From Methanomicrobiales archaeon (GTDB taxonomy: Archaea > Halobacteriota > Methanomicrobia > Methanomicrobiales > Methanospirillaceae): a DNA stretch of 64,000 bases. Positions 1-64,000 of the stretch are shown one piece after another. The first letter of the stretch is position 1. Each line of letters opens with the position of its first letter. The notes beneath the pieces are model-generated. The model was given only the letters and a program-made list of their open reading frames with translations. It had not been told where the DNA came from and made no database searches. The stretch is taken from positions 1 to 64,000 of the forward strand of contig JANYKQ010000033.1 of NCBI GenBank assembly GCA_025358115.1, written 5' to 3'. The translations under genes and the position numbers were made by a program.

Positions 1-15
1 ACGAGGTAAAATATC

Positions 16-198
16 ATGGCTACCGATCCCGTCTGTCTGATGATAGTAGATGAAGAGGATGCGAAATTCACCAGCATCCATAAAGATGTGAAATATTACT
101 TCTGCTGCAACTGGTGCAAGAAGCAGTTTGATGAAAATACCAGGAGATTCACCCGAATTTCCAATGATGTCAGTATCAACTTAAAAGAAGTGAGATAA
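16..198 (+). CDS. YHS-domain small metal-binding protein
   Basis: A 60-residue protein that consists almost entirely of one YHS domain: the DPVC start at residues 4-7, the Y-Y-F-C-C-x-x-C core around residues 27-34 and a K-x-F-D-E-N end are the family pattern. YHS domains bind metal ions and are often found alone as putative metal chaperones or fused to metal ATPases and oxygenases. The methionine normally found after the family's GM position is here LM, a small deviation. A purine-rich GAGGT lies just before the ATG at the very start of the window. Upstream neighbours are outside the window, so its partner is unknown. Confidence 0.8.
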   Translation: MATDPVCLMIVDEEDAKFTSIHKDVKYYFCCNWCKKQFDENTRRFTRISNDVSINLKEVR

Positions 199-397
199 TC
201 CGCGACTGGCCGGGCAACCGGCACACCGTCTTTTTTTACCTTATTACTCCAATCCGTTCCTGATCGCACCCGCAGTTCTCACTCCGGTTTCATACCGTAA
301 GGGATGGGGAATGGGGGAATGAAGCAGGCTGAAATACGCGATAGATACCTGGGAATTTTTACCGGGAGAACGTTGCCCGCAAATAAAAAAAAAGATT

Positions 398-2458
398 TTA
401 GATGAAGAGCGGCGCAAGCACGAGCGTTAAGGTAGCAAGGAGCTTGATGAGCACGTGGAGCGACGGGCCAGCGGTGTCCTTGAACGGGTCGCCGACGGTA
501 TCTCCAATGACCGCTGCCTTGTGGGCATCACTCTTCTTGCCGCCATGGACACCGGTCTCGATGTATTTCTTGGCATTGTCCCATGCACCACCGCTGTTGT
601 TGAGGATGAGTGCCATGAGGATACCGGTGATGGTTGCTACCATGAGGAAACCGGCGAGGGCTTCGTATTTCATGGTGACACCGATCACGATGGGGAACAG
701 GATCACAAGGGCGCCGGGAAGGATCATGTTCTTGAGTGCACCCTGGGTCGTGATATCAATGACACGGGCATAGTCGGGCTTCTTGGTTCCTGCCATGATA
801 CCGGGGTCCCTGAACTGGATGCGGACCTCTTCGATAACATATTGCGCAGTCTTGGAGACTGCACGGATGGCGAGGCTTGCAAAGAGGAAGACGAGCATTG
901 CGCCGATGAGTGCCCCGACAAAGACGTTTACATTTGCCAGGTTGACAACATCGAATGCCTTGCCGGTGAGCTTGGAAATGTCAGCCATGTAGGCGTTGAA
1001 GAGCAGGAACACCGCGAGGGATGCACTGCCGATGGCATACCCTTTGGTAAGTGCCTTTGTTGTGTTGCCGGCTGCATCGAGCTTGTCCATGCGGTGCCTG
1101 ACTGCGTCAGGGGCCTGGCTCATCTCGACGATACCGCCGGCATTGTCGGCAATAGGGCCGAAGGTGTCCATGGTAAGGACGTAGGCGCAGACCATCAGCA
1201 TACCGATGGTTGCAACGGCAGTACCGTAAAGACCGCCCTGGGGGATACCGGTCTGGGTCCCGCACCAGTACGATGCGAGGAGGGAAACCCCGATAAGGAC
1301 AGCCGGAATTGCGGTGGTCTCGAGACCTACCGAGAATCCCATGATGACGTTGGTTCCCGCACCGGTCTCAGATGCATCAGCAATATCCTGCACCGGCCGG
1401 TAGTGGTGGTCGGTATAGTAGAGGGTGACCCTGAGGAAGGCAACGGAAAGGGCAATTCCAATGAAACCTGCAAGGACGAAGTATATCCAGCCGGGTGTTG
1501 CACCGAGGAGATAGTAGACTCCGCCTGCGAGGAAGATTGCCGAGATGAAGGCGGTGATATAGTACCCGCGGTTCATGGCGTCCATCGGGTCGGCACCATC
1601 AACACCCTTGACGGAAAGGATACCGATCATGCTCGCGAGGAGACCGAGCGAACACATGACAATGGGAAAGAGGATACCGTTGACACCGAAGATCGGGAAG
1701 AGCGCGACACCGAGGATCATTGCACCGATGTTCTCGGCAGCAGTGGACTCGAAGAGGTCAGCGCCACGGCCTGCACAGTCCCCGACATTGTCGCCGACAA
1801 GGTCTGCAATGGTGGCCGGGTTCCGGACATCATCTTCAGGGATACCGGCCTCGATCTTGCCGACAATGTCTGCACCGACATCAGCGGCTTTCGTGTAGAT
1901 ACCGCCACCGAGCTGGGCGAAGAGTGCCACGAACGAGGCACCAAACGCGAACCCGATGATGACGAACGGAGTTGTCTGCGGGTCTGCACCGAGAGCGATA
2001 TACGTCAGCGAGACACCGAGGAGTGACATCGAGGTGATGATCAGGCCCGAGATGGCCCCGCCGCGGAACGAGAAGTCAAGTGCCTTCCCGTCGCTGGTCT
2101 GGGCTGCTGCTGCCGTGCGGATATTGGTCCGCACCGCAATCCACATGGCAACAACGCCGGCAACTGCACTGCAGGTTGCACCGACGATAAAAGCAGCTGC
2201 CGTAGCGAGGGCAATTGCCTGTTGTCCGGTGAAATAATAAATAATAAAGATCACCACTGCAGATACGATGGCAAGCACGGCGATAGTCGAATACTGGCGC
2301 TTGATGAATGCTTCTGCACCCACCCGGATCGCATCGGAGACCTCGCGCATCTTGGGCGTACCCTCATCCTGTGAGAGGAGATTACGCGTCAGGATTGCTG
2401 CAAGTCCCAGAGCGATGATACATATCGCAATTACGATGAGTAATACAAAGTCGATCAT
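398..2458 (-). CDS. hppA: K+-independent membrane-bound proton-pumping pyrophosphatase
   Basis: This 686-residue multi-spanning protein hydrolyses pyrophosphate and couples it to ion transport across the membrane. The substrate-binding loop D-N-V-G-D-C-A-G-R-G-A-D-L-F-E and the C-terminal G-D-T-V-G-D-P-F-K-D-T-A-G-P signature are both intact. The residue after GNTT is Lys468 (codon at 1055-1057), the position that in this family separates K+-independent proton pumps (Lys) from K+-dependent enzymes (Ala). A GGGAGGT Shine-Dalgarno lies at 2467-2473, nine bases before the ATG. It is divergent from the Ech operon, so two ion-motive machines sit back to back. A long open frame on the other strand is its shadow. 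Confidence 0.96.
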   Translation of the reverse strand: MIDFVLLIVIAICIIALGLAAILTRNLLSQDEGTPKMREVSDAIRVGAEAFIKRQYSTIAVLAIVSAVVIFIIYYFTGQQAIALATAAAFIVGATCSAVAGVVAMWIAVRTNIRTAAAAQTSDGKALDFSFRGGAISGLIITSMSLLGVSLTYIALGADPQTTPFVIIGFAFGASFVALFAQLGGGIYTKAADVGADIVGKIEAGIPEDDVRNPATIADLVGDNVGDCAGRGADLFESTAAENIGAMILGVALFPIFGVNGILFPIVMCSLGLLASMIGILSVKGVDGADPMDAMNRGYYITAFISAIFLAGGVYYLLGATPGWIYFVLAGFIGIALSVAFLRVTLYYTDHHYRPVQDIADASETGAGTNVIMGFSVGLETTAIPAVLIGVSLLASYWCGTQTGIPQGGLYGTAVATIGMLMVCAYVLTMDTFGPIADNAGGIVEMSQAPDAVRHRMDKLDAAGNTTKALTKGYAIGSASLAVFLLFNAYMADISKLTGKAFDVVNLANVNVFVGALIGAMLVFLFASLAIRAVSKTAQYVIEEVRIQFRDPGIMAGTKKPDYARVIDITTQGALKNMILPGALVILFPIVIGVTMKYEALAGFLMVATITGILMALILNNSGGAWDNAKKYIETGVHGGKKSDAHKAAVIGDTVGDPFKDTAGPSLHVLIKLLATLTLVLAPLFI

Positions 2459-2778
2459 TCACTTGACCTCCCTGCGGTTGCAGGAACTTATTTCCCCATG
2501 CCCCGTGCTGCTGTACCGCACAGCATCAGCAACAAAGATGAGAGGATGTTCCTCTGCAACATCAGGTATGATATACTGGTGTCGAGCAGTAATCTGCTCT
2601 TTTTTGGAACCAAAGGATGGCGCAACGGTTCCCGGGATATCCCCGATCTTCTCCACAACCCATCCTAAGAGAGTATTAGTGCTTTTTTGGAACATTAAAC
2701 TTTTATTATTTATTCCGGCTCTGCACCACATTCCGGTTTTATGCCGGCAGGGAAAAAAGTACCCGGTTTTTTGATATT

Positions 2779-2796
2779 CCGGACAATTTTGTCCGG
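2779..2796. promoter_or_regulatory. 8-bp inverted repeat in the hppA/ech intergenic region
   Basis: Two perfect 8-base arms, CCGGACAA and TTGTCCGG, are separated by two T residues. The element lies in the 480-base region between hppA and echA, where CCGGTTTT-type words recur several times. It could be an operator for either gene; the regulator is not visible. Confidence 0.35.
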
Positions 2797-2836
2797 TTTT
2801 TCGGGGTTATCATCATTTTCCCCTATGTATTTCAAA

Positions 2837-2850
2837 AATATTCGAATATT
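2837..2850. promoter_or_regulatory. Perfect 14-bp palindrome upstream of echA
   Basis: AATATTCGAATATT reads the same on both strands and lies about 90 bases before the echA start, just ahead of the AT-rich stretch 2888-2910 that is the likely TATA region. Position and symmetry suit a dimeric repressor or activator site. The rest of 2459-2939 holds no convincing gene; a 90-codon minus-strand frame directly upstream of hppA has no recognisable domain. Confidence 0.4.
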
Positions 2851-2939
2851 ATACCGGTTTTCCGGCATTTTACCTTCCATGCACAATTCAATATGATTAA
2901 TAATGCTAAATTCCCATATTCAGACAGGGAGGGTATCTG

Positions 2940-4856
2940 GTGCAACTTGCGCAACTGTTAATATTTCTCATCCTGTTTCCGCTCATAGCCGCGTTCTTTT
3001 TGTTCCTGGCAAAAAAAGACCTGGAACGCGCCTGGATTGTGAAACTTTCCGCACTGGCCATTGCTATTGTCAGTGTCTACCTGTTGATATCGACCTATAA
3101 CAAGGGGGCCCTGCTGGTCTCTCTCATCCCGGCAGAACCGACCGGCATGCTCATGTTCATCCTTGAGATGCTGATCGCCTTGGCTATCCTGTATCTTGGT
3201 ATCGTGCACAAGAGGTGGCTCGTCGTGGCTCTTATCCTTGTCCAGTCAGTGGCGATGCTCTACTTTGAACTGGTATATTCCCACGCAATCCATGTGGAGT
3301 CGAACCTGTTCATCGACGAGTTCTCCAATATCATGGCGCTTATCGTCGGTATCATCGGCAGCCTCATCTGCGTGTATTCACTCGGGTACATGAAGTTCTT
3401 CCATAAAAGCCACCCCGAGATGCCGGACCGGCAGCCATGGTTCTTTGCCGTCATGTTCGTCTTTATTGCCGCCATGTTCGGGCTGGTCTTCTCGAATAAC
3501 ATCATCTGGGTCTATTTCTTCTGGGAAGTCACTACCCTGTGTTCATTCCTGCTGATAGGATATACTAAAACCGAGGAAGCCACAACCAACGCATTCAACG
3601 CCCTGTGGATGAACCTGCTGGGCGGGGTTGCATTTGCCGGAGCCATCATCTACCTTGCCATGTTCGGCAACGGTATCATGGGACTTGACGCGCTGCTCGC
3701 TTCCGGCAAAGTCATTGCTCTCATCCCGGCAGCCCTTATCGGGTTTGCCGGTCTCACCAAGGCAGCCCAGCTGCCGTTCTCCTCGTGGCTTGTTGGGGCC
3801 ATGGTGGCACCGACCCCGGTCTCGGCCCTCCTGCACTCCAGTACGATGGTCAAAGCCGGTGTCTATATTCTTGTACGGCTCGCCCCCATCTTCCAGGCCA
3901 CCTTCACCGGGTATATGCTTGCCATGGTGGGAGCACTCACCTTCCTGATTGCCTCGGGTATTGCCATTTCGCAGAGCAATGCAAAACGGGTGCTTGCCTA
4001 TTCCACCATCGCCAACCTCGGTCTCATCGTTGCCTGCGCCGGCATCGGGACCTATGAGGCGATCTGGGCTGCAATCCTGCTGATTGTGTTCCACGCAATC
4101 TCCAAGTCCCTGCTCTTCCTCTCAGTCGGGACGGTCGAGCACCGCATCAGGAGCCGCGAGATCGATGACATGAGCGGGCTTATCGTCCGGATGCCGAAGA
4201 TCGCCGCAATGATGGTGATCGGGATCGCAGGGATGTTCCTCGCACCGTTTGGTATGCTCATCTCGAAATGGGCGGCCATACGGGCGTTCATCGATGTCCC
4301 CTACGGCTTTTTGTTCGTCATCATCTTAGCGTTTGGCAGTGCCATGACGGTCTTCTTCTGGGCCAAATGGATGGGGAAGATCATCTCAGTTACCTCTGAC
4401 AGCAAGAACATTGAAGGGGAGGTTGATCCCCGTGAGTGGGCGGCTCTGGTATCGCTTGCCGGGCTCTCGTTTATAACCACGCTGGTCTTCCCGCTGCTCT
4501 CGACAAAACTGCTCGAACCCTTCCTCATGCAGAACTATGGCCACGTGGCCCAGCTCTCGCAGGACAATATCATCATCATGATCCTGATGCTTCTCCTGCT
4601 CGTCATCCTTCCGCTGAGCATCCTGATCCCCCAGAGGAAGCACAAGCATGTCGCACCTTACATGGGTGGCAGGACTACGACCGCCGATATGCGGTTCTCC
4701 GGTTCCCTTGGGGTCCAGAAAAAGACCGTGCTCTCCAATTACTATCTCCACGAATTTTTCGGTGAGGCGAAACTCAGGCCCGCAGGGATCTGGATCTGTT
4801 CGGCTCTCATCTGCATCATGTTTGCAGCCACCGCGTTGCGGGGGGTGATCCTGTGA
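2940..4856 (+). CDS. echA: Ech-type energy-converting hydrogenase subunit A (NuoL-like antiporter)
   Basis: A 638-residue protein of about 16 membrane spans from the proton-conducting membrane transporter family (NuoL/MrpA). It forms the ion-translocating arm of the hydrogenase that couples ferredoxin and hydrogen to the membrane ion gradient. Key seen features are the charged and proline-rich stretch G-L-T-K-A-A-Q-L-P-F-S-S-W-L near residue 270 and a preserved Lys/His network typical of the channel. Start is GTG at 2940 with GGGAGGG seven bases upstream. The stop overlaps the GTG of echB by four bases. Length matches EchA of Methanosarcina. Confidence 0.93.
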   Translation: MQLAQLLIFLILFPLIAAFFLFLAKKDLERAWIVKLSALAIAIVSVYLLISTYNKGALLVSLIPAEPTGMLMFILEMLIALAILYLGIVHKRWLVVALILVQSVAMLYFELVYSHAIHVESNLFIDEFSNIMALIVGIIGSLICVYSLGYMKFFHKSHPEMPDRQPWFFAVMFVFIAAMFGLVFSNNIIWVYFFWEVTTLCSFLLIGYTKTEEATTNAFNALWMNLLGGVAFAGAIIYLAMFGNGIMGLDALLASGKVIALIPAALIGFAGLTKAAQLPFSSWLVGAMVAPTPVSALLHSSTMVKAGVYILVRLAPIFQATFTGYMLAMVGALTFLIASGIAISQSNAKRVLAYSTIANLGLIVACAGIGTYEAIWAAILLIVFHAISKSLLFLSVGTVEHRIRSREIDDMSGLIVRMPKIAAMMVIGIAGMFLAPFGMLISKWAAIRAFIDVPYGFLFVIILAFGSAMTVFFWAKWMGKIISVTSDSKNIEGEVDPREWAALVSLAGLSFITTLVFPLLSTKLLEPFLMQNYGHVAQLSQDNIIIMILMLLLLVILPLSILIPQRKHKHVAPYMGGRTTTADMRFSGSLGVQKKTVLSNYYLHEFFGEAKLRPAGIWICSALICIMFAATALRGVIL

Positions 4857-5716
4857 TCAATATTGTCTGGGGAATTGTCTTTGTCCTCATCGCACCCGTT
4901 GTCGGAGGACTTATCGCAGGTATTGACCGGAAGATCACCGCTCATATGCAGGGCAGGGTCGGACCGTCCATCCTCCAGCCCTTCTACGATGTAGGCAAGC
5001 TCTTCGAGAAGGAACAGACCGTCGTGAACGAGACGCAGACCTTCTATGCAATCTGTTATATCATCTTCATGATCTTCACCGGGGCCCTGTTTTTTGCCAG
5101 CGGGGACCTGCTGCTCGTCATATTCGCGCTCACCCTCGCCCAGATCTTCCTTGTGCTGGGTGCGTTTGCCGCCAACTCTCCCTACAGTTATGTCGGGGCA
5201 GAGCGGGAACTGCTCCAGATCATGGCCTATGAACCGATGGTGATCCTGACAGCGGTGGGCCTGTTTGTTGCAACGAAGAGTTTCAATGTGAACGAGATCG
5301 CTGCCACAACGACACCGCTGATCCTTCTCCTCCCCGGTATCTTCCTTGGTTTCCTTTACGTGCTGACCATCAAGCTGCGCAAATCGCCATTCGACATATC
5401 GACATCACACCACGCACACCAAGAGATTGTAAAGGGAGTTACTACGGAATACTCCGGCCCATCACTCGGCCTCATCGAGATTACCCACTGGTACGAGACA
5501 GTCTTCCTGCTCGGGTTTGTGTACCTCTTCTTCGGGTTCAACCCGTTGATCGGTGTAGCTGCCGTTATCGTCATCTACCTGCTGGAGATCCTCATTGACA
5601 ACACCAATGCCCGTGTAAAGTGGCAGTTCATGGTGAAGAGCTCGTGGCTGATTGCCGCGGTCGTGAGTGTGGTCAACCTGGCTGCACTTTACTTCCTGTC
5701 GGGAGGCGTTCCATGA
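4853..5716 (+). CDS. echB: Ech-type hydrogenase subunit B (NuoH-like)
   Basis: A 287-residue NuoH/EchB-family membrane protein that anchors the hydrophilic hydrogenase arm and takes part in ion pumping. The conserved cytoplasmic loop with E-R-E-L-L-Q-I-M-A-Y-E-P near residues 119-130 and K-S-P-F-D-I-S near residue 178 are family hallmarks, as is the G-R-x-G-P motif near residue 35. It starts with GTG inside the end of echA and its stop overlaps the ATG of echC, which argues for translational coupling throughout the operon. Confidence 0.94.
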   Translation: MINIVWGIVFVLIAPVVGGLIAGIDRKITAHMQGRVGPSILQPFYDVGKLFEKEQTVVNETQTFYAICYIIFMIFTGALFFASGDLLLVIFALTLAQIFLVLGAFAANSPYSYVGAERELLQIMAYEPMVILTAVGLFVATKSFNVNEIAATTTPLILLLPGIFLGFLYVLTIKLRKSPFDISTSHHAHQEIVKGVTTEYSGPSLGLIEITHWYETVFLLGFVYLFFGFNPLIGVAAVIVIYLLEILIDNTNARVKWQFMVKSSWLIAAVVSVVNLAALYFLSGGVP

Positions 5717-6204
5717 CCTACCTTGCAAAATCCCCCTGGATCATCCACTACGATGCCTCGAGCTGCAATGGCTGCGATATCGAGATCCTTGCCTGTCTTA
5801 CCCCGATGTACGATGTTGAGCGGTTCGGTATCATCAACACCGGTAACCCGAAACATGCGGATATCTTTGTCGTGACCGGTTCAATCAATGAAGCGAACCG
5901 CGAGGTCATCCAGAACATCTACAACCAGATGCCGGATCCCAAGGTGGTTGTTGCTGTTGGTATCTGTGCCTGTTCGGGAGGAGTGTTCCGGGAATGCTAC
6001 AATATTGCCGGTGGTATCGACAAACTCATACCGGTCGATGTCTATGTGCCCGGGTGTGCAGCACGCCCCGAGTCCATCATCGACGGGATTGTGACCGCCC
6101 TTGGCGTTCTTGAGGAGAAACGGAAGAACCGTGTCAGTTCTCCCATGGTCACGGATCACGATCATAAAGCACATCACAAGCATGCAGAAGGAGGTGCACA
6201 ATGA
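5713..6204 (+). CDS. echC: Ech-type hydrogenase small subunit (NuoB-like)
   Basis: This 163-residue protein is the [NiFe]-hydrogenase small subunit of the NuoB class and carries the proximal [4Fe-4S] cluster. Candidate ligands are Cys18 and Cys21 (S-C-N-G-C-D), Cys85/Cys87 (G-I-C-A-C-S-G-G) and Cys115 (V-P-G-C-A-x-R-P-E). The frame could begin further upstream inside echB, but the ATG at 5713 in an ATGA overlap gives the correct family start. The C-terminus is a His-rich tail (HDHKAHHKH), which is not part of the family core and might bind nickel or zinc. Confidence 0.94.
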   Translation: MTYLAKSPWIIHYDASSCNGCDIEILACLTPMYDVERFGIINTGNPKHADIFVVTGSINEANREVIQNIYNQMPDPKVVVAVGICACSGGVFRECYNIAGGIDKLIPVDVYVPGCAARPESIIDGIVTALGVLEEKRKNRVSSPMVTDHDHKAHHKHAEGGAQ

Positions 6205-6578
6205 TGGAACCACAACTCATTACCCCCATTGGTGTCGGGGATGTTGTAACAAAAGCCGAGCAGGCAAAGCGAGACGGCAACCGGCTGGTCCAGATCGGGT
6301 GCACGAAGATCGGAGATGACTTCGAGATCATCTATGTCTATGACAAGAACTACCAGATGACCAGCTACCGCATCACGGTGAAGCAGGATGATGAAATCCC
6401 CAGCATCAGCGGGGTATACTTTGGTGCGTTTGTGTACGAGAACGAGATCCACGACCTGTACGGCATCCACGTAAAGGGGATCAATATCGATTTCAAGGGT
6501 ACGTTCTACAAGACGGTAATCAAGCATCCTTTCAGCGTGACCATTGTCAAGGAGGACGACTCATGTCAAAACAAATAA
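6201..6578 (+). CDS. echD: Ech-type hydrogenase subunit D (NuoC-like)
   Basis: A 125-residue NuoC/30-kDa-subunit family protein, the soluble structural partner of the hydrogenase large subunit. The family motif Y-E-N-E-I-H-D-L-Y-G-I-H near residues 79-90 is clear. Two ATG codons in a row (6201, 6204) overlap the echC stop, with GGAGG about eight bases before. Its 3' end overlaps the start of echE by 16 bases. Confidence 0.92.
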   Translation: MMEPQLITPIGVGDVVTKAEQAKRDGNRLVQIGCTKIGDDFEIIYVYDKNYQMTSYRITVKQDDEIPSISGVYFGAFVYENEIHDLYGIHVKGINIDFKGTFYKTVIKHPFSVTIVKEDDSCQNK

Positions 6579-7642
6579 CCGTCCCGTTCGGCCCCCAGCA
6601 CCCGGTGCTGCCCGAACCTCTCCACCTGGACCTTGTGCTTGAGGATGAGAAGGTCGTGGATGTCATCCCGACCATCGGGTACGTCCACCGCGGTCTTGAG
6701 AAACTGGTGGAAAAGCGTGAGTTCACGGAGTACGTTTTCATTGCGGAGCGGATCTGCGGTATCTGCAGTTTCATCCACAGCCAGACATATGTACAGGGTA
6801 TTGAGCAGATTATGGGACTCGAGGTTCCTGAGCGGGCACAATACCTCAGGACCATCTGGTCGGAATACTCAAGGCTGCACTCGCACCTGCTCTGGCTCGG
6901 GCTTTTCGCCGACAGTATGGGCTTTGAGAGCGTCTTCATGAATGCCTGGAGGCTTCGCGAGCACATTCTCGATGACCTGGAAGCCACCACCGGTGGCCGG
7001 GTCATCCAGGGTGTCTGCAAGGTGGGCGGTGTCAGGAGGGACATCTCCCCGGAGAAACTCGACGAGATGGTAAGGGGGCTCAAGGGTATGGAACACGAGC
7101 TCCAGGATCTCTCAAAGGTGTTCCTGCACGACAATTCGATACAGCACCGCTTGAGAGGGATCGGGGTGCTCAGCAAGGAGGATGCCTATCAGCTGGGTGC
7201 TGTTGGCCCCTCCGCACGAGGCAGTGGTGTTGCGATTGATATCCGTGAGACCGGCTACGCGGCCTTCGGGAAGATCAATTTCAAACCCGTTGTCGAGTAC
7301 GAAGGCGACTGCTATGCCCGTTGTGCCGTGCGGGTAAAAGAGATGTTCACGTCGATCGATATCATCGAGCAGTGCGCAAAGAAGATTCCCGACGGGCCGG
7401 TTGACATGAAAGTGACCGGTGCACCCGACGGAGAATACTTCTCCCGGGCCGAGCAGCCCCGGGGCGAAGTCATTCACTACATCAAGGGCAATGGCAAGAA
7501 GAACCTTGTCCGGCACCGGGTAAGGACACCGACGTTCACCAACATCCCGCCCCTGGTGACACTCCTGAAAGGCTGTGACCTTGCGGATGTGCCGGTGATC
7601 GTCCTGACTATTGATCCCTGTATCGGCTGCGCGGAGAGGTGA
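6563..7642 (+). CDS. echE: Ech-type [NiFe]-hydrogenase large (catalytic) subunit
   Basis: The 359-residue catalytic subunit holds the Ni-Fe site. Both nickel ligand pairs are present: Cys65/Cys68 in R-I-C-G-I-C and Cys353/Cys356 in D-P-C-I-G-C. This separates it from Nuo/Fpo NuoD proteins, which lack these cysteines. The protein stops three residues after the last cysteine, as in other Ech large subunits, so no C-terminal maturation cleavage is expected. AAGGAGG at 6549-6555 provides a strong ribosome site inside the echD coding end. Confidence 0.96.
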   Translation: MSKQITVPFGPQHPVLPEPLHLDLVLEDEKVVDVIPTIGYVHRGLEKLVEKREFTEYVFIAERICGICSFIHSQTYVQGIEQIMGLEVPERAQYLRTIWSEYSRLHSHLLWLGLFADSMGFESVFMNAWRLREHILDDLEATTGGRVIQGVCKVGGVRRDISPEKLDEMVRGLKGMEHELQDLSKVFLHDNSIQHRLRGIGVLSKEDAYQLGAVGPSARGSGVAIDIRETGYAAFGKINFKPVVEYEGDCYARCAVRVKEMFTSIDIIEQCAKKIPDGPVDMKVTGAPDGEYFSRAEQPRGEVIHYIKGNGKKNLVRHRVRTPTFTNIPPLVTLLKGCDLADVPVIVLTIDPCIGCAER

Positions 7643-7648
7643 GGACAG

Positions 7649-8044
7649 ATGAGCTTTTTCCAGATGACAAAGACCGTATTAAAAAACCTCTTCTCCCGCC
7701 CGGCTACCCTGATGTACCCGGTAAAACCTGCCAAGAAGACCGATGCCACCCGCGGGCACGTGAAGATCGACCCGACAAAGTGTATCACCTGCCGGATATG
7801 CCAGCGCAAGTGCCCGACGCAGGCGATCTGTGTCGATGTCAAGGAAAAGACGTGGGAGATCGACCAGATGCGCTGCGTTGTCTGCGCTGTATGTGTTGAT
7901 ACGTGCCCGACCAAGAGTCTCACCATGGACAACCAGTACCGCCCGGCGATGACTACCCGGGGCGGTCTTGAGAAGTTCACGGTGGCAGGACCAAAGAAGA
8001 AGGAACCGGTAGTGGCTGATGCTGCAAAGCCGGCAAAAGAATAA
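7649..8044 (+). CDS. echF: Ech-type hydrogenase ferredoxin subunit F
   Basis: A 131-residue protein with two 4Fe-4S ferredoxin motifs: Cys45, 48, 51, 55 and Cys76, 79, 82, 86. It links the catalytic subunits to soluble ferredoxin. A basic N-terminus and a Lys/Ala/Pro-rich C-terminal tail flank the 2x[4Fe-4S] core. It is the last gene of echABCDEF, six bases after echE, and is followed by a convergent gene 22 bases away. Confidence 0.94.
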   Translation: MSFFQMTKTVLKNLFSRPATLMYPVKPAKKTDATRGHVKIDPTKCITCRICQRKCPTQAICVDVKEKTWEIDQMRCVVCAVCVDTCPTKSLTMDNQYRPAMTTRGGLEKFTVAGPKKKEPVVADAAKPAKE

Positions 8045-8066
8045 TTTCCTTTTTACACGATCGTTT

Positions 8067-9464
8067 TCACACGAACGAAAACGTCTCAGGGATCAGTGTC
8101 TGCAAGTCCACGACAACCGCAAGCGCCGGTGTCGGGTTCACGTTCATCTGGTGCTGGAACTTGGTCTGGGATTGCCAGGTACCGGCATTGATGCCAAGAA
8201 CCCCCCGGTAGGTCGTGATGCCTTTGATGTGGACATGGCCGGTATGCAGGATCTCAGGCAGCGGATCGATGATCATCCGGTCGATCTTTCCCGCAGCAAT
8301 CGGGGTCCTGCGTCCATAAGCAGGTGCAAGGTGACGGCGTTGGAGCATCTCCTGCATCATGAGCCCGCTCTGCTCGTAGGATGCCCCGGGGATCAACCCG
8401 ATCATATCATCGATCGATCGACCATGGTACATCAGGACCCGCACGCCCTGGAGATTGACCAGTGCCGGGTTCTCGACAAGCACAACGTTCTCCGGGAAAT
8501 TCCTCGTGAATGCTTCGGGTAAGACCGGCTGGGGTTCTGCGCCCCGGACCACGTCGTGGTTGCCCGGCGATACTATGATCTTCATCCGCGAGGGAAGGTC
8601 GCGCATCATGGCACCGAAGGCTTCGTACTGCTGGTAGATGTTTTTTATGGTCAGTTCGTTTTCATGTCCGGGAAAAATACCGATACCATCCACAAGGTCA
8701 CCGGCAATCAACAGGTAGGAGAAATCCGAGTCCGCGAGCCAGTCGGAAAAGCGGTGCCAGCTGTCCGCTAAAAAGGTATCACTGCCCACGTGGACATCGG
8801 AGATGAAGACCGCTTTTCCCGGAGTCTCGCTCCTGAACGGGGTGTTGTCGATCCGGATATCCGGGCGGTAGAGGAGCTCGGCAAAGAAGAGTTTCCCGTC
8901 GCTGGAGAGCTTCCCCTTAACCCCGATGACCTCGTCGTGGATGATCCGCTCGGCATCGGAGAAGGCCGGGCGATCCTTCCGGAAGAGCACGGGAATATTT
9001 GCCGTGGTATCTTCGAGCTCGGCGATCCGGTGCCCGTTTGTGGTGGTCTTGACTTCCGTGACCATGCCGATGATGGTGCACTCTTCCTGCCGGTACCGGT
9101 TGGAACGGGTGAGTGCCTCGATGGGCATGGTGCTGCACCGGCTCCGGATCATTCCCCCGAGCCGGGTGTACCGATCGCGGAAGTAGAAGAGGTAATCCCC
9201 GGTACCGTTTATGGGCCCGGAGGTGCCGGCAGAGCCGCTGACCACCTCAACGCTGGGATCCGTGAGAAACCGGGTCCCGTCACGGGTTACGGTCATGCCG
9301 GGGATGTGCTGTGCCGAGACCACGATCGCATGATCTGGTACTCCGGCGATGATGCGCTCGATCAGGCCGGGTTCACCCAGCTCCAGGATATACCGGACTA
9401 CATCGGGATGTACCTGCAGTCGCGCATCTAAAAAGGCGAGAGTGATCTGCTGGACATCGAGCAT
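8067..9464 (-). CDS. polB: DNA polymerase D (PolII) small subunit DP1
   Basis: This 465-residue protein is the exonuclease subunit of the archaeal family D replicative polymerase. An OB-fold region lies near residues 125-200. The calcineurin-like phosphoesterase motifs follow in order: S-D-V-H at 222-225, G-D-L-V-D-G at 255-260, P-G-N-H-D at 300-304, Y-H-G at 346-348 and T-G-H-V-H at 408-412, so the Mre11-like 3'-5' nuclease site looks active. I chose the ATG at 9464 because a TATA box lies 22-32 bases upstream, fitting a leaderless transcript; a GTG at 9482 is an in-frame alternative. The open frame runs further upstream but without family sequence. Confidence 0.93.
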   Translation of the reverse strand: MLDVQQITLAFLDARLQVHPDVVRYILELGEPGLIERIIAGVPDHAIVVSAQHIPGMTVTRDGTRFLTDPSVEVVSGSAGTSGPINGTGDYLFYFRDRYTRLGGMIRSRCSTMPIEALTRSNRYRQEECTIIGMVTEVKTTTNGHRIAELEDTTANIPVLFRKDRPAFSDAERIIHDEVIGVKGKLSSDGKLFFAELLYRPDIRIDNTPFRSETPGKAVFISDVHVGSDTFLADSWHRFSDWLADSDFSYLLIAGDLVDGIGIFPGHENELTIKNIYQQYEAFGAMMRDLPSRMKIIVSPGNHDVVRGAEPQPVLPEAFTRNFPENVVLVENPALVNLQGVRVLMYHGRSIDDMIGLIPGASYEQSGLMMQEMLQRRHLAPAYGRRTPIAAGKIDRMIIDPLPEILHTGHVHIKGITTYRGVLGINAGTWQSQTKFQHQMNVNPTPALAVVVDLQTLIPETFSFV

Positions 9465-9485
9465 GGTTAGTATATCGTTCACTGA

Positions 9486-9496
9486 GAAAATATAGG
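9486..9496 (-). promoter_or_regulatory. TATA box of the DP1 gene
   Basis: CCTATATTTTC on the minus strand is centred about 27 bases before the ATG at 9464, the spacing expected for an archaeal leaderless mRNA. No Shine-Dalgarno sequence is seen before that ATG. Confidence 0.55.
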
Positions 9497-9605
9497 ATAC
9501 CGTTTGGGATCCCGTTCCTTCGGAAATCCCCGCTCTTTCACCGGAATTTAAGGGGGATTTATAGCCCCCTCCCGCACACGTGATCATAACAGGGGCAGCG
9601 AATCC

Positions 9606-10223
9606 ATGTATGATGTTATCCAGACTTTTCTCATAGGGCTGGTGATCGGCCTGACCGGTGCCCTTGCCCCCGGGCCCACGCTGGTCGCTACCATCAATGC
9701 CTCCATGGCCGGTGACTGGAAGATCGGGCCGAAAGTGACCGCAGGTCATATGATCGCCGAATCCGTCATCTTTCTCCTGATTGTTCTCGGGCTTGCCACG
9801 CTCGCCCTCCCGTATACTTCGGCCATTGCCCTGATCGGCGGGGTTGCCCTGATCGTATTCGGGGCACTCACTATCGCGGGAAGCCGGGGGGCAACCCTGA
9901 ATGGCCCGGTAATGGGAACGGCCGGCAACCCGTATGTTGCCGGGCTGGTCACCAGCGCTGCCAACCCCTATTTCTGGATCTGGTGGCTCACGGTTGGCAG
10001 TGCCATGGTGATTGCCGGGCTCACAGGAGGGATTGCCCTTGCCGCAGTCTTCATGGTGGGGCACTGGTGTGCGGATCTCGGGTGGTACACGTTCGTATCA
10101 GCCGGTATCTCCCGGGGACGGACCCTGCTCTCCGATCTCTCTTACCAGAGGATAATGGCGGTGTGCGGGATATTTCTGGTCCTGTTCGGGGCATACTACC
10201 TCTCGTCCCTTTTTATGCGCTGA
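9606..10223 (+). CDS. LysE/RhtB-family amino acid exporter
   Basis: A 205-residue membrane protein with six predicted spans and the LysE-family N-terminus L-x-G-A-L-A-P-G-P at residues 16-24. The family exports amino acids or similar small molecules. The mid-protein S-A-A-N-P-Y-F-W-I-W-W motif near residues 115-125 also fits (usually N-P-K/Y-x-x-x-F/W). It stands alone, with no regulator beside it, so the substrate cannot be told. Confidence 0.85.
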   Translation: MYDVIQTFLIGLVIGLTGALAPGPTLVATINASMAGDWKIGPKVTAGHMIAESVIFLLIVLGLATLALPYTSAIALIGGVALIVFGALTIAGSRGATLNGPVMGTAGNPYVAGLVTSAANPYFWIWWLTVGSAMVIAGLTGGIALAAVFMVGHWCADLGWYTFVSAGISRGRTLLSDLSYQRIMAVCGIFLVLFGAYYLSSLFMR

Positions 10224-10281
10224 CCCGTGGTCAAGACCGGTGCGCTATATTAACAAAAAATCCCATACAGTGTAGCAAGAG

Positions 10282-11232
10282 ATGGCTGACAACGACAAAT
10301 CCCCGGATATCCGCACGCGGATCAACCAGTTCCGCACAAGTGATCACTGGGCAGTATCGCTGGCCCGCGACCTGATCTGGGTAGTTGCGGTTGTCGGCTG
10401 CATTGCTATCGCCCTCTTTTTGATCTGCGGCACCTGGCCCGCGGTGGTCACGATCGAGTCCGAGAGCATGGTGCCCAACATGAACGTGGGCGACCTTGTT
10501 GTCGTTGTCCAGAAAGACCGGTTCGGGGATCTCCAGACCTGGGATGACGGGAAGGTGTCAGGGTATAAAAAGTTCGGCGATTACGGTGACGTGATCATCT
10601 ATCGCCCGAATGGTCTCACCGATATGTGGGCTTCGGTCGGCCTCCTCCCGCTCTCGAAGGCGCAGCACCCGATCATCCACCGGGCCATGACGTGGACGGA
10701 ATCAGGGCAGCCCGTCCCATCGTATCTCAATATCTACCGGGGGAAGACCACGCCCACCGGGTATCTCCCGCTCACGGTCAGCGGAACCGCAAACGGGTAC
10801 CAGGTCCTCTCGACCGGTGCAGGCACACCTGCTACCAATTTCACACCCGGGACAAAGGATCTCATCATGAGAAGCCCGGAGGGGAGCTATGTCCTTCCCG
10901 CAGATGCCGTGGTCCCGAACTCCGGTTATGTCAGGAATACCAATACTACCGCCACGCATGGCGGGTACATCACCAAGGGTGACAACAACAACTTCAGCGA
11001 CCAGGGATACCTTACGATTCCCGGGACAGGAACCCTTGAGCCTGTGAAGAAGGAGTGGGTTGTCGGCAAGGCGCTCTTCACCGTGCCCTATGTCGGTCTT
11101 CTCCCGCTCCACATCGGGGAAGTGATCATTGTCGTCATCGTCCTCATGGTGCTCCATGAACTCTACCTCCGCAGGAAAGAGGAAGGGACTGCGGTAAAAC
11201 CCCAGAAGAAAACCGGAAAGAAACAACGGTGA
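10282..11232 (+). CDS. Signal peptidase I (ER/archaeal Ser-His type)
   Basis: A 316-residue membrane-anchored protease that removes signal peptides from secreted proteins. The first membrane span is at residues 31-50, followed by the catalytic S-E-S-M box with Ser62 and the second catalytic residue His133 in H-P-I-I-H-R; histidine instead of lysine marks the eukaryote-like SEC11 class. A Gly-Asp-Asn box (GDNN) lies near 234. Between these motifs is an insertion of about 80 residues, longer than in SEC11, and a second membrane span sits near the C-terminus before a Lys-rich tail. The stop overlaps the start of cofH. Confidence 0.88.
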   Translation: MADNDKSPDIRTRINQFRTSDHWAVSLARDLIWVVAVVGCIAIALFLICGTWPAVVTIESESMVPNMNVGDLVVVVQKDRFGDLQTWDDGKVSGYKKFGDYGDVIIYRPNGLTDMWASVGLLPLSKAQHPIIHRAMTWTESGQPVPSYLNIYRGKTTPTGYLPLTVSGTANGYQVLSTGAGTPATNFTPGTKDLIMRSPEGSYVLPADAVVPNSGYVRNTNTTATHGGYITKGDNNNFSDQGYLTIPGTGTLEPVKKEWVVGKALFTVPYVGLLPLHIGEVIIVVIVLMVLHELYLRRKEEGTAVKPQKKTGKKQR

Positions 11233-12329
11233 TGAAGATGACAACCGCAAACATACCAACCCTGCTGTCCGATGTGCTGGCGGGTCACCGGCTCTCCGGG
11301 CCGGAAGCAGAATCTCTGCTGAATACCCGGGGATCCGATGTTCTTAAGATTCTTGCGGCTGCCGATGCGACGCGGGAACGCCGTGTCGGGGATACCGTCA
11401 CCTATGTCCGGAACCAGAACCTCCACGTGACCAACATCTGCAAGAATCTCTGCGGGTTCTGCGGGTTCGGGAGGAAGGCAACGGACGAGGGGGCGTACTG
11501 CCACGACAAGGCGGGGATCCAGGTCCAGGCAAAGCTGGCCTCCGAGCGGAAGGTGACCGAGATCTGCCTGCTCTCGGGAGTGCACCCCGGTTTTACGCTG
11601 GATACGTTTGTGGACCTGATCCACTGGGTGCACGAGGCAGCGCCCGGTGTTCACGTCCACGCGTTCAGCCCGGATGAGGTTGCCCACGCGGCACACCGGG
11701 GGAAGATTACAACGCCGGAAGTACTCGCCCGGCTCAAGGAGGAGGGGCTTGGCACCATCCAGGGAACCGCGGCCGAGATCCTCGTCGATTCCGTCCGGCA
11801 GGTGATCTGCCCCCGCAAGGTGCCCACCGCAGACTGGGTCCGGATCATCAGGGAAGCGCATGGGATGGGCCTGCGGTCAACGGCAACCATCATGTACGGG
11901 TCGTACGAGACTGCTGCGGACCAGGTCGAGCACCTTGGCATCCTGCGCACGATCCAGGATGAGACGCACGGTTTTACCGAACTCGTTACCCTGCCGTATG
12001 TCCACACCAATACGCCGCTGTTCCAGCAGGGGATCGCCCGGGCCGGGCCCACGGGCAGGGAAGACCTCCTGATGATCGCAGTCTCCCGGCTTTTCCTGGA
12101 CAACTTCAACAATATCCAGGTTGCATGGGGAAAAGTGGGCTTAAAGATGACCCAGCTCGCCCTTCTCTCGGGCGCCAATGACCTCGCCGGGACCATGTTC
12201 ACCGATGATGTGACCGGCGATGCCGGGGCATCCGGTTCGGATTACCTGGATCCAAAGGATATGGAGCGGATCGTCACGGATATCGGGCGAAAACTCCGGC
12301 AGAGGACCACGCTGTACGATCTCGTATGA
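11232..12329 (+). CDS. cofH: FO synthase subunit CofH (5-amino-6-(D-ribitylamino)uracil-L-tyrosine transferase), copy 1
   Basis: A radical-SAM enzyme of about 365 residues that joins tyrosine-derived 4-hydroxybenzyl to the ribitylaminouracil in F420 deazaflavin synthesis. The cluster motif C-K-N-L-C-G-F-C near residue 69 is the CX3CX2C of radical SAM, preceded by N-L-H-V-T-N-I, and the C-terminal Y-L-D-P-K-D-M region is typical of CofH and its MqnC/MqnE relatives. A GTG at 11229 directly precedes the ATG at 11232; both overlap the signal peptidase stop. Menaquinone synthesis is not expected in methanogens, so CofH is preferred. Compare the second copy at 12795. Confidence 0.88.
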   Translation: MKMTTANIPTLLSDVLAGHRLSGPEAESLLNTRGSDVLKILAAADATRERRVGDTVTYVRNQNLHVTNICKNLCGFCGFGRKATDEGAYCHDKAGIQVQAKLASERKVTEICLLSGVHPGFTLDTFVDLIHWVHEAAPGVHVHAFSPDEVAHAAHRGKITTPEVLARLKEEGLGTIQGTAAEILVDSVRQVICPRKVPTADWVRIIREAHGMGLRSTATIMYGSYETAADQVEHLGILRTIQDETHGFTELVTLPYVHTNTPLFQQGIARAGPTGREDLLMIAVSRLFLDNFNNIQVAWGKVGLKMTQLALLSGANDLAGTMFTDDVTGDAGASGSDYLDPKDMERIVTDIGRKLRQRTTLYDLV

Positions 12330-12360
12330 GACCCAAGAAAAAAAGGGAAAATTAAAAAAC

Positions 12361-12368
12361 TTTTTTTT
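12361..12368 (+). terminator. Oligo-T terminator after cofH copy 1
   Basis: A run of eight T residues follows a purine-rich stretch 31 bases after the cofH stop and lies between two convergent genes. Such T-runs terminate archaeal RNA polymerase. Confidence 0.45.
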
Positions 12369-12382
12369 ATCTCTGGTGGAGA

Positions 12383-12682
12383 TCAGAGGAGTTCGAGCGC
12401 AGCACGCCCGGTCATGCCGTTCTTGATCCCGCGCCCCATGGCGGAGCGGTTGGCTTCCTTGACGATCCCTTTTAAGAGATCGTCGGTGTCGACAATGGAC
12501 GGGCCGACGGATGGCCGGACCTTTACTGCGGGATAACTGAACGAGTCGAGCGCCGCGACATCGAACGCGCCGCACCCGATCATTCCAATGTCTGTCTTTA
12601 TCGCGACAAGGTTCGCCGGGCCAAGGGGAATAATAAATCCCTTGGCAATTTTTCTGGTCAGATGAATGTCTACCTGGTGCAT
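12383..12682 (-). CDS. DUF1805 domain protein
   Basis: A 99-residue protein matching the DUF1805 (YunC) family along its whole length: the core G-P-A-N-L-V-A-I-K-T-D-I-G-M-I-G-C-G-A-F-D and the V-G-P-S-I-V-D-T-D-D-L-L segment are distinctive. The family is common in methanogens and Firmicutes; its biochemical role is unknown. It lies convergent with cofH copy 1 and divergent from cofH copy 2, on the opposite strand between the paralogues. Confidence 0.82.
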   Translation of the reverse strand: MHQVDIHLTRKIAKGFIIPLGPANLVAIKTDIGMIGCGAFDVAALDSFSYPAVKVRPSVGPSIVDTDDLLKGIVKEANRSAMGRGIKNGMTGRAALELL

Positions 12683-12794
12683 ATCTCTCCAGCATTCATG
12701 GTTGTCGTGAGGGAATAATAATCATGTGGCATGGGAATACCATACAATCACAATAATTCGTGCATTCCGGACCGGAAATTGCATGGAGTAGATC

Positions 12795-13883
12795 ATGGAT
12801 CAGAACCTTCAAACCCTGCTCAGGGATGTGAAAAACGGCCACCGGCTGAGTGAAGATGAATGCCTCAGGCTGTTTTCCGTTCGTGACCGGCAGATCTGGG
12901 AGATTGCTGCTGCGGCCGATGCAATGCGGGAGCAGCGTGCGGGCCCCGCGGTGACCTGGGTCCTGAACCAGAACATCAACGTGACCAACCTCTGCGTGAA
13001 TACCTGCGGGTTCTGCGGCTTTTCCAAGAAACCCGGCAACGAGGGGATCTATTTCCACGACAAGGCAGAGATCCAGAAGAAGGCGGCGCTGGCAAAGTCC
13101 CGCGGTGTATCCGAGATCTGCACGGTCAGCGGCCTTCACCCGGCTTTCACTGCGCAATCCTATATCGATGTCTACCGGTGGATCCGTGAAGCAGCACCGG
13201 GGGTCCACCTCCATGCAAGCAACCCGATGGAAGTTGCCTATGCGGCAGAAAAGAGCGGGATAAGCACCCGGGATGTCATGATTGCCATGAAAGAGGCCGG
13301 GCTGGGTTCCATGTGCGGGACAGCGGCCGAGATCCTGGTGGATTCCGTGCGGGATGAGATCTGCCACGAGAAGATCCCGACTGCCGAGTGGGTGCGCATC
13401 ATCAAAGAGGCACACCAGCTCGGTATCCGCACCACTGCCACCATTATGTACGGCCACTGCGAGACGGATGCCGACCGGGTGTGCCACCTCGCGATCCTCC
13501 GGGAGATTCAGGATGCCACCCATGGGTTTACCGAATTTGTCCCGCTCTCGTTCATCCACATGAACACGCCAATTTACCGCGCCGGTATCGCCCGGGCGGG
13601 AGCAACGGGAAGAGAGGATCTCCTGATGGTGGCAGTTGCACGCCTCTTTTTAGATAACTTCACCAACATCCAGGTCTCGTGGGTGAAAGAGGGGATCAAG
13701 ATGGCCCAGCTGGGACTTATCGCGGGGGCAAATGATCTCGGCGGGACGATGTTCGAAGAGAGCATCTCGAAAGGGGCAGGGGCGGTCAATACCGATTATC
13801 TCGATCCAAAAGAGATGCAGCGCGTTGCTGAGGATGCGGGCAGGCCGCTCCGGCAACGAACAACCCTCTATGAATTGCTCTAG
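12795..13883 (+). CDS. cofH: CofH-family radical SAM enzyme, copy 2
   Basis: A 362-residue paralogue of the gene at 11232, colinear along the full length and with the same CX3CX2C motif (C-V-N-T-C-G-F-C, near residues 72-79). About two thirds of residues appear shared by eye. Both copies keep the catalytic region and the same C-terminus (L-R-Q-R-T-T-L-Y-[DE]-L). Methanogens often carry two CofH genes; whether both make FO is open. It is separated from copy 1 by the oppositely oriented DUF1805 gene, so the pair is not a simple operon. Confidence 0.85.
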   Translation: MDQNLQTLLRDVKNGHRLSEDECLRLFSVRDRQIWEIAAAADAMREQRAGPAVTWVLNQNINVTNLCVNTCGFCGFSKKPGNEGIYFHDKAEIQKKAALAKSRGVSEICTVSGLHPAFTAQSYIDVYRWIREAAPGVHLHASNPMEVAYAAEKSGISTRDVMIAMKEAGLGSMCGTAAEILVDSVRDEICHEKIPTAEWVRIIKEAHQLGIRTTATIMYGHCETDADRVCHLAILREIQDATHGFTEFVPLSFIHMNTPIYRAGIARAGATGREDLLMVAVARLFLDNFTNIQVSWVKEGIKMAQLGLIAGANDLGGTMFEESISKGAGAVNTDYLDPKEMQRVAEDAGRPLRQRTTLYELL

Positions 13884-13923
13884 TGGTGTGGCGGGACATT
13901 TGCAGATTTAAACACGGGTTACT

Positions 13924-14379
13924 ATGCGAAGACATGATCGCGAGATAACCGATCGCTCCGAGATGGAAACCCTTCTCAACGAAGCGAAGGTGTGCAGACT
14001 CGGGTGTGATGATAATGGCATGCCCTATATTGTGCCGGTATCGTTTGGGTACCGGGAGGGGGTAATCTATATCCATTCCGCCCGGGAAGGCCGGAAGATT
14101 GCCCTTTTACAGAAGAACCCAGAATGTTGTATCGAAATCGATGAATGCCGGGGAGTCCTGCGTAATAGTAATCCTTGTAATTATGAAATGAACTATCGGA
14201 GTGTCATCTGCCAGGGAAGAGCGCATTTCATTACCGATCCCGAGGAGAAACGTGAAGGGCTGAACTGCATTCTGCAGCATTATGGTGCAGAACCCCACCC
14301 CTTCACCGAAAAAGAATTGAAGAGCGTCTGTGTGATCAGGGTTGATATCGCAGAAATGACGGGGAAAAAATACGGCTGA
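13924..14379 (+). CDS. Pyridoxamine 5'-phosphate oxidase-family flavin-binding protein
   Basis: A 151-residue split-barrel protein of the NimA/PPOX-like group. Typical elements are the N-terminal R-x-I-T-D-R-S-E-M-E-T-L-L, the C-R-L-G-C-D-D-N-G-M-P-Y-I-V-P-V-S-F-G-Y core near residues 24-43 and the R-E-G-R-K-I-A-L-L segment. Members bind FMN or F420 and reduce nitro groups or other small substrates; the true substrate here is unknown. It ends six bases before a convergent flavoprotein gene. Confidence 0.82.
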   Translation: MRRHDREITDRSEMETLLNEAKVCRLGCDDNGMPYIVPVSFGYREGVIYIHSAREGRKIALLQKNPECCIEIDECRGVLRNSNPCNYEMNYRSVICQGRAHFITDPEEKREGLNCILQHYGAEPHPFTEKELKSVCVIRVDIAEMTGKKYG

Positions 14380-14384
14380 TCTCC

Positions 14385-14939
14385 TCAGCGGTGATCCTTC
14401 CTGACCAGCCGGATGATCTTATCCCCGATCTTCTGTGCTTTCTCCACGGCTTCCGTATCGGTGAGCACTTCGCCCTCGTGATACCCGTTGCCCTTGACCG
14501 AGCCCAGTGACGAGAACTCATGGGTGCTCAGGAACCCCTCCAGCGTCTGGATCGTCCGGCTGGCACCTTTGTTTGCCTGGACAGCGACGGCAACCCCTTT
14601 TCTCCCCGCCATCTTCCGGTCATGGTAGAGGGAATAGGTGCGGTCGATGAAATTTTTCAGGTGACCACAGACATCGTAATAATACGTGGGCGACCCGATC
14701 ACGAGCACATCACAGTCAAGTATCTTTTTGGCTATTGAGTCCCAGTCATCGTTCTCGATCACGCACCACTTCTTCTCCTTGCACTTCTCACAGCCCAGGC
14801 ACGGGTGGATCTTCTTTCCTGCAAGCGAGACAAACTCGGTTTTGAGCCCTGCTCCATGACAGCGTTCGAGAATGACATTGACAAGGTCTGCCGTGTTGCC
14901 ACCCTTGCGCATGCTTCCTGAAATCCCCAGCACTTTCAT
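14385..14939 (-). CDS. Iron-sulfur flavoprotein (Isf-like NADPH-dependent FMN reductase family)
   Basis: A 184-residue flavodoxin-like protein. The N-terminal M-K-V-L-G-I-S-G-S-M-R-K-G-G-N-T binds FMN phosphate; C-L-G-C-E-K-C-x5-C near residues 48-60 is the compact cysteine motif of the methanogen iron-sulfur flavoprotein. Isf proteins pass electrons from ferredoxin and can reduce oxygen or peroxide. The stop of the upstream GIY-YIG gene overlaps its start by four bases, so both are co-transcribed. Confidence 0.85.
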   Translation of the reverse strand: MKVLGISGSMRKGGNTADLVNVILERCHGAGLKTEFVSLAGKKIHPCLGCEKCKEKKWCVIENDDWDSIAKKILDCDVLVIGSPTYYYDVCGHLKNFIDRTYSLYHDRKMAGRKGVAVAVQANKGASRTIQTLEGFLSTHEFSSLGSVKGNGYHEGEVLTDTEAVEKAQKIGDKIIRLVRKDHR

Positions 14940-15391
14940 ATGCTATCCTTTGCGCCCGGGTTCATGATGGTTTTGGTCATTGGCACGAGCCCGAGATGGC
15001 GGAACGCAGAAAGGATCTCATGCTGTGGATCGGATTTCCGGTAAAAAAGATGGGAGGTGCAGGTGCAGTCACTGCACCCGAACTTTGGAATCCCTCCCGT
15101 GTCCAGCTCATGGGCAAGCCGGCATTCCAGGCGATCGTCCGTGACAGCATAGACCGCGTATACAAGAGAAAAACAGGAGGATGTGTGAAGATAGTCCACA
15201 TGCCATTTCGGGCGCTTGTCCCGCAGTTCGGAGAGGCTGATGTGGCGCTCAAGTCGTATCAGCCCTCCGCTGCCTAAGGCGGACCCGACGTAGCAGTGCC
15301 AGCCGGGCCGGAACGGGATATCCCCGAGTGCACCGATCCTGACCGTGCAGCCGGGATTCTTAAAAACGAGACAGTAGATTCCCTTATCCAT
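14936..15391 (-). CDS. GIY-YIG-type nuclease-fold protein (DUF123)
   Basis: A 151-residue DUF123 (COG1833, Uri-like) protein. It opens with G-I-Y-C-L-V-F and has Y-V-G-S-A-L-G-S-G-G-L-x-x-R-L-x-R-H near residues 34-51, a variant GIY-YIG nuclease core, then K-W-H-V-D-Y-L near 62-68 and a Cys/His-rich middle (F-G-C-S-D-C-x-C-T-S-H-L-F). Archaeal members are thought to be DNA or RNA endonucleases but are poorly characterised. It overlaps the metallo-hydrolase gene upstream by eight bases and the flavoprotein gene downstream by four. Confidence 0.82.
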   Translation of the reverse strand: MDKGIYCLVFKNPGCTVRIGALGDIPFRPGWHCYVGSALGSGGLIRLERHISLSELRDKRPKWHVDYLHTSSCFSLVYAVYAVTDDRLECRLAHELDTGGIPKFGCSDCTCTSHLFYRKSDPQHEILSAFRHLGLVPMTKTIMNPGAKDSI

Positions 15392-15986
15392 AACCGCTCT
15401 TGATCAGGCTGAGTGCAGCAGCGATATGCCGTCTCCCGTTCTCTTCTACCGGTGACCCGTGGCCCGGGAAGAGCCCTTCAACATCGAGCGGTGCCAGCCG
15501 TTCGAGCGATCGCTGGAGTTGGGCCCGGCTCCCGCCCGGGAAATCATAGCGCCCGAAGGCCCCGTCGGTAAAGACCGTATCGCCGCTGATAAGGAGCTGA
15601 TCTTTCTCGCTGAAAAGGCAGATGCAGCCCGGTGTGTGGCCCGGCGTGTGGATGACGGTGAAACCCCCGATGATATCCCCGTCTTTGAAGGTGATATCCG
15701 GCAGGATGCCCGGTGAGCGGGCGCCGAAATGCATCGAGAGGCTCTGCGCATCGTCCACCAGCCCCCGGGCATCGCTCGTGTGGATCGCGACTTTGGCTTT
15801 GCACATGTGCGCGATCTCCTTTACCCGGGCTGTATGGTCGAAGTGGCAGTGGGTGAGGACAATGGTCTCGATCCGCTCCTTGTAGGGTGCTACCGCCATG
15901 GGCATGACCCCGGCATCCACGAGAATATTTCCCACGATATAGGAGTTTGCCCAGACATCACCGTTTGATAACCACTCGACCTGCAT
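15384..15986 (-). CDS. MBL-fold metallo-hydrolase
   Basis: A 200-residue metallo-beta-lactamase fold hydrolase of the glyoxalase II-like group. The zinc motif T-H-C-H-F-D-H-T near residues 45-52, H-T-P-G-H-T-P-G-C near 112-120, G-D-T-V-F and the final P-G-H-G-S are all present, so two metal sites are complete. The substrate cannot be read from the sequence. The ATG at 15986 gives the family start; the open frame continues upstream antisense to thiC and is not real. It shares its start region with the divergent thiC-like gene. Confidence 0.86.
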   Translation of the reverse strand: MQVEWLSNGDVWANSYIVGNILVDAGVMPMAVAPYKERIETIVLTHCHFDHTARVKEIAHMCKAKVAIHTSDARGLVDDAQSLSMHFGARSPGILPDITFKDGDIIGGFTVIHTPGHTPGCICLFSEKDQLLISGDTVFTDGAFGRYDFPGGSRAQLQRSLERLAPLDVEGLFPGHGSPVEENGRRHIAAALSLIKSGYG

Positions 15987-16020
15987 GCACAATAATAAGG
16001 ACTCCGCACAGATGTTTCTT

Positions 16021-17316
16021 ATGGATTTGCTGGTCCGCAGGAGTTCCCGCGGTGTCCCGGAAGAGGTGGCTGCGGCAGCCCGCACTGAGGGTATGGATCC
16101 CGCCCGCATGGCACGACTGGTTGCGGCCGGCAGGATTGTCATCCCCACGAATCCCGCCCGAAAGCACCCGCTGTGTGCGATCGGCCAGGGATGCACTGTT
16201 AAGATCAATGTGAATATCGGGACATCGGGCTCCCGGTGCGATATCGCGATGGAGGAGCAAAAGGCCAAAGCAGCGCTCGACAACGGTGCCGATGCCATCA
16301 TGGATCTCTCGACCGGTGGCGATCTGGTCGCGATCCGGAAGAAGATGCTCCTGCTCGATACCACGGTCGGGACCGTGCCGGTGTACGAAGCGGTGCGCCG
16401 GGCCGGCAATGCGGCAGATGTAGACGGCGACCTGCTCTTTAAGGTCATCCGGGAGCACTGCCAGCAGGGTGTGGACTTCTTAACCCTCCACTGCGGGGTA
16501 AACCGGCAGGCCCTCGCGGCGCTTAAGAGCGATCCCCGCCTGATGGGGGTCGTGAGCCGGGGTGGTTCGTTCCATTGCGCGATGATGATGCAGCGCGAAG
16601 AGGAGAACCCGCTCTATGCCGAATACGATTACCTGCTGGAGATCCTCGCGGAATACGACGTAACCATCAGCCTCGGGGACGGGATGCGCCCCGGCTGTTT
16701 ACAGGATGCCGAGAAGCTCGCGAAGTCGGTCGAGTACATCACGCTCGGAACGCTGGCAAAGCAGGCACACGTAAAGGGGGTCCAGCGGATGATCGAGGGG
16801 CCGGGTCACATGCCGCTCGACCAGGTGGGCTACAATGTCAAGATGATCAAGGAGATCACCGACCATGCCCCGCTCTACCTGCTCGGACCGCTGGTCACGG
16901 ATATCGCGCCCGGCTACGACCACGTGGTTGCGGCCATCGGGGGAGCAACGGCCTGCCTCAATGGCGCTGACTTCCTCTGCATGGTCTCGCCCAGCGAGCA
17001 CCTCGCTCTTCCGGATGTTGCGGACATCATCGAGGGGACCCGGGTGGCAAAGATTGCTGCACATGTCGGGGATACCGTCCGGAAGCACGAGGGCTGGAAG
17101 ATGGAGCGCGAGGTGCAGATGGCGGAAGCCCGGCACGAGCTGGACTGGGACGAGCAGTTCCGGCTGGCGCTCTATGGGGAGCATGCCCGGAAGATCCATG
17201 AGCGGGATGGCGAGACGGAGACCTGCTCGATGTGCGGGGATCTGTGTGCGGTCAAGATGGTGAATGAGCTGTTCGGGACCGATAAGAAGTGCAAAGGGAA
17301 GGGGAAAGGGGAATAA
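16021..17316 (+). CDS. thiC: ThiC/BzaF-family radical SAM synthase (phosphomethylpyrimidine or 5-hydroxybenzimidazole synthase)
   Basis: A protein of about 431 residues from the ThiC superfamily, which rearranges aminoimidazole ribotide to the thiamine pyrimidine (ThiC) or to 5-hydroxybenzimidazole for cobamides (BzaF). N-I-G-T-S, D-L-S-T-G-G-D-L near residue 90 and E-G-P-G-H-M-P are family motifs. The C-terminal cluster motif is C-S-M-C-G-D-L-C, CX2CX3C, one residue shorter than the CX2CX4C of E. coli ThiC. Start is uncertain: ATG 16021 gives archaeal-length protein and has AATAATAA about 25 bases upstream; ATG 16012 and ATG 15985 are in frame. ThiC is more likely on abundance, BzaF remains possible. 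Confidence 0.85.
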   Translation: MDLLVRRSSRGVPEEVAAAARTEGMDPARMARLVAAGRIVIPTNPARKHPLCAIGQGCTVKINVNIGTSGSRCDIAMEEQKAKAALDNGADAIMDLSTGGDLVAIRKKMLLLDTTVGTVPVYEAVRRAGNAADVDGDLLFKVIREHCQQGVDFLTLHCGVNRQALAALKSDPRLMGVVSRGGSFHCAMMMQREEENPLYAEYDYLLEILAEYDVTISLGDGMRPGCLQDAEKLAKSVEYITLGTLAKQAHVKGVQRMIEGPGHMPLDQVGYNVKMIKEITDHAPLYLLGPLVTDIAPGYDHVVAAIGGATACLNGADFLCMVSPSEHLALPDVADIIEGTRVAKIAAHVGDTVRKHEGWKMEREVQMAEARHELDWDEQFRLALYGEHARKIHERDGETETCSMCGDLCAVKMVNELFGTDKKCKGKGKGE

Positions 17317-17329
17317 ACCTCAGACCCGG

Positions 17330-17337
17330 TTTTTTTT
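17330..17337 (+). terminator. Oligo-T terminator after thiC
   Basis: Eight T residues directly after CCCGG, 14 bases past the thiC stop, before an intergenic region. Confidence 0.45.
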
Positions 17338-17421
17338 AATCAGTAACCTGCGGATTTTTCGCCTTTGAAAAAAAATAACATCGGATAATTCTATCATCTA
17401 TACTAAGAGAGATGCATCACC

Positions 17422-17742
17422 TTGTCGAGCAGCAGTCCGTCCCAGAACATGCGGTCGTTTGACGAGATCCGGCAGGACCTCCGGTCACACCTGCCGGAAC
17501 TCCGTAAACAGTATGGTGTTACCTACCTGGGGATATTCGGTTCCTACGTAAGGGGCGAGCAGAAAAAGACAAGCGATGTGGACATTCTTGTCGAGTTCGA
17601 CCGCCCGGGGACTCTCCTTGATTTTATCCATCTCCAGAATGATCTCATTGACCTTCTTGGCGTCAGGGTGGACCTTGTTGAAAAGAACGGGCTCAAACCG
17701 GCGATCAAACCCTTTGTGCTCGCAGAAGTTGTGCCGGTATGA
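17422..17742 (+). CDS. MntA-type minimal nucleotidyltransferase (antitoxin family)
   Basis: A protein of about 106 residues with the nucleotidyltransferase core G-I-F-G-S-Y-V-R-G-E-x5-S-D-V-D-I-L-V near residues 38-57; the G-S and D-x-D elements are intact. Homologues act as AMPylating antitoxins of HEPN toxins, usually encoded next to them, but no HEPN partner is adjacent here. The start is TTG at 17422 or ATG at 17449. A scrap of a second such gene lies at 37705-37767. Confidence 0.85.
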   Translation: MSSSSPSQNMRSFDEIRQDLRSHLPELRKQYGVTYLGIFGSYVRGEQKKTSDVDILVEFDRPGTLLDFIHLQNDLIDLLGVRVDLVEKNGLKPAIKPFVLAEVVPV

Positions 17743-17792
17743 CCAGCCCGATGGTTCCTGCGACAACACCGTTTTTAGTCCGGCAATGGAAG

Positions 17793-17844
17793 TGCACGAA
17801 AATAGACAAAATCGTGCATTATGATGTTAAAAATGCACGAAAAT
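17793..17844. promoter_or_regulatory. TGCACGA repeat cluster before the methyltransferase gene
   Basis: TGCACGAAAAT occurs as a direct repeat at 17793-17803 and 17834-17844, and TCGTGCA at 17812-17818 forms an inverted pair with the first copy. Three half-sites in 52 bases, 70-120 bases before the methyltransferase ATG, look like an operator for a dimeric regulator. Confidence 0.4.
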
Positions 17845-17914
17845 CGTTTGGAGTCCGGACTGTATTGTGCAATATCTTATTCTTGCAGAGATCCGATCTC
17901 TCTCATGTCAGAAT

Positions 17915-18550
17915 ATGCAGACTAACGAGATCGATGAAATATACAAAAAGGTACCGCTGGATAAGATCCCGTGGAACATCGAGACACCCCCGGACGCTCT
18001 CACCGGGCTTGTGAAGAGTGGTAAGATCCGGCCATGCAGGGCGGTTGATCTCGGGTGCGGTGCTGGCAATTATGCAGCCTGGCTTGCCGGGCTCGGGTTT
18101 GATGTGACCGGTATTGACAGTTCCCCGGCCGCCATACAGATCGCACGTGAGAATGCGGTAAAGAAGGGTGTCCGGTGCACATTTGTTGTTGCGGATCTTC
18201 TTGGAGACTCGCCCCCCGTGGAGGGCACGTTTGATTTTGCGTACGATTACGAGCTCCTTCACCACCTTATGCCGGAAGAGCGGGAGGTCTATATCAAAAA
18301 CGTGCACCGCCTTACCCGCCCGCATGCAGTTTATCTCTCGGTCTGTTTCAGCGAGGATGACCCCCAGTTCGGGGGGGTGGGCAAAACCCGGAAGACGCCC
18401 ATGGGGACCCTTCTTTATTTCTCGTCCGAAGATGAGATGCGGGACCTGGTATCCCCGCACTTTCGCCTCCTTGAACTAAAGACGGTGGAAGTCGCTGCGA
18501 AGTTCGGGGGAACGCATAAGGCGATTTATGTGCTGTGCGAGAGGACGTGA
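17915..18550 (+). CDS. Class I SAM-dependent methyltransferase
   Basis: A 211-residue Rossmann-fold methyltransferase resembling TehB/thiopurine-type small-molecule enzymes. Motif I is V-D-L-G-C-G-A-G-N-Y (about residues 44-53), G-I-D-S-S follows, and E-L-L-H-H-L-M-P near 123 is the post-II region. The C-terminal K-T-P-M-G-T-L-L-Y-F-S-S segment resembles TehB-like proteins. Substrate unknown. ATG 17915 is chosen over an upstream in-frame ATG at 17867 because the extra residues carry no family sequence and overlap AT-rich promoter sequence. Confidence 0.82.
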   Translation: MQTNEIDEIYKKVPLDKIPWNIETPPDALTGLVKSGKIRPCRAVDLGCGAGNYAAWLAGLGFDVTGIDSSPAAIQIARENAVKKGVRCTFVVADLLGDSPPVEGTFDFAYDYELLHHLMPEEREVYIKNVHRLTRPHAVYLSVCFSEDDPQFGGVGKTRKTPMGTLLYFSSEDEMRDLVSPHFRLLELKTVEVAAKFGGTHKAIYVLCERT

Positions 18551-18577
18551 ACGGGATTTACGTTGTGTAATGGATTT

Positions 18578-18612
18578 CTGGCGGATGGAGCGCGAGGTGC
18601 AAATGGCGGAGG
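18578..18612 (+). pseudogene. Short duplicated fragment of thiC
   Basis: Thirty-five bases match thiC 17094-17128 with only four mismatches and keep its reading as W-R-M-E-R-E-V-Q-M-A-E (W-K-M-E-R-E-V-Q-M-A-E in ThiC). No other ThiC sequence is visible on either side. The fragment lies in the 159-base gap between the methyltransferase and the convergent LEA14 gene, about 1.5 kb from the parent gene. Confidence 0.6.
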
Positions 18613-18709
18613 ACCCCCCTCCCGGAAAAGACACGGTACCCCCTCTCTTGCGCGAGACAGGGTACCACCCCCATTGTGCTGAACCGGAAAAAGAAAAAAA
18701 AAGATCTGC

Positions 18710-19147
18710 TTATTCCTTATTGTCCTTCCCGGCAACCGCATCTGCAACCTGCGCCATCGTGACCGGGAGGGTTTTTGTAAACGGGATGGACCAGCCGAAG
18801 AGAAGTGCGTCGATGGTTGCTGTTCCCTGGATCGTCACCTGCACGCTGCCCCGGGTGACGAAGGTCGCGAGGGCCCCCACGAGAGCGGCGTTCTGCGAGG
18901 TGGTCGGGATGCGGAGGACCGTGCTGCCCTGTGCGGGGATCTTTACCCGCCCGGTATTGCCGGCTGCGATCTCCTGGTTAACGGTACCCGAACTGTACCG
19001 GACCGTAAAGGGCAGTTGCCGCAGGGTGATACCGATGAGATTGGGGTTCTCAACGCGGATCATAACCTCAAGCTCAAGAGAGGAGAGCGAGATGGTCCGG
19101 ACTTTGGCATCCTCAAGAGTGACAACCGGGTCGTGCAGGACGGGCAT
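18710..19147 (-). CDS. LEA14-like (water stress and hypersensitive response) domain protein
   Basis: A 145-residue protein with a single LEA type 2 / WHy domain of fibronectin-like fold: the L-E-V-M-I-R-V-E-N-P-N-L-I-G-I-T-L-R-Q-L-P-F-T-V-R-Y stretch near residues 26-51 and the following G-x-V-x-I-P-A-Q-G-S-T motif are typical. Archaeal members are small soluble proteins tied to desiccation or salt stress in plants, but with no known archaeal role. No signal peptide is seen. Confidence 0.78.
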   Translation of the reverse strand: MPVLHDPVVTLEDAKVRTISLSSLELEVMIRVENPNLIGITLRQLPFTVRYSSGTVNQEIAAGNTGRVKIPAQGSTVLRIPTTSQNAALVGALATFVTRGSVQVTIQGTATIDALLFGWSIPFTKTLPVTMAQVADAVAGKDNKE

Positions 19148-19197
19148 GATAACAGAGTACGACTGTCCTGACTATAAGCATGCCCGTTATTGCCGGG

Positions 19198-19497
19198 CTA
19201 TTTTCTGGCCCGGAGTTCCTGTTCCATCCGGAGCAGAGCTGCCGTTGCCTCTTCATCACTCATGCCCGGATCCTTAAACCGGGTGAACCGCTCGCACACC
19301 AGGTCCGGGCATTTCCCACAGTGAGGGAGTCTCTTTTCGTTCACGCAGCAGTCGTAGACCGGGCAGCACTCAACGCCGGCATACACGGTCCAGAACGGTT
19401 TTCCCTTCGTTGCTTCGCACCCGGGGCACTCGTTCCCGTGGTGGTCGCACCCGGAGCAGGAGTACCCGCAGACCGTCTCGATCTTCTTCTTTTCCAT
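19198..19497 (-). CDS. DUF3795 cysteine-rich protein
   Basis: A 99-residue protein beginning M-E-K-K-K-I-E-T-V-C-G-Y-S-C-S-G-C. Eleven cysteines, including C-G-Y-x-C-x-x-C, C-P-G-C and C-G-x-C-P-x-x-x-C, fit DUF3795, a presumed zinc- or Fe-S-binding family common in methanogens. The start at 19497 is preferred over an upstream in-frame ATG because the added stretch lacks family character. The gene lies 113 bases downstream of the TPR regulator on the same strand. Confidence 0.75.
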   Translation of the reverse strand: MEKKKIETVCGYSCSGCDHHGNECPGCEATKGKPFWTVYAGVECCPVYDCCVNEKRLPHCGKCPDLVCERFTRFKDPGMSDEEATAALLRMEQELRARK

Positions 19498-19610
19498 ACA
19501 AACAGATTTGGAAATGAGATGATAAATGCTCAAGTCGGAACAGCGAAAGTGAAGCAGAAAAGAGGATGGTTGTTTACTTTTCGCGGACGGTGAAGAATCC
19601 CGCAAGCCCC

Positions 19611-21245
19611 TCACAGGAACGTGAGCGGGTGGAGTTCGGGAACCGGCTCCGTGCGGGATTTTATCCGCTTGATCAGGGCCAGTTCGGCCTTTAACCCCAG
19701 CTCCCTGCTGAACCGCTCGGCATGATCGAGCTTGTCAGCGGTGACCGCGTACTTATCCGGGAACGCCTCGGGCGAGGTATGGTACAGGAGCGCCTCAGCG
19801 ATGAACGTCTGGACGATCCCCCACCGGGAAGAGATCTGGCAGTAGATCTCGAATGCATTTGCAAATTTCGTATCCATATCCCTGGGAAGCGGTGTGTTGC
19901 ATTTCAGAAGAGCTACCCGGGCGAGCTCGCACTCCCCGATAAGGCCATGGGCAAACCAGCTGATGTTCCGGATTCTCTGGGAAGTTGCCTTCGCCTCATC
20001 ATATGTTGCGGAGGCAGCAGCAACGTACCCGGCAGCCACCTTCCCCTCCGAACAAAAAGCCCGGGCCCGCAGAAGTTCAGCCTGCTCGGGCAGCAGCCGG
20101 AGAAGGCCACGGAACGTTCCGTTACGGCAGGTGCACTCAGATTCCGCATAACAGGTTTCGGCTTCATCCAGTCGCCCGAAGATCCGGTGGACTGTTCCGG
20201 TCCTCCGCAGGATATTCCCCCGGAGATCCTGCACATCCGCGTCTTCCTGTTTCGGGTCTGCAATCCCGCAAAGTGCCAGTGCCTGGGCAAATCGTGCCGG
20301 GGCATATTGCGTGGTGAGATCACCGCAGTACAGTTCTGCTTCACCGGCCCCAAAGAGGTTCTTTGCCTGGAGAGAAGGGCTGCTCCCTTTGTCCCGGCTC
20401 ACTTCGAAGAAGGCCTCTTTTGCCCCGGGAAAGTCATTGAGATGGAGCAGGATATGACCTTTGGAGATCCGGGCGTCTGCAAGAATGGCGGGGAGATCCA
20501 GCCCAACCTGCCCGGCCCGGTCAACTCCCTGCATAAATGCATCGTATGCCTCCTGGTACCGGTCGAGAATATGGAAGAGTTCTGAATACCAGAAGAAGAA
20601 CCGGACCTCCCGCTCCTCATCTGGAGCAGTGGCTACGAACCGGAGGAAATCCCGGGCTATGAGGCTGTCGATGTCGCTCTCCGGTACCTTCCCCTCGTAG
20701 ATGTCTTCGTAGATGCCCTCGAGGTAATCCCCGATTGCTGTCTTGTTGCCGAGTAGCTTCTGGAACACCGCATAGGCTGCTTCTGTCTGGTGACTTCGTT
20801 CCGTCCGTTCTCCGGTCGCAGAGAGATACCGTGGGTGGGGGAGGGCTGCATCCCCTTCAGCTGCCATGTGCGAGAGCTGGTGGAGGAGAATGGTGAGATC
20901 GAGAAGCCCGCTGGATGGACCCTCCCGGCATTTGATGAGAATATACTGGTTGAATATCCACGGGCGGCGGATGTAATAATACGGGTTTGTCCGTTCGCTG
21001 CCAGCCCGGGCAATTATACCCCGGGCGATCAGCACATCCAGCCGTTTCTGGAGGGCGGACTCTGAGATATTCTGGTCCTTTGCCCCCTCATCGGTTGCCG
21101 GGTGATCCGATCTATTGATGATATCCAGGATCTGCCGGAGATGGAGTGGCCCGTCATACAGGGCGAGCAGGGTCTCCCTGCCGGCACCTGAGAGGTTCAG
21201 CTCGTCTTTTACCATTCGCTGGAACATTGCCCGGTCTGGATACAT
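19611..21245 (-). CDS. Winged-helix transcription regulator with TPR-like repeats
   Basis: A protein of about 544 residues. The first 90 residues look like a winged helix with a long helix-turn-helix (A-L-Q-K-R-L-D-V-L-I-A-R-G-I-I-A-R-A-G). The remaining part is helical and rich in tetratricopeptide-like A-x-x-x-Y/F pairs (for instance residues 215-345 and 350-520). Such proteins act as signal-sensing regulators; no ligand is evident. TTTTTATAG at 21272-21281 is its TATA box; ATG 21245 is preferred, with GTG 21254 in frame. It is divergent from the STAS-GNAT-ATP-grasp-MFS operon, and is the obvious candidate regulator. Confidence 0.7.
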   Translation of the reverse strand: MYPDRAMFQRMVKDELNLSGAGRETLLALYDGPLHLRQILDIINRSDHPATDEGAKDQNISESALQKRLDVLIARGIIARAGSERTNPYYYIRRPWIFNQYILIKCREGPSSGLLDLTILLHQLSHMAAEGDAALPHPRYLSATGERTERSHQTEAAYAVFQKLLGNKTAIGDYLEGIYEDIYEGKVPESDIDSLIARDFLRFVATAPDEEREVRFFFWYSELFHILDRYQEAYDAFMQGVDRAGQVGLDLPAILADARISKGHILLHLNDFPGAKEAFFEVSRDKGSSPSLQAKNLFGAGEAELYCGDLTTQYAPARFAQALALCGIADPKQEDADVQDLRGNILRRTGTVHRIFGRLDEAETCYAESECTCRNGTFRGLLRLLPEQAELLRARAFCSEGKVAAGYVAAASATYDEAKATSQRIRNISWFAHGLIGECELARVALLKCNTPLPRDMDTKFANAFEIYCQISSRWGIVQTFIAEALLYHTSPEAFPDKYAVTADKLDHAERFSRELGLKAELALIKRIKSRTEPVPELHPLTFL

Positions 21246-21321
21246 GGTATACACTAATAGGTCAGGCAGGATCTATAAAAACCCCGACACCCCATACCCG
21301 TTGCTCTGTCAGTTGAGTCTG

Positions 21322-21390
21322 GCGTTATGTGGAAAAATACCCCGTCTTTTTTTCCAAACTCCCCCCCTTTTTATGACCCTGATTGAAACA
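21322..21390 (+). promoter_or_regulatory. Upstream element A, shared with 25727
   Basis: The sequence TGGAAAAA, then 12-14 bases, TTTTTTCCAA, a C-rich block and a TTTTTAT or TTCTTAT box recurs at 25727-25790 in near-identical order. The inverted TGGAAAAA/TTTTTCCA arms look like an operator directly upstream of the TATA-like box (21367-21375). Here it precedes the STAS operon. A leaderless 21-codon frame (21394-21459) follows and ends exactly where an in-frame ATG of the STAS frame (21460) begins; I cannot tell whether it is translated. Confidence 0.55.
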
Positions 21391-21558
21391 AGCATGAGAC
21401 AACAAACCAACCCTCTGGCGGGCGAAATCGGGGATTTTTCAGGGAGTATCCTGCAATGAATGCCCTTCCGATCTTTGATGATGGGGAATCTCTCGCTGGA
21501 CAGCAGACGTATCGACATACATGACCAGAAAAAACCAACATATACGGAGGATAAAACT

Positions 21559-21897
21559 ATGGAAATTCACCAGAGCACATCACAGGGTGTGACAATAATG
21601 GCCCTGATCGGCAGGCTGGATACAAACAGCACTTCGGCATTTGAAGAGAATTGCACGACGTGGATGGCCAGATCGATCATTCTTGACATGAGCAGACTCG
21701 AATATATCAGCAGTTCCGGTCTCCGTGTATTACTCCAGATGAAAAGGGATTGTGCAAATAAGAACATCCCGATTGTCATTGCCGGGAGCTATGGGAGTGT
21801 CGACAGGGTCATCAGGGTGAGCGGGTTTGAAAATATCTTCCCGCGGTACCCATCAGTGGAGGACGCACTTCAGGCAGTTGCGGCGGGGAGTGCATGA
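21559..21897 (+). CDS. STAS-domain protein (anti-sigma factor antagonist family)
   Basis: A 112-residue STAS protein of SpoIIAA type. The phosphorylation-loop motif L-D-M-S-R-L-E-Y-I-S-S-S-G-L-R is intact (about residues 39-53), so a phospho-regulated switch serine is available. Archaea lack bacterial sigma factors, so a partner-switch role in signalling is an inference. Start at 21559 is supported by ACGGAGG eight bases before; an in-frame ATG at 21460 would add 33 residues. Its stop overlaps the ATG of the GNAT gene by four bases, pointing to coupled translation. Confidence 0.85.
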   Translation: MEIHQSTSQGVTIMALIGRLDTNSTSAFEENCTTWMARSIILDMSRLEYISSSGLRVLLQMKRDCANKNIPIVIAGSYGSVDRVIRVSGFENIFPRYPSVEDALQAVAAGSA

Positions 21898-23030
21898 TCA
21901 TGGCGAGCGTGCAGCAGGATACCCCCGGGATATCAGAAAATTTCCGGGCTATGACGGCAGATATGGCCCCCCCGGGTCATACTCCGGCATGCGGACCGGC
22001 ATCGTACAATGCCCTTCCTGCCATAGACATCCATTGCTTACGGCCGGAAGAAGCAGAAGGGGTTGCACTGCTGATGCATGAAGTGTACCGGGATACCTAT
22101 CCCAAGAAATATGTGTATGATCCGGAACAGATCCGCAAGAAAAACGCGATGGGAGAGATAGTCCCGGTCGTAGCGACCAGCCCGGAAGGAAGGGTGCTTG
22201 CGTACGGTGCGATGAATCCCGTTAACGCATATCCCGAGATCGGTCTGCTGGGTTCCCTTGCAGTATTGCCGGATTTTCGCAGACATGGCCTTGGGGAATT
22301 GGTACTCCGGCATCTGTTGAGCTGCAGTGAAGGCAGAGGATTCCGGAGTCTCACGGGTGGTGCATTTACCGTGCACACCCACTCCCAGAAGATACTCCAG
22401 AGATATGGATTTCACACAAGTGCCATCATGCTCGGTTCGCAGCCGCAGGAGATATCGTTCCAGGGAATCTCAGAAAACCTGTGCCAGCGGGAGAGCATGG
22501 CGTTTCTCACCAAAGTACTCCCCCATGAAGAGTACGGGCTCCAGTACCTCCCCAACAACCACCACGGGATTATACAGGAGATAGCCACGGAACTCGGGTT
22601 CCGGATAATTCCTGGCAGTGGGGGAAGGTACGGAGATGAGCCGACTGTTACCGAACTCTCAATAAATTCCGAAACCGGAGCCGGAATGGTATTGATCCAA
22701 AGAGTCGGCCCCGATCACCGGGAGATCCTCGCAGGGATAGTCAGGCAACTCCATACGAAGGATGCAAAGAGTATCAGGCTGCACCTTTCACTGAGTGATC
22801 CGGGATCACCAGCACTTGCATCCGCAGCAGAAGAGATGGGATTTATTTTCTCGGGAATTCTCCCGGCAAAAGACGGGATTATCCTTCTTCTCCAGAACCT
22901 GCATGGAGTTCCCATAGATTATGAACGGATCCACATGGGCAATCCCTTTGGAGAACGGTTGCTCTCTTACATACGGTCCCAAAACCCGATTGAAGAGACC
23001 GGTGCCCGTCAGATGATTCAGAATAACTGA
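21894..23030 (+). CDS. GNAT acetyltransferase with a second GNAT-like domain
   Basis: A 378-residue protein. Residues 40-190 form a GNAT fold with L-G-S-L-A-V-L-P-D-F-R-R-H-G-L-G-E-L-V as the acetyl-CoA loop (about 116-135). Residues 190-378 resemble the tail seen in bacterial proteins where a GNAT pair is fused to an RsbW-type ATPase (E-M-G-F-I-F-S-G-I-L-P near 317). The ATPase part is missing here, but a STAS protein is encoded immediately upstream, so the system looks like a split relative of those fusions. Substrate could be a small amine, an amino acid or a peptide end. Confidence 0.75.
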   Translation: MIMASVQQDTPGISENFRAMTADMAPPGHTPACGPASYNALPAIDIHCLRPEEAEGVALLMHEVYRDTYPKKYVYDPEQIRKKNAMGEIVPVVATSPEGRVLAYGAMNPVNAYPEIGLLGSLAVLPDFRRHGLGELVLRHLLSCSEGRGFRSLTGGAFTVHTHSQKILQRYGFHTSAIMLGSQPQEISFQGISENLCQRESMAFLTKVLPHEEYGLQYLPNNHHGIIQEIATELGFRIIPGSGGRYGDEPTVTELSINSETGAGMVLIQRVGPDHREILAGIVRQLHTKDAKSIRLHLSLSDPGSPALASAAEEMGFIFSGILPAKDGIILLLQNLHGVPIDYERIHMGNPFGERLLSYIRSQNPIEETGARQMIQNN

Positions 23031-23044
23031 AAGGAGGTATAATT

Positions 23045-24349
23045 ATGACACAAATAAAAAAGGCTCAGAAAGTAGTAGTAATCGTGAATGGATTATCTTC
23101 AGGAATTTTTCTGGCACCAAGGTTTCAGGCCCGGGGAATTGCCTGTATCCACCTTCTGAGCCATGCGATCTTTCCCGAAGGGATCAAATCAATGAAGACA
23201 GCAGATCTGAACAACACAGATTCCCATTACCTGGAGTCCCTGGTTTTTGAAGGGGATTACGATGCAATCATCAACACTCTTAAGAAGTATACCGTTATCG
23301 GCGTCATCCCCGGTATGGAGCTCGCTGTACCGCTTGCTGATGCCCTGAGTGAGCGGATGGGCCTTCCGACAAACGGTTCCCGTGGCTCACCGGCACGGCG
23401 AAACAAATACCTGATGCAGTGCGCCCTCCGAAACGCCGGCCTGCCCACGAAGCGGTTCCTCTGCACAAACAGCGAAGAAGAAGTGATCAAATGGGCCCGT
23501 TCAGAAGGGATAAACGAAGTCGTCATAAAACCGATGAACAGCGCCGCAACAGACGGGGTGAGGTTCTGTACTTCCGATGACGAGATCCGGGAGGCATTCA
23601 GGGCACTCATCGGCCAGGAGAACCGTATCGGTGAGATGAACACGGAGGTTCTTGCAGAAGAACGCCTGATCGGAACGGAATTCGGGGTGAACACTGTCTC
23701 ATGGGATGGTAAACACCGGCTTGCCGAAGTCTGGGAGTACAGTAAAATCAGGGTTGAAGGTGCAGGAAACGTGTATGACTGCACCCGGCTGCATGACTGG
23801 CCGGATGCGAAGCTGATGCCCCTCATCAGGTATGCTTTCGGTGTCATCGACGCATTGGGAATCCGTTATGGAGCAGCCCATACCGAGATCATACTTACGG
23901 AGAGGGGGCCGCTTCTTGTCGAATCGGGCGCCCGGGTCATGGGGGGGAAGATTCCTCCGGAACTCATCATGCAGTGCGCCGGCCAGTGCCAGGTCGATCT
24001 TATGGCCTATGCGTACGTGGACCCGGAGGGATTCCTTGAGCAGGTCGATACTGCCTACAATCTCCGTTGCCACATCATCCGGAAGCATCTCATTGCCGGA
24101 TGTGAAGGAGTTCCTGAAGGGGAGATCTTTGCGATCGATAAACTTGCAGAGCTCCCGAGCTGTGTCAAGGGGGATTTTGTTCACCTGATCAGTGACTGGT
24201 ATGTTCACCGGACCGTGGACATGCTCTCCAGCCCGGCAACGGTCTTCCTCCTCCACGAGGACCCGGAGATCATACTGAATGATTACCATACCATCCGTGA
24301 CTTTGAGATAAACCACGAAAAAGAACTTTTCAGTGTGGGAATTACTTAA
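23045..24349 (+). CDS. ATP-grasp ligase (amino acid ligase-like)
   Basis: A 434-residue ATP-grasp enzyme. An N-terminal Rossmann-like domain (V-V-V-I-V-N-G-L-S-S-G) precedes K-Y-L-M-Q-C-A-L-R-N-A-G-L-P-T near 123-137, V-V-I-K-P-M-N-S-A-A-T-D-G-V near 161-174 and the metal-binding H-T-E-I-I-L-T-E-R-G-P-L-L-V-E-S-G-A-R near 277-295. This layout matches BacD-type L-amino acid ligases and relatives that join carboxyl groups to amines. AAGGAGGT at 23031-23038 is one of the strongest ribosome sites in the window. It sits between the acetyltransferase and an exporter, which suggests a secreted conjugate. Confidence 0.82.
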   Translation: MTQIKKAQKVVVIVNGLSSGIFLAPRFQARGIACIHLLSHAIFPEGIKSMKTADLNNTDSHYLESLVFEGDYDAIINTLKKYTVIGVIPGMELAVPLADALSERMGLPTNGSRGSPARRNKYLMQCALRNAGLPTKRFLCTNSEEEVIKWARSEGINEVVIKPMNSAATDGVRFCTSDDEIREAFRALIGQENRIGEMNTEVLAEERLIGTEFGVNTVSWDGKHRLAEVWEYSKIRVEGAGNVYDCTRLHDWPDAKLMPLIRYAFGVIDALGIRYGAAHTEIILTERGPLLVESGARVMGGKIPPELIMQCAGQCQVDLMAYAYVDPEGFLEQVDTAYNLRCHIIRKHLIAGCEGVPEGEIFAIDKLAELPSCVKGDFVHLISDWYVHRTVDMLSSPATVFLLHEDPEIILNDYHTIRDFEINHEKELFSVGIT

Positions 24350-24382
24350 AAAAAAACCAACAATACCTGAGCCTGATTAACC

Positions 24383-25627
24383 ATGACAACAGCAGAAGGG
24401 GGCAGACCAGCGGATGCTGTACTGGACCCGGTGAAAAAAAAAGGAATCATCCTGATCCTCTATTTCGCGGCATTCGCAACGATGCTCGGGATAGGGACCA
24501 TAGCCCCGGCCCTCCCGCTCTATGCCCACCTTATGGGAGCCTCAGGTTTCTGGATCGGGATCATCTTCTCATCCTTTTCCCTGTCCCGGACTCTCTTCCT
24601 CCCAATATTTGGGAAACTATCAGATCAGCATGGCCGGAGAATGCTCCTGCTTATAGGTCTATCCGGCTATGCAATCTTCTCAGCACTGTATGTGATGGCA
24701 GATTCGGTTTTTACCCTCTCCCTGTTCCGGTTCCTCCACGGTATGGCTGCGTCAATGGTCTTCCCGGTCGCGGTCGCCTATGTGGCGGACATTGCTACGG
24801 TTGGTGAGGAAGGACAACTGATGGGTGGGTTCAACAGCGCTGCGTTCCTCGGTATGAGTTTTGGTCCCCTGCTCAGCGGTGTACTGATGGATTACATCGG
24901 GATCTCCTCGGCGTTCCTTGCACTTGCCCTGATCTCAATTATAACTGCAGGGGTCTGCCTGGTATCGCTCCCCGATTACCGCATACGGCCCCGTCAGCCA
25001 ACTCCCCTTCTGGAAGTCTTCCGGCACCCGGCGCTCCGTATCCCGATATTCTTCTACCTCGTGTATTCGGTTGCCTACGTGACGTTTCTCATCTACCTGC
25101 CGATCATCACCCGGACCATGGGACAGTTTACCGGAACCGAGATCGGAGCCCTGCTTTTTGTCGGGACTGTGACTATGGCCTGCGTCCAGAAAATATCCGG
25201 CAGGATTGCAGACACCTTAAACAAATATCTCCTCCTTGCAGCCGGGATATCGGTTATCGCCGTGTCCTGCATTCTTATCGCGTTTGCGGGTAGCTTCTTC
25301 GAATATCTCGGTGCGGTGGTTCTCCTCGGATTCGGTTTTGGGATATCATTGACAACGGTTTCGGCGCTTGTTGCAATAGCCGGGCGTGAGACCGGACAAG
25401 GTAGTGCAGCAGGAGTGGTCAACATGGCCCAGGGTATCGGCTTCATCATTGTTCCAGCAATCTTTGGTATCGTGATGGACTATTCGGGTGTAAGGAACGT
25501 TTTCATCATCACCGCAGTTGTAGCTCTCGCAGCGGCACCATTCCTTCTCTCCGCGGGAAGGAATGCGCTGTCTCCTCTGCCCCAAAATACCACGGTGCCC
25601 ACGGTAAATAAGCGGCCCCAGGCTTAG
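24383..25627 (+). CDS. MFS exporter
   Basis: A 414-residue major facilitator with 12 predicted spans. The loop 2-3 motif G-K-L-S-D-Q-H-G-R-R near residues 77-86 is the classical MFS signature, and the proline- and glycine-rich helix 5 (G-M-S-F-G-P-L-L-S-G-V) near 156-166 is typical of drug/proton exporters. It ends the STAS-GNAT-ATP-grasp operon, 33 bases after the ligase, and most likely exports the product of that operon. Confidence 0.85.
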   Translation: MTTAEGGRPADAVLDPVKKKGIILILYFAAFATMLGIGTIAPALPLYAHLMGASGFWIGIIFSSFSLSRTLFLPIFGKLSDQHGRRMLLLIGLSGYAIFSALYVMADSVFTLSLFRFLHGMAASMVFPVAVAYVADIATVGEEGQLMGGFNSAAFLGMSFGPLLSGVLMDYIGISSAFLALALISIITAGVCLVSLPDYRIRPRQPTPLLEVFRHPALRIPIFFYLVYSVAYVTFLIYLPIITRTMGQFTGTEIGALLFVGTVTMACVQKISGRIADTLNKYLLLAAGISVIAVSCILIAFAGSFFEYLGAVVLLGFGFGISLTTVSALVAIAGRETGQGSAAGVVNMAQGIGFIIVPAIFGIVMDYSGVRNVFIITAVVALAAAPFLLSAGRNALSPLPQNTTVPTVNKRPQA

Positions 25628-25726
25628 TTCGGGTCTATCTCCCATCATCCCGTGACACATAAGGGAACCAGCCTTACTGGATTACACCCAGTGAGATTGT
25701 TCTTTCATCAGGCAAAAACCGGGCCG

Positions 25727-25790
25727 GTTGGAAAAAATCCGCCCTGTTTTTTCCAACATCCCGCCCTTCTTATCCAACCTGGATCAACCT
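25727..25790 (+). promoter_or_regulatory. Upstream element B, near-copy of element A
   Basis: TTGGAAAAAA, 12 bases later TTTTTTCCAA, a C-rich block (CATCCCGCCC) and CTTCTTATCC follow the same order as element A at 21322. The shared box lies about 60 bases before the ATG of the 58-codon ORF at 25831, which fits promoter and operator of that unit. Two occurrences in one locus suggest joint control. Confidence 0.55.
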
Positions 25791-25830
25791 ACTGATCAGG
25801 CCCGGGACCCCCGGGCAGGATAGAGTAACC

Positions 25831-26007
25831 ATGACCCCACGAAAGTCAAGCCAGGGATTTGAGACCGATGAGGAGTTTTACTTTACCTCTCTCGGAGGTC
25901 ATGGCAGGGACCCGTCCCTGTTCTCCCTCTGGCAACAGTTCAACGCGACCCCCCTCCCGTCGCTGAGAGCAATGACAAAAAGACCTCTGAAGAGAACAAC
26001 TGAATGA
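25831..26007 (+). CDS. 58-residue ORF, putative small peptide
   Basis: The frame encodes M-T-P-R-K-S-S-Q-G-F-E-T-D-E-E-F, then Y-F-T-S-L-G-G-H-G-R-D-P-S-L-F-S-L-W-Q-Q-F, ending P-L-K-R-T-T-E: an acidic N-terminal third, a Gly-Gly centre (residues 22-23) followed by an aromatic core, and a basic tail. It has its own upstream element (25727), a coupled second frame and a downstream hairpin. There is no clear Shine-Dalgarno before the ATG, so a short-leader mRNA is possible. Alternatives: a decayed start of a methyltransferase gene (weak resemblance to the N-terminus of the protein at 26343) or a non-coding RNA. Confidence 0.4.
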   Translation: MTPRKSSQGFETDEEFYFTSLGGHGRDPSLFSLWQQFNATPLPSLRAMTKRPLKRTTE

Positions 26008-26078
26008 AACCATCATACATCTCCATCACCTCAAACTCCATGCAATGCCAGCAGGGAAAAACCAAAGAAATCCGATAA
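26004..26078 (+). CDS. 24-residue ORF overlapping the 58-residue ORF
   Basis: This frame starts at an ATGA overlap with the stop of the preceding 58-codon ORF and ends at TAA one base before a strong hairpin. It would encode a Ser-rich peptide with a single cysteine (M-K-P-S-Y-I-S-I-T-S-N-S-M-Q-C, ending K-T-K-E-I-R). Exact ATGA coupling and the stop immediately before the hairpin suggest design rather than chance, but the frame is too short for statistical support. Confidence 0.25.
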   Translation: MKPSYISITSNSMQCQQGKTKEIR

Positions 26079-26106
26079 GGGCGAATCCCTCACAGGGTTT
26101 TCGCCC
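26079..26106 (+). terminator. Hairpin terminator after the small-ORF unit
   Basis: GGGCGAATCCCT and AGGGTTTTCGCCC form a stem of about 11 pairs with one bulged base and a CAC loop, followed by a T-rich stretch (26109-26125). The remaining sequence up to the methyltransferase start at 26343 shows no convincing gene; an 81-codon frame there has no recognisable character. Confidence 0.55.
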
Positions 26107-26342
26107 GCGTTTTCTCGTTATTTTATCCCACTCAGAATAATTATTCATACCCTGCGCCATAATGCCGGATTCAGACCTTGTTGTCCGGTTACGTTCTGAA
26201 TCGGCTCATCCCCCCAGAAAGAACACTTCAGCCAGTTTCGTCCCTGAGGAATCCTATCCATTAGGGTATTGCTTTACGGTGTTCCAGAACTTTCACTTGA
26301 CCACAAAGCACTCAAAAGCTCTCTTCCAACCCTTGAGGTATA

Positions 26343-27089
26343 ATGACACTCGATCAGTTTTTTTACCAGGTGTTCGAGTCCCTTCCACGGCAGGGACCCG
26401 GGTGTGAGGGTGCGACAAGGAAAGTGTTTTCCTATCTTCCTCCCCTCTCAAAGGACGCGAAGATCCTTGATGTCGGGTGCGGTTCAGGAACCCAGACCCG
26501 GGACCTGGCAGCGCTCACCAGCGGCACCATCACAGCAGTAGATAATCACCAGCCGTTTCTGGATTCCGTAAATGCCTGGGTCGTAAAGACAGGTCTTGAA
26601 GGGAGGATCCAGACTCATTGCGCTTCGATGGATGCACTGCCCTTCAAACCTGGGCAGTTCGATCTGATCTGGTCTGAAGGAGCCATTTTCATCATGGGTT
26701 TTGAGGAGGGACTCCGTGCATGGAAACCCCTGATGAAGAAAGGCGGGTACATGGTCGTCTCCGATGCGGCATGGTTTGAACCCAATCCTCCTGAGGAACT
26801 GGTCCAGTGGTGGGAGAAGGAGGGGGGCATTCCCAAAACAGAGGATCAGCTCAGGGAAAAGGTCAGGAACGCAGGTCTACGTTCCATTGCCACATACCGG
26901 CTGCCTGAAGCCGGCTGGTGGGATAATTATTATGTCCCGATGCTGGCCCGGATTTCAGATATGAGGAAAACGCATGGATCTGATCCAGCCTGTGTTGCCA
27001 TCCTCGACACTCTTGAACACGAGGTGGAGATGTATCAGAAGTACAAGCGGTATTACGGGTACACGTTCTTTGTGATGCAGAACGGGTGA
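26343..27089 (+). CDS. Class I SAM-dependent methyltransferase
   Basis: A 248-residue small-molecule methyltransferase. Motif I is I-L-D-V-G-C-G-S-G-T-Q-T near residues 41-52, A-V-D-N-H-Q-P-F is the acidic loop at about 65-72, and D-L-I-W-S-E-G-A-I-F-I-M-G-F is motif IV near 103-116. The N-terminal L-P-R-Q-G-P-G and the later W-W-E-x-E-G region recall archaeal proteins named only as methyltransferases. It is same-strand downstream of the small-ORF unit and could modify a product of that locus; this is inference. Confidence 0.82.
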   Translation: MTLDQFFYQVFESLPRQGPGCEGATRKVFSYLPPLSKDAKILDVGCGSGTQTRDLAALTSGTITAVDNHQPFLDSVNAWVVKTGLEGRIQTHCASMDALPFKPGQFDLIWSEGAIFIMGFEEGLRAWKPLMKKGGYMVVSDAAWFEPNPPEELVQWWEKEGGIPKTEDQLREKVRNAGLRSIATYRLPEAGWWDNYYVPMLARISDMRKTHGSDPACVAILDTLEHEVEMYQKYKRYYGYTFFVMQNG

Positions 27090-27200
27090 CGTCATCGCAA
27101 AAGGGTTCGGGGAGATCTTCAGAAAGGGACATCCCCCATCTTCTCATGCCGACCACTATTCTGAAATATCGGCACATCCATCCGGAACATAACGATACCC

Positions 27201-27923
27201 ATGGACCTCGATACAGACATCAGGACCCTTGCCCTCTCTCTCGGTGCGGACTATTTCGGTGTGGCAGATCTCTCATCGGCGCATGATTTTATTCTGGCGC
27301 AGGGTGGGGAACGGGTTGCCCGGTACCCGAGAGCAGTCACGATCGGCATGAGATTGCTAGACAGCCTCGTAGACCTCCTTCCCGATGACGACAAGGCGGC
27401 AGCAATTCTCTACAAACACAACAGTTATGATGTAGTCAACATCACCCTTGACCAGATTGCGCTCCAGGTGGCAAACACATTGCAGCGGGCAGGGTTCGAT
27501 GCGTTCCCCATCCCGGCCTCAAAGCGGACGGACGATGAGCATATCAGCGGTATTTTCTCCCAGAAACTTGCAGCGCACCTTGCAGGGCTGGGCTGGATCG
27601 GTAAAAGCTGCCTGCTGATCACCCCCAATCACGGGCCCCGGGCCCGGTGGGTCACGGTCCTCACCGATGCCCCGCTGGAGCCGACCGGCACACCCATGGG
27701 CCCGCGGTGCGGTGAGTGTACGGCATGCGTGGATATCTGCCCGATTCATGCATTCACCGGGCGGACATTTTCTCCCGATGAACCCCGGGAGGCACGGTAC
27801 GATGCGGCAGCCTGCGACCGGTATTTCAAAGAAATGGAAAAATCCCGGGGTGTAGCTGTCTGCGGCCTGTGCCTGTATATCTGCCCGCACGGAAGGAAGA
27901 CCGGAAAAAGGAACCATCAATAA
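27201..27923 (+). CDS. QueG-like protein with double [4Fe-4S] cluster domain
   Basis: A 240-residue protein related to epoxyqueuosine reductase and reductive-dehalogenase C-terminal halves. C-G-E-C-T-A-C-V-D-I-C-P-I-H-A-F near residues 170-185 and C-G-L-C-L-Y-I-C-P-H-G near 222-232 bind two [4Fe-4S] clusters; L-A-x-x-A-G-L-G-W-I-G-K-S-C-L-L (about 122-138) is the QueG-family signature. It lacks the HEAT-repeat tail of bacterial QueG. Many short archaeal relatives are of unknown function; corrinoid-linked reduction is the likeliest chemistry. Confidence 0.75.
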   Translation: MDLDTDIRTLALSLGADYFGVADLSSAHDFILAQGGERVARYPRAVTIGMRLLDSLVDLLPDDDKAAAILYKHNSYDVVNITLDQIALQVANTLQRAGFDAFPIPASKRTDDEHISGIFSQKLAAHLAGLGWIGKSCLLITPNHGPRARWVTVLTDAPLEPTGTPMGPRCGECTACVDICPIHAFTGRTFSPDEPREARYDAAACDRYFKEMEKSRGVAVCGLCLYICPHGRKTGKRNHQ

Positions 27924-27974
27924 GCGCGAATTTTTGTTCTTCTGGTTAATCGGATCAAAAAAGGATTGTGAGAA

Positions 27975-28046
27975 TTACTGTCTTATCAGTTTCAGGATAC
28001 GGACCGCCAGCCACGCTGCATTATCTCCGTTGTCCACACCAACGTC
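27975..28046 (-). pseudogene. Duplicated 3' end of purE
   Basis: Read on the minus strand, these bases encode [23 protein letters not shown] and a stop, matching the last 22 residues of PurE ([22 protein letters not shown]) encoded 0.5 kb away at 28504. An in-frame stop lies just upstream, so nothing else of the gene remains. Nucleotide identity is high, with most differences at third codon positions, which suggests the copy was once under coding constraint or came from a related strain. Confidence 0.8.
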
Positions 28047-28059
28047 CGGTATTTACCGA

Positions 28060-28377
28060 TCAGCCATTTCCATAAGCGCACGGGTCACGGTCGCAATCAC
28101 AGTTATCCACACCCGGGTTCTGACAATCTATTCCTGTGCCCGGACACTGAGCGCAAAATTTCCACCCATATTTCTCATGATACCGCATTGACACATCCAT
28201 TTCCTCCAAAACACATTTCTGGTAATCGCATACCCGGTTTGTCGGGCTGTGAAGAGCCTTCTGGTCCGGCTGGACGACCGCGAAATAATACACACCGGCA
28301 ACAATACTTCCAACAACCGACAGGCAGATCATGAAGAGTACGAGCCGGGCAAGCGGGGTTTGTAGTGAACCTGTCAT
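28060..28377 (-). CDS. Membrane-anchored Cys-rich small protein, unknown
   Basis: A 105-residue protein with one N-terminal membrane span (about residues 11-33) and an outside region with eight cysteines: V-C-D-Y-Q-K-C, F-C-A-Q-C-P-G-T-G-I-D-C-Q, and D-N-C-D-C-D-R-D-P-C near the end. The spacing suggests a disulfide- or metal-stabilised surface module. I do not recognise the family. It ends next to the purE scrap and is followed on the same strand by no other gene. Confidence 0.6.
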   Translation of the reverse strand: MTGSLQTPLARLVLFMICLSVVGSIVAGVYYFAVVQPDQKALHSPTNRVCDYQKCVLEEMDVSMRYHEKYGWKFCAQCPGTGIDCQNPGVDNCDCDRDPCAYGNG

Positions 28378-28503
28378 GAAACCATCCCCAATACAATCCT
28401 GTTATGTCGCGGACGGTATAAAAAAAGGCTGAAATGGATCTCACGGATCTTTCTCTGCCTGACGCGTCGTCATCTGCGTTCGTGCTGCCGGCAGGGCAAA
28501 AAG

Positions 28504-28905
28504 TTACTTCTTCGCCAGCTTCAGGATACGGACTGCCAGCCACGCCGCATTATCTCCATTGTCTACCCCAACGCATGCGACCGGGACTCCTTTGGGCATC
28601 TGGGCGATCGAGAGCAGGGCATCCATACCATTCAGTGTCCCGCTCACCGGAACACCGATAACCGGTTTGTCGGATTTTGATGCAATTACGCCGGGGAGCG
28701 CTGCAGAAAGGCCGGCAATCGCGATGAAAATTTTCGCATTGCTGGACTTGATATATGCATCCAGCTTGTCAGGATCGCGGTGAGCGGAGATGATCTGGGC
28801 GTCATACGACACCTTGTTCTCGTCAAGGACTTTTCTTACCTTGTCGGTAATTGCTGCATCCGATGCGGATCCCGATATGATAGCTACGTCAGCCATACTT
28901 GCCAT
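28504..28905 (-). CDS. purE: N5-carboxyaminoimidazole ribonucleotide mutase / AIR carboxylase
   Basis: A 133-residue PurE that carboxylates the imidazole ring in purine synthesis. I-I-S-G-S-A-S-D (residues 9-16), S-A-H-R-D-P-D near 40-46 and [13 protein letters not shown] (about 61-73) are the substrate-binding motifs, with Gly-rich [10 protein letters not shown]. Start ATG 28905 is leaderless with a TATA box at 28924-28935; a second ATG three codons on is possible. Divergent from the aminotransferase at 28952. Confidence 0.92.
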
Positions 28906-28923
28906 CCAAACATATATTGTGCC

Positions 28924-28935
28924 TTTATAGATATA
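28924..28935. promoter_or_regulatory. Shared TATA box of two divergent leaderless genes
   Basis: TTTATAGATATA lies 19-30 bases from the purE start on one strand and 17-28 bases from the aminotransferase start at 28952 on the other. Only 46 bases separate the two starts, so one AT-rich box must serve both, either as overlapping or as a two-way promoter. Confidence 0.5.
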
Positions 28936-28951
28936 CTATGAGCAGATCCAC

Positions 28952-30540
<1,589 letters not shown>

Positions 30541-30613
30541 AGAAAAAATCAGAAACGTACGGGAACAGAAGCGTACGGGTTTATGAAGTTCAATAAAAAA
30601 GAGATGATCAGCT

Positions 30614-31033
30614 ATGTGTGACACACAACCAATAAAACTCGGATTTGTTGTTGCGGAATTCAACCGCGACATTACGTACATGATGGAGATCGAAGGCAGG
30701 GAACACGCCGCATTCCTCGGCGCAGAAGTAACGGAATGCATCTATGTGCCGGGCGCGTACGACATGCCGCTTGCGATCAAGAAGATGCTCCAGGCAGGAA
30801 AAGTCGATGCAGTCATCACGATCGGGTGCGTGATTGAGGGTAATACCCAGCACGACCAGATTGTCGTGCAGCACGCAGCAAGGAAGATCATCGACCTTTC
30901 GCTGGAGTTCGGCAAGCCCGTAACCCTTGGCATCTCCGGGCCCGGGATGACCCGGCTTGAAGCGAATGAGCGGATCGATTACGCAAAACGTGCCGTTGAA
31001 TCTGCCGTCAAGCTTGTCAAGCGATTGAAATGA
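30614..31033 (+). CDS. ribH: 6,7-dimethyl-8-ribityllumazine synthase
   Basis: A 139-residue lumazine synthase that makes the substrate of RibC. V-V-A-E-F-N-R-D near residues 12-19, V-P-G-A-Y-D-M-P near 45-52 and [11 protein letters not shown] near 72-82, containing the catalytic His, are all intact. Its stop overlaps the ATG of the aminotransferase gene. Placement beside ribC and in a window with two cofH genes fits heavy flavin and F420 needs. Confidence 0.94.
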
Positions 31034-32163
31034 GACCGCTCTCGGAAAAGATTGCCGGTGTTGTCGAGTCGGCAACGATCGCTATCTCCAACAGGGCCAA
31101 GAAGATGCAGGGGGAGGGGATCGATGTCATCAGCATGTCGATCGGCGAGCCCGATTTCGATACTCCCCGGCACATCACGGATGCCTGCATCGCTGCCCTG
31201 AACGGGGGCCAGACGCATTATGCCCCGAGCAACGGCATTCCCGAACTGACAAGTGCCATTGCCGAGAAGATCGTCCGGGAGAATAAATTCCCGTGCACCC
31301 CCCAGCAGGTGATCGTTGCCGGCGGGGCCAAGCAGGCCATCTACGAGGCATGCGAAGCCGTCCTGAACCCCGGCGATGAAACCATCATTCTCACCCCGGC
31401 GTGGGTCTCTTACGAGCCCTGCGTCCAGATCGCCGGTGGGAAGGTCGTGAAGCACGCGATCAATGCAAAGACCTTCCAGCTCGACGACTCCCTTCTCGAA
31501 CGGGTGAATGCAAAGACCAAGATGATCGTGGTCAACTCACCGTCGAACCCCACGGGTTCCGTCTTCGACATGAAGTCAATGAAGCTCGTTGCGGACCTCT
31601 GCACGGACTATGACATCTATGCCATGTCCGATGAGATCTACGAGAAGATGGTGTACGGGAAGGAACACATCTCGCTTGCCGCGATCGGTGACATGGCGCA
31701 GCGGACCATCACCATCAACGGGTTCTCGAAGGCCTATGCCATGACCGGCTGGCGGCTCGGGTACGCGGTTGCCCCAAAGCAGATCATCACCGAGATGTCC
31801 AAGGTGCAGCAGCACACGATCAGCCAGGCCACTACCTTTGCGATGTGGGGCGGAGTCGCGGCGCTCAAAGGCGACCAGCAGTGTGTTGAAGCAATGCGCC
31901 TTGAGTTTGACAAGCGGAGAAAATACGTAATCTCCGAACTGAACCTGATGGGATACGAGACGGCACCGGCGGACGGGGCCTTCTATGCGTTTGTCAAAGT
32001 CAGCGGGGATGATATGGAGATTGCTACCCGCTGGCTTGAACAAGGTCATGTGGCGGCAACCCCGGGGAGTGCTTTCTATGCCCCCGGGTGGATCCGGCTG
32101 TCGTACGCAACCTCGATGGACCGGCTCAAGGAAGCGATGGGACGGATTAGAAGGGTTGGGTAA
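31030..32163 (+). CDS. Class I/II pyridoxal phosphate aminotransferase
   Basis: A 377-residue aspartate-aminotransferase-like PLP enzyme. [10 protein letters not shown] near residues 37-46, N-S-P-S-N-P-T-G at about 161-168, A-M-S-D-E-I-Y-E and the PLP lysine in [16 protein letters not shown] near 229-244 are complete. ATGA overlap with ribH. Its last 33 codons recur, somewhat diverged, at 38037-38138, making the gene end the left border of a possible insertion. Confidence 0.92.
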
Positions 32164-32291
32164 AGAAGAGATATTTCAAATTTCCATGACAAATTTTTGT
32201 TATTAATGTTGTTTCTTTCAAAAAATTTTAGAAAGATGATTGTGACAATCAATTTAAAATTATTTTTAATCGTACAAAGTTTTGTGAAAAA
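32164..32291. other. AT-rich spacer at the left border of the island
   Basis: Base composition changes sharply right after the aminotransferase stop: the next 900 bases are visibly AT-rich with long A and T runs, unlike the GC-rich flanks. The 128-base spacer itself holds no gene. Confidence 0.5.
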
Positions 32292-33062
32292 TTATTGATT
32301 AACCGAGGAATTATGAGGTTTTTTTCCGAGCTTTTTATCACTACGTTGCCTCTCCTGGAGATAATATGAACGAGGGTGCACAAAATTAAAAAAAATACAG
32401 ATATCCATTGCAAGTATAAACCACTCTAGATTCCCATGCAATTCGAAAATTCTCTCCACGTTCATTTTTTTTCTTGGTGTATAATCATGAATCAGGGTAT
32501 GTCTTAATTCGAGATATTCTTGCATTAATGGGTACCAATCAGAACGAATAGACATGCTATATTTTTTTAATTTTTCTGGAAATTTCGGTTCGCCCCGATA
32601 AAAATTATTATTGTTCAATAAATCGAAGATTTTTTCATCAACTATCACTGAAAACACTTTGTTAATATTATCAAGATTTTGAAAATTCTGACAACCAAGA
32701 ATGATTTCAGAAATTTTTATTTTGTCATTGGTGATGATAATGAGATCGTCTAGAGTAAATGTTCTATCAACCAACTTTGCTTTTGCGCAGCGTTGAATTA
32801 ATTCAGTATCCTCCTTTAAAAATTCGAAAACCTCGCAAAAAACATCTTTAAAATATACCTCAAATGCAGATATATCGGAAATCACAAATTGTGATAATGC
32901 TTCTCTAACAGTTGCACTATCTCCAAAGGTGGCCAATGTTTTTTTAAGAAATTTTTCTGACTTTGATGTTTTTAAACGAAAGTTATGATATGGTCGATCT
33001 TGCCTATATTTCATATTTTGACGTGACTTTTGAATTTTTGAATACACTTCATGTTGTACCAT
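32292..33062 (-). CDS. HEPN-fold protein (RiboL-PSP/MAE_28990-like), AT-rich
   Basis: A 256-residue mostly helical protein, rich in Lys, Ile, Asn and Phe. Near residue 198 it has E-L-R-H-T-L-I-H-D-Y: R-x4-H is the catalytic motif of HEPN ribonucleases, and the long flanking helices (I-S-A-F-E-V-Y-F-K-D-V-F, D-W-Y-P-L-M-Q-E-Y-L) fit the family. HEPN proteins of this kind work in toxin and defence systems. Low GC and strong A/T-ending codons mark it as recently acquired. No nucleotidyltransferase partner lies next to it, but one scrap is at 37705. Confidence 0.6.
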   Translation of the reverse strand: MVQHEVYSKIQKSRQNMKYRQDRPYHNFRLKTSKSEKFLKKTLATFGDSATVREALSQFVISDISAFEVYFKDVFCEVFEFLKEDTELIQRCAKAKLVDRTFTLDDLIIITNDKIKISEIILGCQNFQNLDNINKVFSVIVDEKIFDLLNNNNFYRGEPKFPEKLKKYSMSIRSDWYPLMQEYLELRHTLIHDYTPRKKMNVERIFELHGNLEWFILAMDICIFFNFVHPRSYYLQERQRSDKKLGKKPHNSSVNQ

Positions 33063-33141
33063 TTTTCTTCAATTGCGTTATCAAACCATTAACTTTTTCA
33101 GTTAATTTTTCTAGGACACAATTGTTTGTAGAGATCCCATT

Positions 33142-33374
33142 CCCCCTCCACGACGATAAAAAATCCGGGCCCGTATCGTGCCCCGTTGTACGAGTTTTGC
33201 CTCACCCCCCCTTTTAGCAGAGGCAATGGATCGGAAAAACGCGGTAATCCTCCCGGAACAAATCCCCATTCTCCGGCGGGAATCATTGAGGCAATGTGTA
33301 GCAACGTTCTGTTGGCATCCGCCCGGAGCACACCGGCATCCACAAAGCCCTGCGGCCCGGGAGGGGGTATCCGG
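33142..33374. repeat. Dispersed 233-bp repeat, copy R1
   Basis: This block (C-rich start, then ACGACGATAAAAAATCCGGG, ending CGGCCCGGGAGGGGGT) recurs in direct orientation at 34075-34308 with roughly nine of ten bases equal, and in shorter form at 37861-38031. No terminal inverted repeat or transposase is seen. Open frames on both strands (for example minus-strand S-Y-N-G-A-R-Y-G-P-G-F-F) are kept in two copies but resemble no protein I know. Confidence 0.85.
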
Positions 33375-33429
33375 CCTTCGGATCGCGTAGCGGCTGCTCT
33401 CAAAGGACCGGTCTCCGTGCCGGGAAAAA

Positions 33430-33780
33430 TCAATCGGCATCCGGGGAGAGGAGTTCTGATACCAGGCTACGGATCTCCTGCATTTTCTCCGGTTGCACGA
33501 TACCAATGGTGTCGCAGATGAGATCTTTTTCAAGGGCATAGATCCCGTCAGCCTGCACGAAGCTTGGATGATCCAGCGATCCGGTACTGAGATCGGCGCT
33601 TGTCAGGCTGACCGCCATCATCTTTGGTTTCCGGGTCGTGATCTTCATGACGATCACGTCCCGGGAGATCCGGTTATACCGGGAGTTGCTGACAACAAGT
33701 GCCGGGCGAACCTTGGACTGTACCTGGTTGGAATAGGAAAAATCCACAAGTATGAGGGATCCTTGAGCCGGCTCAGTCAT
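33430..33780 (-). CDS. MazF/PemK-family toxin
   Basis: A 116-residue endoribonuclease-type toxin. The start Q-G-S-L-I-L-V-D-F-S-Y and K-V-R-P-A-L-V-V-S-N-S-R-Y-N at about 24-37 are the PemK/MazF core; S-L-D-H-P-S-F-V-Q-A-D near 69-79 carries the second conserved strand. ATG 33780 lies inside the antitoxin's end, giving an 8-base overlap; the open frame continues upstream only because of that overlap. It is the second gene of the operon, as usual for type II toxins. Confidence 0.88.
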   Translation of the reverse strand: MTEPAQGSLILVDFSYSNQVQSKVRPALVVSNSRYNRISRDVIVMKITTRKPKMMAVSLTSADLSTGSLDHPSFVQADGIYALEKDLICDTIGIVQPEKMQEIRSLVSELLSPDAD

Positions 33781-33988
33781 GCGCCAGCCTTCGCTTTGCG
33801 TGTTCCTTCCACGCATCGTCCGGGTTTTCGTAATCGATCTCGATCCTGGCTTTACGGAATATGATCTTGTCCTTATCCGAGGAGATAGTCAGGTAATCCC
33901 CGTCCTTGATACCGAGATCCGACCGGATCTTTTTGGGGAGGGTGATGAGTCCCTTGGACGATACCTTGACTAATGTAGTGTCAGGCAT
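33773..33988 (-). CDS. AbrB/MazE-type antitoxin
   Basis: A 71-residue SpoVT/AbrB swapped-hairpin protein: K-V-S-S-K-G-L-I-T-L-P-K-K-I-R-S-D-L-G-I-K-D-G-D at residues 8-31 is the DNA-binding domain, and the charged C-terminal tail (A-W-K-E-H-A-K-R-R-L) would wrap the toxin. It overlaps the toxin gene. Promoter sequence TTAGATTATAAG lies 15-30 bases upstream, and the pair sits between repeats R1 and R2. Confidence 0.88.
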   Translation of the reverse strand: MPDTTLVKVSSKGLITLPKKIRSDLGIKDGDYLTISSDKDKIIFRKARIEIDYENPDDAWKEHAKRRLAHD

Positions 33989-34074
33989 GGATGTTCACAA
34001 CTTAGATTATAAGATTCTTAGATTATTAGTTTTACGGGGATCCCCCGGATTCCCTGCCCCCCCTTCTTAGGAAA

Positions 34075-34308
34075 CCCCCTCCCACGACGATAAAAAATCC
34101 GGGCCCGTATCGTGCCCCGTTGTACGAGTTTTGCCTCACCCCCTGTTTTGGCAGAGGCAATGGATCAGAAAAACGCGGTAATTCTCCCGGAACGAATCCC
34201 CATTCTCCGGTGGGAATCAGTGAGGCAATGTGTAGCAACGTTCTGTTGGCATCCGCCCGGAACACACCGATATTGGCAAAGTCCTGCGGCCCGGGAGGGG
34301 GTGTCCCG
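34075..34308. repeat. Dispersed 233-bp repeat, copy R2
   Basis: Direct copy of R1 (33142-33374), collinear over the whole length with scattered substitutions. R1 and R2 bracket the toxin-antitoxin pair, so recombination between them would delete it. R2 ends about 120 bases before the decarboxylase start. Confidence 0.85.
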
Positions 34309-34430
34309 GGCCGGGGGTCAGGCAGATCCCCGCAACTCATTTCTAGGGTTCCGCTCCACCATTATCTACCGGAATATGAAACGGCGGTTTCCTCTTGCCA
34401 CATCCCCAGCCGCCATTTCAGGAGATGAAC

Positions 34431-35906
34431 ATGAAGAAGAACGCTGACAAATCCCGGGAAGAAACCCTTGACCCGGAAGACTGGGAAGCCATGCGGGCAC
34501 TGGGCCACCGCATGGTTGACGATACGATGGATTATATCAGGACGATACGGGACCGGCCGGTCTGGCAGCATGCCCCGCCGGAAGTAAAGGCCCGGTTTGA
34601 AGGCCCGCCTCCGGCCGGCCCCGAGTGTCCGGACGAGGTGTACCGGGAGTACATCCGCTCCATCCTCCCGTACCAGGTTGGCAACAGCCACCCGCGGTTC
34701 TGGGGCTGGGTTGCGGGATGCGGCACCGTCATGGGGACGTACGCCGAGATGCTGGCAGCGTCAACGGACGCGGTCAGCGGGTCTTTTGCCTACATGAGCA
34801 ACAACTACGTGGAGATGCAGGTGGTGGACTGGTGCAGGACACTCCTCGGTTTCCCGCTAGGCACAAGCGGCCTCATCACGAGCGGCTGCTCGTCTTCCAC
34901 CCTGATCGGCCTTGCCGTGGCCCGGAACACCATGGCCGGGTACGATCTGCGTGCAGAGGGGATGCACGTGTCCGGGAAGCAGATGACCCTGTACTGCTCG
35001 GACGAAGCCCACTCATCGGTCCAGAAAGCGGTCGAGCTGCTCGGGTTCGGGAACAACGCGCTCCGCCGGGTCCCCGTGAACGATTCCCTGCAGATCGATA
35101 TTCCGGCCCTGCGGGAGATGATCGCAGCCGACCGGGCCAGGGGATGCCACCCGGTCTGCATTATCGGGGCTGCCGGTACCACGAATACCGGGGCAATCGA
35201 CGATCTCAATGCCCTGGCGGATATCTGCGCAGAGGAGCGGTGCTGGTTCCATGTCGATGGTGCATTCGGTGCCTGGGCAGCCATTGCCCCGGAGTACCGG
35301 CACCTTGTCTCGGGCATGGAGCGGGCGGATTCGCTCGCGTTCGATCTGCACAAATGGATGTACCTCGCGTACCCCATCGCCTGCGTCCTGGTCCGGGATG
35401 CTGCCCATCACCGCAATGCTTTCTCCCTGACCCCCACCTACCTTGCCCACGGCGAAGGCGACCGGGGCCTGACTGGCGTGGACGTGCCCTGGCTCTCCGA
35501 TTACGGGTTCGAGCTCTCGCGGGGGTTCCTTGCCCTCAAGGCCTGGATGACGATCAAAGAGCAGGGTACTGAAAAGTACGGGCGGCTGATCCAGCAGAAC
35601 ATTGACCAGGCGCATTACCTGGAAAACCTGGTGCAGGAAGCCCCGCAACTCGAACTGGCGCTTCCGGTCTCACTGAATATCGTGAACTTCCGGTACATGC
35701 GTCCAGGACTTGCCGAGGCCCGGCTGGACGACATCAACAAGCAGATCGAGACCGAGCTCCAGGAGCAGGGGATCGCGGTCCCTTCGATTGTGAGCATCCA
35801 TGGCAGGAAGTACCTGCACGTGGCTGTCACCAACCACCGCAGCCGGAGGGAGGATTTCGAGCTGCTGGTGCGGGAAGTAATCCGGATCGGGAACAAACTG
35901 GTGTGA
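34431..35906 (+). CDS. Group II PLP-dependent amino acid decarboxylase
   Basis: A 491-residue enzyme of the aromatic/glutamate decarboxylase family. S-H-P-R-F-W-G-W near residues 84-91 shapes the substrate pocket, G-C-S-S-S-T-L at about 153-159 binds the phosphate, W-F-H-V-D-G-A-F-G near 272-280 and the PLP lysine in D-L-H-K-W-M-Y near 305-311 are intact. It is longer than MfnA (about 400 residues) and closer to eukaryote-like decarboxylases; substrate could be tyrosine, tryptophan or another aromatic. AGGAG six bases before ATG 34431 decides the start over 34395 and 34425. Confidence 0.86.
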   Translation: MKKNADKSREETLDPEDWEAMRALGHRMVDDTMDYIRTIRDRPVWQHAPPEVKARFEGPPPAGPECPDEVYREYIRSILPYQVGNSHPRFWGWVAGCGTVMGTYAEMLAASTDAVSGSFAYMSNNYVEMQVVDWCRTLLGFPLGTSGLITSGCSSSTLIGLAVARNTMAGYDLRAEGMHVSGKQMTLYCSDEAHSSVQKAVELLGFGNNALRRVPVNDSLQIDIPALREMIAADRARGCHPVCIIGAAGTTNTGAIDDLNALADICAEERCWFHVDGAFGAWAAIAPEYRHLVSGMERADSLAFDLHKWMYLAYPIACVLVRDAAHHRNAFSLTPTYLAHGEGDRGLTGVDVPWLSDYGFELSRGFLALKAWMTIKEQGTEKYGRLIQQNIDQAHYLENLVQEAPQLELALPVSLNIVNFRYMRPGLAEARLDDINKQIETELQEQGIAVPSIVSIHGRKYLHVAVTNHRSRREDFELLVREVIRIGNKLV

Positions 35907-36297
35907 TTATTGCCCGGATCTCTGGCGGTCGAACGCTTTTGATGGAGAAGCGAAAAAAGCGGGTGAAGGAGAGGATTGCCAAAGGCTGGATAACCGGGTC
36001 TTTCGGGCAGGCACCTTGATAGAACGCATCAATTGACGTATGATCGAATATCCCCCTCATTCTTACCGGTCTGGAGTACTTCTCTGGCTTTTCCTCCCAT
36101 CAGGAGTAACCGACAACTGAAATCAACCTCCATTTGCCAGACCGGATGTTTGCAATTGCGATCTCAATCGCCTGCATGGTTGGGCTCCGGGTGCCTGCCG
36201 GGATTTGCGGGAAAGGTGCGGTCATACCCCTGGCCGCCGAGGGGCCGGCCCCCTCTCCGGATGGGCCGGCGGATTATCACCTTACCTCGCCCGTACC
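35907..36297. other. Gene-free stretch between convergent genes
   Basis: Neither strand holds a convincing gene in these 391 bases. A minus-strand reading at 36100-36177 (M-Q-A-I-E-I-A-I-A-N-I-R-S-G-K-W, then R-L-I-S-V-V-G-Y-S and stop) looks protein-like and could be another gene-end scrap, but the support is weak. A GGGGCCGGCCCC palindrome at 36240-36251 lies near its right end. Confidence 0.4.
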
Positions 36298-37572
36298 TCA
36301 TGCCCCGGGATAGACATAGATGTCTTCATCCTTGTCGAAGGGCCATATCCTTACCTGGACTGTTTTCTGCCACCGTGACCCGTTCTGATCGCCGGCCACC
36401 CGGTAGATGTCGTACGAGGCGAGCATCCGGTCGCCCGCCGGGTTGGTGCGCTGGATCGCCGAGATGCCATACCACGTATCGAGATGCTGGTTCAGCGCCG
36501 TCGTGACCTGGGCCCGGCTGGCACCCGCCGGTGTTCCCCCCGATACCGATGAGATCACCCAGAGCATGTCATAGAGGGTGAATGCCTCGCTGTCGGGTTC
36601 GCGCCCGAGCCGTTCTGTGATCCTGGTCACCTGTTCGCCCCAAAGGTGCTCCCACGGCGCTCCCCAGATGATCCCGGTCATGTTGACACGGGCAGCGAAC
36701 CGGGCTGCGGTTCCCGTGCCCGTTAATGACGGGTCAAGCGTGTTCCCGTCGCTTCCGAACCACCTGACCCCGGACAGGTTCTGTTTTCCTCCGGCTCCGG
36801 CCATGATAGCTCCGATCTCACCGGAAGTAACGGCATATACACCAACGGAATTTGCGCCATAGGTACCAATCGCTCTCCCAACGATGATGTCCAGGGCTGC
36901 GACGGTGGTATTGAAGTCCTTCGTCCCCGGGTCGTACCTGACTCCGTCGAGGATGACTCCCTTCTTTATGGAAAATTCAGATTTCGTGATATTGGCAAGG
37001 TTGTCTCCCCAGATGTCACCCCGCGTGACCGGTACAATCGCACGAACCCCTTCCCGGTCGAGATAGTTCGCCATTATCTTTCCCTGGGCCGTGTCGTCCG
37101 AGATTGTCCGGAAGATCGAGTCGTCCGGTATCGAGAGCGCCGGGGCGGTGCTTCCGGATGATATGACGATCATACCGTTTGCATCTGTGTAATTTTTCAT
37201 GACGGCGAGCTCTGCGCTCGAGATGTACCCGATTACGATTTTCGTGTTATTCGCATGGAGCGATTTCACGATCCCGAGGGCGGTTTCGGGGTCGTTTTCC
37301 GTATCATGGAAGACGACCCTGATCCGGGACGATGACCCGATATCTGTATAATACCGGTTGATGTCCTCTTCGGCGGTAAGGAGGGCCGCCTTCGAGGATT
37401 CGCCGAACGGGGAAGAGACCCCCGTCATCGGGATGAGCGCATCCACCCTGATCTCCTGCGATACGGGAGTCAGAGGAGTTAAAGCCGATGATCCGGCCTG
37501 CGGGGTGCTCGTGCATCCCGCGATGAATATGGCTGCGATCAGGATGATCATGAAGGAAAAGAGATATCTCAT
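36298..37572 (-). CDS. Leucine/isoleucine/valine-type substrate-binding lipoprotein
   Basis: A 424-residue periplasmic-binding-protein type I family member (LivJ/amide-binding like). A signal peptide ends in the lipobox I-A-G-C (Cys19), followed by a Ser/Thr/Pro linker. V-D-A-L-I-P-M-T-G-V-S-S-P-F-G near 44-58 begins the binding fold. No permease or ATPase gene is adjacent, so it either serves a transporter elsewhere or is part of a sensor. It could be cargo of the surrounding repeat-rich island. Confidence 0.82.
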   Translation of the reverse strand: MRYLFSFMIILIAAIFIAGCTSTPQAGSSALTPLTPVSQEIRVDALIPMTGVSSPFGESSKAALLTAEEDINRYYTDIGSSSRIRVVFHDTENDPETALGIVKSLHANNTKIVIGYISSAELAVMKNYTDANGMIVISSGSTAPALSIPDDSIFRTISDDTAQGKIMANYLDREGVRAIVPVTRGDIWGDNLANITKSEFSIKKGVILDGVRYDPGTKDFNTTVAALDIIVGRAIGTYGANSVGVYAVTSGEIGAIMAGAGGKQNLSGVRWFGSDGNTLDPSLTGTGTAARFAARVNMTGIIWGAPWEHLWGEQVTRITERLGREPDSEAFTLYDMLWVISSVSGGTPAGASRAQVTTALNQHLDTWYGISAIQRTNPAGDRMLASYDIYRVAGDQNGSRWQKTVQVRIWPFDKDEDIYVYPGA

Positions 37573-37704
37573 GACAGATCTTTTGCGAGGGGGGATAAAA
37601 TGCCTTCCGAAACATGAGCAAAGAGCAGGCCCTCCGTAAATCCGGAGTGTCCCATGAAATTATCAATTTGTTGCTTCACGTCCCGGAACCCTGCGGGGAC
37701 AAAA

Positions 37705-37767
37705 GACATCGCTGGTCTGCTTCTGCCCGCCACGGGCATAGGATCCGAAAATCCCGACGTACTGCAT
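37705..37767 (-). pseudogene. Fragment of an MntA-type nucleotidyltransferase gene
   Basis: On the minus strand the bases read M-Q-Y-V-G-I-F-G-S-Y-A-R-G-G-Q-K-Q-T-S-D-V. This is the nucleotidyltransferase core and closely matches Y-L-G-I-F-G-S-Y-V-R-G-E-Q-K-K-T-S-D-V of the gene at 17422. The frame runs straight into unrelated sequence before the expected second Asp, so the gene is broken. MNT proteins pair with HEPN toxins, and a HEPN gene lies 4.6 kb to the left in the same island. Confidence 0.7.
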
Positions 37768-37860
37768 CCGGCAGATCCTGACTGCCCGTAAGGATCAGTT
37801 TTGCAGGAACACCCGCGTTCCGGTTTTGCGGCCCGGTCTCCCTTCTCCCCCCGTTTTGAC

Positions 37861-38031
37861 CCCTCCTATGACGGTACAGAATCCGGGCCCGTATCGTGCC
37901 CCGTTGTACGAGTTTTGCCTCACCTCCCATTTTGGCAGAGGCAATGGATCGGAAAAACGCGGTAATTCTCCCGGAACAAATCAGGGTTTTACGGCGGGAA
38001 TCAATGAGGTAATGTGTAGCAACGTTCTGTT
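37861..38031. repeat. Dispersed repeat, truncated copy R3
   Basis: About 170 bases of the repeat seen at 33142 and 34075, in the same orientation, with somewhat lower identity. It stops after AACGTTCTGTT, where R1 and R2 continue GGCATCC, and the sequence changes directly into the aminotransferase gene-end copy. The bases just before it (37805-37841, CAGGAACACC to TGCGGCCCGG) resemble the repeat's own end, hinting at a former tandem copy. Confidence 0.8.
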
Positions 38032-38036
38032 CGGAG

Positions 38037-38138
38037 GGCACGTTCTATGCGCTGGGGTGGATCCGGCTCTCATATGCAACCTCTATGGACCGGCTCAAAG
38101 AGGCGATGGGAAGGATTCGAAGGGTTAGCGGGAAATAA
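38037..38138 (+). pseudogene. Second copy of the aminotransferase gene end
   Basis: The frame reads [21 protein letters not shown], then [12 protein letters not shown] and TAA. The class I aminotransferase at 31030 ends [31 protein letters not shown]. About 85 of 100 bases agree, with differences mainly at third positions. It abuts R3 and marks the right edge of the 32.2-38.1 kb island. Confidence 0.85.
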
Positions 38139-38163
38139 ATCCCTTTAATCCGTTTCTCGTTTT

Positions 38164-39018
38164 TTATGTTTTTTTCCACCAGATCTTCGCAAATGTGGAA
38201 TCTCCTGAAATGACAATCTCCGATCCTTCTGTCCGGATTAATGGTTTGAGATAGTCATCCAGTACCCGTTCCTGTTCCGGTTGCGTGACATTGAACCGCT
38301 TCTGGAAAAAGGCGGTCATCTCATCCCTTGTTGAAAAACGATACTCCTTTTTTAGCGGCAGCATCTTCACGTTTGCATAGATCCCCATCTGGTACAGGAC
38401 GCCAAACAGGCAGTCTGCTTTTGGCCCGGAATAGTAGGGCAATCCATGGAGCGGTTCCCAGAGATCAGCATACATCCGCTCCCAGAATGGCATGTCCACA
38501 AACCAGAACAGGTACACAGACCCTTGCGAAACCGCATCCATCTTCCGGAGTGCGAGCCGGATGTCATCCATGGTGAGTGAGAGGGAGGCTATCACCACGT
38601 CATACTGCCCGGCAAGGTCGCTTACGGGAATGATATCCTCCCAGCGTTTGTGGATAATAGAAATATTGGTAACGCCATCCTTTTTCATCCGCTCGCCCAA
38701 GATTGCCGTCATCCCTTCCCCGGGTTCGATGGCGGTAATCTCCTTAACCTGTGGTGCGAGAGGAATAGCGAGCGTGCCCGGTCCCGCACCGATATCCAGG
38801 ACCCGTGATTCTTTCGTAATGTCCAGGCCGTTGATGGTGGTTGCGATCCGTTCGTCATACCCGGTGCGGGATGTGGAATCGTACCGCTCGGCATTCTCCC
38901 GCTTGTTCCAGTTATGCGAGGGATCATCCTGATGTTTTGAGGACTCGTGCAGGACCTGTCGTGCCTTCCAGATCCCGTTCCAGTCGGGATCAATGGATGA
39001 AGGGGGTTCCGGGCTCAT
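38164..39018 (-). CDS. Class I SAM-dependent methyltransferase
   Basis: A 284-residue methyltransferase. S-R-V-L-D-I-G-A-G-P-G-T-L-A-I-P-L near residues 76-92 is motif I and A-I-E-P-G-E-G-M at about 102-109 is the acidic loop; D-V-V-I-A-S-L-S-L-T-M-D-D near 141-153 is motif IV. The N-terminal part W-N-x-R-x-x-A-E-R-Y-D is common in archaeal corrinoid-linked or small-molecule methyltransferases, but no substrate can be named. It starts the block right of the island, facing the aminotransferase scrap. Confidence 0.8.
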   Translation of the reverse strand: MSPEPPSSIDPDWNGIWKARQVLHESSKHQDDPSHNWNKRENAERYDSTSRTGYDERIATTINGLDITKESRVLDIGAGPGTLAIPLAPQVKEITAIEPGEGMTAILGERMKKDGVTNISIIHKRWEDIIPVSDLAGQYDVVIASLSLTMDDIRLALRKMDAVSQGSVYLFWFVDMPFWERMYADLWEPLHGLPYYSGPKADCLFGVLYQMGIYANVKMLPLKKEYRFSTRDEMTAFFQKRFNVTQPEQERVLDDYLKPLIRTEGSEIVISGDSTFAKIWWKKT

Positions 39019-39085
39019 AGCATTGAGTATGCTCGCAGCCGGTTAAAAAGGATCTGCCTTTATGAAATATAACTTAAAAAGGAAA

Positions 39086-40276
39086 TTATTCGTGCCTGAG
39101 TGCATCGATCGGGTTTAAGTTGGCCGCCCGCCATGCCGGATAAAAACCACAGGCAAGGCAGATCACGATCCCAAATCCCATACCTTCAGCAACGGATAAT
39201 GCATTTGCAATCGTGAACAGGTGCTTGGTTGTGTTCAGGACCAGAGCGCTGATGGCATAACCGGCCACGACGCTCATGACCCCGCCAATAGTACTGCCGA
39301 CCACTCCAATAATCGCAGCTTCATAGATGAACATACTCATCACTTCTTTTTTCTGCGTGCCGATGCTCCGCATGATACCTATCTCTTTTATCCGCTCAGT
39401 TACGGACATCATCATGACGTTGAAGATCGAGACACCCGCGACAACCATCGAGATACCGCCAATAGCAGTGACGAATGTTGTTACCATACCAAAGGTCGAA
39501 TAAATGGTCGCCAGTGTCGCCTTGCTGTCCATCACATTGACGATCTTCATGTCCTTTCGCTTGTTGAGTTGTTTTTCTATAGCGATTTTCATGCCTGCTG
39601 TGTCCCCGTCCTTGACTTTCACGACAACTTGGTCGTAATCAGCATCCCGGTTATAGGTATTTTCAAACCACTCTTTGGTAACGACAAGGGCACTATCGGT
39701 GCTGATATCAAAACTCATTCCCCGCTCTTCAATAATACCCATAACCCTCAGTGTGCCCTTGTCACCATTGGTACCGATCGAGATACGGGATCCCACTTTG
39801 AGATCATGGTCCTTGGCAAAGGTAGGTCCTATGAGACAGCCGGAATTCCCGTTATTGTAAACCCCATCCTGGAGTTTCAGCAGATCCGGGACATCCTCCG
39901 GGGGAAGGCCATAAATTACTGCCACGATGTCATCGCTGCCGACACCGATTTTCATATGTTCGGCCGTCTGGTACACGGGAATTGCTACGTTCGGAGCTGC
40001 GACCCGTTTGATCTGCTGGAAATTCTGGTCGGTGATCTTTAAGTTCACTGAACTGCCGGCAGAACCAAAGCTATGCCCTCCCCCACCACTGTAAGGGGTA
40101 ATAATTACACTATCCCCAACTGAACTCAGGCTGTCAGCTACTGATGCCACCAGGCTGTTGCCCAAAATTCCCATAGACGCAATGGCAACCACCCCGATGA
40201 CAATTCCCAGCATAGCGAGGGAAGATCGGAGTACGTTGATCCTGATATTGCGCTTGGCGATCTCCCAGAAGATCAT
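39086..40276 (-). CDS. MacB/FtsX-type ABC transporter permease
   Basis: A 396-residue permease with one N-terminal span (about 17-40), an outside MacB-core domain (about 45-265) and three C-terminal spans. V-T-E-R-I-K-E-I-G-I-M-R-S-I-G near 300-314 and the final P-A-W-R-A-A-N-L-N-P-I-D-A-L-R are family marks. Such transporters do not carry solutes through the membrane but transmit force to extracellular partners. Its start overlaps the ATPase gene by four bases. Confidence 0.88.
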   Translation of the reverse strand: MIFWEIAKRNIRINVLRSSLAMLGIVIGVVAIASMGILGNSLVASVADSLSSVGDSVIITPYSGGGGHSFGSAGSSVNLKITDQNFQQIKRVAAPNVAIPVYQTAEHMKIGVGSDDIVAVIYGLPPEDVPDLLKLQDGVYNNGNSGCLIGPTFAKDHDLKVGSRISIGTNGDKGTLRVMGIIEERGMSFDISTDSALVVTKEWFENTYNRDADYDQVVVKVKDGDTAGMKIAIEKQLNKRKDMKIVNVMDSKATLATIYSTFGMVTTFVTAIGGISMVVAGVSIFNVMMMSVTERIKEIGIMRSIGTQKKEVMSMFIYEAAIIGVVGSTIGGVMSVVAGYAISALVLNTTKHLFTIANALSVAEGMGFGIVICLACGFYPAWRAANLNPIDALRHE

Positions 40277-40950
40277 GATACGATCCTCCCGTCAGCAATG
40301 CGGATGGTCCGCCGCGAGTATTCAGCGATATGAGGATCATGAGTGACCATAATGATCGTGGTTCCCTTCCGGTTGAGTTCGGTCATCAGGTCCATGATAC
40401 CGGCTCCGGTCTTTGAATCGAGGTTTCCGGTTGGTTCATCGCAAAGAAGAATATCCGGACTATTGATGAGTGCCCGTGCGATTGCAACCCGCTGCTGCTG
40501 ACCACCGGAGAGCTCAGTGGGTGTATGGGTAAAGAGCGAATCCTCCAGCTGAACGGATCGGAGCACTTCCTTACCCTTTTCCGGGTCCACGGCTTTCTGG
40601 GATTTCAGCATCATGGGAAATGTGACGTTCTCGATGATGTTGAGAAGGGGAAAGAGATTGAAATACTGGAAGATAAAGCCGATACGATCCCGTCGCAGGT
40701 TGGTCAGTTCGATATCTGACATATCCCCGATACGGGTACCACTGATATAGATGTCTCCGGTTGTCGGAGTATCGAGACAGCCCATCAGGTTTAAGAGCGT
40801 TGACTTGCCTGAACCCGAAGGTCCCATGACAGAGATGAATTCCCCCCTGTCCACCTGGAAAGATACCCCATCCAGCGCAGTAACGTCACCTGCAGGTAAC
40901 GGGTATACCTTGACCACATCCTGAAACACCATGACCGGTTGTTCGCTCAT
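40273..40950 (-). CDS. MacB/LolD-type ABC transporter ATPase
   Basis: A 225-residue ATPase with Walker A G-P-S-G-S-G-K-S-T (about residues 40-48), Q-loop, signature L-S-G-G-Q-Q-Q-R-V near 142-150, Walker B I-L-L-C-D-E-P-T-G-N-L-D near 162-173 and the H-loop histidine (M-V-T-H-D). It drives the adjacent MacB-type permease and lies seven bases after the S-layer-like protein gene. Confidence 0.92.
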   Translation of the reverse strand: MSEQPVMVFQDVVKVYPLPAGDVTALDGVSFQVDRGEFISVMGPSGSGKSTLLNLMGCLDTPTTGDIYISGTRIGDMSDIELTNLRRDRIGFIFQYFNLFPLLNIIENVTFPMMLKSQKAVDPEKGKEVLRSVQLEDSLFTHTPTELSGGQQQRVAIARALINSPDILLCDEPTGNLDSKTGAGIMDLMTELNRKGTTIIMVTHDPHIAEYSRRTIRIADGRIVS

Positions 40951-40957
40951 GGTAGTT

Positions 40958-42124
40958 TCACTTCTTGTATTTTTTCAGGTAGAGAATCCATCCACCGATG
41001 AATACTGCAAGGATAACGATCGCTGCAATGATGGGGATCGTGGAAGAACCTGAACTCTTCTGGGCAGTTGTATTGGACGCGGAGATCTTGACGTCCTGAA
41101 CGGAATTGTAAATGTTTCCATCGGCATCCTTGAAGGATAACTGGAGGGGAACATTTTCGGTGTTCGTTGCTAAGAAAGTCACTTCGAAGCTGCCGAAATC
41201 ATCGGGTTTGAGGGCGCCGACCACGTAGGTCTTGTACGGATCCTGCGGGACTGCGGGTGAGAGAGAGGTTACCGTCACCGTATTTGCTGTTTCGAGACCG
41301 GCATTATTGACATCACCGGTAATATGGAAGATACCCGCATCACTTTTTGTCTGAACATTGCTGATAATGGGATTTGCCTGTTTCTTATCAACCCCAAAGG
41401 TTACCGGGAGGTCCATATTCACGGTATGGGGATTGTCGCCATTGTCATAGTTCAGGACGAGATGGAGAGTTGTAGGCTGATCTGCAGTTACCGTAAAGTT
41501 TACCGGAACTGTTGCACCGGAAGCGATCTTGCCAACGAACACCCGGGATGGTGTTGTGGTAATTCCGGTACCTGAGACATCGAGGATTACATTCTTTACC
41601 TCGTTCTCCCGAAGGTTTGCAACTTGTGCATAGATGGTCTTTTTCTTACCCTGCGAATAGGTATCCGGTTTATCAAGGATCGTCAGCACGAGTGGTGAGT
41701 CATCGATCTTGACCATCGCCCGGTAAAAGAGACTGTCTGAATCGCGGAAACTCAAGGAAAAAACAGGGAAATACGTCCCGGTCAGACCATCAGCGGTCAC
41801 GGAAAAAACAAACGATTGTTTTTGTGCAGGACCCAGACTGTTTGAGGTATCATAGGGGCGGCTTGTGATTTTTATGGTGTCACTCGATACAGTGGCATGA
41901 TTTACATTCACACCCGTTTCTGTGTTCCCGTTTGTTATATCCACGGTGAGGGTCCCTTTGTCCCCCGGGAAAAAGACAGCAGGATCATAGGTAATGCCGG
42001 ACACGTATACTTTGTCTGCAGCAACAATCGATTCGGGCGTGGTGAAATCAGCAGCAACTACACCAACCATGGCGCTCGCAAGCAGAATTACGCTTATGAG
42101 AGAAATTAATCGAACAATTTTCAT
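40958..42124 (-). CDS. Surface protein with CARDB-like domains and C-terminal anchor (COG1361-like)
   Basis: A 388-residue exported protein. A signal peptide spans residues 1-25. Several immunoglobulin-like/CARDB-type beta domains follow (about 40-350; for instance G-D-K-G-T-L-T-V-D-I-T-N-G-N near 54-67 and A-Q-V-A-N-L-R-E-N-E-V near 167-177). A C-terminal membrane span (365-383) with K-K-Y-K-K anchors it. COG1361 proteins are widespread next to MacB-type transporters in methanogens and presumably form the outside partner of the pump. Confidence 0.75.
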   Translation of the reverse strand: MKIVRLISLISVILLASAMVGVVAADFTTPESIVAADKVYVSGITYDPAVFFPGDKGTLTVDITNGNTETGVNVNHATVSSDTIKITSRPYDTSNSLGPAQKQSFVFSVTADGLTGTYFPVFSLSFRDSDSLFYRAMVKIDDSPLVLTILDKPDTYSQGKKKTIYAQVANLRENEVKNVILDVSGTGITTTPSRVFVGKIASGATVPVNFTVTADQPTTLHLVLNYDNGDNPHTVNMDLPVTFGVDKKQANPIISNVQTKSDAGIFHITGDVNNAGLETANTVTVTSLSPAVPQDPYKTYVVGALKPDDFGSFEVTFLATNTENVPLQLSFKDADGNIYNSVQDVKISASNTTAQKSSGSSTIPIIAAIVILAVFIGGWILYLKKYKK

Positions 42125-42793
42125 TTATATCACCGTTAGTGAGTAGACCATATAGAGGATATAGAGGACAACCGGTATACCTACGCAGAGTGCAGCGTCA
42201 CGGGGCGAAAGTTTGCGGGAGTGCTGTATGCCAAAGATCCAGATGTTTGCACTCCAGAGGAGAAAAACCATCGAGATGATCATGGCGATCTGGCTGAGTT
42301 CCATCATCGCGGGATCATGCATCAGGGTTTTCACCGCTTCGGTCATGAGATCGGGATTCTGGGCCGCTGCTGCCGTGAGCTGGGGAACGTGAATCCGGGG
42401 AATATAATCCAGAGCGATGACGAAGGTGATGAGCGTTCCAAAGACCTGGGGAAGGTAGCCGTAACCAACGAACTCAAGTGTTCTCCTAAACGATCCTTCG
42501 CCTTTGAAAACAATTGAAAACGCATACATCACGCCCGTCCATATCACCCAGAAGATAAACGTACCAATCAGGGCACCCAGTACCGTTGTAAGTGAGATGA
42601 TCGTGCCCATGCCGGGCATGAGTCCGTTAAGCAATTGTCCGGTCAATCCCCCTATGAGGTACCCGTACATTGCACCGGCAATACCCCCGGCAAGGACCAC
42701 AAGTACCGGAAATTTCAGGCTCTCTTCTTCATTCATTGCATTCTGGAAGAATGCACCCGGTCTGATGAGCAGATCAATGATTGAATGTTTCAT
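42125..42793 (-). CDS. Yip1-family membrane protein
   Basis: A 222-residue protein with five predicted membrane spans and the Yip1 opening L-L-x-x-P-G-A-F-F near residues 9-15, then G-Y-G-Y-L-P-Q-V-F near 113-121. It is first in a four-gene operon (Yip1, surface protein, ATPase, permease); the stop and the next start are adjacent. GGAGAA eight bases before ATG 42793 is the ribosome site. Role in assembly or regulation of the pump is an inference. Confidence 0.78.
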   Translation of the reverse strand: MKHSIIDLLIRPGAFFQNAMNEEESLKFPVLVVLAGGIAGAMYGYLIGGLTGQLLNGLMPGMGTIISLTTVLGALIGTFIFWVIWTGVMYAFSIVFKGEGSFRRTLEFVGYGYLPQVFGTLITFVIALDYIPRIHVPQLTAAAAQNPDLMTEAVKTLMHDPAMMELSQIAMIISMVFLLWSANIWIFGIQHSRKLSPRDAALCVGIPVVLYILYMVYSLTVI

Positions 42794-43216
42794 CCGATGT
42801 TCTCCACGTTAGTTGAACACATCTGTTGTTGTAGAAATAACAACTTCTGTACAGATACTATTCTGAGTATATTAATGGTATGGCAGATGGAATCAAAAGT
42901 TTGTTGCTGTAATTAACTTATCTTTACAATAATTCCGCTCAGGAATGAAATCTCTAAAATGGAATATGACCCAGGTGTCCCCCGGAAAAAATGCCGATAA
43001 TTTTACCCTGTGTTCCCGGGTTCTGGCAGTATCTGTCGCGCCTTTTTTAATCCTGTTTCTGGCACGGTGATTTTGTGCCTGACGGTTCCGATATTCTTTT
43101 TATGAAAACGGATGTCCTGCTTCATACAAGAGAGTTTCAGTCAGTCCAATCCTCTATCAGGTCCTGGTGGCGCTGGTGCCTTCGTATTTCACCAGTAAAA
43201 TAACCGCAAATTCACA
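42794..43216. other. Intergenic region between divergent yip1-like operon and trpB2
   Basis: No gene is visible in these 423 bases. A TGTACA word lies at 42848-42853 near the promoter region of the Yip1 operon, and a T-rich stretch occurs at 43042-43052. The part closest to trpB2 holds the operator listed separately. Confidence 0.5.
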
Positions 43217-43246
43217 TATTTGTGCAACAATGTATATATTTGTACA
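43217..43246 (+). promoter_or_regulatory. TRP-box-like operator and TATA box of trpB2
   Basis: ATATTTGTGCAA and ATATTTGTACAA start exactly 20 bases apart (TGTGCA at 43221, TGTACA at 43241), with a TATATATT box at 43232-43239 between them. TGTACA is the TRP-box core bound by the TrpY repressor in Methanothermobacter. The TATA box lies about 26 bases before ATG 43262, so the site would block promoter access. TrpY itself is not in the window. Confidence 0.55.
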
Positions 43247-43261
43247 ATACAATGGTTATGT

Positions 43262-44620
43262 ATGCAGACAAAAATCCTCCTCGATGAGGAGCAGATGCCA
43301 AAAAAGTGGTACAATGTGCAGGCTGACTTAGCATCTCCGCTCGCTCCCCCGCTTCATCCCCAGACCCACAAACCCATCGGTCCTGCGGATCTTTCGGCTA
43401 TCTTCCCTATGGAGCTGATACGGCAGGAAGTAACTACCGATCGCCATATTGACATTCCCGAAGAAGTTCAGGATGTACTTCGTCTCTGGAGGCCAAGCCC
43501 CCTGTACCGTGCCCACAGGCTTGAAAAATTCTTAAAAACACCGGCAAAGATTTACTACAAGTGGGAAGGCGTCAGTCCCGCGGGCAGTCACAAGACAAAC
43601 ACATCGATCCCCCAGGCCTATTACAATATGAAGGCCGGGATCGAGAGGATCGCCACCGAGACGGGTGCAGGGCAGTGGGGATCTGCCATGTCCTTTGCAA
43701 CGATGCTCTATGACTTGGAATGCACAGTCTACATGGTCAGGTCGAGCTATACGCAGAAACCCTACCGGAAATCGATGATGCACGTCTGGGGGGCTGAATG
43801 TATTCCCAGCCCCAGCACCAAGACAAACGCCGGTCGTTCCATGCTCGAAAAAGATCCAGATACCCCGGGCAGTCTCGGGATGGCGATCTCTGAAGCAGTG
43901 GAGGATGCAGCATCCCACAGCAACACCAATTACGCACTGGGCTCGGTGCTGAACCATGTATGCCTCCACCAGACGATAATCGGGCTCGAATGCCGCGAAC
44001 AGCTGGCAATGGTTGATGACTACCCGGATGTCGTTATCGGCTGCGTAGGTGGCGGGTCCAATTTCGCCGGCATCGGGTTCCCGTTTGCCGGAGACAAACT
44101 GACCGGAAAGCACAAGGATGTGGATATTATCGGGGCCGAACCGGCCTCCTGCCCCACGCTGACCAAGGGATTGTTCACGTATGATCTTGCCGATGAAGCA
44201 GGTTACACCCCGCTCCTCAAGATGTTCACGCTCGGCCATGACTTTGTTCCTCCCTCCATGCATGCCGGCGGTCTCCGCTACCACGGGGACTCACCGATTG
44301 TCTCGCGCCTGGTGCACGATGGCGTAATGCGGGCGGTATCCTATCACCAGAGTGAAGTCTTTGATGCCGCCCAGACCTTTGCCCGGACGGAAGGGATCAT
44401 TGTGGCCCCCGAAACATCCCATGCGGTAAAAGCAGCAATCGATGAGGCACTCAAGTGCAAGAAGAGCGGCGAGGACAAGACGATCCTCTTCAACTGCTCG
44501 GGCCATGGCAACTTCGATATGTCGGCATACGATGCGTTTTATGCGGGTGAACTCGTGGATTATGAGTACCCGGATGCGCTGATCAGGGAATCACTGGCCC
44601 GGATTCCAAAAATTTCCTGA
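43262..44620 (+). CDS. trpB: TrpB2-type tryptophan synthase beta chain
   Basis: A 452-residue PLP enzyme of the TrpB2 group, which condenses indole and serine to tryptophan and usually stands apart from trpA. The PLP lysine is in [12 protein letters not shown] near residues 101-112; G-C-V-G-G-G-S-N-F near 260 binds the phosphate; the N-terminal extension R-P-S-P-L-Y-R-A and the H-x-G-G-L-R-Y-H-G segment are typical of TrpB2. ATG 43262 fits a leaderless transcript; the upstream in-frame ATG overlaps the promoter. Confidence 0.92.
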
Positions 44621-44631
44621 AATTTTTTTTT

Positions 44632-45750
44632 ATGAAACGCATTGGTTTTCTCATCAACCCGGTTGCCGGCATGGGAGGGGCAGTCGGGCTCAAGGGAACC
44701 GATGGCAAAACAGAAGAAGCCCGTCGTCTCGGGGCATCTCCCCAGGCGCAGTTCCGGGCTCAGATTACGCTCGCACAGTTCTCACGACAGACCGGGCTGG
44801 GTTTTGTTACCTGTTCGGGCTCTATGGGAGAGTCTGCACTCAATGAAGCCGGAATACGGGGTATTCAGGTACTCTATCATTACCATGACGAGAGCAGTGC
44901 AGATGATACCCGTAAAGCTGCGCAAGCCTTTTTGAAATCCGGTGTTGACCTGATCCTTTTTTGCGGCGGAGATGGGACCGCCCGGGACATCTTTGATGCA
45001 GTAGGCCGGGATGTGCCTATCCTTGGAATCCCGGCCGGGGTGAAGATGTACTCTGCCGTCTTTGCCGTTGATCCGGCAACCGCGGCCGAACTTGTGACCC
45101 GATACGATACAACGTCACTCCGGGATTCAGAAGTGATGGACGTGGACGAGGATGCATACCGGCACGGCGAACTGAAAACCCGGTTATACGGTATTGCCCG
45201 GACACCGGTCCTGGCAGGAAAAGTCCAGGCGTCCAAGCACGTTTTTGAAGAGGGGGATGAGGAGCGCGCAAAAAAGGAGATTGCCCGTTTCATCCGGGAG
45301 ATCATGATTCCTGATGTGCTCTACATTCTTGGTGCGGGCACAACAACCGAATCCATTGCCCGTGAACTGGGGGTGAATAAGACCCTGCTGGGTGTTGATG
45401 CCGTACAAAACGGGAAGATTGTTGCATTGGATCTTTCCGAAAAAGCACTCTGGGCATTGTTGGAGGATGGGCAGGAAGCAAAAATTCTTCTCAGCCCGAT
45501 TGGGGCACAGGGTTTCATTCTTGGCCGGGGCAACCAGCAGATCAGTGCCCGTATTGTGAGAAAAGTGGGGATAGGAAATCTGATCATAGTTGCAACCCCT
45601 CACAAACTCCGGGAAACACCTGTTCTTTACGTTGACTCAGGAGATCCTTCGCTTGATGCGGCATTTGGCGAAACGATGCTCGTGGTTTCCGGGTATCGCA
45701 TGGCCCAGAAAAAGTGCATCTATCAGCCGGAAAAAAGGAAAAAAGTTTAA
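44632..45750 (+). CDS. ATP-NAD kinase family protein
   Basis: A 372-residue protein of the COG3199 branch of NAD kinases. G-F-L-I-N-P-V-A-G-M-G-G opens the fold and F-C-G-G-D-G-T-A-R-D near residues 104-113 is the diagnostic kinase motif; I-P-A-G-V-K-M-Y-S follows near 128-136. The larger size compared with NadK (about 280) is normal for this branch. Phosphorylation of NAD or of another nucleotide-like substrate (as in acetoin operons) is possible. The end overlaps the convergent transporter gene by four bases. Confidence 0.82.
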   Translation: MKRIGFLINPVAGMGGAVGLKGTDGKTEEARRLGASPQAQFRAQITLAQFSRQTGLGFVTCSGSMGESALNEAGIRGIQVLYHYHDESSADDTRKAAQAFLKSGVDLILFCGGDGTARDIFDAVGRDVPILGIPAGVKMYSAVFAVDPATAAELVTRYDTTSLRDSEVMDVDEDAYRHGELKTRLYGIARTPVLAGKVQASKHVFEEGDEERAKKEIARFIREIMIPDVLYILGAGTTTESIARELGVNKTLLGVDAVQNGKIVALDLSEKALWALLEDGQEAKILLSPIGAQGFILGRGNQQISARIVRKVGIGNLIIVATPHKLRETPVLYVDSGDPSLDAAFGETMLVVSGYRMAQKKCIYQPEKRKKV

Positions 45751-47012
45751 TTTTTCAGGGGAGCCTGCGGCGGTTTTAACATTGTATATGCAATGAGGAG
45801 ACCGATGACCGCAAGTGCAAGCACTATGGGAAAAACCCCGAGATACGATCCGGTTGACGTCTTGATGAACCCGGCGAGTTGTGGCCCTGCTATTGCGCCT
45901 GCACCATAGGCAAGGAAGATAACGCCATAGCATCGCGGGTAATCTCCTGTGCCGAAATAGCTGCCGGCAGCTGTAGGTGCAATTGCCAGCCAGCCTCCCA
46001 GACACCCCCAGAGCACAGCAAAGGCGATGATGTATACCAGCGAGGAATGGACCTGCCACATCAGCAGGGATGCAAGTGCTATGAGAACAAACGAGACCAT
46101 TGCTGCGTTTCGCGGCGTGAACTTGTCCGTCAGTGCACCAAATACCGGTCGTCCGCCTCCATTGAAGACTGCAAAGAACCCGACCAGCATGGTGGCAAGC
46201 CCGGTCTCAATGCCTACATCGGTACCGACCGGTTTTGCAATCGAGATGGCCATCAGTCCGGCCAGGCAGCCGATGAAGTAACAAGCCCAGAGTGCATAGA
46301 ATGACGGTGTCCTGAGCATCTGTTCGCGCCTGAACTCGCAGGTGACATGCTGACCTGCAACAGGTGCAGGGGGCGTCCATCCTGCTGGTTTCCACCCGGC
46401 TTTCGGGAATTTCAGGGGCATGGCTAACAGTATTGTCAAGATGACCATCACAACCCCGAAGATCCGGAATGTGTTCATAACGCCATAGGCTCCGATGAAA
46501 TATCCTGCAAGATTGGCGGTAATGAGTGCTGAGAACCCGAATCCAAGGACCGTCAGGCCAACCGCGAGCCCCCTCCTGTCAGGGAACCACCGCGCCGATA
46601 CTGCAACCGGAACCCCGTACGCAATACCAACACCCACACCCCCGATGATACCATACACAACATACAGCATCGGGACAGAATTGGCAAACGATGCCAGCAG
46701 CCAGCCAAGGCCGGTCAGGATCCCGCCAACAATGGTCACATTCCGTGGCCCGTACTGTTCTATGTATTTACCGGTAAGCGGCATAGCAATAGCAAAGAAT
46801 GCCAGGAAGACCGAGAACGGCAGAAGGATATCATTGGCGCTGACCTGCTGTCCCAGAGTGCCAGTAAAATAATCGGTGAGCGGTTTGACAAAGACACTCC
46901 ACGAATAGATCGCGCCCAGGCACAGGTTGATGACCATTCCCAGAATAACAAGTATCCATCGCCCTTTCTCCGGTTCCATGCCGAATAGTTTTTCCTGAAC
47001 GGTTTCGCTCAT
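45747..47012 (-). CDS. OFA-family MFS transporter, probable acetate or formate carrier
   Basis: A 421-residue MFS protein with 12 spans, of the oxalate/formate antiporter family. N-terminal W-I-L-V-I-L-G-M-V-I-N-L-C-L-G-A-I-Y-S-W-S-V-F near residues 20-42 and G-P-R-N-V-T near 90 are family motifs; F-N-G-G-G-R-P-V-F-G-A-L-T-D-K near 276-290 is the second-half MFS loop. It lies 23 bases downstream of acs on the same strand, so monocarboxylate uptake for acetyl-CoA synthesis is the likely role. Confidence 0.85.
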   Translation of the reverse strand: MSETVQEKLFGMEPEKGRWILVILGMVINLCLGAIYSWSVFVKPLTDYFTGTLGQQVSANDILLPFSVFLAFFAIAMPLTGKYIEQYGPRNVTIVGGILTGLGWLLASFANSVPMLYVVYGIIGGVGVGIAYGVPVAVSARWFPDRRGLAVGLTVLGFGFSALITANLAGYFIGAYGVMNTFRIFGVVMVILTILLAMPLKFPKAGWKPAGWTPPAPVAGQHVTCEFRREQMLRTPSFYALWACYFIGCLAGLMAISIAKPVGTDVGIETGLATMLVGFFAVFNGGGRPVFGALTDKFTPRNAAMVSFVLIALASLLMWQVHSSLVYIIAFAVLWGCLGGWLAIAPTAAGSYFGTGDYPRCYGVIFLAYGAGAIAGPQLAGFIKTSTGSYLGVFPIVLALAVIGLLIAYTMLKPPQAPLKN

Positions 47013-47035
47013 TTTTCCCTCGTAAAAATATTGGA

Positions 47036-48931
47036 TTATTCCTCAAGTGTTGAGATATCGCCGGGGTCCATACCCATCTCCTTAGCTTTTAATACGCGGC
47101 GCATGATCTTGCCGCTCCGGGTCTTGGGTAGTTTATCGACAAAGTCGATCTCCTGGGGGACCGCGATCGGCCCCATGGTCATACGCACGTGATACATCAG
47201 GTCCTGCTTGAGCTTATCGCTGGATGTAAAACCAACACGGAGGATCACAAATGCCTTGATGGAGTTGCCTTTCAGCTCGTCAGGTTTTCCGATAACTGCT
47301 GATTCGGCTACTGCATGGTGGGAAACCAGCGAGCTCTCGACTTCAGCGGTGCCGATATTGTGACCTGCAACCACGATGATGTCATCAGACCTGCCAAGGA
47401 TCATGATATACCCGTCAAGGCCTTTCACCGCAAGATCGCCTACCGTGTAGACGCCTTTGATCGTTTCCCAGTATACGCGGTACCGGGCATCATCCTGCCA
47501 GACCGTCCGGAGCATGGATGGCCATGGGGATTTGACCACAAGGAGCCCTCCGGTGCCGGGTTGGACGGAGTTCCCATCCTTGTCAACCACATCCGCTTCA
47601 ATGCCCGGGATGGGTCTTCCGGCAAAACCCGGACGCATGGGTTCGCCAATCATTGTGGTGATCATGTGCATACCGGTCTCGGTCTGCCACCACGTATCAA
47701 GGATCGGGATCTTGTCCTTGCCAATGACATGGTAGTACCACTCGAACGCCTCGGGATTCAGCGGCTCCCCTACCGATCCGATGATTCGCAGCGAGCTTAA
47801 GTTGTATTTGTTCGGCCATGTCTCCCCCAGTTTCATGAACATCCGGATCGCTGTCGGTGCCGTATAGAAGATGGTTATCTTCTGTTCCTCGATAAGGCTC
47901 CAGTAACTGCCGGCGTCGGGATAATCCGGTGTGAGCTCGGACATGAATACCGTTGCCCCGACAGCAAGCGGGCCATATACAATGTAACTGTGGCCGGTGA
48001 TCCAGCCCGGATCTGCCGTACACCAGAAGATATCCTCGTCCTTCATATCAAAGACGTATTTGCTGGTGTAGTAGGTCCCGACCATGTAACCGCCACATGT
48101 GTGAACGATTCCTTTGGGCTTTCCGGTGGATCCTGATGTATACAGCGTGAAGAGCGGATCTTCAGCATCCATGACTTCAGCCGGGCATTCCTGCGGGGCG
48201 CTTGCCATGATCTCGTTGAAATCCAGTTCAAGGCCAGCTCTCAGATCAATCTGCGGATCCAGCCGCCGGAGTACAATAACATGCTCTACCGAGGCGCAAT
48301 CGACGATAGCTTCGTCAACGATCGATTTCAGCTGGATTGTTTTGCCACGGCGCATTCCGATGTCTGCGGTGATGACGACTTTTGCGGAAGCATCCTGGAT
48401 ACGCATCTTGAGCGCTGCAGATCCAAATCCCCCGAATACCACGCTGTGCACTGCACCGATACGGGCGCACGCAAGCATGGCAACCATCTGCTCGGGTACG
48501 AGCGGCATATAGATGCATATGCGATCGCCTTTTTTGATCCCGATCTTTTTGAGTGCGTTGGCAAATCTCATCACTTTGCCGAGCAGCTGCTGGTAGGTAT
48601 AGATGCGTTCTGCACCATTCTCTCCCCGCCAGATGAGTGCTGCCTTGTTGCGCCGCTGACTTTTGACATGGCGGTCAAGACAGTTTGCGGTAATGTTGAG
48701 CTGTGCGTTGATGAACCATTTTGCATACGGATAGTTCCACTCCTTCACCGCGCTCCAGGGCCGGATCCATTCCAGCTCCCCGGCCATTTTTGCCCAGAAT
48801 CCATCCGGGTCAGCCAGAAAAGCATCGTAGGCTTTCTGGTAGTCTCCCATCCATGCATTTTTTCTATACTGTGGGTCGGGTGTGTATGATTTCACATCCT
48901 CGACGAGTCTGACGTTAAAATCCTCTGTCAT
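47036..48931 (-). CDS. acs: Acetyl-CoA synthetase (AMP-forming)
   Basis: A 631-residue acetate-CoA ligase. The AMP-binding core T-L-Y-T-S-G-S-T-G-K-P-K-G near residues 259-271, the W-W-Q-T-E-T-G motif near 407-413 and the C-terminal P-K-T-R-S-G-K-I-M-R-R with the catalytic, acetylation-prone lysine are complete. It activates acetate for biosynthesis. An AGGTGG ribosome site lies about eight bases before the ATG; the TATA box is at 48970-48981. Confidence 0.94.
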   Translation of the reverse strand: MTEDFNVRLVEDVKSYTPDPQYRKNAWMGDYQKAYDAFLADPDGFWAKMAGELEWIRPWSAVKEWNYPYAKWFINAQLNITANCLDRHVKSQRRNKAALIWRGENGAERIYTYQQLLGKVMRFANALKKIGIKKGDRICIYMPLVPEQMVAMLACARIGAVHSVVFGGFGSAALKMRIQDASAKVVITADIGMRRGKTIQLKSIVDEAIVDCASVEHVIVLRRLDPQIDLRAGLELDFNEIMASAPQECPAEVMDAEDPLFTLYTSGSTGKPKGIVHTCGGYMVGTYYTSKYVFDMKDEDIFWCTADPGWITGHSYIVYGPLAVGATVFMSELTPDYPDAGSYWSLIEEQKITIFYTAPTAIRMFMKLGETWPNKYNLSSLRIIGSVGEPLNPEAFEWYYHVIGKDKIPILDTWWQTETGMHMITTMIGEPMRPGFAGRPIPGIEADVVDKDGNSVQPGTGGLLVVKSPWPSMLRTVWQDDARYRVYWETIKGVYTVGDLAVKGLDGYIMILGRSDDIIVVAGHNIGTAEVESSLVSHHAVAESAVIGKPDELKGNSIKAFVILRVGFTSSDKLKQDLMYHVRMTMGPIAVPQEIDFVDKLPKTRSGKIMRRVLKAKEMGMDPGDISTLEE

Positions 48932-48969
48932 GTGCCCACCTATTTTACATTATTAATCATGCTGAACTT

Positions 48970-49003
48970 CCTATATATATCTTGTCGAAGTACTGTTCGA
49001 CAA
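48970..49003 (-). promoter_or_regulatory. acs promoter with adjacent palindrome
   Basis: A TATA box (ATATATATAGG on the minus strand, 48970-48981) lies about 45 bases before acs. Directly upstream of it, TTGTCGAA and TTCGACAA (48982-48989, 48996-49003) form a perfect 8-base inverted repeat with a 6-base spacer. Abutting the TFB/TBP site, it is well placed for a regulator of acetate use. Confidence 0.55.
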
Positions 49004-49140
49004 TTCGTTATCCATTTTTTTTGGCGTGATATTGGACAATTGAATACTTTTCTTCAACATGAAAATGATTGGACATTCTGCGCTGAACATATGGTGGATA
49101 TAAAAAGGGTTATCTGTCCGGGTTTTTCAATATAGGATTG

Positions 49141-50055
49141 ATGCTCGATAAATTCAAGGGGTGCCTGCTGGGTGCAGCAATCGGCGATGCTCTGGGTATG
49201 CCCAACGAGAGCGGTGCTCCTAACTTAAACAAGATGAAGTACGGGTACCGCCGTCCCTACAAAGGTCACCCCAACGAGGAGTTGAACCCCGGGCAATATA
49301 CAGATGACACCCAGATGATGATCCTTGTCGGAACTCTCATCGCTGATGGTAAGTTCAACGAAGAGCGGTACATGACTGCCCTCAGGGAACTTTACTCGCG
49401 GGGAAAACTCCGTTTTCCCGATGGGTCAGTTTCTTCGGCCTGTGAGCACCCGGTGAAAGAGAACATTCCCCAGAAGGGAGTGAAATCCACCACCTCTGGT
49501 TGTCTCCCCATCGCTGTGCCGTTTGCCCTGGCATTTCCTGATATGAGTGAGGGTTGCGAAAGGGCTGTCCGGGCCTGCAATGTCACCCACTCACACCCGG
49601 CTGCACACGCCGCAGTTTCTACTGTTGTTACTCTTCTTTACCATGCCCTCCACGACAGCCCTGACCCTGTTGGAAAGGCAATACACAAAGCCCAGGCAGA
49701 AGACGAGGTTCTTGGAGGGAAGATCAGGAATGCGATACTCCTGGAAAAAGAGGGGATGGAGACCGAGACCGCACTTCTCAAGATTGGTAACGATGTCTCC
49801 GTTTTCCAGACCCTGCCTATGGCATTCTTCCTGATCAGCCGATATTCCCATCCGCCGGATCTCCTCACCGTTGCTGCCAATACCGGGGGAAATACCGACA
49901 CCATCGCATGCATCTGCGGTGCATATCTCGGTGCGGCAAAAGGGATCGGGGCACTTCCCGCCGATCTTCTGGAAGGCCTTGAAGACCGCCAGCGTATCGA
50001 ACTGCTCGGTCAGCGGCTGCACAACGTCTATTCCCGTAAACTGGAAAAGATGTAA
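49141..50055 (+). CDS. ADP-ribosylglycohydrolase family protein
   Basis: A protein of about 304 residues of the DraG/ARH family, which removes ADP-ribose from modified proteins or other molecules. The N-terminal G-C-L-L-G-A-A-I-G-D-A-L-G-M-P, the metal motif Y-T-D-D-T-Q-M-M near residues 56-63 and the C-terminal N-T-G-G-N-T-D-T-I-A near 246-255 are intact, so both magnesium sites look active. ATG 49141 is preferred to the preceding TTG; a GATATAAAAAGG box is at 49097-49108. No partner ADP-ribosyltransferase is adjacent. Confidence 0.88.
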   Translation: MLDKFKGCLLGAAIGDALGMPNESGAPNLNKMKYGYRRPYKGHPNEELNPGQYTDDTQMMILVGTLIADGKFNEERYMTALRELYSRGKLRFPDGSVSSACEHPVKENIPQKGVKSTTSGCLPIAVPFALAFPDMSEGCERAVRACNVTHSHPAAHAAVSTVVTLLYHALHDSPDPVGKAIHKAQAEDEVLGGKIRNAILLEKEGMETETALLKIGNDVSVFQTLPMAFFLISRYSHPPDLLTVAANTGGNTDTIACICGAYLGAAKGIGALPADLLEGLEDRQRIELLGQRLHNVYSRKLEKM

Positions 50056-50153
50056 ATCCCCTTTTATAAAAAATGTATCCGGACATGCTTCATGCCATGA
50101 GTCTGCGGATCTCCTCAACAAGCATTAAATTTTGACAGTCGGATACTCTTTAT

Positions 50154-51140
50154 ATGAAAATTGCGATTATCGGGGCCTCCGGCTATGCCGGTGGTGAACT
50201 GGTTCGCCTTCTGGTTCATCACTCAACAGCAAAAGTCACGTGTGCCACTTCCCGCAAACTGGCAGGAACCCCTCTTGACCAGATCCATCCCCACTTAAAA
50301 GGGTTTACCAGCCTCAAATTCGAGAATCCTGAGATAGATGCAATTGACGCCGATGTAGCATTCCTTGCAGTTCCTCACACGGCAGCGATGACCTATGCCG
50401 GCAAGCTGCTGGAACGGGGGATCAAAGTCGTGGATCTCAGTGCGGATTACCGGTTGCCAAAAGCCATCTATGAGAAGGTGTATGGCGTAACACATAGCGA
50501 TTTTTTCCCTGCACCCTATGGTATCCCCGAACTCCACCGGAAGGCATGTATCAACGCCAAGTTTGTTGCAAATCCCGGGTGCTTCCCCACGGGAGCAACC
50601 CTGGCTGCTGCCCCACTCGCGAAGCATGCCCACACGGTCATCTTTGATTCCAAATCCGGGGTAAGCGGTGCAGGTGACAATCCGTCCGCCACCACCCACT
50701 ATCCGAATGTCGGGGACAATGTCGGGCCCTACAAATGGACGAGTCATCGCCATCTTGCCGAGATGAAGCAGGAACTTGCCGGGCTTGGTTCAAAAGCAAA
50801 TGTCTACTTTACCCCCCATCTTGTCCCGGTGAACCGCGGGATTCTCACAACGGCCCATATCCTGCTCAATGAACCTCTTGAGCAGAAAGAGGTAGAGAAA
50901 CTCTACCACGATTTCTATAAGGATGAATATTTCGTCCGGTACCAGAAGCCCTCGCTTGCCGCAGTCCGCGGGAGCAACTTCTGCGACCTGATGGTGGAGA
51001 GCGAAGGACTGCGTGTCGTTGCCGTCTCTGCCATCGACAACCTGGTGAAAGGTGCAAGCGGACAGGCTATCCAGAACATGAACCTGATGTGCGGGCTTTC
51101 TGAACGGGATGGACTTGTTGGTGCAGGGATGCTCCCGTAG
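50154..51140 (+). CDS. argC: N-acetyl-gamma-glutamyl-phosphate reductase
   Basis: A 328-residue NADP-dependent reductase of arginine synthesis. [10 protein letters not shown] at residues 7-16 binds the cofactor and A-N-P-G-C-F-P-T-G near 139-147 contains the catalytic cysteine. H-R-H near 196 and P-H-L-V-P near 222-226 also match. First gene of argC-CBS-argJ-argB. Confidence 0.94.
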
Positions 51141-51148
51141 GTGTTATC

Positions 51149-51643
51149 ATGCTGGTGAAAGACGCAATGACAAAAAACCCGGTAGTCTGCTCTGCCGAAA
51201 CCCCTCTCCGCGATGCGGTTGGCCTGTTCCGGAAGCATCACATCGGTGGCCTTCCCGTAATGGAAGGAAGGGAGCTTGTCGGAATGCTGACTGAATCAGA
51301 TCTCATCTCGCTTCTCGAATCCGAACGGATTTCCGATGATCTCTGGCTGCCGTCACCGTTCGAGATCATTGAGATTCCGATCCGTGAGTACGTGAACTGG
51401 GAAAAGACCAAGCATGCCCTCCGCAATATCGGCGATATGCCGGCAAAGAAGGTGATGACCCATCACGTGATCACCGCAACCGAAGATATGGAAGTAGAGA
51501 CTGCCGCATCCCTGATGCTTAAAGAGGGCGTTACCCGCCTTCCTGTAATGCAGGGCAAAAAACTCGTCGGGATCCTGACCCGTTCAGATATCATCAATGC
51601 AATCGGTGCATCCCAGGATACCAATGGAGCAGGAGAAGAATGA
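51149..51643 (+). CDS. Protein with two CBS domains
   Basis: A 164-residue pair of CBS domains (about 1-60 and 95-160) that normally bind adenine nucleotides. V-K-D-A-M-T-K-N-P-V-V-C and V-M-T-H-H-V-I-T-A mark the starts of the two domains, each ending with a G-x-L-T-x-S-D. It is wedged between argC and argJ, nine bases after argC and overlapping argJ by four, so it is translated together with the arginine enzymes and may tune them in response to AMP/ATP. No fused enzyme domain is present. Confidence 0.88.
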   Translation: MLVKDAMTKNPVVCSAETPLRDAVGLFRKHHIGGLPVMEGRELVGMLTESDLISLLESERISDDLWLPSPFEIIEIPIREYVNWEKTKHALRNIGDMPAKKVMTHHVITATEDMEVETAASLMLKEGVTRLPVMQGKKLVGILTRSDIINAIGASQDTNGAGEE

Positions 51644-52797
51644 CGTTACGAAGTATCTGTGCAGTCAAGGGCGTAACTGCATTTGGCATGAAGGAGGGGA
51701 AGTTCGGTCTTGCCCTGATTCGTGCAAGCGGGACTGCAGCCGGTGTCTTTACGGAAAATCTTGTCAAGGCAGCGCCGATCGAACTCATGCGCAAGCAGAT
51801 TAAGAAAGGTACCATGGAAGCCGTTATCGCAAACAGCGGCTGTGCCAATGCCTATACGGGTAAACGCGGGTACGAGGATGCGGTTGCTATGACCGGGTTT
51901 GCCGGGGATGCTCTCGGGGTCGATGCGAACCAGATCGGAATCGCGAGCACGGGGGTTATCGGGCGTTATCTTGATCTCCCGCTCATCGAACGCCAGTGCA
52001 AAGCGGTTGCACCGAAACTGGATCGCACCTATGAGGCAGAAACCCTCACCGCACAGGCTATCATGACAACCGATCTCTACCCCAAGCATGCACTGGTAGA
52101 GAAAGAGTCGTTTTCTATAGGTGGAATAACGAAGGGTAGCGGCATGATCGCCCCCAACATGGGCACGATGCTGGCGTTTCTCTATACGGATGCCGAGATT
52201 GGGGCAAAACCGCTTTCAGATGCCCTGAAACTGGCCACAAAGAGGACCTTCAACCGCGTAGTTGTCGATGGAGATATGAGCACCAATGACATAGCGCTCT
52301 GCACAGCAACGGGGGCCGCAGGCAAAGTGAACCCAAAGGAGTTCGCCGCTGCATTAGAGGAGTGCTGCCGCTCTCTTGCCATGCAGATTGCTGCCGATGG
52401 TGAAGGTGCATCGAAACTGCTCGAAGTTACTGTTACGGGAGCTCCAAAAGAGGATGATGCGGCAAAGGTTGCCCGTACGGTGATAGAATCCCCGCTCGTC
52501 AAGACAGCGGTATATGGCGAGGATCCCAACTGGGGCCGCGTAGTAGCCGCAGCGGGCCGGGCCGGCGTGAAGTTCGATCCCAACGCGGTCTCACTCTGGA
52601 TCAGCGATGGCAATGTGAAGTATCCTCTCGTGAAAACCGGCGAGATCATCGCCGATCTCAAGAATGCAAAACTGGCCATGCATGGCAAAAAGGTGATCTT
52701 TATTCTCGATCTTGCAGCAGGAAAAGCAGAGGCAACAGCGTGGGGTTGTGACTTAACCGAAAAGTATGTGGAGATCAACGGGAGGTACACCACATGA
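51640..52797 (+). CDS. argJ: Glutamate N-acetyltransferase / ornithine acetyltransferase
   Basis: A 385-residue ArgJ that recycles the acetyl group in arginine synthesis and can also make N-acetylglutamate. It should cleave itself into two chains at the [16 protein letters not shown] motif (about residues 164-179), with the new N-terminal threonine as nucleophile. In many ArgJ the residue before that Thr is Ala; here it is Gly. [13 protein letters not shown] near 288-300 is also intact. Confidence 0.93.
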
Positions 52798-53669
52798 TGA
52801 AACGCGAAGACGTGCTCATGGAAGCCCTGCCGTATATCCAGCAGTTCCACGGCAAGACCATCGTGATCAAGCTCGGCGGCCATGCAATGGTTGACCCGGT
52901 GGTGCTGGAGAATGCGATCCGGGATGTCGTCCTCCTGCACTATGTCGGCATCCGTGTTGTCCTCGTCCACGGGGGTGGCCCGGAGATCTCCGAGAAGATG
53001 AAGGCGATGGGCAAGGAATCCGTCTTTGTCGGGGGCCTGAGGGTGACCGATCCGGAAACCCTCGAGATCGCCCAGATGGTACTCGTCGGCAAGATCAACA
53101 AAGGGATCGTCTCCCTCATCGCCAAATGTGGAGCACGTGGTGTGGGACTTTCGGGCAGTGATGGAAATATAATCCTCGCAAAGAAGATGGAGCTTCAGAA
53201 AATTGATGTGGGGGGTGTACAGAAAGAAGTTGATCTCGGGCATGTCGGCGAGATCGAATGGATCGATCCTGCGCTCCTGAACACGCTGCTCGATACGGGC
53301 TATATCCCGGTTGTATCCCCGATAGCGATCGACCGGTTAGGTGCGAGCCTGAATATCAATGCCGACACTGCAGCCGGCGATATTGCCGTTGCCCTCAAGG
53401 CCTACAAACTCGTGAATATGACGGATGTGGACGGGGTCATGGATGCCAAGCGGACGATGGTATACCGGAAACTGACCATCAGTGAAGCGAATGCGATGCG
53501 GAAGTCCGGGGCAATTGGCGAAGGGATGATCCCGAAGGTGAGCTCGGTTATCAAGGCAGTAGAAAATGGCGTGACTTATGCCCATATCATCAATGGCAAC
53601 ACCGAGCACAATCTCATCCTCGAACTCTTCACCCGCGACGGTGTCGGGACGATGTTATCCTTAAAATAA
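52794..53669 (+). CDS. argB: Acetylglutamate kinase
   Basis: A 291-residue amino acid kinase. I-K-L-G-G-H-A-M at residues 25-32, H-G-G-G-P-E-I near 59-65, [12 protein letters not shown] near 184-195 and G-G-M-x-P/E-G-M-I-P-K near 242 are the motifs. It overlaps argJ by four bases and ends the cluster. The N-terminus lacks the long extra helix of arginine-sensitive hexameric enzymes, but I do not rely on that for a regulation call. Confidence 0.92.
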
Positions 53670-53737
53670 CTCTTTTTTAGCAGCCGGGCAGGTATTTTAT
53701 CCGTGGATAATCAATACTACCATTACGAGGTCAGGCG

Positions 53738-54133
53738 ATGGATAAAATAATAAAAATCGCAGTCGGATTCTTCATTATAGTTGCTCTCGCGTGTGCAATT
53801 TTCTTCGTCATACCGCATGAGGGTGAAAAAACACCGGTGCCGGGAAATGTGACCGTGTATCTCTTCTATGGTGAAGAATGCCCGCATTGCCACACAATTA
53901 TGCCGTTTGTCGAGTCTATCAGGACAAAATACCCGGAAGTGGATTTCCAGATCCTTGAAATCTGGCATAACGCGGAAAATAAGGCTTTATCCGATTCCCT
54001 GAACAAGAAACTCGGCAAAAAGGGGGTCGGCGTTCCTGAAGTGATCATCGGCAACATTGTCCTGGTTGGCGAAAAGGATATTCCCGCTCAACTGGAAGCG
54101 GCAATTATAGCGGAATTAAAGAAACGCAGCTGA
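53738..54133 (+). CDS. Membrane-anchored thioredoxin-fold protein with CPHC motif
   Basis: A 131-residue protein. A hydrophobic anchor or signal (residues 6-25) is followed by a thioredoxin fold with G-E-E-C-P-H-C-H-T near residues 44-52; CPHC is the DsbA-like active site. G-V-P-E-V-I-I-G near 98-105 is the cis-proline loop. It would act outside the membrane, in disulfide exchange. The next gene encodes a similar domain fused to a CcdA-like transporter, which could supply its reductant. Confidence 0.84.
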   Translation: MDKIIKIAVGFFIIVALACAIFFVIPHEGEKTPVPGNVTVYLFYGEECPHCHTIMPFVESIRTKYPEVDFQILEIWHNAENKALSDSLNKKLGKKGVGVPEVIIGNIVLVGEKDIPAQLEAAIIAELKKRS

Positions 54134-54182
54134 CGAAAGAGGCCCCACAACGGGACCTCTCTTCAAACACGTTCACAATTGT

Positions 54183-54210
54183 CTCATGCGCAACGTGCGC
54201 TGCTCATGAG
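54183..54210. terminator. Hairpin between the two thioredoxin genes
   Basis: CTCATG pairs with CATGAG and an inner GCGC pairs with GCGC around AACGT, giving an imperfect nested hairpin 50 bases after the first thioredoxin gene. T-rich sequence follows at 54219-54225, so a terminator is likelier than an operator. Confidence 0.35.
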
Positions 54211-54289
54211 AGGAAGGCCCTTTTTTATATGTGGCTGAACCCCAATCTTCTTTTATCGTCCTGAACAATGGTTACTGAGATTCTCGTGT

Positions 54290-55447
54290 ATGGAAAAAAC
54301 ACATAAAATTTTCCTGGTAATTCTGGCAGCTGTCATCATTGGCGCTGCTTTTTTTCTTTCTGCCCCGTCTCTCAACTCCGTCAATACCTCAAATTCCCAG
54401 TCCTCCTCCGCCCCTTCTTCCGGCCCCGTAAATGCATTCTATTTTTACGGTGATGGTTGCAGCCACTGTGAAAAGGTAAAACCCCTCATCGCCGCTCTTG
54501 AGACCAAATATCCTGACCTCAATCTCACCCGGCTTGAAGTGTACAACAATGCGTTCAACGCGCAGAGATTGTCGGAAATGAGCCGCCAGTATGGTGTTGC
54601 CAATAGTGGAGTCCCCGTCATCTTCATTGGGAACCGCACTTTGTCCGGGGATGCTGAGATTACCAACCGGTTTGAATCCGAGATACTTTTCGAGAAAGAG
54701 CGGCTCGCGTCATGTAACAGCACAGTCCAACCGGTAATCCCGGAAAAGGAGCCCGTATGCACGACGGAATCTCCTCTGCTCAGCCTGCCAATGGTCATTG
54801 TCGCAGCAATTGCAGACAGTGCCAATCCCTGTGGCCTTTCCGTGCTGGTCTTCCTGCTGATCCCGATGGCTGCTGCCGGAAGCAGGAGGCGCATCCTGCT
54901 CGTTGGTGGTGCTTATATCACCGCGATGTTCCTGTTCCACCTCCTGGTAGGAATCGGGCTTTTCTCGGCAATCTCCTTCTCCGGGCTCTCCCGGGAGTTC
55001 GCTATCCTCGGGGGGGCTGTTGCTCTTCTCCTGGGGATAATAACGATTGTCGATGTGCTCCGGAACAGGGAGCATTTTATCCTGTCCATTCCGGAATCAC
55101 GGAAAGGGATGCTCGGGAACTATATCCGCCTCGCCTCGCTTCCGGCAGCATTTGTGCTGGGTATCCTTGCCGGTATCCTCGGATTTTCCTGCACCGGGGG
55201 CATCTACATCAGTATTCTCGGTCTCATGGGCCGGGAGATGACGGTGATGACCGGGCTGCCCTGGCTCGTGCTGTATAACCTGGTCTATGTCCTCCCACTG
55301 ATCCTGATTACCCTCGTAGTTGCCTATGGGATATCCCCGGAACGGGCTGACAGCATGAGGGGGAAGTACAAGCGGACGGTCCGGATGATTATTGGTTTGA
55401 TATTGGTCGTCCTTGGGGCGGTTATCCTGCTCGGATGGATTGGGTAA
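54290..55447 (+). CDS. Thioredoxin-fold/CcdA-like membrane fusion protein
   Basis: A 385-residue protein in two parts. After a signal anchor (6-27) and a Ser/Asn linker comes an extracellular thioredoxin fold with G-D-G-C-S-H-C near residues 54-60 and G-V-P-V-I-F near 106-111. From about residue 160 it is a six-span DsbD/CcdA domain with the two membrane cysteines in N-P-C-G (near 182) and S-C-T-G-G (near 303). The design passes electrons from a cytoplasmic carrier through the CcdA part to the outside thioredoxin, then to other disulfides. Confidence 0.85.
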   Translation: MEKTHKIFLVILAAVIIGAAFFLSAPSLNSVNTSNSQSSSAPSSGPVNAFYFYGDGCSHCEKVKPLIAALETKYPDLNLTRLEVYNNAFNAQRLSEMSRQYGVANSGVPVIFIGNRTLSGDAEITNRFESEILFEKERLASCNSTVQPVIPEKEPVCTTESPLLSLPMVIVAAIADSANPCGLSVLVFLLIPMAAAGSRRRILLVGGAYITAMFLFHLLVGIGLFSAISFSGLSREFAILGGAVALLLGIITIVDVLRNREHFILSIPESRKGMLGNYIRLASLPAAFVLGILAGILGFSCTGGIYISILGLMGREMTVMTGLPWLVLYNLVYVLPLILITLVVAYGISPERADSMRGKYKRTVRMIIGLILVVLGAVILLGWIG

Positions 55448-55492
55448 ACCCCGAACAAACAACCATTTAACCCACCCCCCCGACACTGGTAC

Positions 55493-55667
55493 ATGCCTCC
55501 GGACGAACATGTCCACATCATCAGCGCCGGTGAAAACATCCATACCGTATACCCGGCAATCTTCCGCACGCTTTGTCCTTGTGGACAATTCCGTGTACGA
55601 ACTCTCATCCAATCCTGAAGTGGAGAAGGGGCGGGTCGCCATCCGTGAGGCGGTTGCAGCAGAATGA
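55493..55667 (+). pseudogene. Frameshifted remnant, CARF-like (DUF6293/HFX_2341-type) N-terminus
   Basis: Two frames join to a protein-like sequence: M-P-P-D-E-H-V-H-I-I-S-A-G-E-N-I-H-T-V-Y-P-A-I-F-R, then, after a shift near 55569, F-V-L-V-D-N-S-V-Y-E-L-S-S-N-P-E and E-K-G-R-V-A-I-R-E-A-V. The H-I-I-S-A-G-E-N-I opening resembles archaeal regulators of the HFX_2341/DUF6293 type, whose N-terminal domain is CARF-like. The rest of such a protein is missing, so this is a broken end. The family call is from memory of the pattern and uncertain. Confidence 0.5.
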
Positions 55668-55711
55668 ATCAAAATGTGGGATATATTCCGGAGAGATCTG
55701 GATGAAAACAA

Positions 55712-55996
55712 TCAGGGAAGATTCCCGTCCCCGGAGCACTCCCGCTGGCGCTCCTCGCTCATCGCGATAAGCTGCTCGAATATCTTCTGGACCGCTACCG
55801 GATCAATCCTGGCCTCAACAGCCTGGTCAAAAACAGAGTTCAGCACCTCCGATGCCCGGTGTTCATCGTGGACCGGTATGCCTTTATGGATCTTGATCCT
55901 GGCAATCTCGATTGCAAGATCCTGCCGGTGCGCAATAAGCCGGATGATCTCTGAGTCGGTCCTGGTGATCTCTGCCCGTACGGTCTCGAGCGACAT
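55712..55996 (-). CDS. Chorismate mutase (AroQ fold)
   Basis: A 94-residue all-helical chorismate mutase, which converts chorismate to prephenate for phenylalanine and tyrosine. The N-terminal helix R-A-E-I-T-R-T-D-S-E-I-I-R-L-I-A-H-R-Q-D-L and the I-A-R-I-K-I-H-K-G-I-P-V-H-D segment near 32-45 carry the conserved Arg and Lys. ATG 55996 starts the domain; the longer open frame upstream lacks family sequence. Standalone, no neighbouring aromatic genes. Confidence 0.85.
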   Translation of the reverse strand: MSLETVRAEITRTDSEIIRLIAHRQDLAIEIARIKIHKGIPVHDEHRASEVLNSVFDQAVEARIDPVAVQKIFEQLIAMSEERQRECSGDGNLP

Positions 55997-56092
55997 AGTT
56001 ATACATCTCTGATTCTTCACATAAACGTGTTTATCTCCACTGTAACACCAAAACAGATATCGGAAGAACACCCTATCTGATCCGGTGATTTC

Positions 56093-56737
56093 ATGCTCGA
56101 ACGCATCTCCCGAAAGGAAGAATTTGATCTTTTTACCGCGTGGATAGCGATATCCATATCGTTTGCGATCATCAAGATCGCCCCGTATGGTATAACCGGG
56201 CCTGTCAGATCGGTCGATCCCGTTGCTGCCCTGATCTTTTTTGGCATTGCTCTCCTGACCGCCGGTATCGGGTTTATCCTCCACGAGATGGCCCACAAGT
56301 TTACCGCAATACGATTCGGGTACTGGGCGGAATTCCGGAAAGACAATACCATGCTGCTTTTTGCCGTGCTCCTTGCAGCCCTTGTCGGGTTTGTCTTTGC
56401 AGCCCCGGGTGCAACTGTCATCTATAGCAACAACGGAAGCGGACAGGGTCTGACCAAGCGGGAGAATGGTATCATCTCGGCTTCAGGACCGGTTGTCAAC
56501 CTCCTGCTCTGCATCCCGTTCGGTGCCCTGGTGCTTTTCGGAGGCTCAGGAATGGGCGGCCTGCTGACCTATATCGGAATCTTTGGTATTCAGATCAATG
56601 CCATGATAGCGGCGTTCAACCTGCTCCCGATCAGTGTCCTTGATGGCAGGAAAGTGATGGCCTGGAATATTCCGATCTTCGCTGTGCTGATCATCGCATC
56701 ATTCGGGACGCTCGTGGCATCATTCTATATGCTCTGA
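56093..56737 (+). CDS. M50 (site-2) family membrane metallopeptidase
   Basis: A 214-residue integral membrane protein with six predicted spans. The zinc motif H-E-M-A-H in span 3 (residues 64-68) and the second site N-L-L-P-I-S-V-L-D-G near residues 180-189 form the intramembrane protease centre. Such enzymes release membrane-bound regulators or process surface proteins; the substrate is unknown. It starts 97 bases from the divergent chorismate mutase gene. Confidence 0.88.
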   Translation: MLERISRKEEFDLFTAWIAISISFAIIKIAPYGITGPVRSVDPVAALIFFGIALLTAGIGFILHEMAHKFTAIRFGYWAEFRKDNTMLLFAVLLAALVGFVFAAPGATVIYSNNGSGQGLTKRENGIISASGPVVNLLLCIPFGALVLFGGSGMGGLLTYIGIFGIQINAMIAAFNLLPISVLDGRKVMAWNIPIFAVLIIASFGTLVASFYML

Positions 56738-56779
56738 TTCCAATCAATTTTTTAAAAAAAGTGCGGATGAAACTCCTGT

Positions 56780-57385
56780 TCATCCTGTTTTTAACGTTTC
56801 AATAACCCCGACTACCTTCTGCCCCTTTTCAAACGCATCCTTCAGCGCAGTCGGGTGATTTTTGATCCCCTTGAATTCATCCATATTATTGGCAATGATA
56901 TTGTCGTAGTATTCAAAACCGGTGCCATTGAAGATGGCAGTGATGGCCGGAAATGCCCCGTCAAAGACATGGTCCCAGTTCTGCCCGGCCGTTGAGATGA
57001 AGAGCCCTTTGTGGCGTTTGATCTGCTCATCGGGGAAAAAGAGTGTTTTTAAGATGAACTTCCGGGCCCAGAGATACTGCCCCCGGTCGATCAGCCCCTT
57101 GAGTTCTGCAGTGATTCCCATCGTATAGATGGGAGAGGCGACCGCAATACAATCGGCCGCCAGTATTTTGTCAAATAATGCGATTGCATCATCCTTCACA
57201 ATGCATTCGCCGGTTTTATGGCAGGCATTGCATCCCCGGCAGGGCGCGTAGTCCAGATCCTTGAGCACCACTTTCTCTACTGTTGCACCGGCTGCCCTTG
57301 CCCCCTCTAAGAAACTGTCGAGCAGGGTCTCAGTATTCCCGTGCCGGTGCGGGCTTCCGGATATGCCAAGAACGGTTACGGTCAT
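56780..57385 (-). CDS. Iron-sulfur flavoprotein family protein
   Basis: A 201-residue flavodoxin-like protein. G-I-S-G-S-P-H-R-H-G-N-T-E-T at residues 7-20 binds FMN and C-R-G-C-N-A-C-H-K-T-G-E-C near 49-61 is the compact Fe-S motif. It is related to, but distinct from, the next gene on the same strand. Both are on one operon, five bases apart, as an apparent duplication. Confidence 0.86.
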   Translation of the reverse strand: MTVTVLGISGSPHRHGNTETLLDSFLEGARAAGATVEKVVLKDLDYAPCRGCNACHKTGECIVKDDAIALFDKILAADCIAVASPIYTMGITAELKGLIDRGQYLWARKFILKTLFFPDEQIKRHKGLFISTAGQNWDHVFDGAFPAITAIFNGTGFEYYDNIIANNMDEFKGIKNHPTALKDAFEKGQKVVGVIETLKTG

Positions 57386-57389
57386 ACAT

Positions 57390-58004
57390 TCACGCCGCGA
57401 GCCTTTTTTTGATCTCGGTTATTAATGTCTTTCCAAGTTTCTCGGCATCAGCCCGGGCGGTCGGGTGCTTCTCGATCGCTCCTTTCTCGTCCACGTTGTT
57501 GATCATCAGGTAACTGATATCAGCGTCCTTGATATCAATGACATGATAGAAGCATTTCACGGATGGGACAGCAGCATCGAAGACATGGTCCCAGTTCTGC
57601 CCGGCAGAAGCGAGAAAAACCCCGAGCCTCTTCCCCTTGCGCTCCAGGGGAATAATAGGGAGCTTGAGCACGTATTTCCGTGAACGGAAGACCTGTGCCC
57701 GGTCGATCAGGGCTTTTGCCTGTGCAGCGATACCCATACAAAAAATTGGTGACGACAGCAGGATAATATCGGCAGCGATGATCTTGTCATGGTAGATTGC
57801 CATGCCATCAGGCTGCACGCATTTATTGAGTTTCTCGCAGGCATTGCACCCCTTGCAGGGATTGATATTGGCTTCTGTCAGGGCAACTTTCTCTATGACC
57901 ACGTCAGGATCAACAATCATCCCGCCCAGCACCCATTCCAGCAGCGTCTCGGAGTTGCCATGCCTCCGGGGACTTCCGGCAAAGGCGAGAACTTTTATCG
58001 GCAT
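57390..58004 (-). CDS. Iron-sulfur flavoprotein family protein, paralogue
   Basis: A 204-residue flavoprotein colinear with the gene at 56780. F-A-G-S-P-R-R-H-G-N-S-E-T near residues 8-20 and C-K-G-C-N-A-C-E-K-L-N-K-C near 52-64 are intact. Both copies share L-x-S-x-G-Q-N-W-D-H-V-F-D near 134-146, a stretch not seen in the Isf-like protein at 14385, so they are a separate subgroup. The electron partner is unknown. Confidence 0.86.
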   Translation of the reverse strand: MPIKVLAFAGSPRRHGNSETLLEWVLGGMIVDPDVVIEKVALTEANINPCKGCNACEKLNKCVQPDGMAIYHDKIIAADIILLSSPIFCMGIAAQAKALIDRAQVFRSRKYVLKLPIIPLERKGKRLGVFLASAGQNWDHVFDAAVPSVKCFYHVIDIKDADISYLMINNVDEKGAIEKHPTARADAEKLGKTLITEIKKRLAA

Positions 58005-58138
58005 AGTTCTGTTCTACGCAGTACAATCAGAAAAACCATTGGATGAGAACAGACCGGATGGATAAAAAAGAGGGGATTTCATTCAGGCTTGTTTCATTCT
58101 GATGAAGCCATTTCCGGTTTTAGCCACAACAACCCGTT

Positions 58139-59368
58139 TCACGTCAGCCCGATCTTGGTTGCCTGAGCCGGATTGGTGAGCATACTTGCGTATATCTTGG
58201 TATCCGCTGAATCGATCTTCCCGTTGCTGTCCGAGTCGCAGTGCAGGTCAGGTTTGACCAGGCCGTCGGCCATCTGTTTTACTGCCATTGCATCGGCGGC
58301 ATCCCCCTGGATACCGTCACGGTTGCAGTCGATTCCCGGTGCGGGTTCCGCAGAGAGGAGCCACTTCCCGTTCTGGATTGCCATCGGCACATGGGTGCTG
58401 TCTTTTTGTAAGGCATTGACGCTCAACACCTTGATATCCCCCTGGGTTATCGCTGAAAGCATTGAACCGTCAATCTTCTCCTGGGTTGGATCCCAGTGAT
58501 ACCAGAGTTTGAGGTAGCATAAAGTTCCGGAACCCGAGATCCCGTTCGGTGAGCTGGCCAGGATGCTGATCGCTTCTTTTTTTGTGGAATAGGTGGAGGC
58601 CTTTTCAGTATTCCAGAAGAGCTGGGAATTTAAATCCTGGAGCAGTGGTCCTTTCTCTACGTCAAGGAGCCAGACCCGTGCTGCTCCCCAGTAGTTTGCC
58701 TGGATCGAGAACGTGGTGATGTTATTTACATAACTCACGTTCACCGGGACCCACACGACCCCTCCGATAGACTGGGGTGTGGGGGGCATCTTCACGGGAT
58801 CAATGGAGATGGTCGGGGTTTTGGAGACGTTTGGAGTGAAATATCCGACCAGTGGTTGGGTGTAGTATTGGATGCCTGTCAGTATTTGCGCAGGAATGGA
58901 AGGGGATATCGTTTGCTGGGTTGGGACGGGAGCCAGTGGAAGGACCGGAAGGGATTGCGGGGCTGTTGCGACTAGGGTAATGATATTGATTGGGGCCAGG
59001 GTTGGCTGAACTGTTACGAGAGGTGCGATCTCTATCGGTTTCTGCCGGAAGCAGAACATCTCCAGGGGGCCCGCCACGTTACTGGCCGTGTAAGAACAGG
59101 GACGGTCAGCGCTCTGGATAAATCCGTTCTCACCCCACCGGGTTACGGCTTCGGACCGGAAAAGGCACTCACCGGGTACCTGGCAGGCCACCGTATTGGG
59201 TGTTGGTTCTGGGGTTGGAACCGCTGTAACCAGCACAAATACAGGTGTGGTGGTTACAACCTGCATCCGGGAGAGCGGTGCCGCAGAAACCAAGGAACAA
59301 CAGAGAAGGAGTGCTGTGAATACGATAATGCTGCACCAGAGATGAGGGGAACGGGAAGGGGATTTCAT
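58139..59368 (-). CDS. Exported protein with C-terminal dockerin type I domain
   Basis: A 409-residue secreted protein. A signal peptide (residues 1-30) precedes a Pro/Thr/Val-rich spacer (about 45-185) and a beta-rich region (about 200-340, V-W-V-P-V-N-V-S-Y-V-N-N-I-T-T-F). The C-terminus contains a pair of EF-hand-like loops, D-C-N-R-D-G-I-Q-G-D-A-A-D near 342-354 and D-S-D-S-N-G-K-I-D-S-A-D near 376-387, the dockerin I pattern, which binds calcium and cohesin modules. No cohesin gene lies in this window. Confidence 0.78.
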   Translation of the reverse strand: MKSPSRSPHLWCSIIVFTALLLCCSLVSAAPLSRMQVVTTTPVFVLVTAVPTPEPTPNTVACQVPGECLFRSEAVTRWGENGFIQSADRPCSYTASNVAGPLEMFCFRQKPIEIAPLVTVQPTLAPINIITLVATAPQSLPVLPLAPVPTQQTISPSIPAQILTGIQYYTQPLVGYFTPNVSKTPTISIDPVKMPPTPQSIGGVVWVPVNVSYVNNITTFSIQANYWGAARVWLLDVEKGPLLQDLNSQLFWNTEKASTYSTKKEAISILASSPNGISGSGTLCYLKLWYHWDPTQEKIDGSMLSAITQGDIKVLSVNALQKDSTHVPMAIQNGKWLLSAEPAPGIDCNRDGIQGDAADAMAVKQMADGLVKPDLHCDSDSNGKIDSADTKIYASMLTNPAQATKIGLT

Positions 59369-59473
59369 GGGAATTTCCGGTTTCTACCAGTGGATCAACA
59401 CGAGAGATAAGAATTGTGAAATGGATTTAGAAACTGGTGAAAAATATGGGAGTAAAAAGGGTTTTTCCCTGCT

Positions 59474-60119
59474 TCATACATTCTTGAAGCAGAGGTACCA
59501 GTCCTTGCACTCGTACCCCTCGGAAGGACGCTTGTCCATCTCCGCTGTGGTTTTTGGCGGGGGGCACGACTACTTTCTCGCCCGGTTGCCAATTGGCCGG
59601 GGTCGAGACTTTGAACTTGTCCGTGGTCTGGAGTGCCTTGACCAGCCGTATGATCTCGGGCATGAACCGCCCGTTCTGGAGCGGGTAATAGATCATTGCC
59701 CGCATGACTCCCTTGTCGTCAATGAAAAAGACGCAGCGGACCGCGGCAGTAGAGGATTGCCCCGGGTGGATCATACCGTATTTCTTTGCCACCTTCATGG
59801 TCAGGTCAGCGATGATCGGGAAGGGGATGGTAATGCCCATCTTCTCCTTGATCGCGTGCACCCATGCGAGATGGGCTGATATGCTGTCAACCGACAGGCC
59901 GATCAGCTGGACATTGAGCGCCTGCAATTCATCGTAAATCTGTGCAAAGGCCAGAAACTCCGTGGTGCACACCGGTGTGAAGTCCGCCGGGTGCGAGAAG
60001 AGTACCACCCATTTCCCTTTCAGGGATGAGAGCTTGATGGGCCCCTGGGTGGTCTCCGCCTCAAAGTCCGGCGCCGGTTCCCCGAGAACGGGGAACGTGA
60101 TACAGGTATCGTCTTCCAT
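59474..60119 (-). pseudogene. Peroxiredoxin with a one-base frameshift
   Basis: The frame from 60119 encodes an archaeal 2-Cys/Prx6-like peroxiredoxin: P-A-D-F-T-P-V-C-T-T-E near residues 44-54 contains the peroxidatic Cys. After V-V-V-P-P the open frame leaves the family, but reading one base further on restores P-K-T-T-A-E-M-D-K-R-P-S and E-G-Y-E-C-K-D-W-Y-L-C-F-K-N-V, the conserved end with the resolving-type cysteines, and a stop at 59474. The extra base is in a run of six G (59559-59564). Cause: sequencing error, recent mutation, or slippage. If corrected the protein has 214 residues, the family length. Confidence 0.8.
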
Positions 60120-60141
60120 GATGTCTCACCCGGGAATGGAT

Positions 60142-60561
60142 TTAAGGCATGACCTCGTCGAGCTGGGCTTTGCCATAGACATAGGCGGGCATACCTGAGA
60201 GCAGGAAGGTGACGCGGAGCGCCTCTTCTACCTCTCCTTTCGTGACCCCGATATTTTTTGCACCGGCCAGCTGGGCACGGACTGCGTGCTGGTCACGCAT
60301 GGCGGCAGCAATCGCAATCGCAATCAGTTTTTTTGTCTTGCATGAGATCTTGCCGTCATCCCAGATGTGCTGCTCGAATTTCATAACGAGGTTGAACATC
60401 TCGGGCTCTTTTGTGGTCAGTTCCTTGAAAAACTTCGGCACTTTTCCGATCTTCTTCTCGAGGGTTTTAAGTCCCTTTTCCGATCCTTTCATTGCAACCG
60501 GTTTCTTTGCCGGTGCTGCTTTAACTGCCGTTTTTTTGGCTGCTGCTTTTTTCACTGCCAT
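60142..60561 (-). CDS. AhpD-like / carboxymuconolactone decarboxylase family protein
   Basis: A 139-residue protein with a Lys/Ala-rich, histone-like N-terminal tail (residues 1-26) and an alkylhydroperoxidase D-like helical core (about 27-139). C-K-T-K-K-L-I-A-I-A-I-A-A-A-M near 75-89 is the family helix, but the usual C-x-x-C of AhpD is replaced by M-R-D-Q-H-A-V-R, so thiol reductase activity is doubtful. It lies downstream of the desulforedoxin gene and upstream of the peroxiredoxin on the same strand, suggesting an oxidative-stress operon. Confidence 0.78.
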   Translation of the reverse strand: MAVKKAAAKKTAVKAAPAKKPVAMKGSEKGLKTLEKKIGKVPKFFKELTTKEPEMFNLVMKFEQHIWDDGKISCKTKKLIAIAIAAAMRDQHAVRAQLAGAKNIGVTKGEVEEALRVTFLLSGMPAYVYGKAQLDEVMP

Positions 60562-60567
60562 AATCGT

Positions 60568-60693
60568 TCACTCCTCCAGTTGCATGGGTTCGCCGCAGCA
60601 GATCAGTTCGCCGCCGCCGCTCTCTTTCACTTCAACTACATTGCCGCAGATATCGCACTTGAAGATCTGCCCTTCTTTCGAGACGTTTACCAT
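60568..60693 (-). CDS. 41-residue desulforedoxin-type protein
   Basis: This small gene is easily overlooked. It encodes a protein with [12 protein letters not shown] and L-I-C-C-G-E-P-M: C-x-x-C (residues 13 and 16) plus C-C (residues 32 and 33) is the FeS4 site of desulforedoxin and of the N-terminus of desulfoferrodoxin. It would shuttle electrons to a superoxide or peroxide reductase. Its stop is six bases before the AhpD-like gene. No superoxide reductase domain is attached. Confidence 0.8.
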
Positions 60694-60809
60694 GTAGAGA
60701 TCCTCTTTGCTGCTTCAGATAAACCTGGGAGCTGGCATCCAGGATGCATGTTTTTGCACCTCCCAGAATTCACACATGCCTTACTGTGCCCGAAAAGAAA
60801 AATGTGAAA

Positions 60810-61061
60810 TTAGATGTTGCTTTTTCCGCGTTTTGGCGGGTTCTTTACATCATCCGCGGTCTTGATATCCGGACGGATATGTGTCATCGGGAAGCACTGG
60901 TACTCTTCACAGGAACAGGCAGGGCATTTCCTGAGATCCTGTTCGCTCTTGTCGAGAGTGAGTTCCTTTCCGCAATCGATGCAGACATATTTGCCGGGCC
61001 CGACTTTCTGTCCTGCACTGTATGACTTATTTTCGGTCAAATGATTCACCAAACTTCTCAT
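60810..61061 (-). CDS. Zinc-ribbon protein
   Basis: An 83-residue protein with Y-V-C-I-D-C-G-K-E near residues 25-33 and K-C-P-A-C-S-C-E-E-Y near 45-54: two C-x-x-C knuckles forming one zinc ribbon or rubredoxin-like metal site. G-Q-K-V-G-P-G-K-Y before the first knuckle resembles DUF1451-type and rubredoxin-like ribbons. Same strand and spacing as the oxidative-stress genes downstream; function unknown. Confidence 0.7.
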   Translation of the reverse strand: MRSLVNHLTENKSYSAGQKVGPGKYVCIDCGKELTLDKSEQDLRKCPACSCEEYQCFPMTHIRPDIKTADDVKNPPKRGKSNI

Positions 61062-61183
61062 TCACGTTCAAAGATATATATTGGTTGTGTTAGTACCACT
61101 GCTTTGATGCCGTCACTTTCAGGATTGTCAGGAATGCGGGATCTTATGCAAAGGTATATGCCCAGTTTTCACGTCTACTCTAT

Positions 61184-61777
61184 ATGGGAAAAAAGGTGAT
61201 CGGTCTGCTCGGGAGTCCCCTTTCGGATGGTAACACGGCAAAACTGCTGGACCGTGCGCTTAAAGGAGCCGAGGATGCCGGTTGCACGGTAGAAAAAATT
61301 GAAGCTGCCAGTCTCGATCTCCAGGCCTGCATGGAGATGATGTTCTGCAAAGATCATGACACCTGCATCATGGACGATGACATGCAGCAGATCTACCCGA
61401 AATTCCGGGATATGGACGGTCTCATCATCGCCACACCGGTCATGACGATGGGAATTCCCGGGAAACTCAAATCACTGATGGACCGTTTCCAGGTCTTTTT
61501 TATGGCCAAGTATATCCGGAAGAAGTCGTTCATCGCAAAGGAGCGGAGAGAGGGGCGTAATGGGCTCTTCATCTGTATATCGGGTATGAAGATCCCTGAA
61601 GTTTTTGTCGGTGCAAAACTGACCGTGCAGGCATTTTTTGACATCATCGATTGCCAGTACGCCGATGAGCTGTTGATCAGTGACATGGATACGATCCGTG
61701 ACATTACTGCACACCCGGATCTGCTCGAAGCCGCTTACCAGAAAGGGTATGCCCTGGGAAAATTGCTTACCGGGTAA
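61184..61777 (+). CDS. Flavodoxin-fold iron-sulfur flavoprotein-like protein
   Basis: A 197-residue relative of the Isf group. G-L-L-G-S-P-L-S-D-G-N-T near residues 7-18 binds FMN; the cysteine region is A-C-M-E-M-M-F-C-K-D-H-D-T-C near 48-61, where the second cysteine pair of the compact motif is altered (C-x6-C-x5-C instead of C-x2-C-x2-C-x4-5-C). The Fe-S cluster may therefore be missing or different. It is divergent from the zinc-ribbon gene. Confidence 0.8.
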   Translation: MGKKVIGLLGSPLSDGNTAKLLDRALKGAEDAGCTVEKIEAASLDLQACMEMMFCKDHDTCIMDDDMQQIYPKFRDMDGLIIATPVMTMGIPGKLKSLMDRFQVFFMAKYIRKKSFIAKERREGRNGLFICISGMKIPEVFVGAKLTVQAFFDIIDCQYADELLISDMDTIRDITAHPDLLEAAYQKGYALGKLLTG

Positions 61778-61862
61778 TCTTTCCTGTCCCGGCAACCTCT
61801 GTTCTGGTCTCGCAAAATCCCGCTGGTATGGGAACGCCCGGGATTGTTATTCCTCCGGTTCG

Positions 61863-62534
61863 CTAGAGCAATCCCCGTTCCTTCATGCTCAGGTAGCCAC
61901 TCTTTGTTACAATGATATGGTCGATCAGCTGGATGCCCAGAAGCAGTCCTGCTTCCTTGAGCTGGGTGGTAATTGCAACATCCTGCGGGCTGGGTTCGAG
62001 CGAACCGGATGGATGGTTATGGACGCAGATGACTGATGCAGCCCGGTCCGTGATCGCATCGGCAAAGACTTCCCGGGGATGGACGAGGCTGTGGTTGAGC
62101 AGTCCGACAGTGATGATCCTGCTGTCAAGCACCTCTCCTGCACCGTTGAGGGTGATACAGATGAAATGCTCCTGCCGCTTGTCCCGCATCTCGGCAATAA
62201 GGGAGAGCGTCAGGATGTCCTGCGGTTTTGTGACCCTGATACTACCTTCAGCCGATGCATAGTAGCGTCTTCCCAGCTCAAAGCATGCCATGAGCTGGGC
62301 GGCCTTTGAAGGGCCTATCCCCATTACTGAGATGAGTTCATCATACCGGATTTTGCCCGGGCGTTCTTTTAAGAGCCCGCAGATCTCTTTTGCAATCTCG
62401 CGGACATCCTTACCCCGCGTTCCCCTTCCAAGGATCGATTCGATCAGTTCCTGGTCGGCAAGTGATGCCACTCCTTTCTTTGCAATCTTCTCGCGCGGCC
62501 TGTCCTGCTCCGGGACATCTTTCATCTTCTTCAT
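61863..62534 (-). CDS. radC: RadC-family JAMM/MPN protein
   Basis: A 223-residue protein with a helix-hairpin-helix region (about 30-85; V-M-G-I-G-P-S-K-A-A-Q-L) and a JAMM metalloprotease-like domain with H-N-H-P-S-G-S-L-E-P-S-P-Q-D near residues 168-181. E. coli radC has no confirmed repair role; in other bacteria RadC-type proteins occur on mobile elements. ATG 62534 matches the family start; the frame continues upstream without family sequence. Confidence 0.9.
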   Translation of the reverse strand: MKKMKDVPEQDRPREKIAKKGVASLADQELIESILGRGTRGKDVREIAKEICGLLKERPGKIRYDELISVMGIGPSKAAQLMACFELGRRYYASAEGSIRVTKPQDILTLSLIAEMRDKRQEHFICITLNGAGEVLDSRIITVGLLNHSLVHPREVFADAITDRAASVICVHNHPSGSLEPSPQDVAITTQLKEAGLLLGIQLIDHIIVTKSGYLSMKERGLL

Positions 62535-62697
62535 GGTAAAAATCCGGCAATCAGGAGGTGGGAGATGCCGCGAACCTGTAGTATCTCCGGAATAAATTCT
62601 GAAATATATAAAATTTTCTTTTTGATATTCTGAAATTCCTGTACAACTCTGCCCCATGAAGAATCTTTAAGTCAGAATCTCTCCATATCCTATCCTC

Positions 62698-63201
62698 ATG
62701 GCAACTATTGAAGATGCAAAAGAGGCATTTGCCGGCGAATCGCAGGCAAACCGGAAGTACCAGGCCTTCTCTGAAAAGGCCGCAGAAGAGGGTTTCAAAA
62801 ACATTGCAACGCTCTATAAAGCTGCTTCAGAAGCAGAAGCGATTCATGCAAGGAAACTCTTAAAAGTGCTTGCGGCAGTCGAACCGACCGCAAAGAACCT
62901 TGAGGCAAGCATTGCCGGTGAGACTCACGAGTTCACCCACATGTATCCTGGGTTTGTTAAAGATGCTGAGGCAGAGGGCAGGAGCGATGCTGTGCTTGCG
63001 TTTACTCATGCAATGAAAGCTGAGCAGGTGCATGCAAGCCTGTACAAGAAGGCACTCGATGCGGTAAAGGCAGGAAATGATCTTGGACGGGAGAAAATCT
63101 TCCTCTGTCCGGTCTGCGGGAACATCGAGATAGGCAAAGTCCCGGACAAATGTCCGATCTGCGGTGTTTTTGGAAAACAGTTCCGGGAAATCACTCTATA
63201 A
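62698..63201 (+). CDS. rbr: Rubrerythrin
   Basis: A 167-residue peroxidase of anaerobes. A four-helix diiron domain (A-F-A-G-E-S-Q-A-N-R-K-Y near residues 10-21, E-A-E-A-I-H-A near 46-52, E-F-T-H-M-Y near 78-83, A-E-Q-V-H near 107-111) is followed by a rubredoxin-like centre C-P-V-C-G-N near 137-142 and C-P-I-C-G near 152-156. It reduces hydrogen peroxide. Its end overlaps the convergent LamG protein gene by 11 bases. Confidence 0.94.
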   Translation: MATIEDAKEAFAGESQANRKYQAFSEKAAEEGFKNIATLYKAASEAEAIHARKLLKVLAAVEPTAKNLEASIAGETHEFTHMYPGFVKDAEAEGRSDAVLAFTHAMKAEQVHASLYKKALDAVKAGNDLGREKIFLCPVCGNIEIGKVPDKCPICGVFGKQFREITL

Positions 63202-64000
63202 TTTTTTCTTCGTCTTTTCTGATTTTACTAGCTTTATCTTGTATGCCTTGTTTTCTGCGCCGGTGAATCCATACTACGACAAGGACAAGGGCTATCAGGG
63301 TGGCCCAGGATGCGGAGTAGATGATGATGATAGGGTTGGCAAACACGTTATGAGACAAAAATAACGGGGGTTGTGACGGGGGTGCGATGCTCTCAAACCG
63401 GACTGCGACCCTGGCGGGGAAGCGTTCTTTTCCATCGAAATAATGGATATTTACGGTTGCATTTCCGGAGGGAACCACTCCTTCTGCCGGAGCGTTGTTG
63501 GTGTTCGGAAACGCAACAGTGCGGGTAATCCTGCCATGTTCGTCAGCGATCTCGATATACCATGCGTCAGGATATGCTTTTCCGTAAAGATCCCGGGCAC
63601 TCACGACAAGTTTTGAACCCGTCGGCAGCGTCACCCTCCATATTCCGTTCTCGGATTTATTTGAAACGGAAAGGATCTGAATGACTGGTTCATCCGGTCC
63701 AAGGTTCACAACATCCGATGACGGATAGCAGATCGAAGCCGTTTCTTCTGTTTTACCTGATACCGGAGGTGCTACCGGCTCCTGCGAGCAGCGGAACCGG
63801 TCGTCCATTACCTGGCCATAGGTAAGTGCCCTGGGATAAATCCTCACCTCATCAAGTCCGCCGTGCAGATAATCTGAACATCCCGCATCCGGTTGATCCC
63901 CGGTTCCTGCATTTGCACCGAGTATAACGTAATTGGTATACGGGTAATGGATTAACCCCGATGCGTTCTGCTGGTTTCTCAGCACGCCATCGATATAGAT
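63191..64000 (-). CDS. LamG/concanavalin-like surface protein, truncated by the window edge
   Basis: About 270 residues of a larger protein; the frame is open through base 64000 (I-Y-I-D-G-V-L-R). A LamG-type jelly roll end (G-L-D-E-V-R-I-Y-P-R-A-L-T near residues 43-55 of the visible part) is followed by a beta-rich region and a single C-terminal membrane span (I-I-I-I-Y-S-A-S-W-A-T-L-I-A-L-V-L-V-V-V) ending in R-R-R-K. It is a wall- or membrane-anchored adhesin or surface protein whose N-terminus is outside this window. Confidence 0.78.
   Translation of the reverse strand: MYIDGVLRNQQNASGLIHYPYTNYVILGANAGTGDQPDAGCSDYLHGGLDEVRIYPRALTYGQVMDDRFRCSQEPVAPPVSGKTEETASICYPSSDVVNLGPDEPVIQILSVSNKSENGIWRVTLPTGSKLVVSARDLYGKAYPDAWYIEIADEHGRITRTVAFPNTNNAPAEGVVPSGNATVNIHYFDGKERFPARVAVRFESIAPPSQPPLFLSHNVFANPIIIIYSASWATLIALVLVVVWIHRRRKQGIQDKASKIRKDEEKIIE

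Follow-up and report, generated by a model that had tools for sequence, protein, structure and literature searches.

Two short open reading frames, ORF1 and ORF2, lie behind a promoter-like element in a 64,000-nucleotide stretch of archaeal DNA (the window), next to genes for an ATP-grasp ligase, an acetyltransferase, an exporter and a methyltransferase (Table 1). This raises the question of whether such a unit encodes the precursor of a modified peptide, as a preliminary description proposed, or whether it serves another purpose. Our comparison of 39 genomes of Methanoregula, a methanogen of wetlands and digesters, and of 232 Methanomicrobiales genomes corrects the tempting reading of the locus as a peptide-antibiotic cluster. 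Because ORF1 has its promoter in common with genes for small, exported and for the most part Cys-rich proteins and, within the order searched, is found only together with the divergent regulator Reg547, it has the appearance of a regulatory-circuit component rather than of starting material for a peptide antibiotic.

Table 1. Features of the locus and their positions in the window
Feature	Position	Strand	Remark
Reg547, winged-helix and TPR regulator, divergent from the cassette	19611-21254	-	
Element A, inverted repeat of the element B type	21330-21356	+	flanked by Reg547 and the STAS operon
Optional cassette: STAS protein, GNAT acetyltransferase, ATP-grasp ligase (PRK07206/DdaF-like), MFS exporter	21559-25627	+	
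Element B, inverted repeat TTGGAAAAAATCCGCCCTGTTTTTTCCAA	25728-25756	+	probable Reg547 operator
Element B, C-rich block (BRE-like) and TATA-like box CATCCCGCCCTTCTTATCC	25757-25775	+	spacing conserved in 14 units
Predicted transcript start GATCAG and 5' leader hairpin GCCCGGG-ACC-CCCGGGC	25794-25816	+	every unit except that of G015
ORF1, 58 codons (58 aa), SLxxLW motif (residues 29-34), no signal peptide	25831-26007	+	
ORF2, 24 codons, probably not protein-coding	26004-26078	+	unconserved past codon 5
15-nt conserved nucleotide element ATGAAACCATCATAC, the start of ORF2	26004-26018	+	4% synonymous codon differences versus 42% in ORF1
Terminator-like hairpin GGGCGAA..TTCGCCC, then T-rich stretch	26079-26106	+	-18.9 kcal/mol, z -3.1
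Class I methyltransferase	26343-27089	+	usual downstream neighbour, not unit-specific

The outline of the unit given earlier holds. A 58-codon and a 24-codon frame are coupled by an ATGA overlap, and the second stops at 26078, one base before a strong hairpin whose stem begins at 26079; the reading as a short, terminated unit is supported, and the hairpin has counterparts in G014, G006 and G012. Judged by its conserved frame and by an excess of synonymous over nonsynonymous change, ORF1 is a real protein-coding peptide gene. Homologues were initially seen in G014, G006, G012, G028 and G015; profile and inspection brought the number to 14 of the 39 Methanoregula genomes, and all 14 have intact frames of 47-71 codons with a common start. 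The dN/dS ratio is 0.09-0.51 in nine of ten pairs, the exception being G030/G033 (1.2, with 5 changes). Residues L30, L33 and W34 are invariant, and identical residues are encoded by differing codons in 42% of comparisons. Conservation and Ka/Ks among relatives, the check suggested for this frame, thus bear out a conserved peptide. ORF1 matches no entry in Pfam, NCBIfam or PADLOC, and its best hit among PDB sequences has an E value of 0.69. It combines a conserved middle motif with a variable, Pro-containing C-terminus and has no conserved core residues; its structure model (pLDDT 61) contains a single helix (residues 30-39) over the motif and is disordered elsewhere. By hydropathy, a hydrophobic N-terminus or export signal is absent from the 13 units scored, where the maximum 15-residue mean is 0.13-1.22 versus 2.1-3.0 in secreted members of the regulon in the window's own genome.

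As a gene, ORF2 did not withstand comparison. The tails after its opening MKPSY range in length from 10 to over 50 codons and are unrelated beyond the first five codons except among the closest relatives; the frame is broken in G006, the ATG is lost in G017 and G020, and the ORF1 stop falls before, on or past the ORF2 ATG, depending on the unit. Conservation is at the nucleotide level only: ATGAAACCATCATAC recurs in 11 of the 12 units retaining the ATG, G060 having ATGAGACCGTCATAC, and it does so irrespective of the ORF1 frame. Since codons 2-5 show 11/253 synonymous differences, versus 42% in ORF1, the constraint is on the nucleotides. ORF2 is probably not a functional protein, and its first 15 nt would act as an RNA or DNA signal. 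The sole common fold of this element is a 4-bp hairpin, and no consistent conserved long-range pairing was found for it.

Element B had been described as repeating element A, with a C-rich block and a TATA-like box in the same order, and all of these features were found. In element B the C-rich block spans 25757-25766 and the TATA-like box 25767-25775; in element A the repeat is followed by CCCCCCC and then TTTTTATG, with repeat and TATA as in B but without the leader hairpin. Aligned locally, A and B score 25, a value reached by none of 2000 dinucleotide shuffles (maximum 19), and TGGAAAA-N8-14-TTTTCCA has two sites in the window, A and B only, versus none in 100 shuffles. From 14 aligned upstream regions we obtained a composite in which TTGGAAA-N-TTTCCAA is followed by a C-rich block and TATA and then, after about 25 nt, by GATCAGGCCCGG..CCGGGCAGGAG and the start codon; with this layout the predicted transcription start comes to lie at the foot of a hairpin that precedes the ribosome-binding site. 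The composite is present in every unit and, with the exception of one incomplete genome, is restricted to Reg547-positive genomes. On this sequence evidence, elements A and B are a single promoter type made up of the TTGGAAA-N-TTTCCAA inverted repeat, the C-rich block and TATA, and the proposed joint control with the ATP-grasp operon finds support in the shared inverted repeat.

The consistent partner of ORF1, as judged from its distribution, is Reg547, which is present in 17 of the 39 Methanoregula and 19 of the 232 Methanomicrobiales genomes. ORF1 occurs in 14/17 Reg547-positive versus 0/22 negative Methanoregula genomes. Across the order, where matches with E below 1e-17 were taken as credible and three others (E 0.001-0.005) were set aside because a stop codon interrupts each of them, the counts are 15/19 and 0/213 (Fisher p 3e-20, uncorrected for shared ancestry); the co-occurrence may partly reflect shared descent. 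The sole match outside the genus, in G194, is not counted as independent because its contig (L215/L176) is almost identical to that of G012 (L083), the two MAGs belonging to two genera; this contig may be mis-binned. Three Reg547-positive Methanoregula genomes are without ORF1 of class 1 (the ORF1 units): G010 has another peptide of 49 aa, and G061 and G008 have promoter and hairpin without an ORF. A covariance model of element B plus the leader hairpin detects all 17 Reg547-positive Methanoregula genomes and one of the 22 negative ones at E<=1e-4; at this threshold the promoter model finds 19 of the 232 genomes, namely 18 of the 19 with Reg547 and G032, which is negative and 77% complete. G209 has no promoter sites, and its sole Reg547 relative is a distant one (30% identity). 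By tblastn synteny, the stable gene order is Reg547 (minus strand), ORF1 unit, methyltransferase, a QueG-like protein and purE. In the minimal loci of G060, G062 and G015, Reg547 and ORF1 point away from each other on either side of the repeat; in G060 and G062, both cassette and gap are absent. Reg547 and the ORF1 unit are unlinked in G024; in G015 (L085), Reg547 is in two frames and is missing residues about 217-444, while ORF1 and promoter are intact.

The AlphaFold model of Reg547 (mean pLDDT 71) has a winged-helix-like N-terminus, consisting of helices and two strands, and a helical TPR solenoid at residues 191-530. TPR Pfam families match 13 of 14 Reg547 homologues; the N-terminal domain has weak sequence matches to LrpA and the ArsR family only. 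The top Foldseek fold matches in the PDB are peptide-binding TPR domains (LGN), and the best 50 include Rap, RapH, NprR and kinesin light chain. These TPR matches are generic, at 10-15% identity and TM 0.2-0.44 over the query, and the modelled fold fits a peptide ligand without proving one.

Eight further promoter sites were read in the window's own genome. Seven of them precede 79-131-aa proteins that carry an N-terminal hydrophobic segment and contain 5-10 Cys, and the eighth lies upstream of an open frame resembling a LysE-type exporter of G006. In relatives, the promoter stands before further secreted proteins, before a beta-lactamase-fold protein and a B12-binding-domain protein in G006, and before a chagasin-family (I42) inhibitor with a signal peptide in G014 (L081, about 8663-9310); the regulon has members beyond the small exported proteins. 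A second class behind the same promoter and hairpin consists of 49-aa cytosolic peptides with the motif NGFEALPxxEKxWFLIRVQSL, which are scattered in the genomes of G062, G017, G020, G024, G010 and G032 (L150, L151, L158, L160, L146, L162, L153), with no constant neighbour seen. Profile comparison does not support these peptides as ORF1 homologues. A literature search found no description of this regulon.

Considering the shared promoter, the coding constraint on ORF1, the co-occurrence and the divergent minimal layout, which the genome comparison establishes, we tentatively propose that the ORF1 unit belongs to the Reg547 regulon as a small-peptide gene, its product being a putative cytosolic peptide that feeds back on Reg547; we hold this to be quite possible rather than probable. 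In this mechanism, Reg547 would bind the inverted repeat and thereby control its own neighbour and the regulon, mainly small exported proteins. It would probably act as an activator, because the repeat is directly upstream of BRE/TATA, a placement that suits an activator at archaeal promoters. ORF1, mostly disordered, with its SLxxLW helix and no export signal, would remain in the cytosol and bind a partner. The most likely partner would be the TPR groove of Reg547, with feedback on regulon output; this is the least certain step.

Alternatively, ORF1 may be a cytosolic effector or accessory protein, such as an immunity protein or a chaperone for the exported proteins, with no action on Reg547. 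This is unlikely in our view, though it deserves serious weight: the promoter common to ORF1 and the exported proteins, the missing export signal and the single ORF1 copy per genome beside many secreted-protein genes would all fit; however, no other regulon gene follows the presence and position of Reg547 as consistently as ORF1 does, and the strong conservation of a single motif in ORF1 points to one fixed partner, whereas the secreted proteins are diverse.

The leader hairpin, which the preliminary description overlooked, brings in another reading. It occupies 25800-25816 (z -3.2) and precedes the AGGA before ORF1. In several other regulon members its stem is altered in sequence yet still paired, and 31 of 65 leaders of such members outperform 95% of their shuffles (in a simple script that leaves the register free); within class 1, no compensatory change or covariation was found, and the support for pairing thus comes from the other members of the regulon. 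The unit could then be mainly a regulatory or dual-function RNA, in which 5' hairpin, 15-nt element and terminator form a small RNA that incidentally carries ORF1. The retention of the hairpin with changed stems across the regulon points this way, as do the nucleotide-level conservation of the 15-nt element and the loci of G061 and G008, which keep promoter and hairpin without ORF1. Yet we find this doubtful: the hairpin is also upstream of protein genes of the regulon and is therefore a leader feature, ORF1 is constrained at the protein level, the conserved fold is a 4-bp hairpin at most, and an Rfam search matched the unit to no known RNA family.

Is the neighbouring ligase nevertheless a sign of peptide modification? 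Only some genomes have the cassette inserted between Reg547 and the ORF1 unit; it is complete in six genomes (G000, G014, G028, G030, G033 and G013), has a truncated or diverged ligase in G017 and G020, and is absent elsewhere. ORF1, with or without ORF2, was taken for the precursor of a ribosomal modified peptide, processed by the ATP-grasp, GNAT and methyltransferase enzymes and exported by the MFS protein. In its favour, the genes are linked in six genomes behind promoters of one type, ATP-grasp is limited to ORF1-positive genomes, and the conserved helix and variable Pro-containing C-terminus could be leader and core. The distribution of the enzymes speaks against it: the ATP-grasp gene is found in 8 of the 39 genomes, all ORF1-positive, versus 14 for ORF1, and because five of the six ORF1-positive genomes without it are near-complete (G060, G062, G015, G006 and G024), the link between ORF1 and the ligase is incidental. 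The methyltransferase is present in 29/39 genomes, of which 16 are ORF1-negative, and is missing from ORF1-positive G015; the co-occurrence with a modifying enzyme that marks a RiPP precursor is not observed. Moreover, there is no conserved core, ORF2 is unconserved, and the ligase resembles the dapdiamide synthase DdaF, which joins free amino acids. We thus consider a precursor role improbable, and its strict form, ORF1 as an obligate ATP-grasp substrate, is ruled out by co-occurrence. The PRK07206/DdaF ligases (NF005543, NF041595) resemble the locus in the optional cassette ligase and exporter, and ORF1 is phylogenetically independent of them. That the unit is a leader or attenuator for the methyltransferase downstream of most units is very unlikely and was rejected on the distribution of that gene, which occurs in 16 genomes without the unit and not in G015, is separated from the unit by the hairpin and T-rich end and, in G014, has a separate I42-inhibitor unit in between. 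The methyltransferase itself matches PADLOC mad2 over the methyltransferase domain only, and this match is probably generic.

To our knowledge, peptide-TPR signalling is documented in Firmicutes and their phages, not in archaea, and a literature search found no archaeal case. If ORF1 does feed back on Reg547, the two would be laid out to work like the RRNPP systems, with peptide binding putative; a separately evolved functional counterpart of these bacterial systems is conceivable, although we think it rather unlikely. RRNPP(A) receptors have a TPR domain and an optional N-terminal DNA-binding domain (PMC12700828). The likeness to this family (Rap, NprR, PlcR, Rgg, PrgX and AimR, from Gram-positive bacteria and phages) lies in the TPR receptor with an adjoining small peptide gene: the modelled Reg547 has the core TPR solenoid, and its Foldseek matches include Rap and NprR, though the TPR match is generic. 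Reg547 differs in being archaeal and in having a winged helix instead of the bacterial-type N-terminal HTH; the ancestral RRNPP(A) form has an adjacent propeptide with a secretion signal, and ORF1 is adjacent but without such a signal. In Methanosarcina mazei, translated sORFs of <=70 aa were detected by Ribo-seq (PMC11456600). They are likewise short methanogen sORFs; ORF1 differs in its assigned promoter class and candidate regulator, and no homology is established.

Regulator, compact promoter and short peptide gene define a Methanoregula regulon whose uncharacterised small exported proteins can now be listed, with a direct route to testing their function and inducers. Small proteins that combine an N-terminal hydrophobic segment with a variable C-terminus rich in Cys form a family behind the same promoter on G000 contigs C77, C20, C16, C80, C72 and C46 (L134-L140). 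The window holds a LARLVLFMICLSxxG Cys-rich member at 28060-28377 (minus strand), without the inverted repeat upstream, and several of the G000 proteins have LARLVLFMICLSIAGxxVAGVHYxAVDLP in common.
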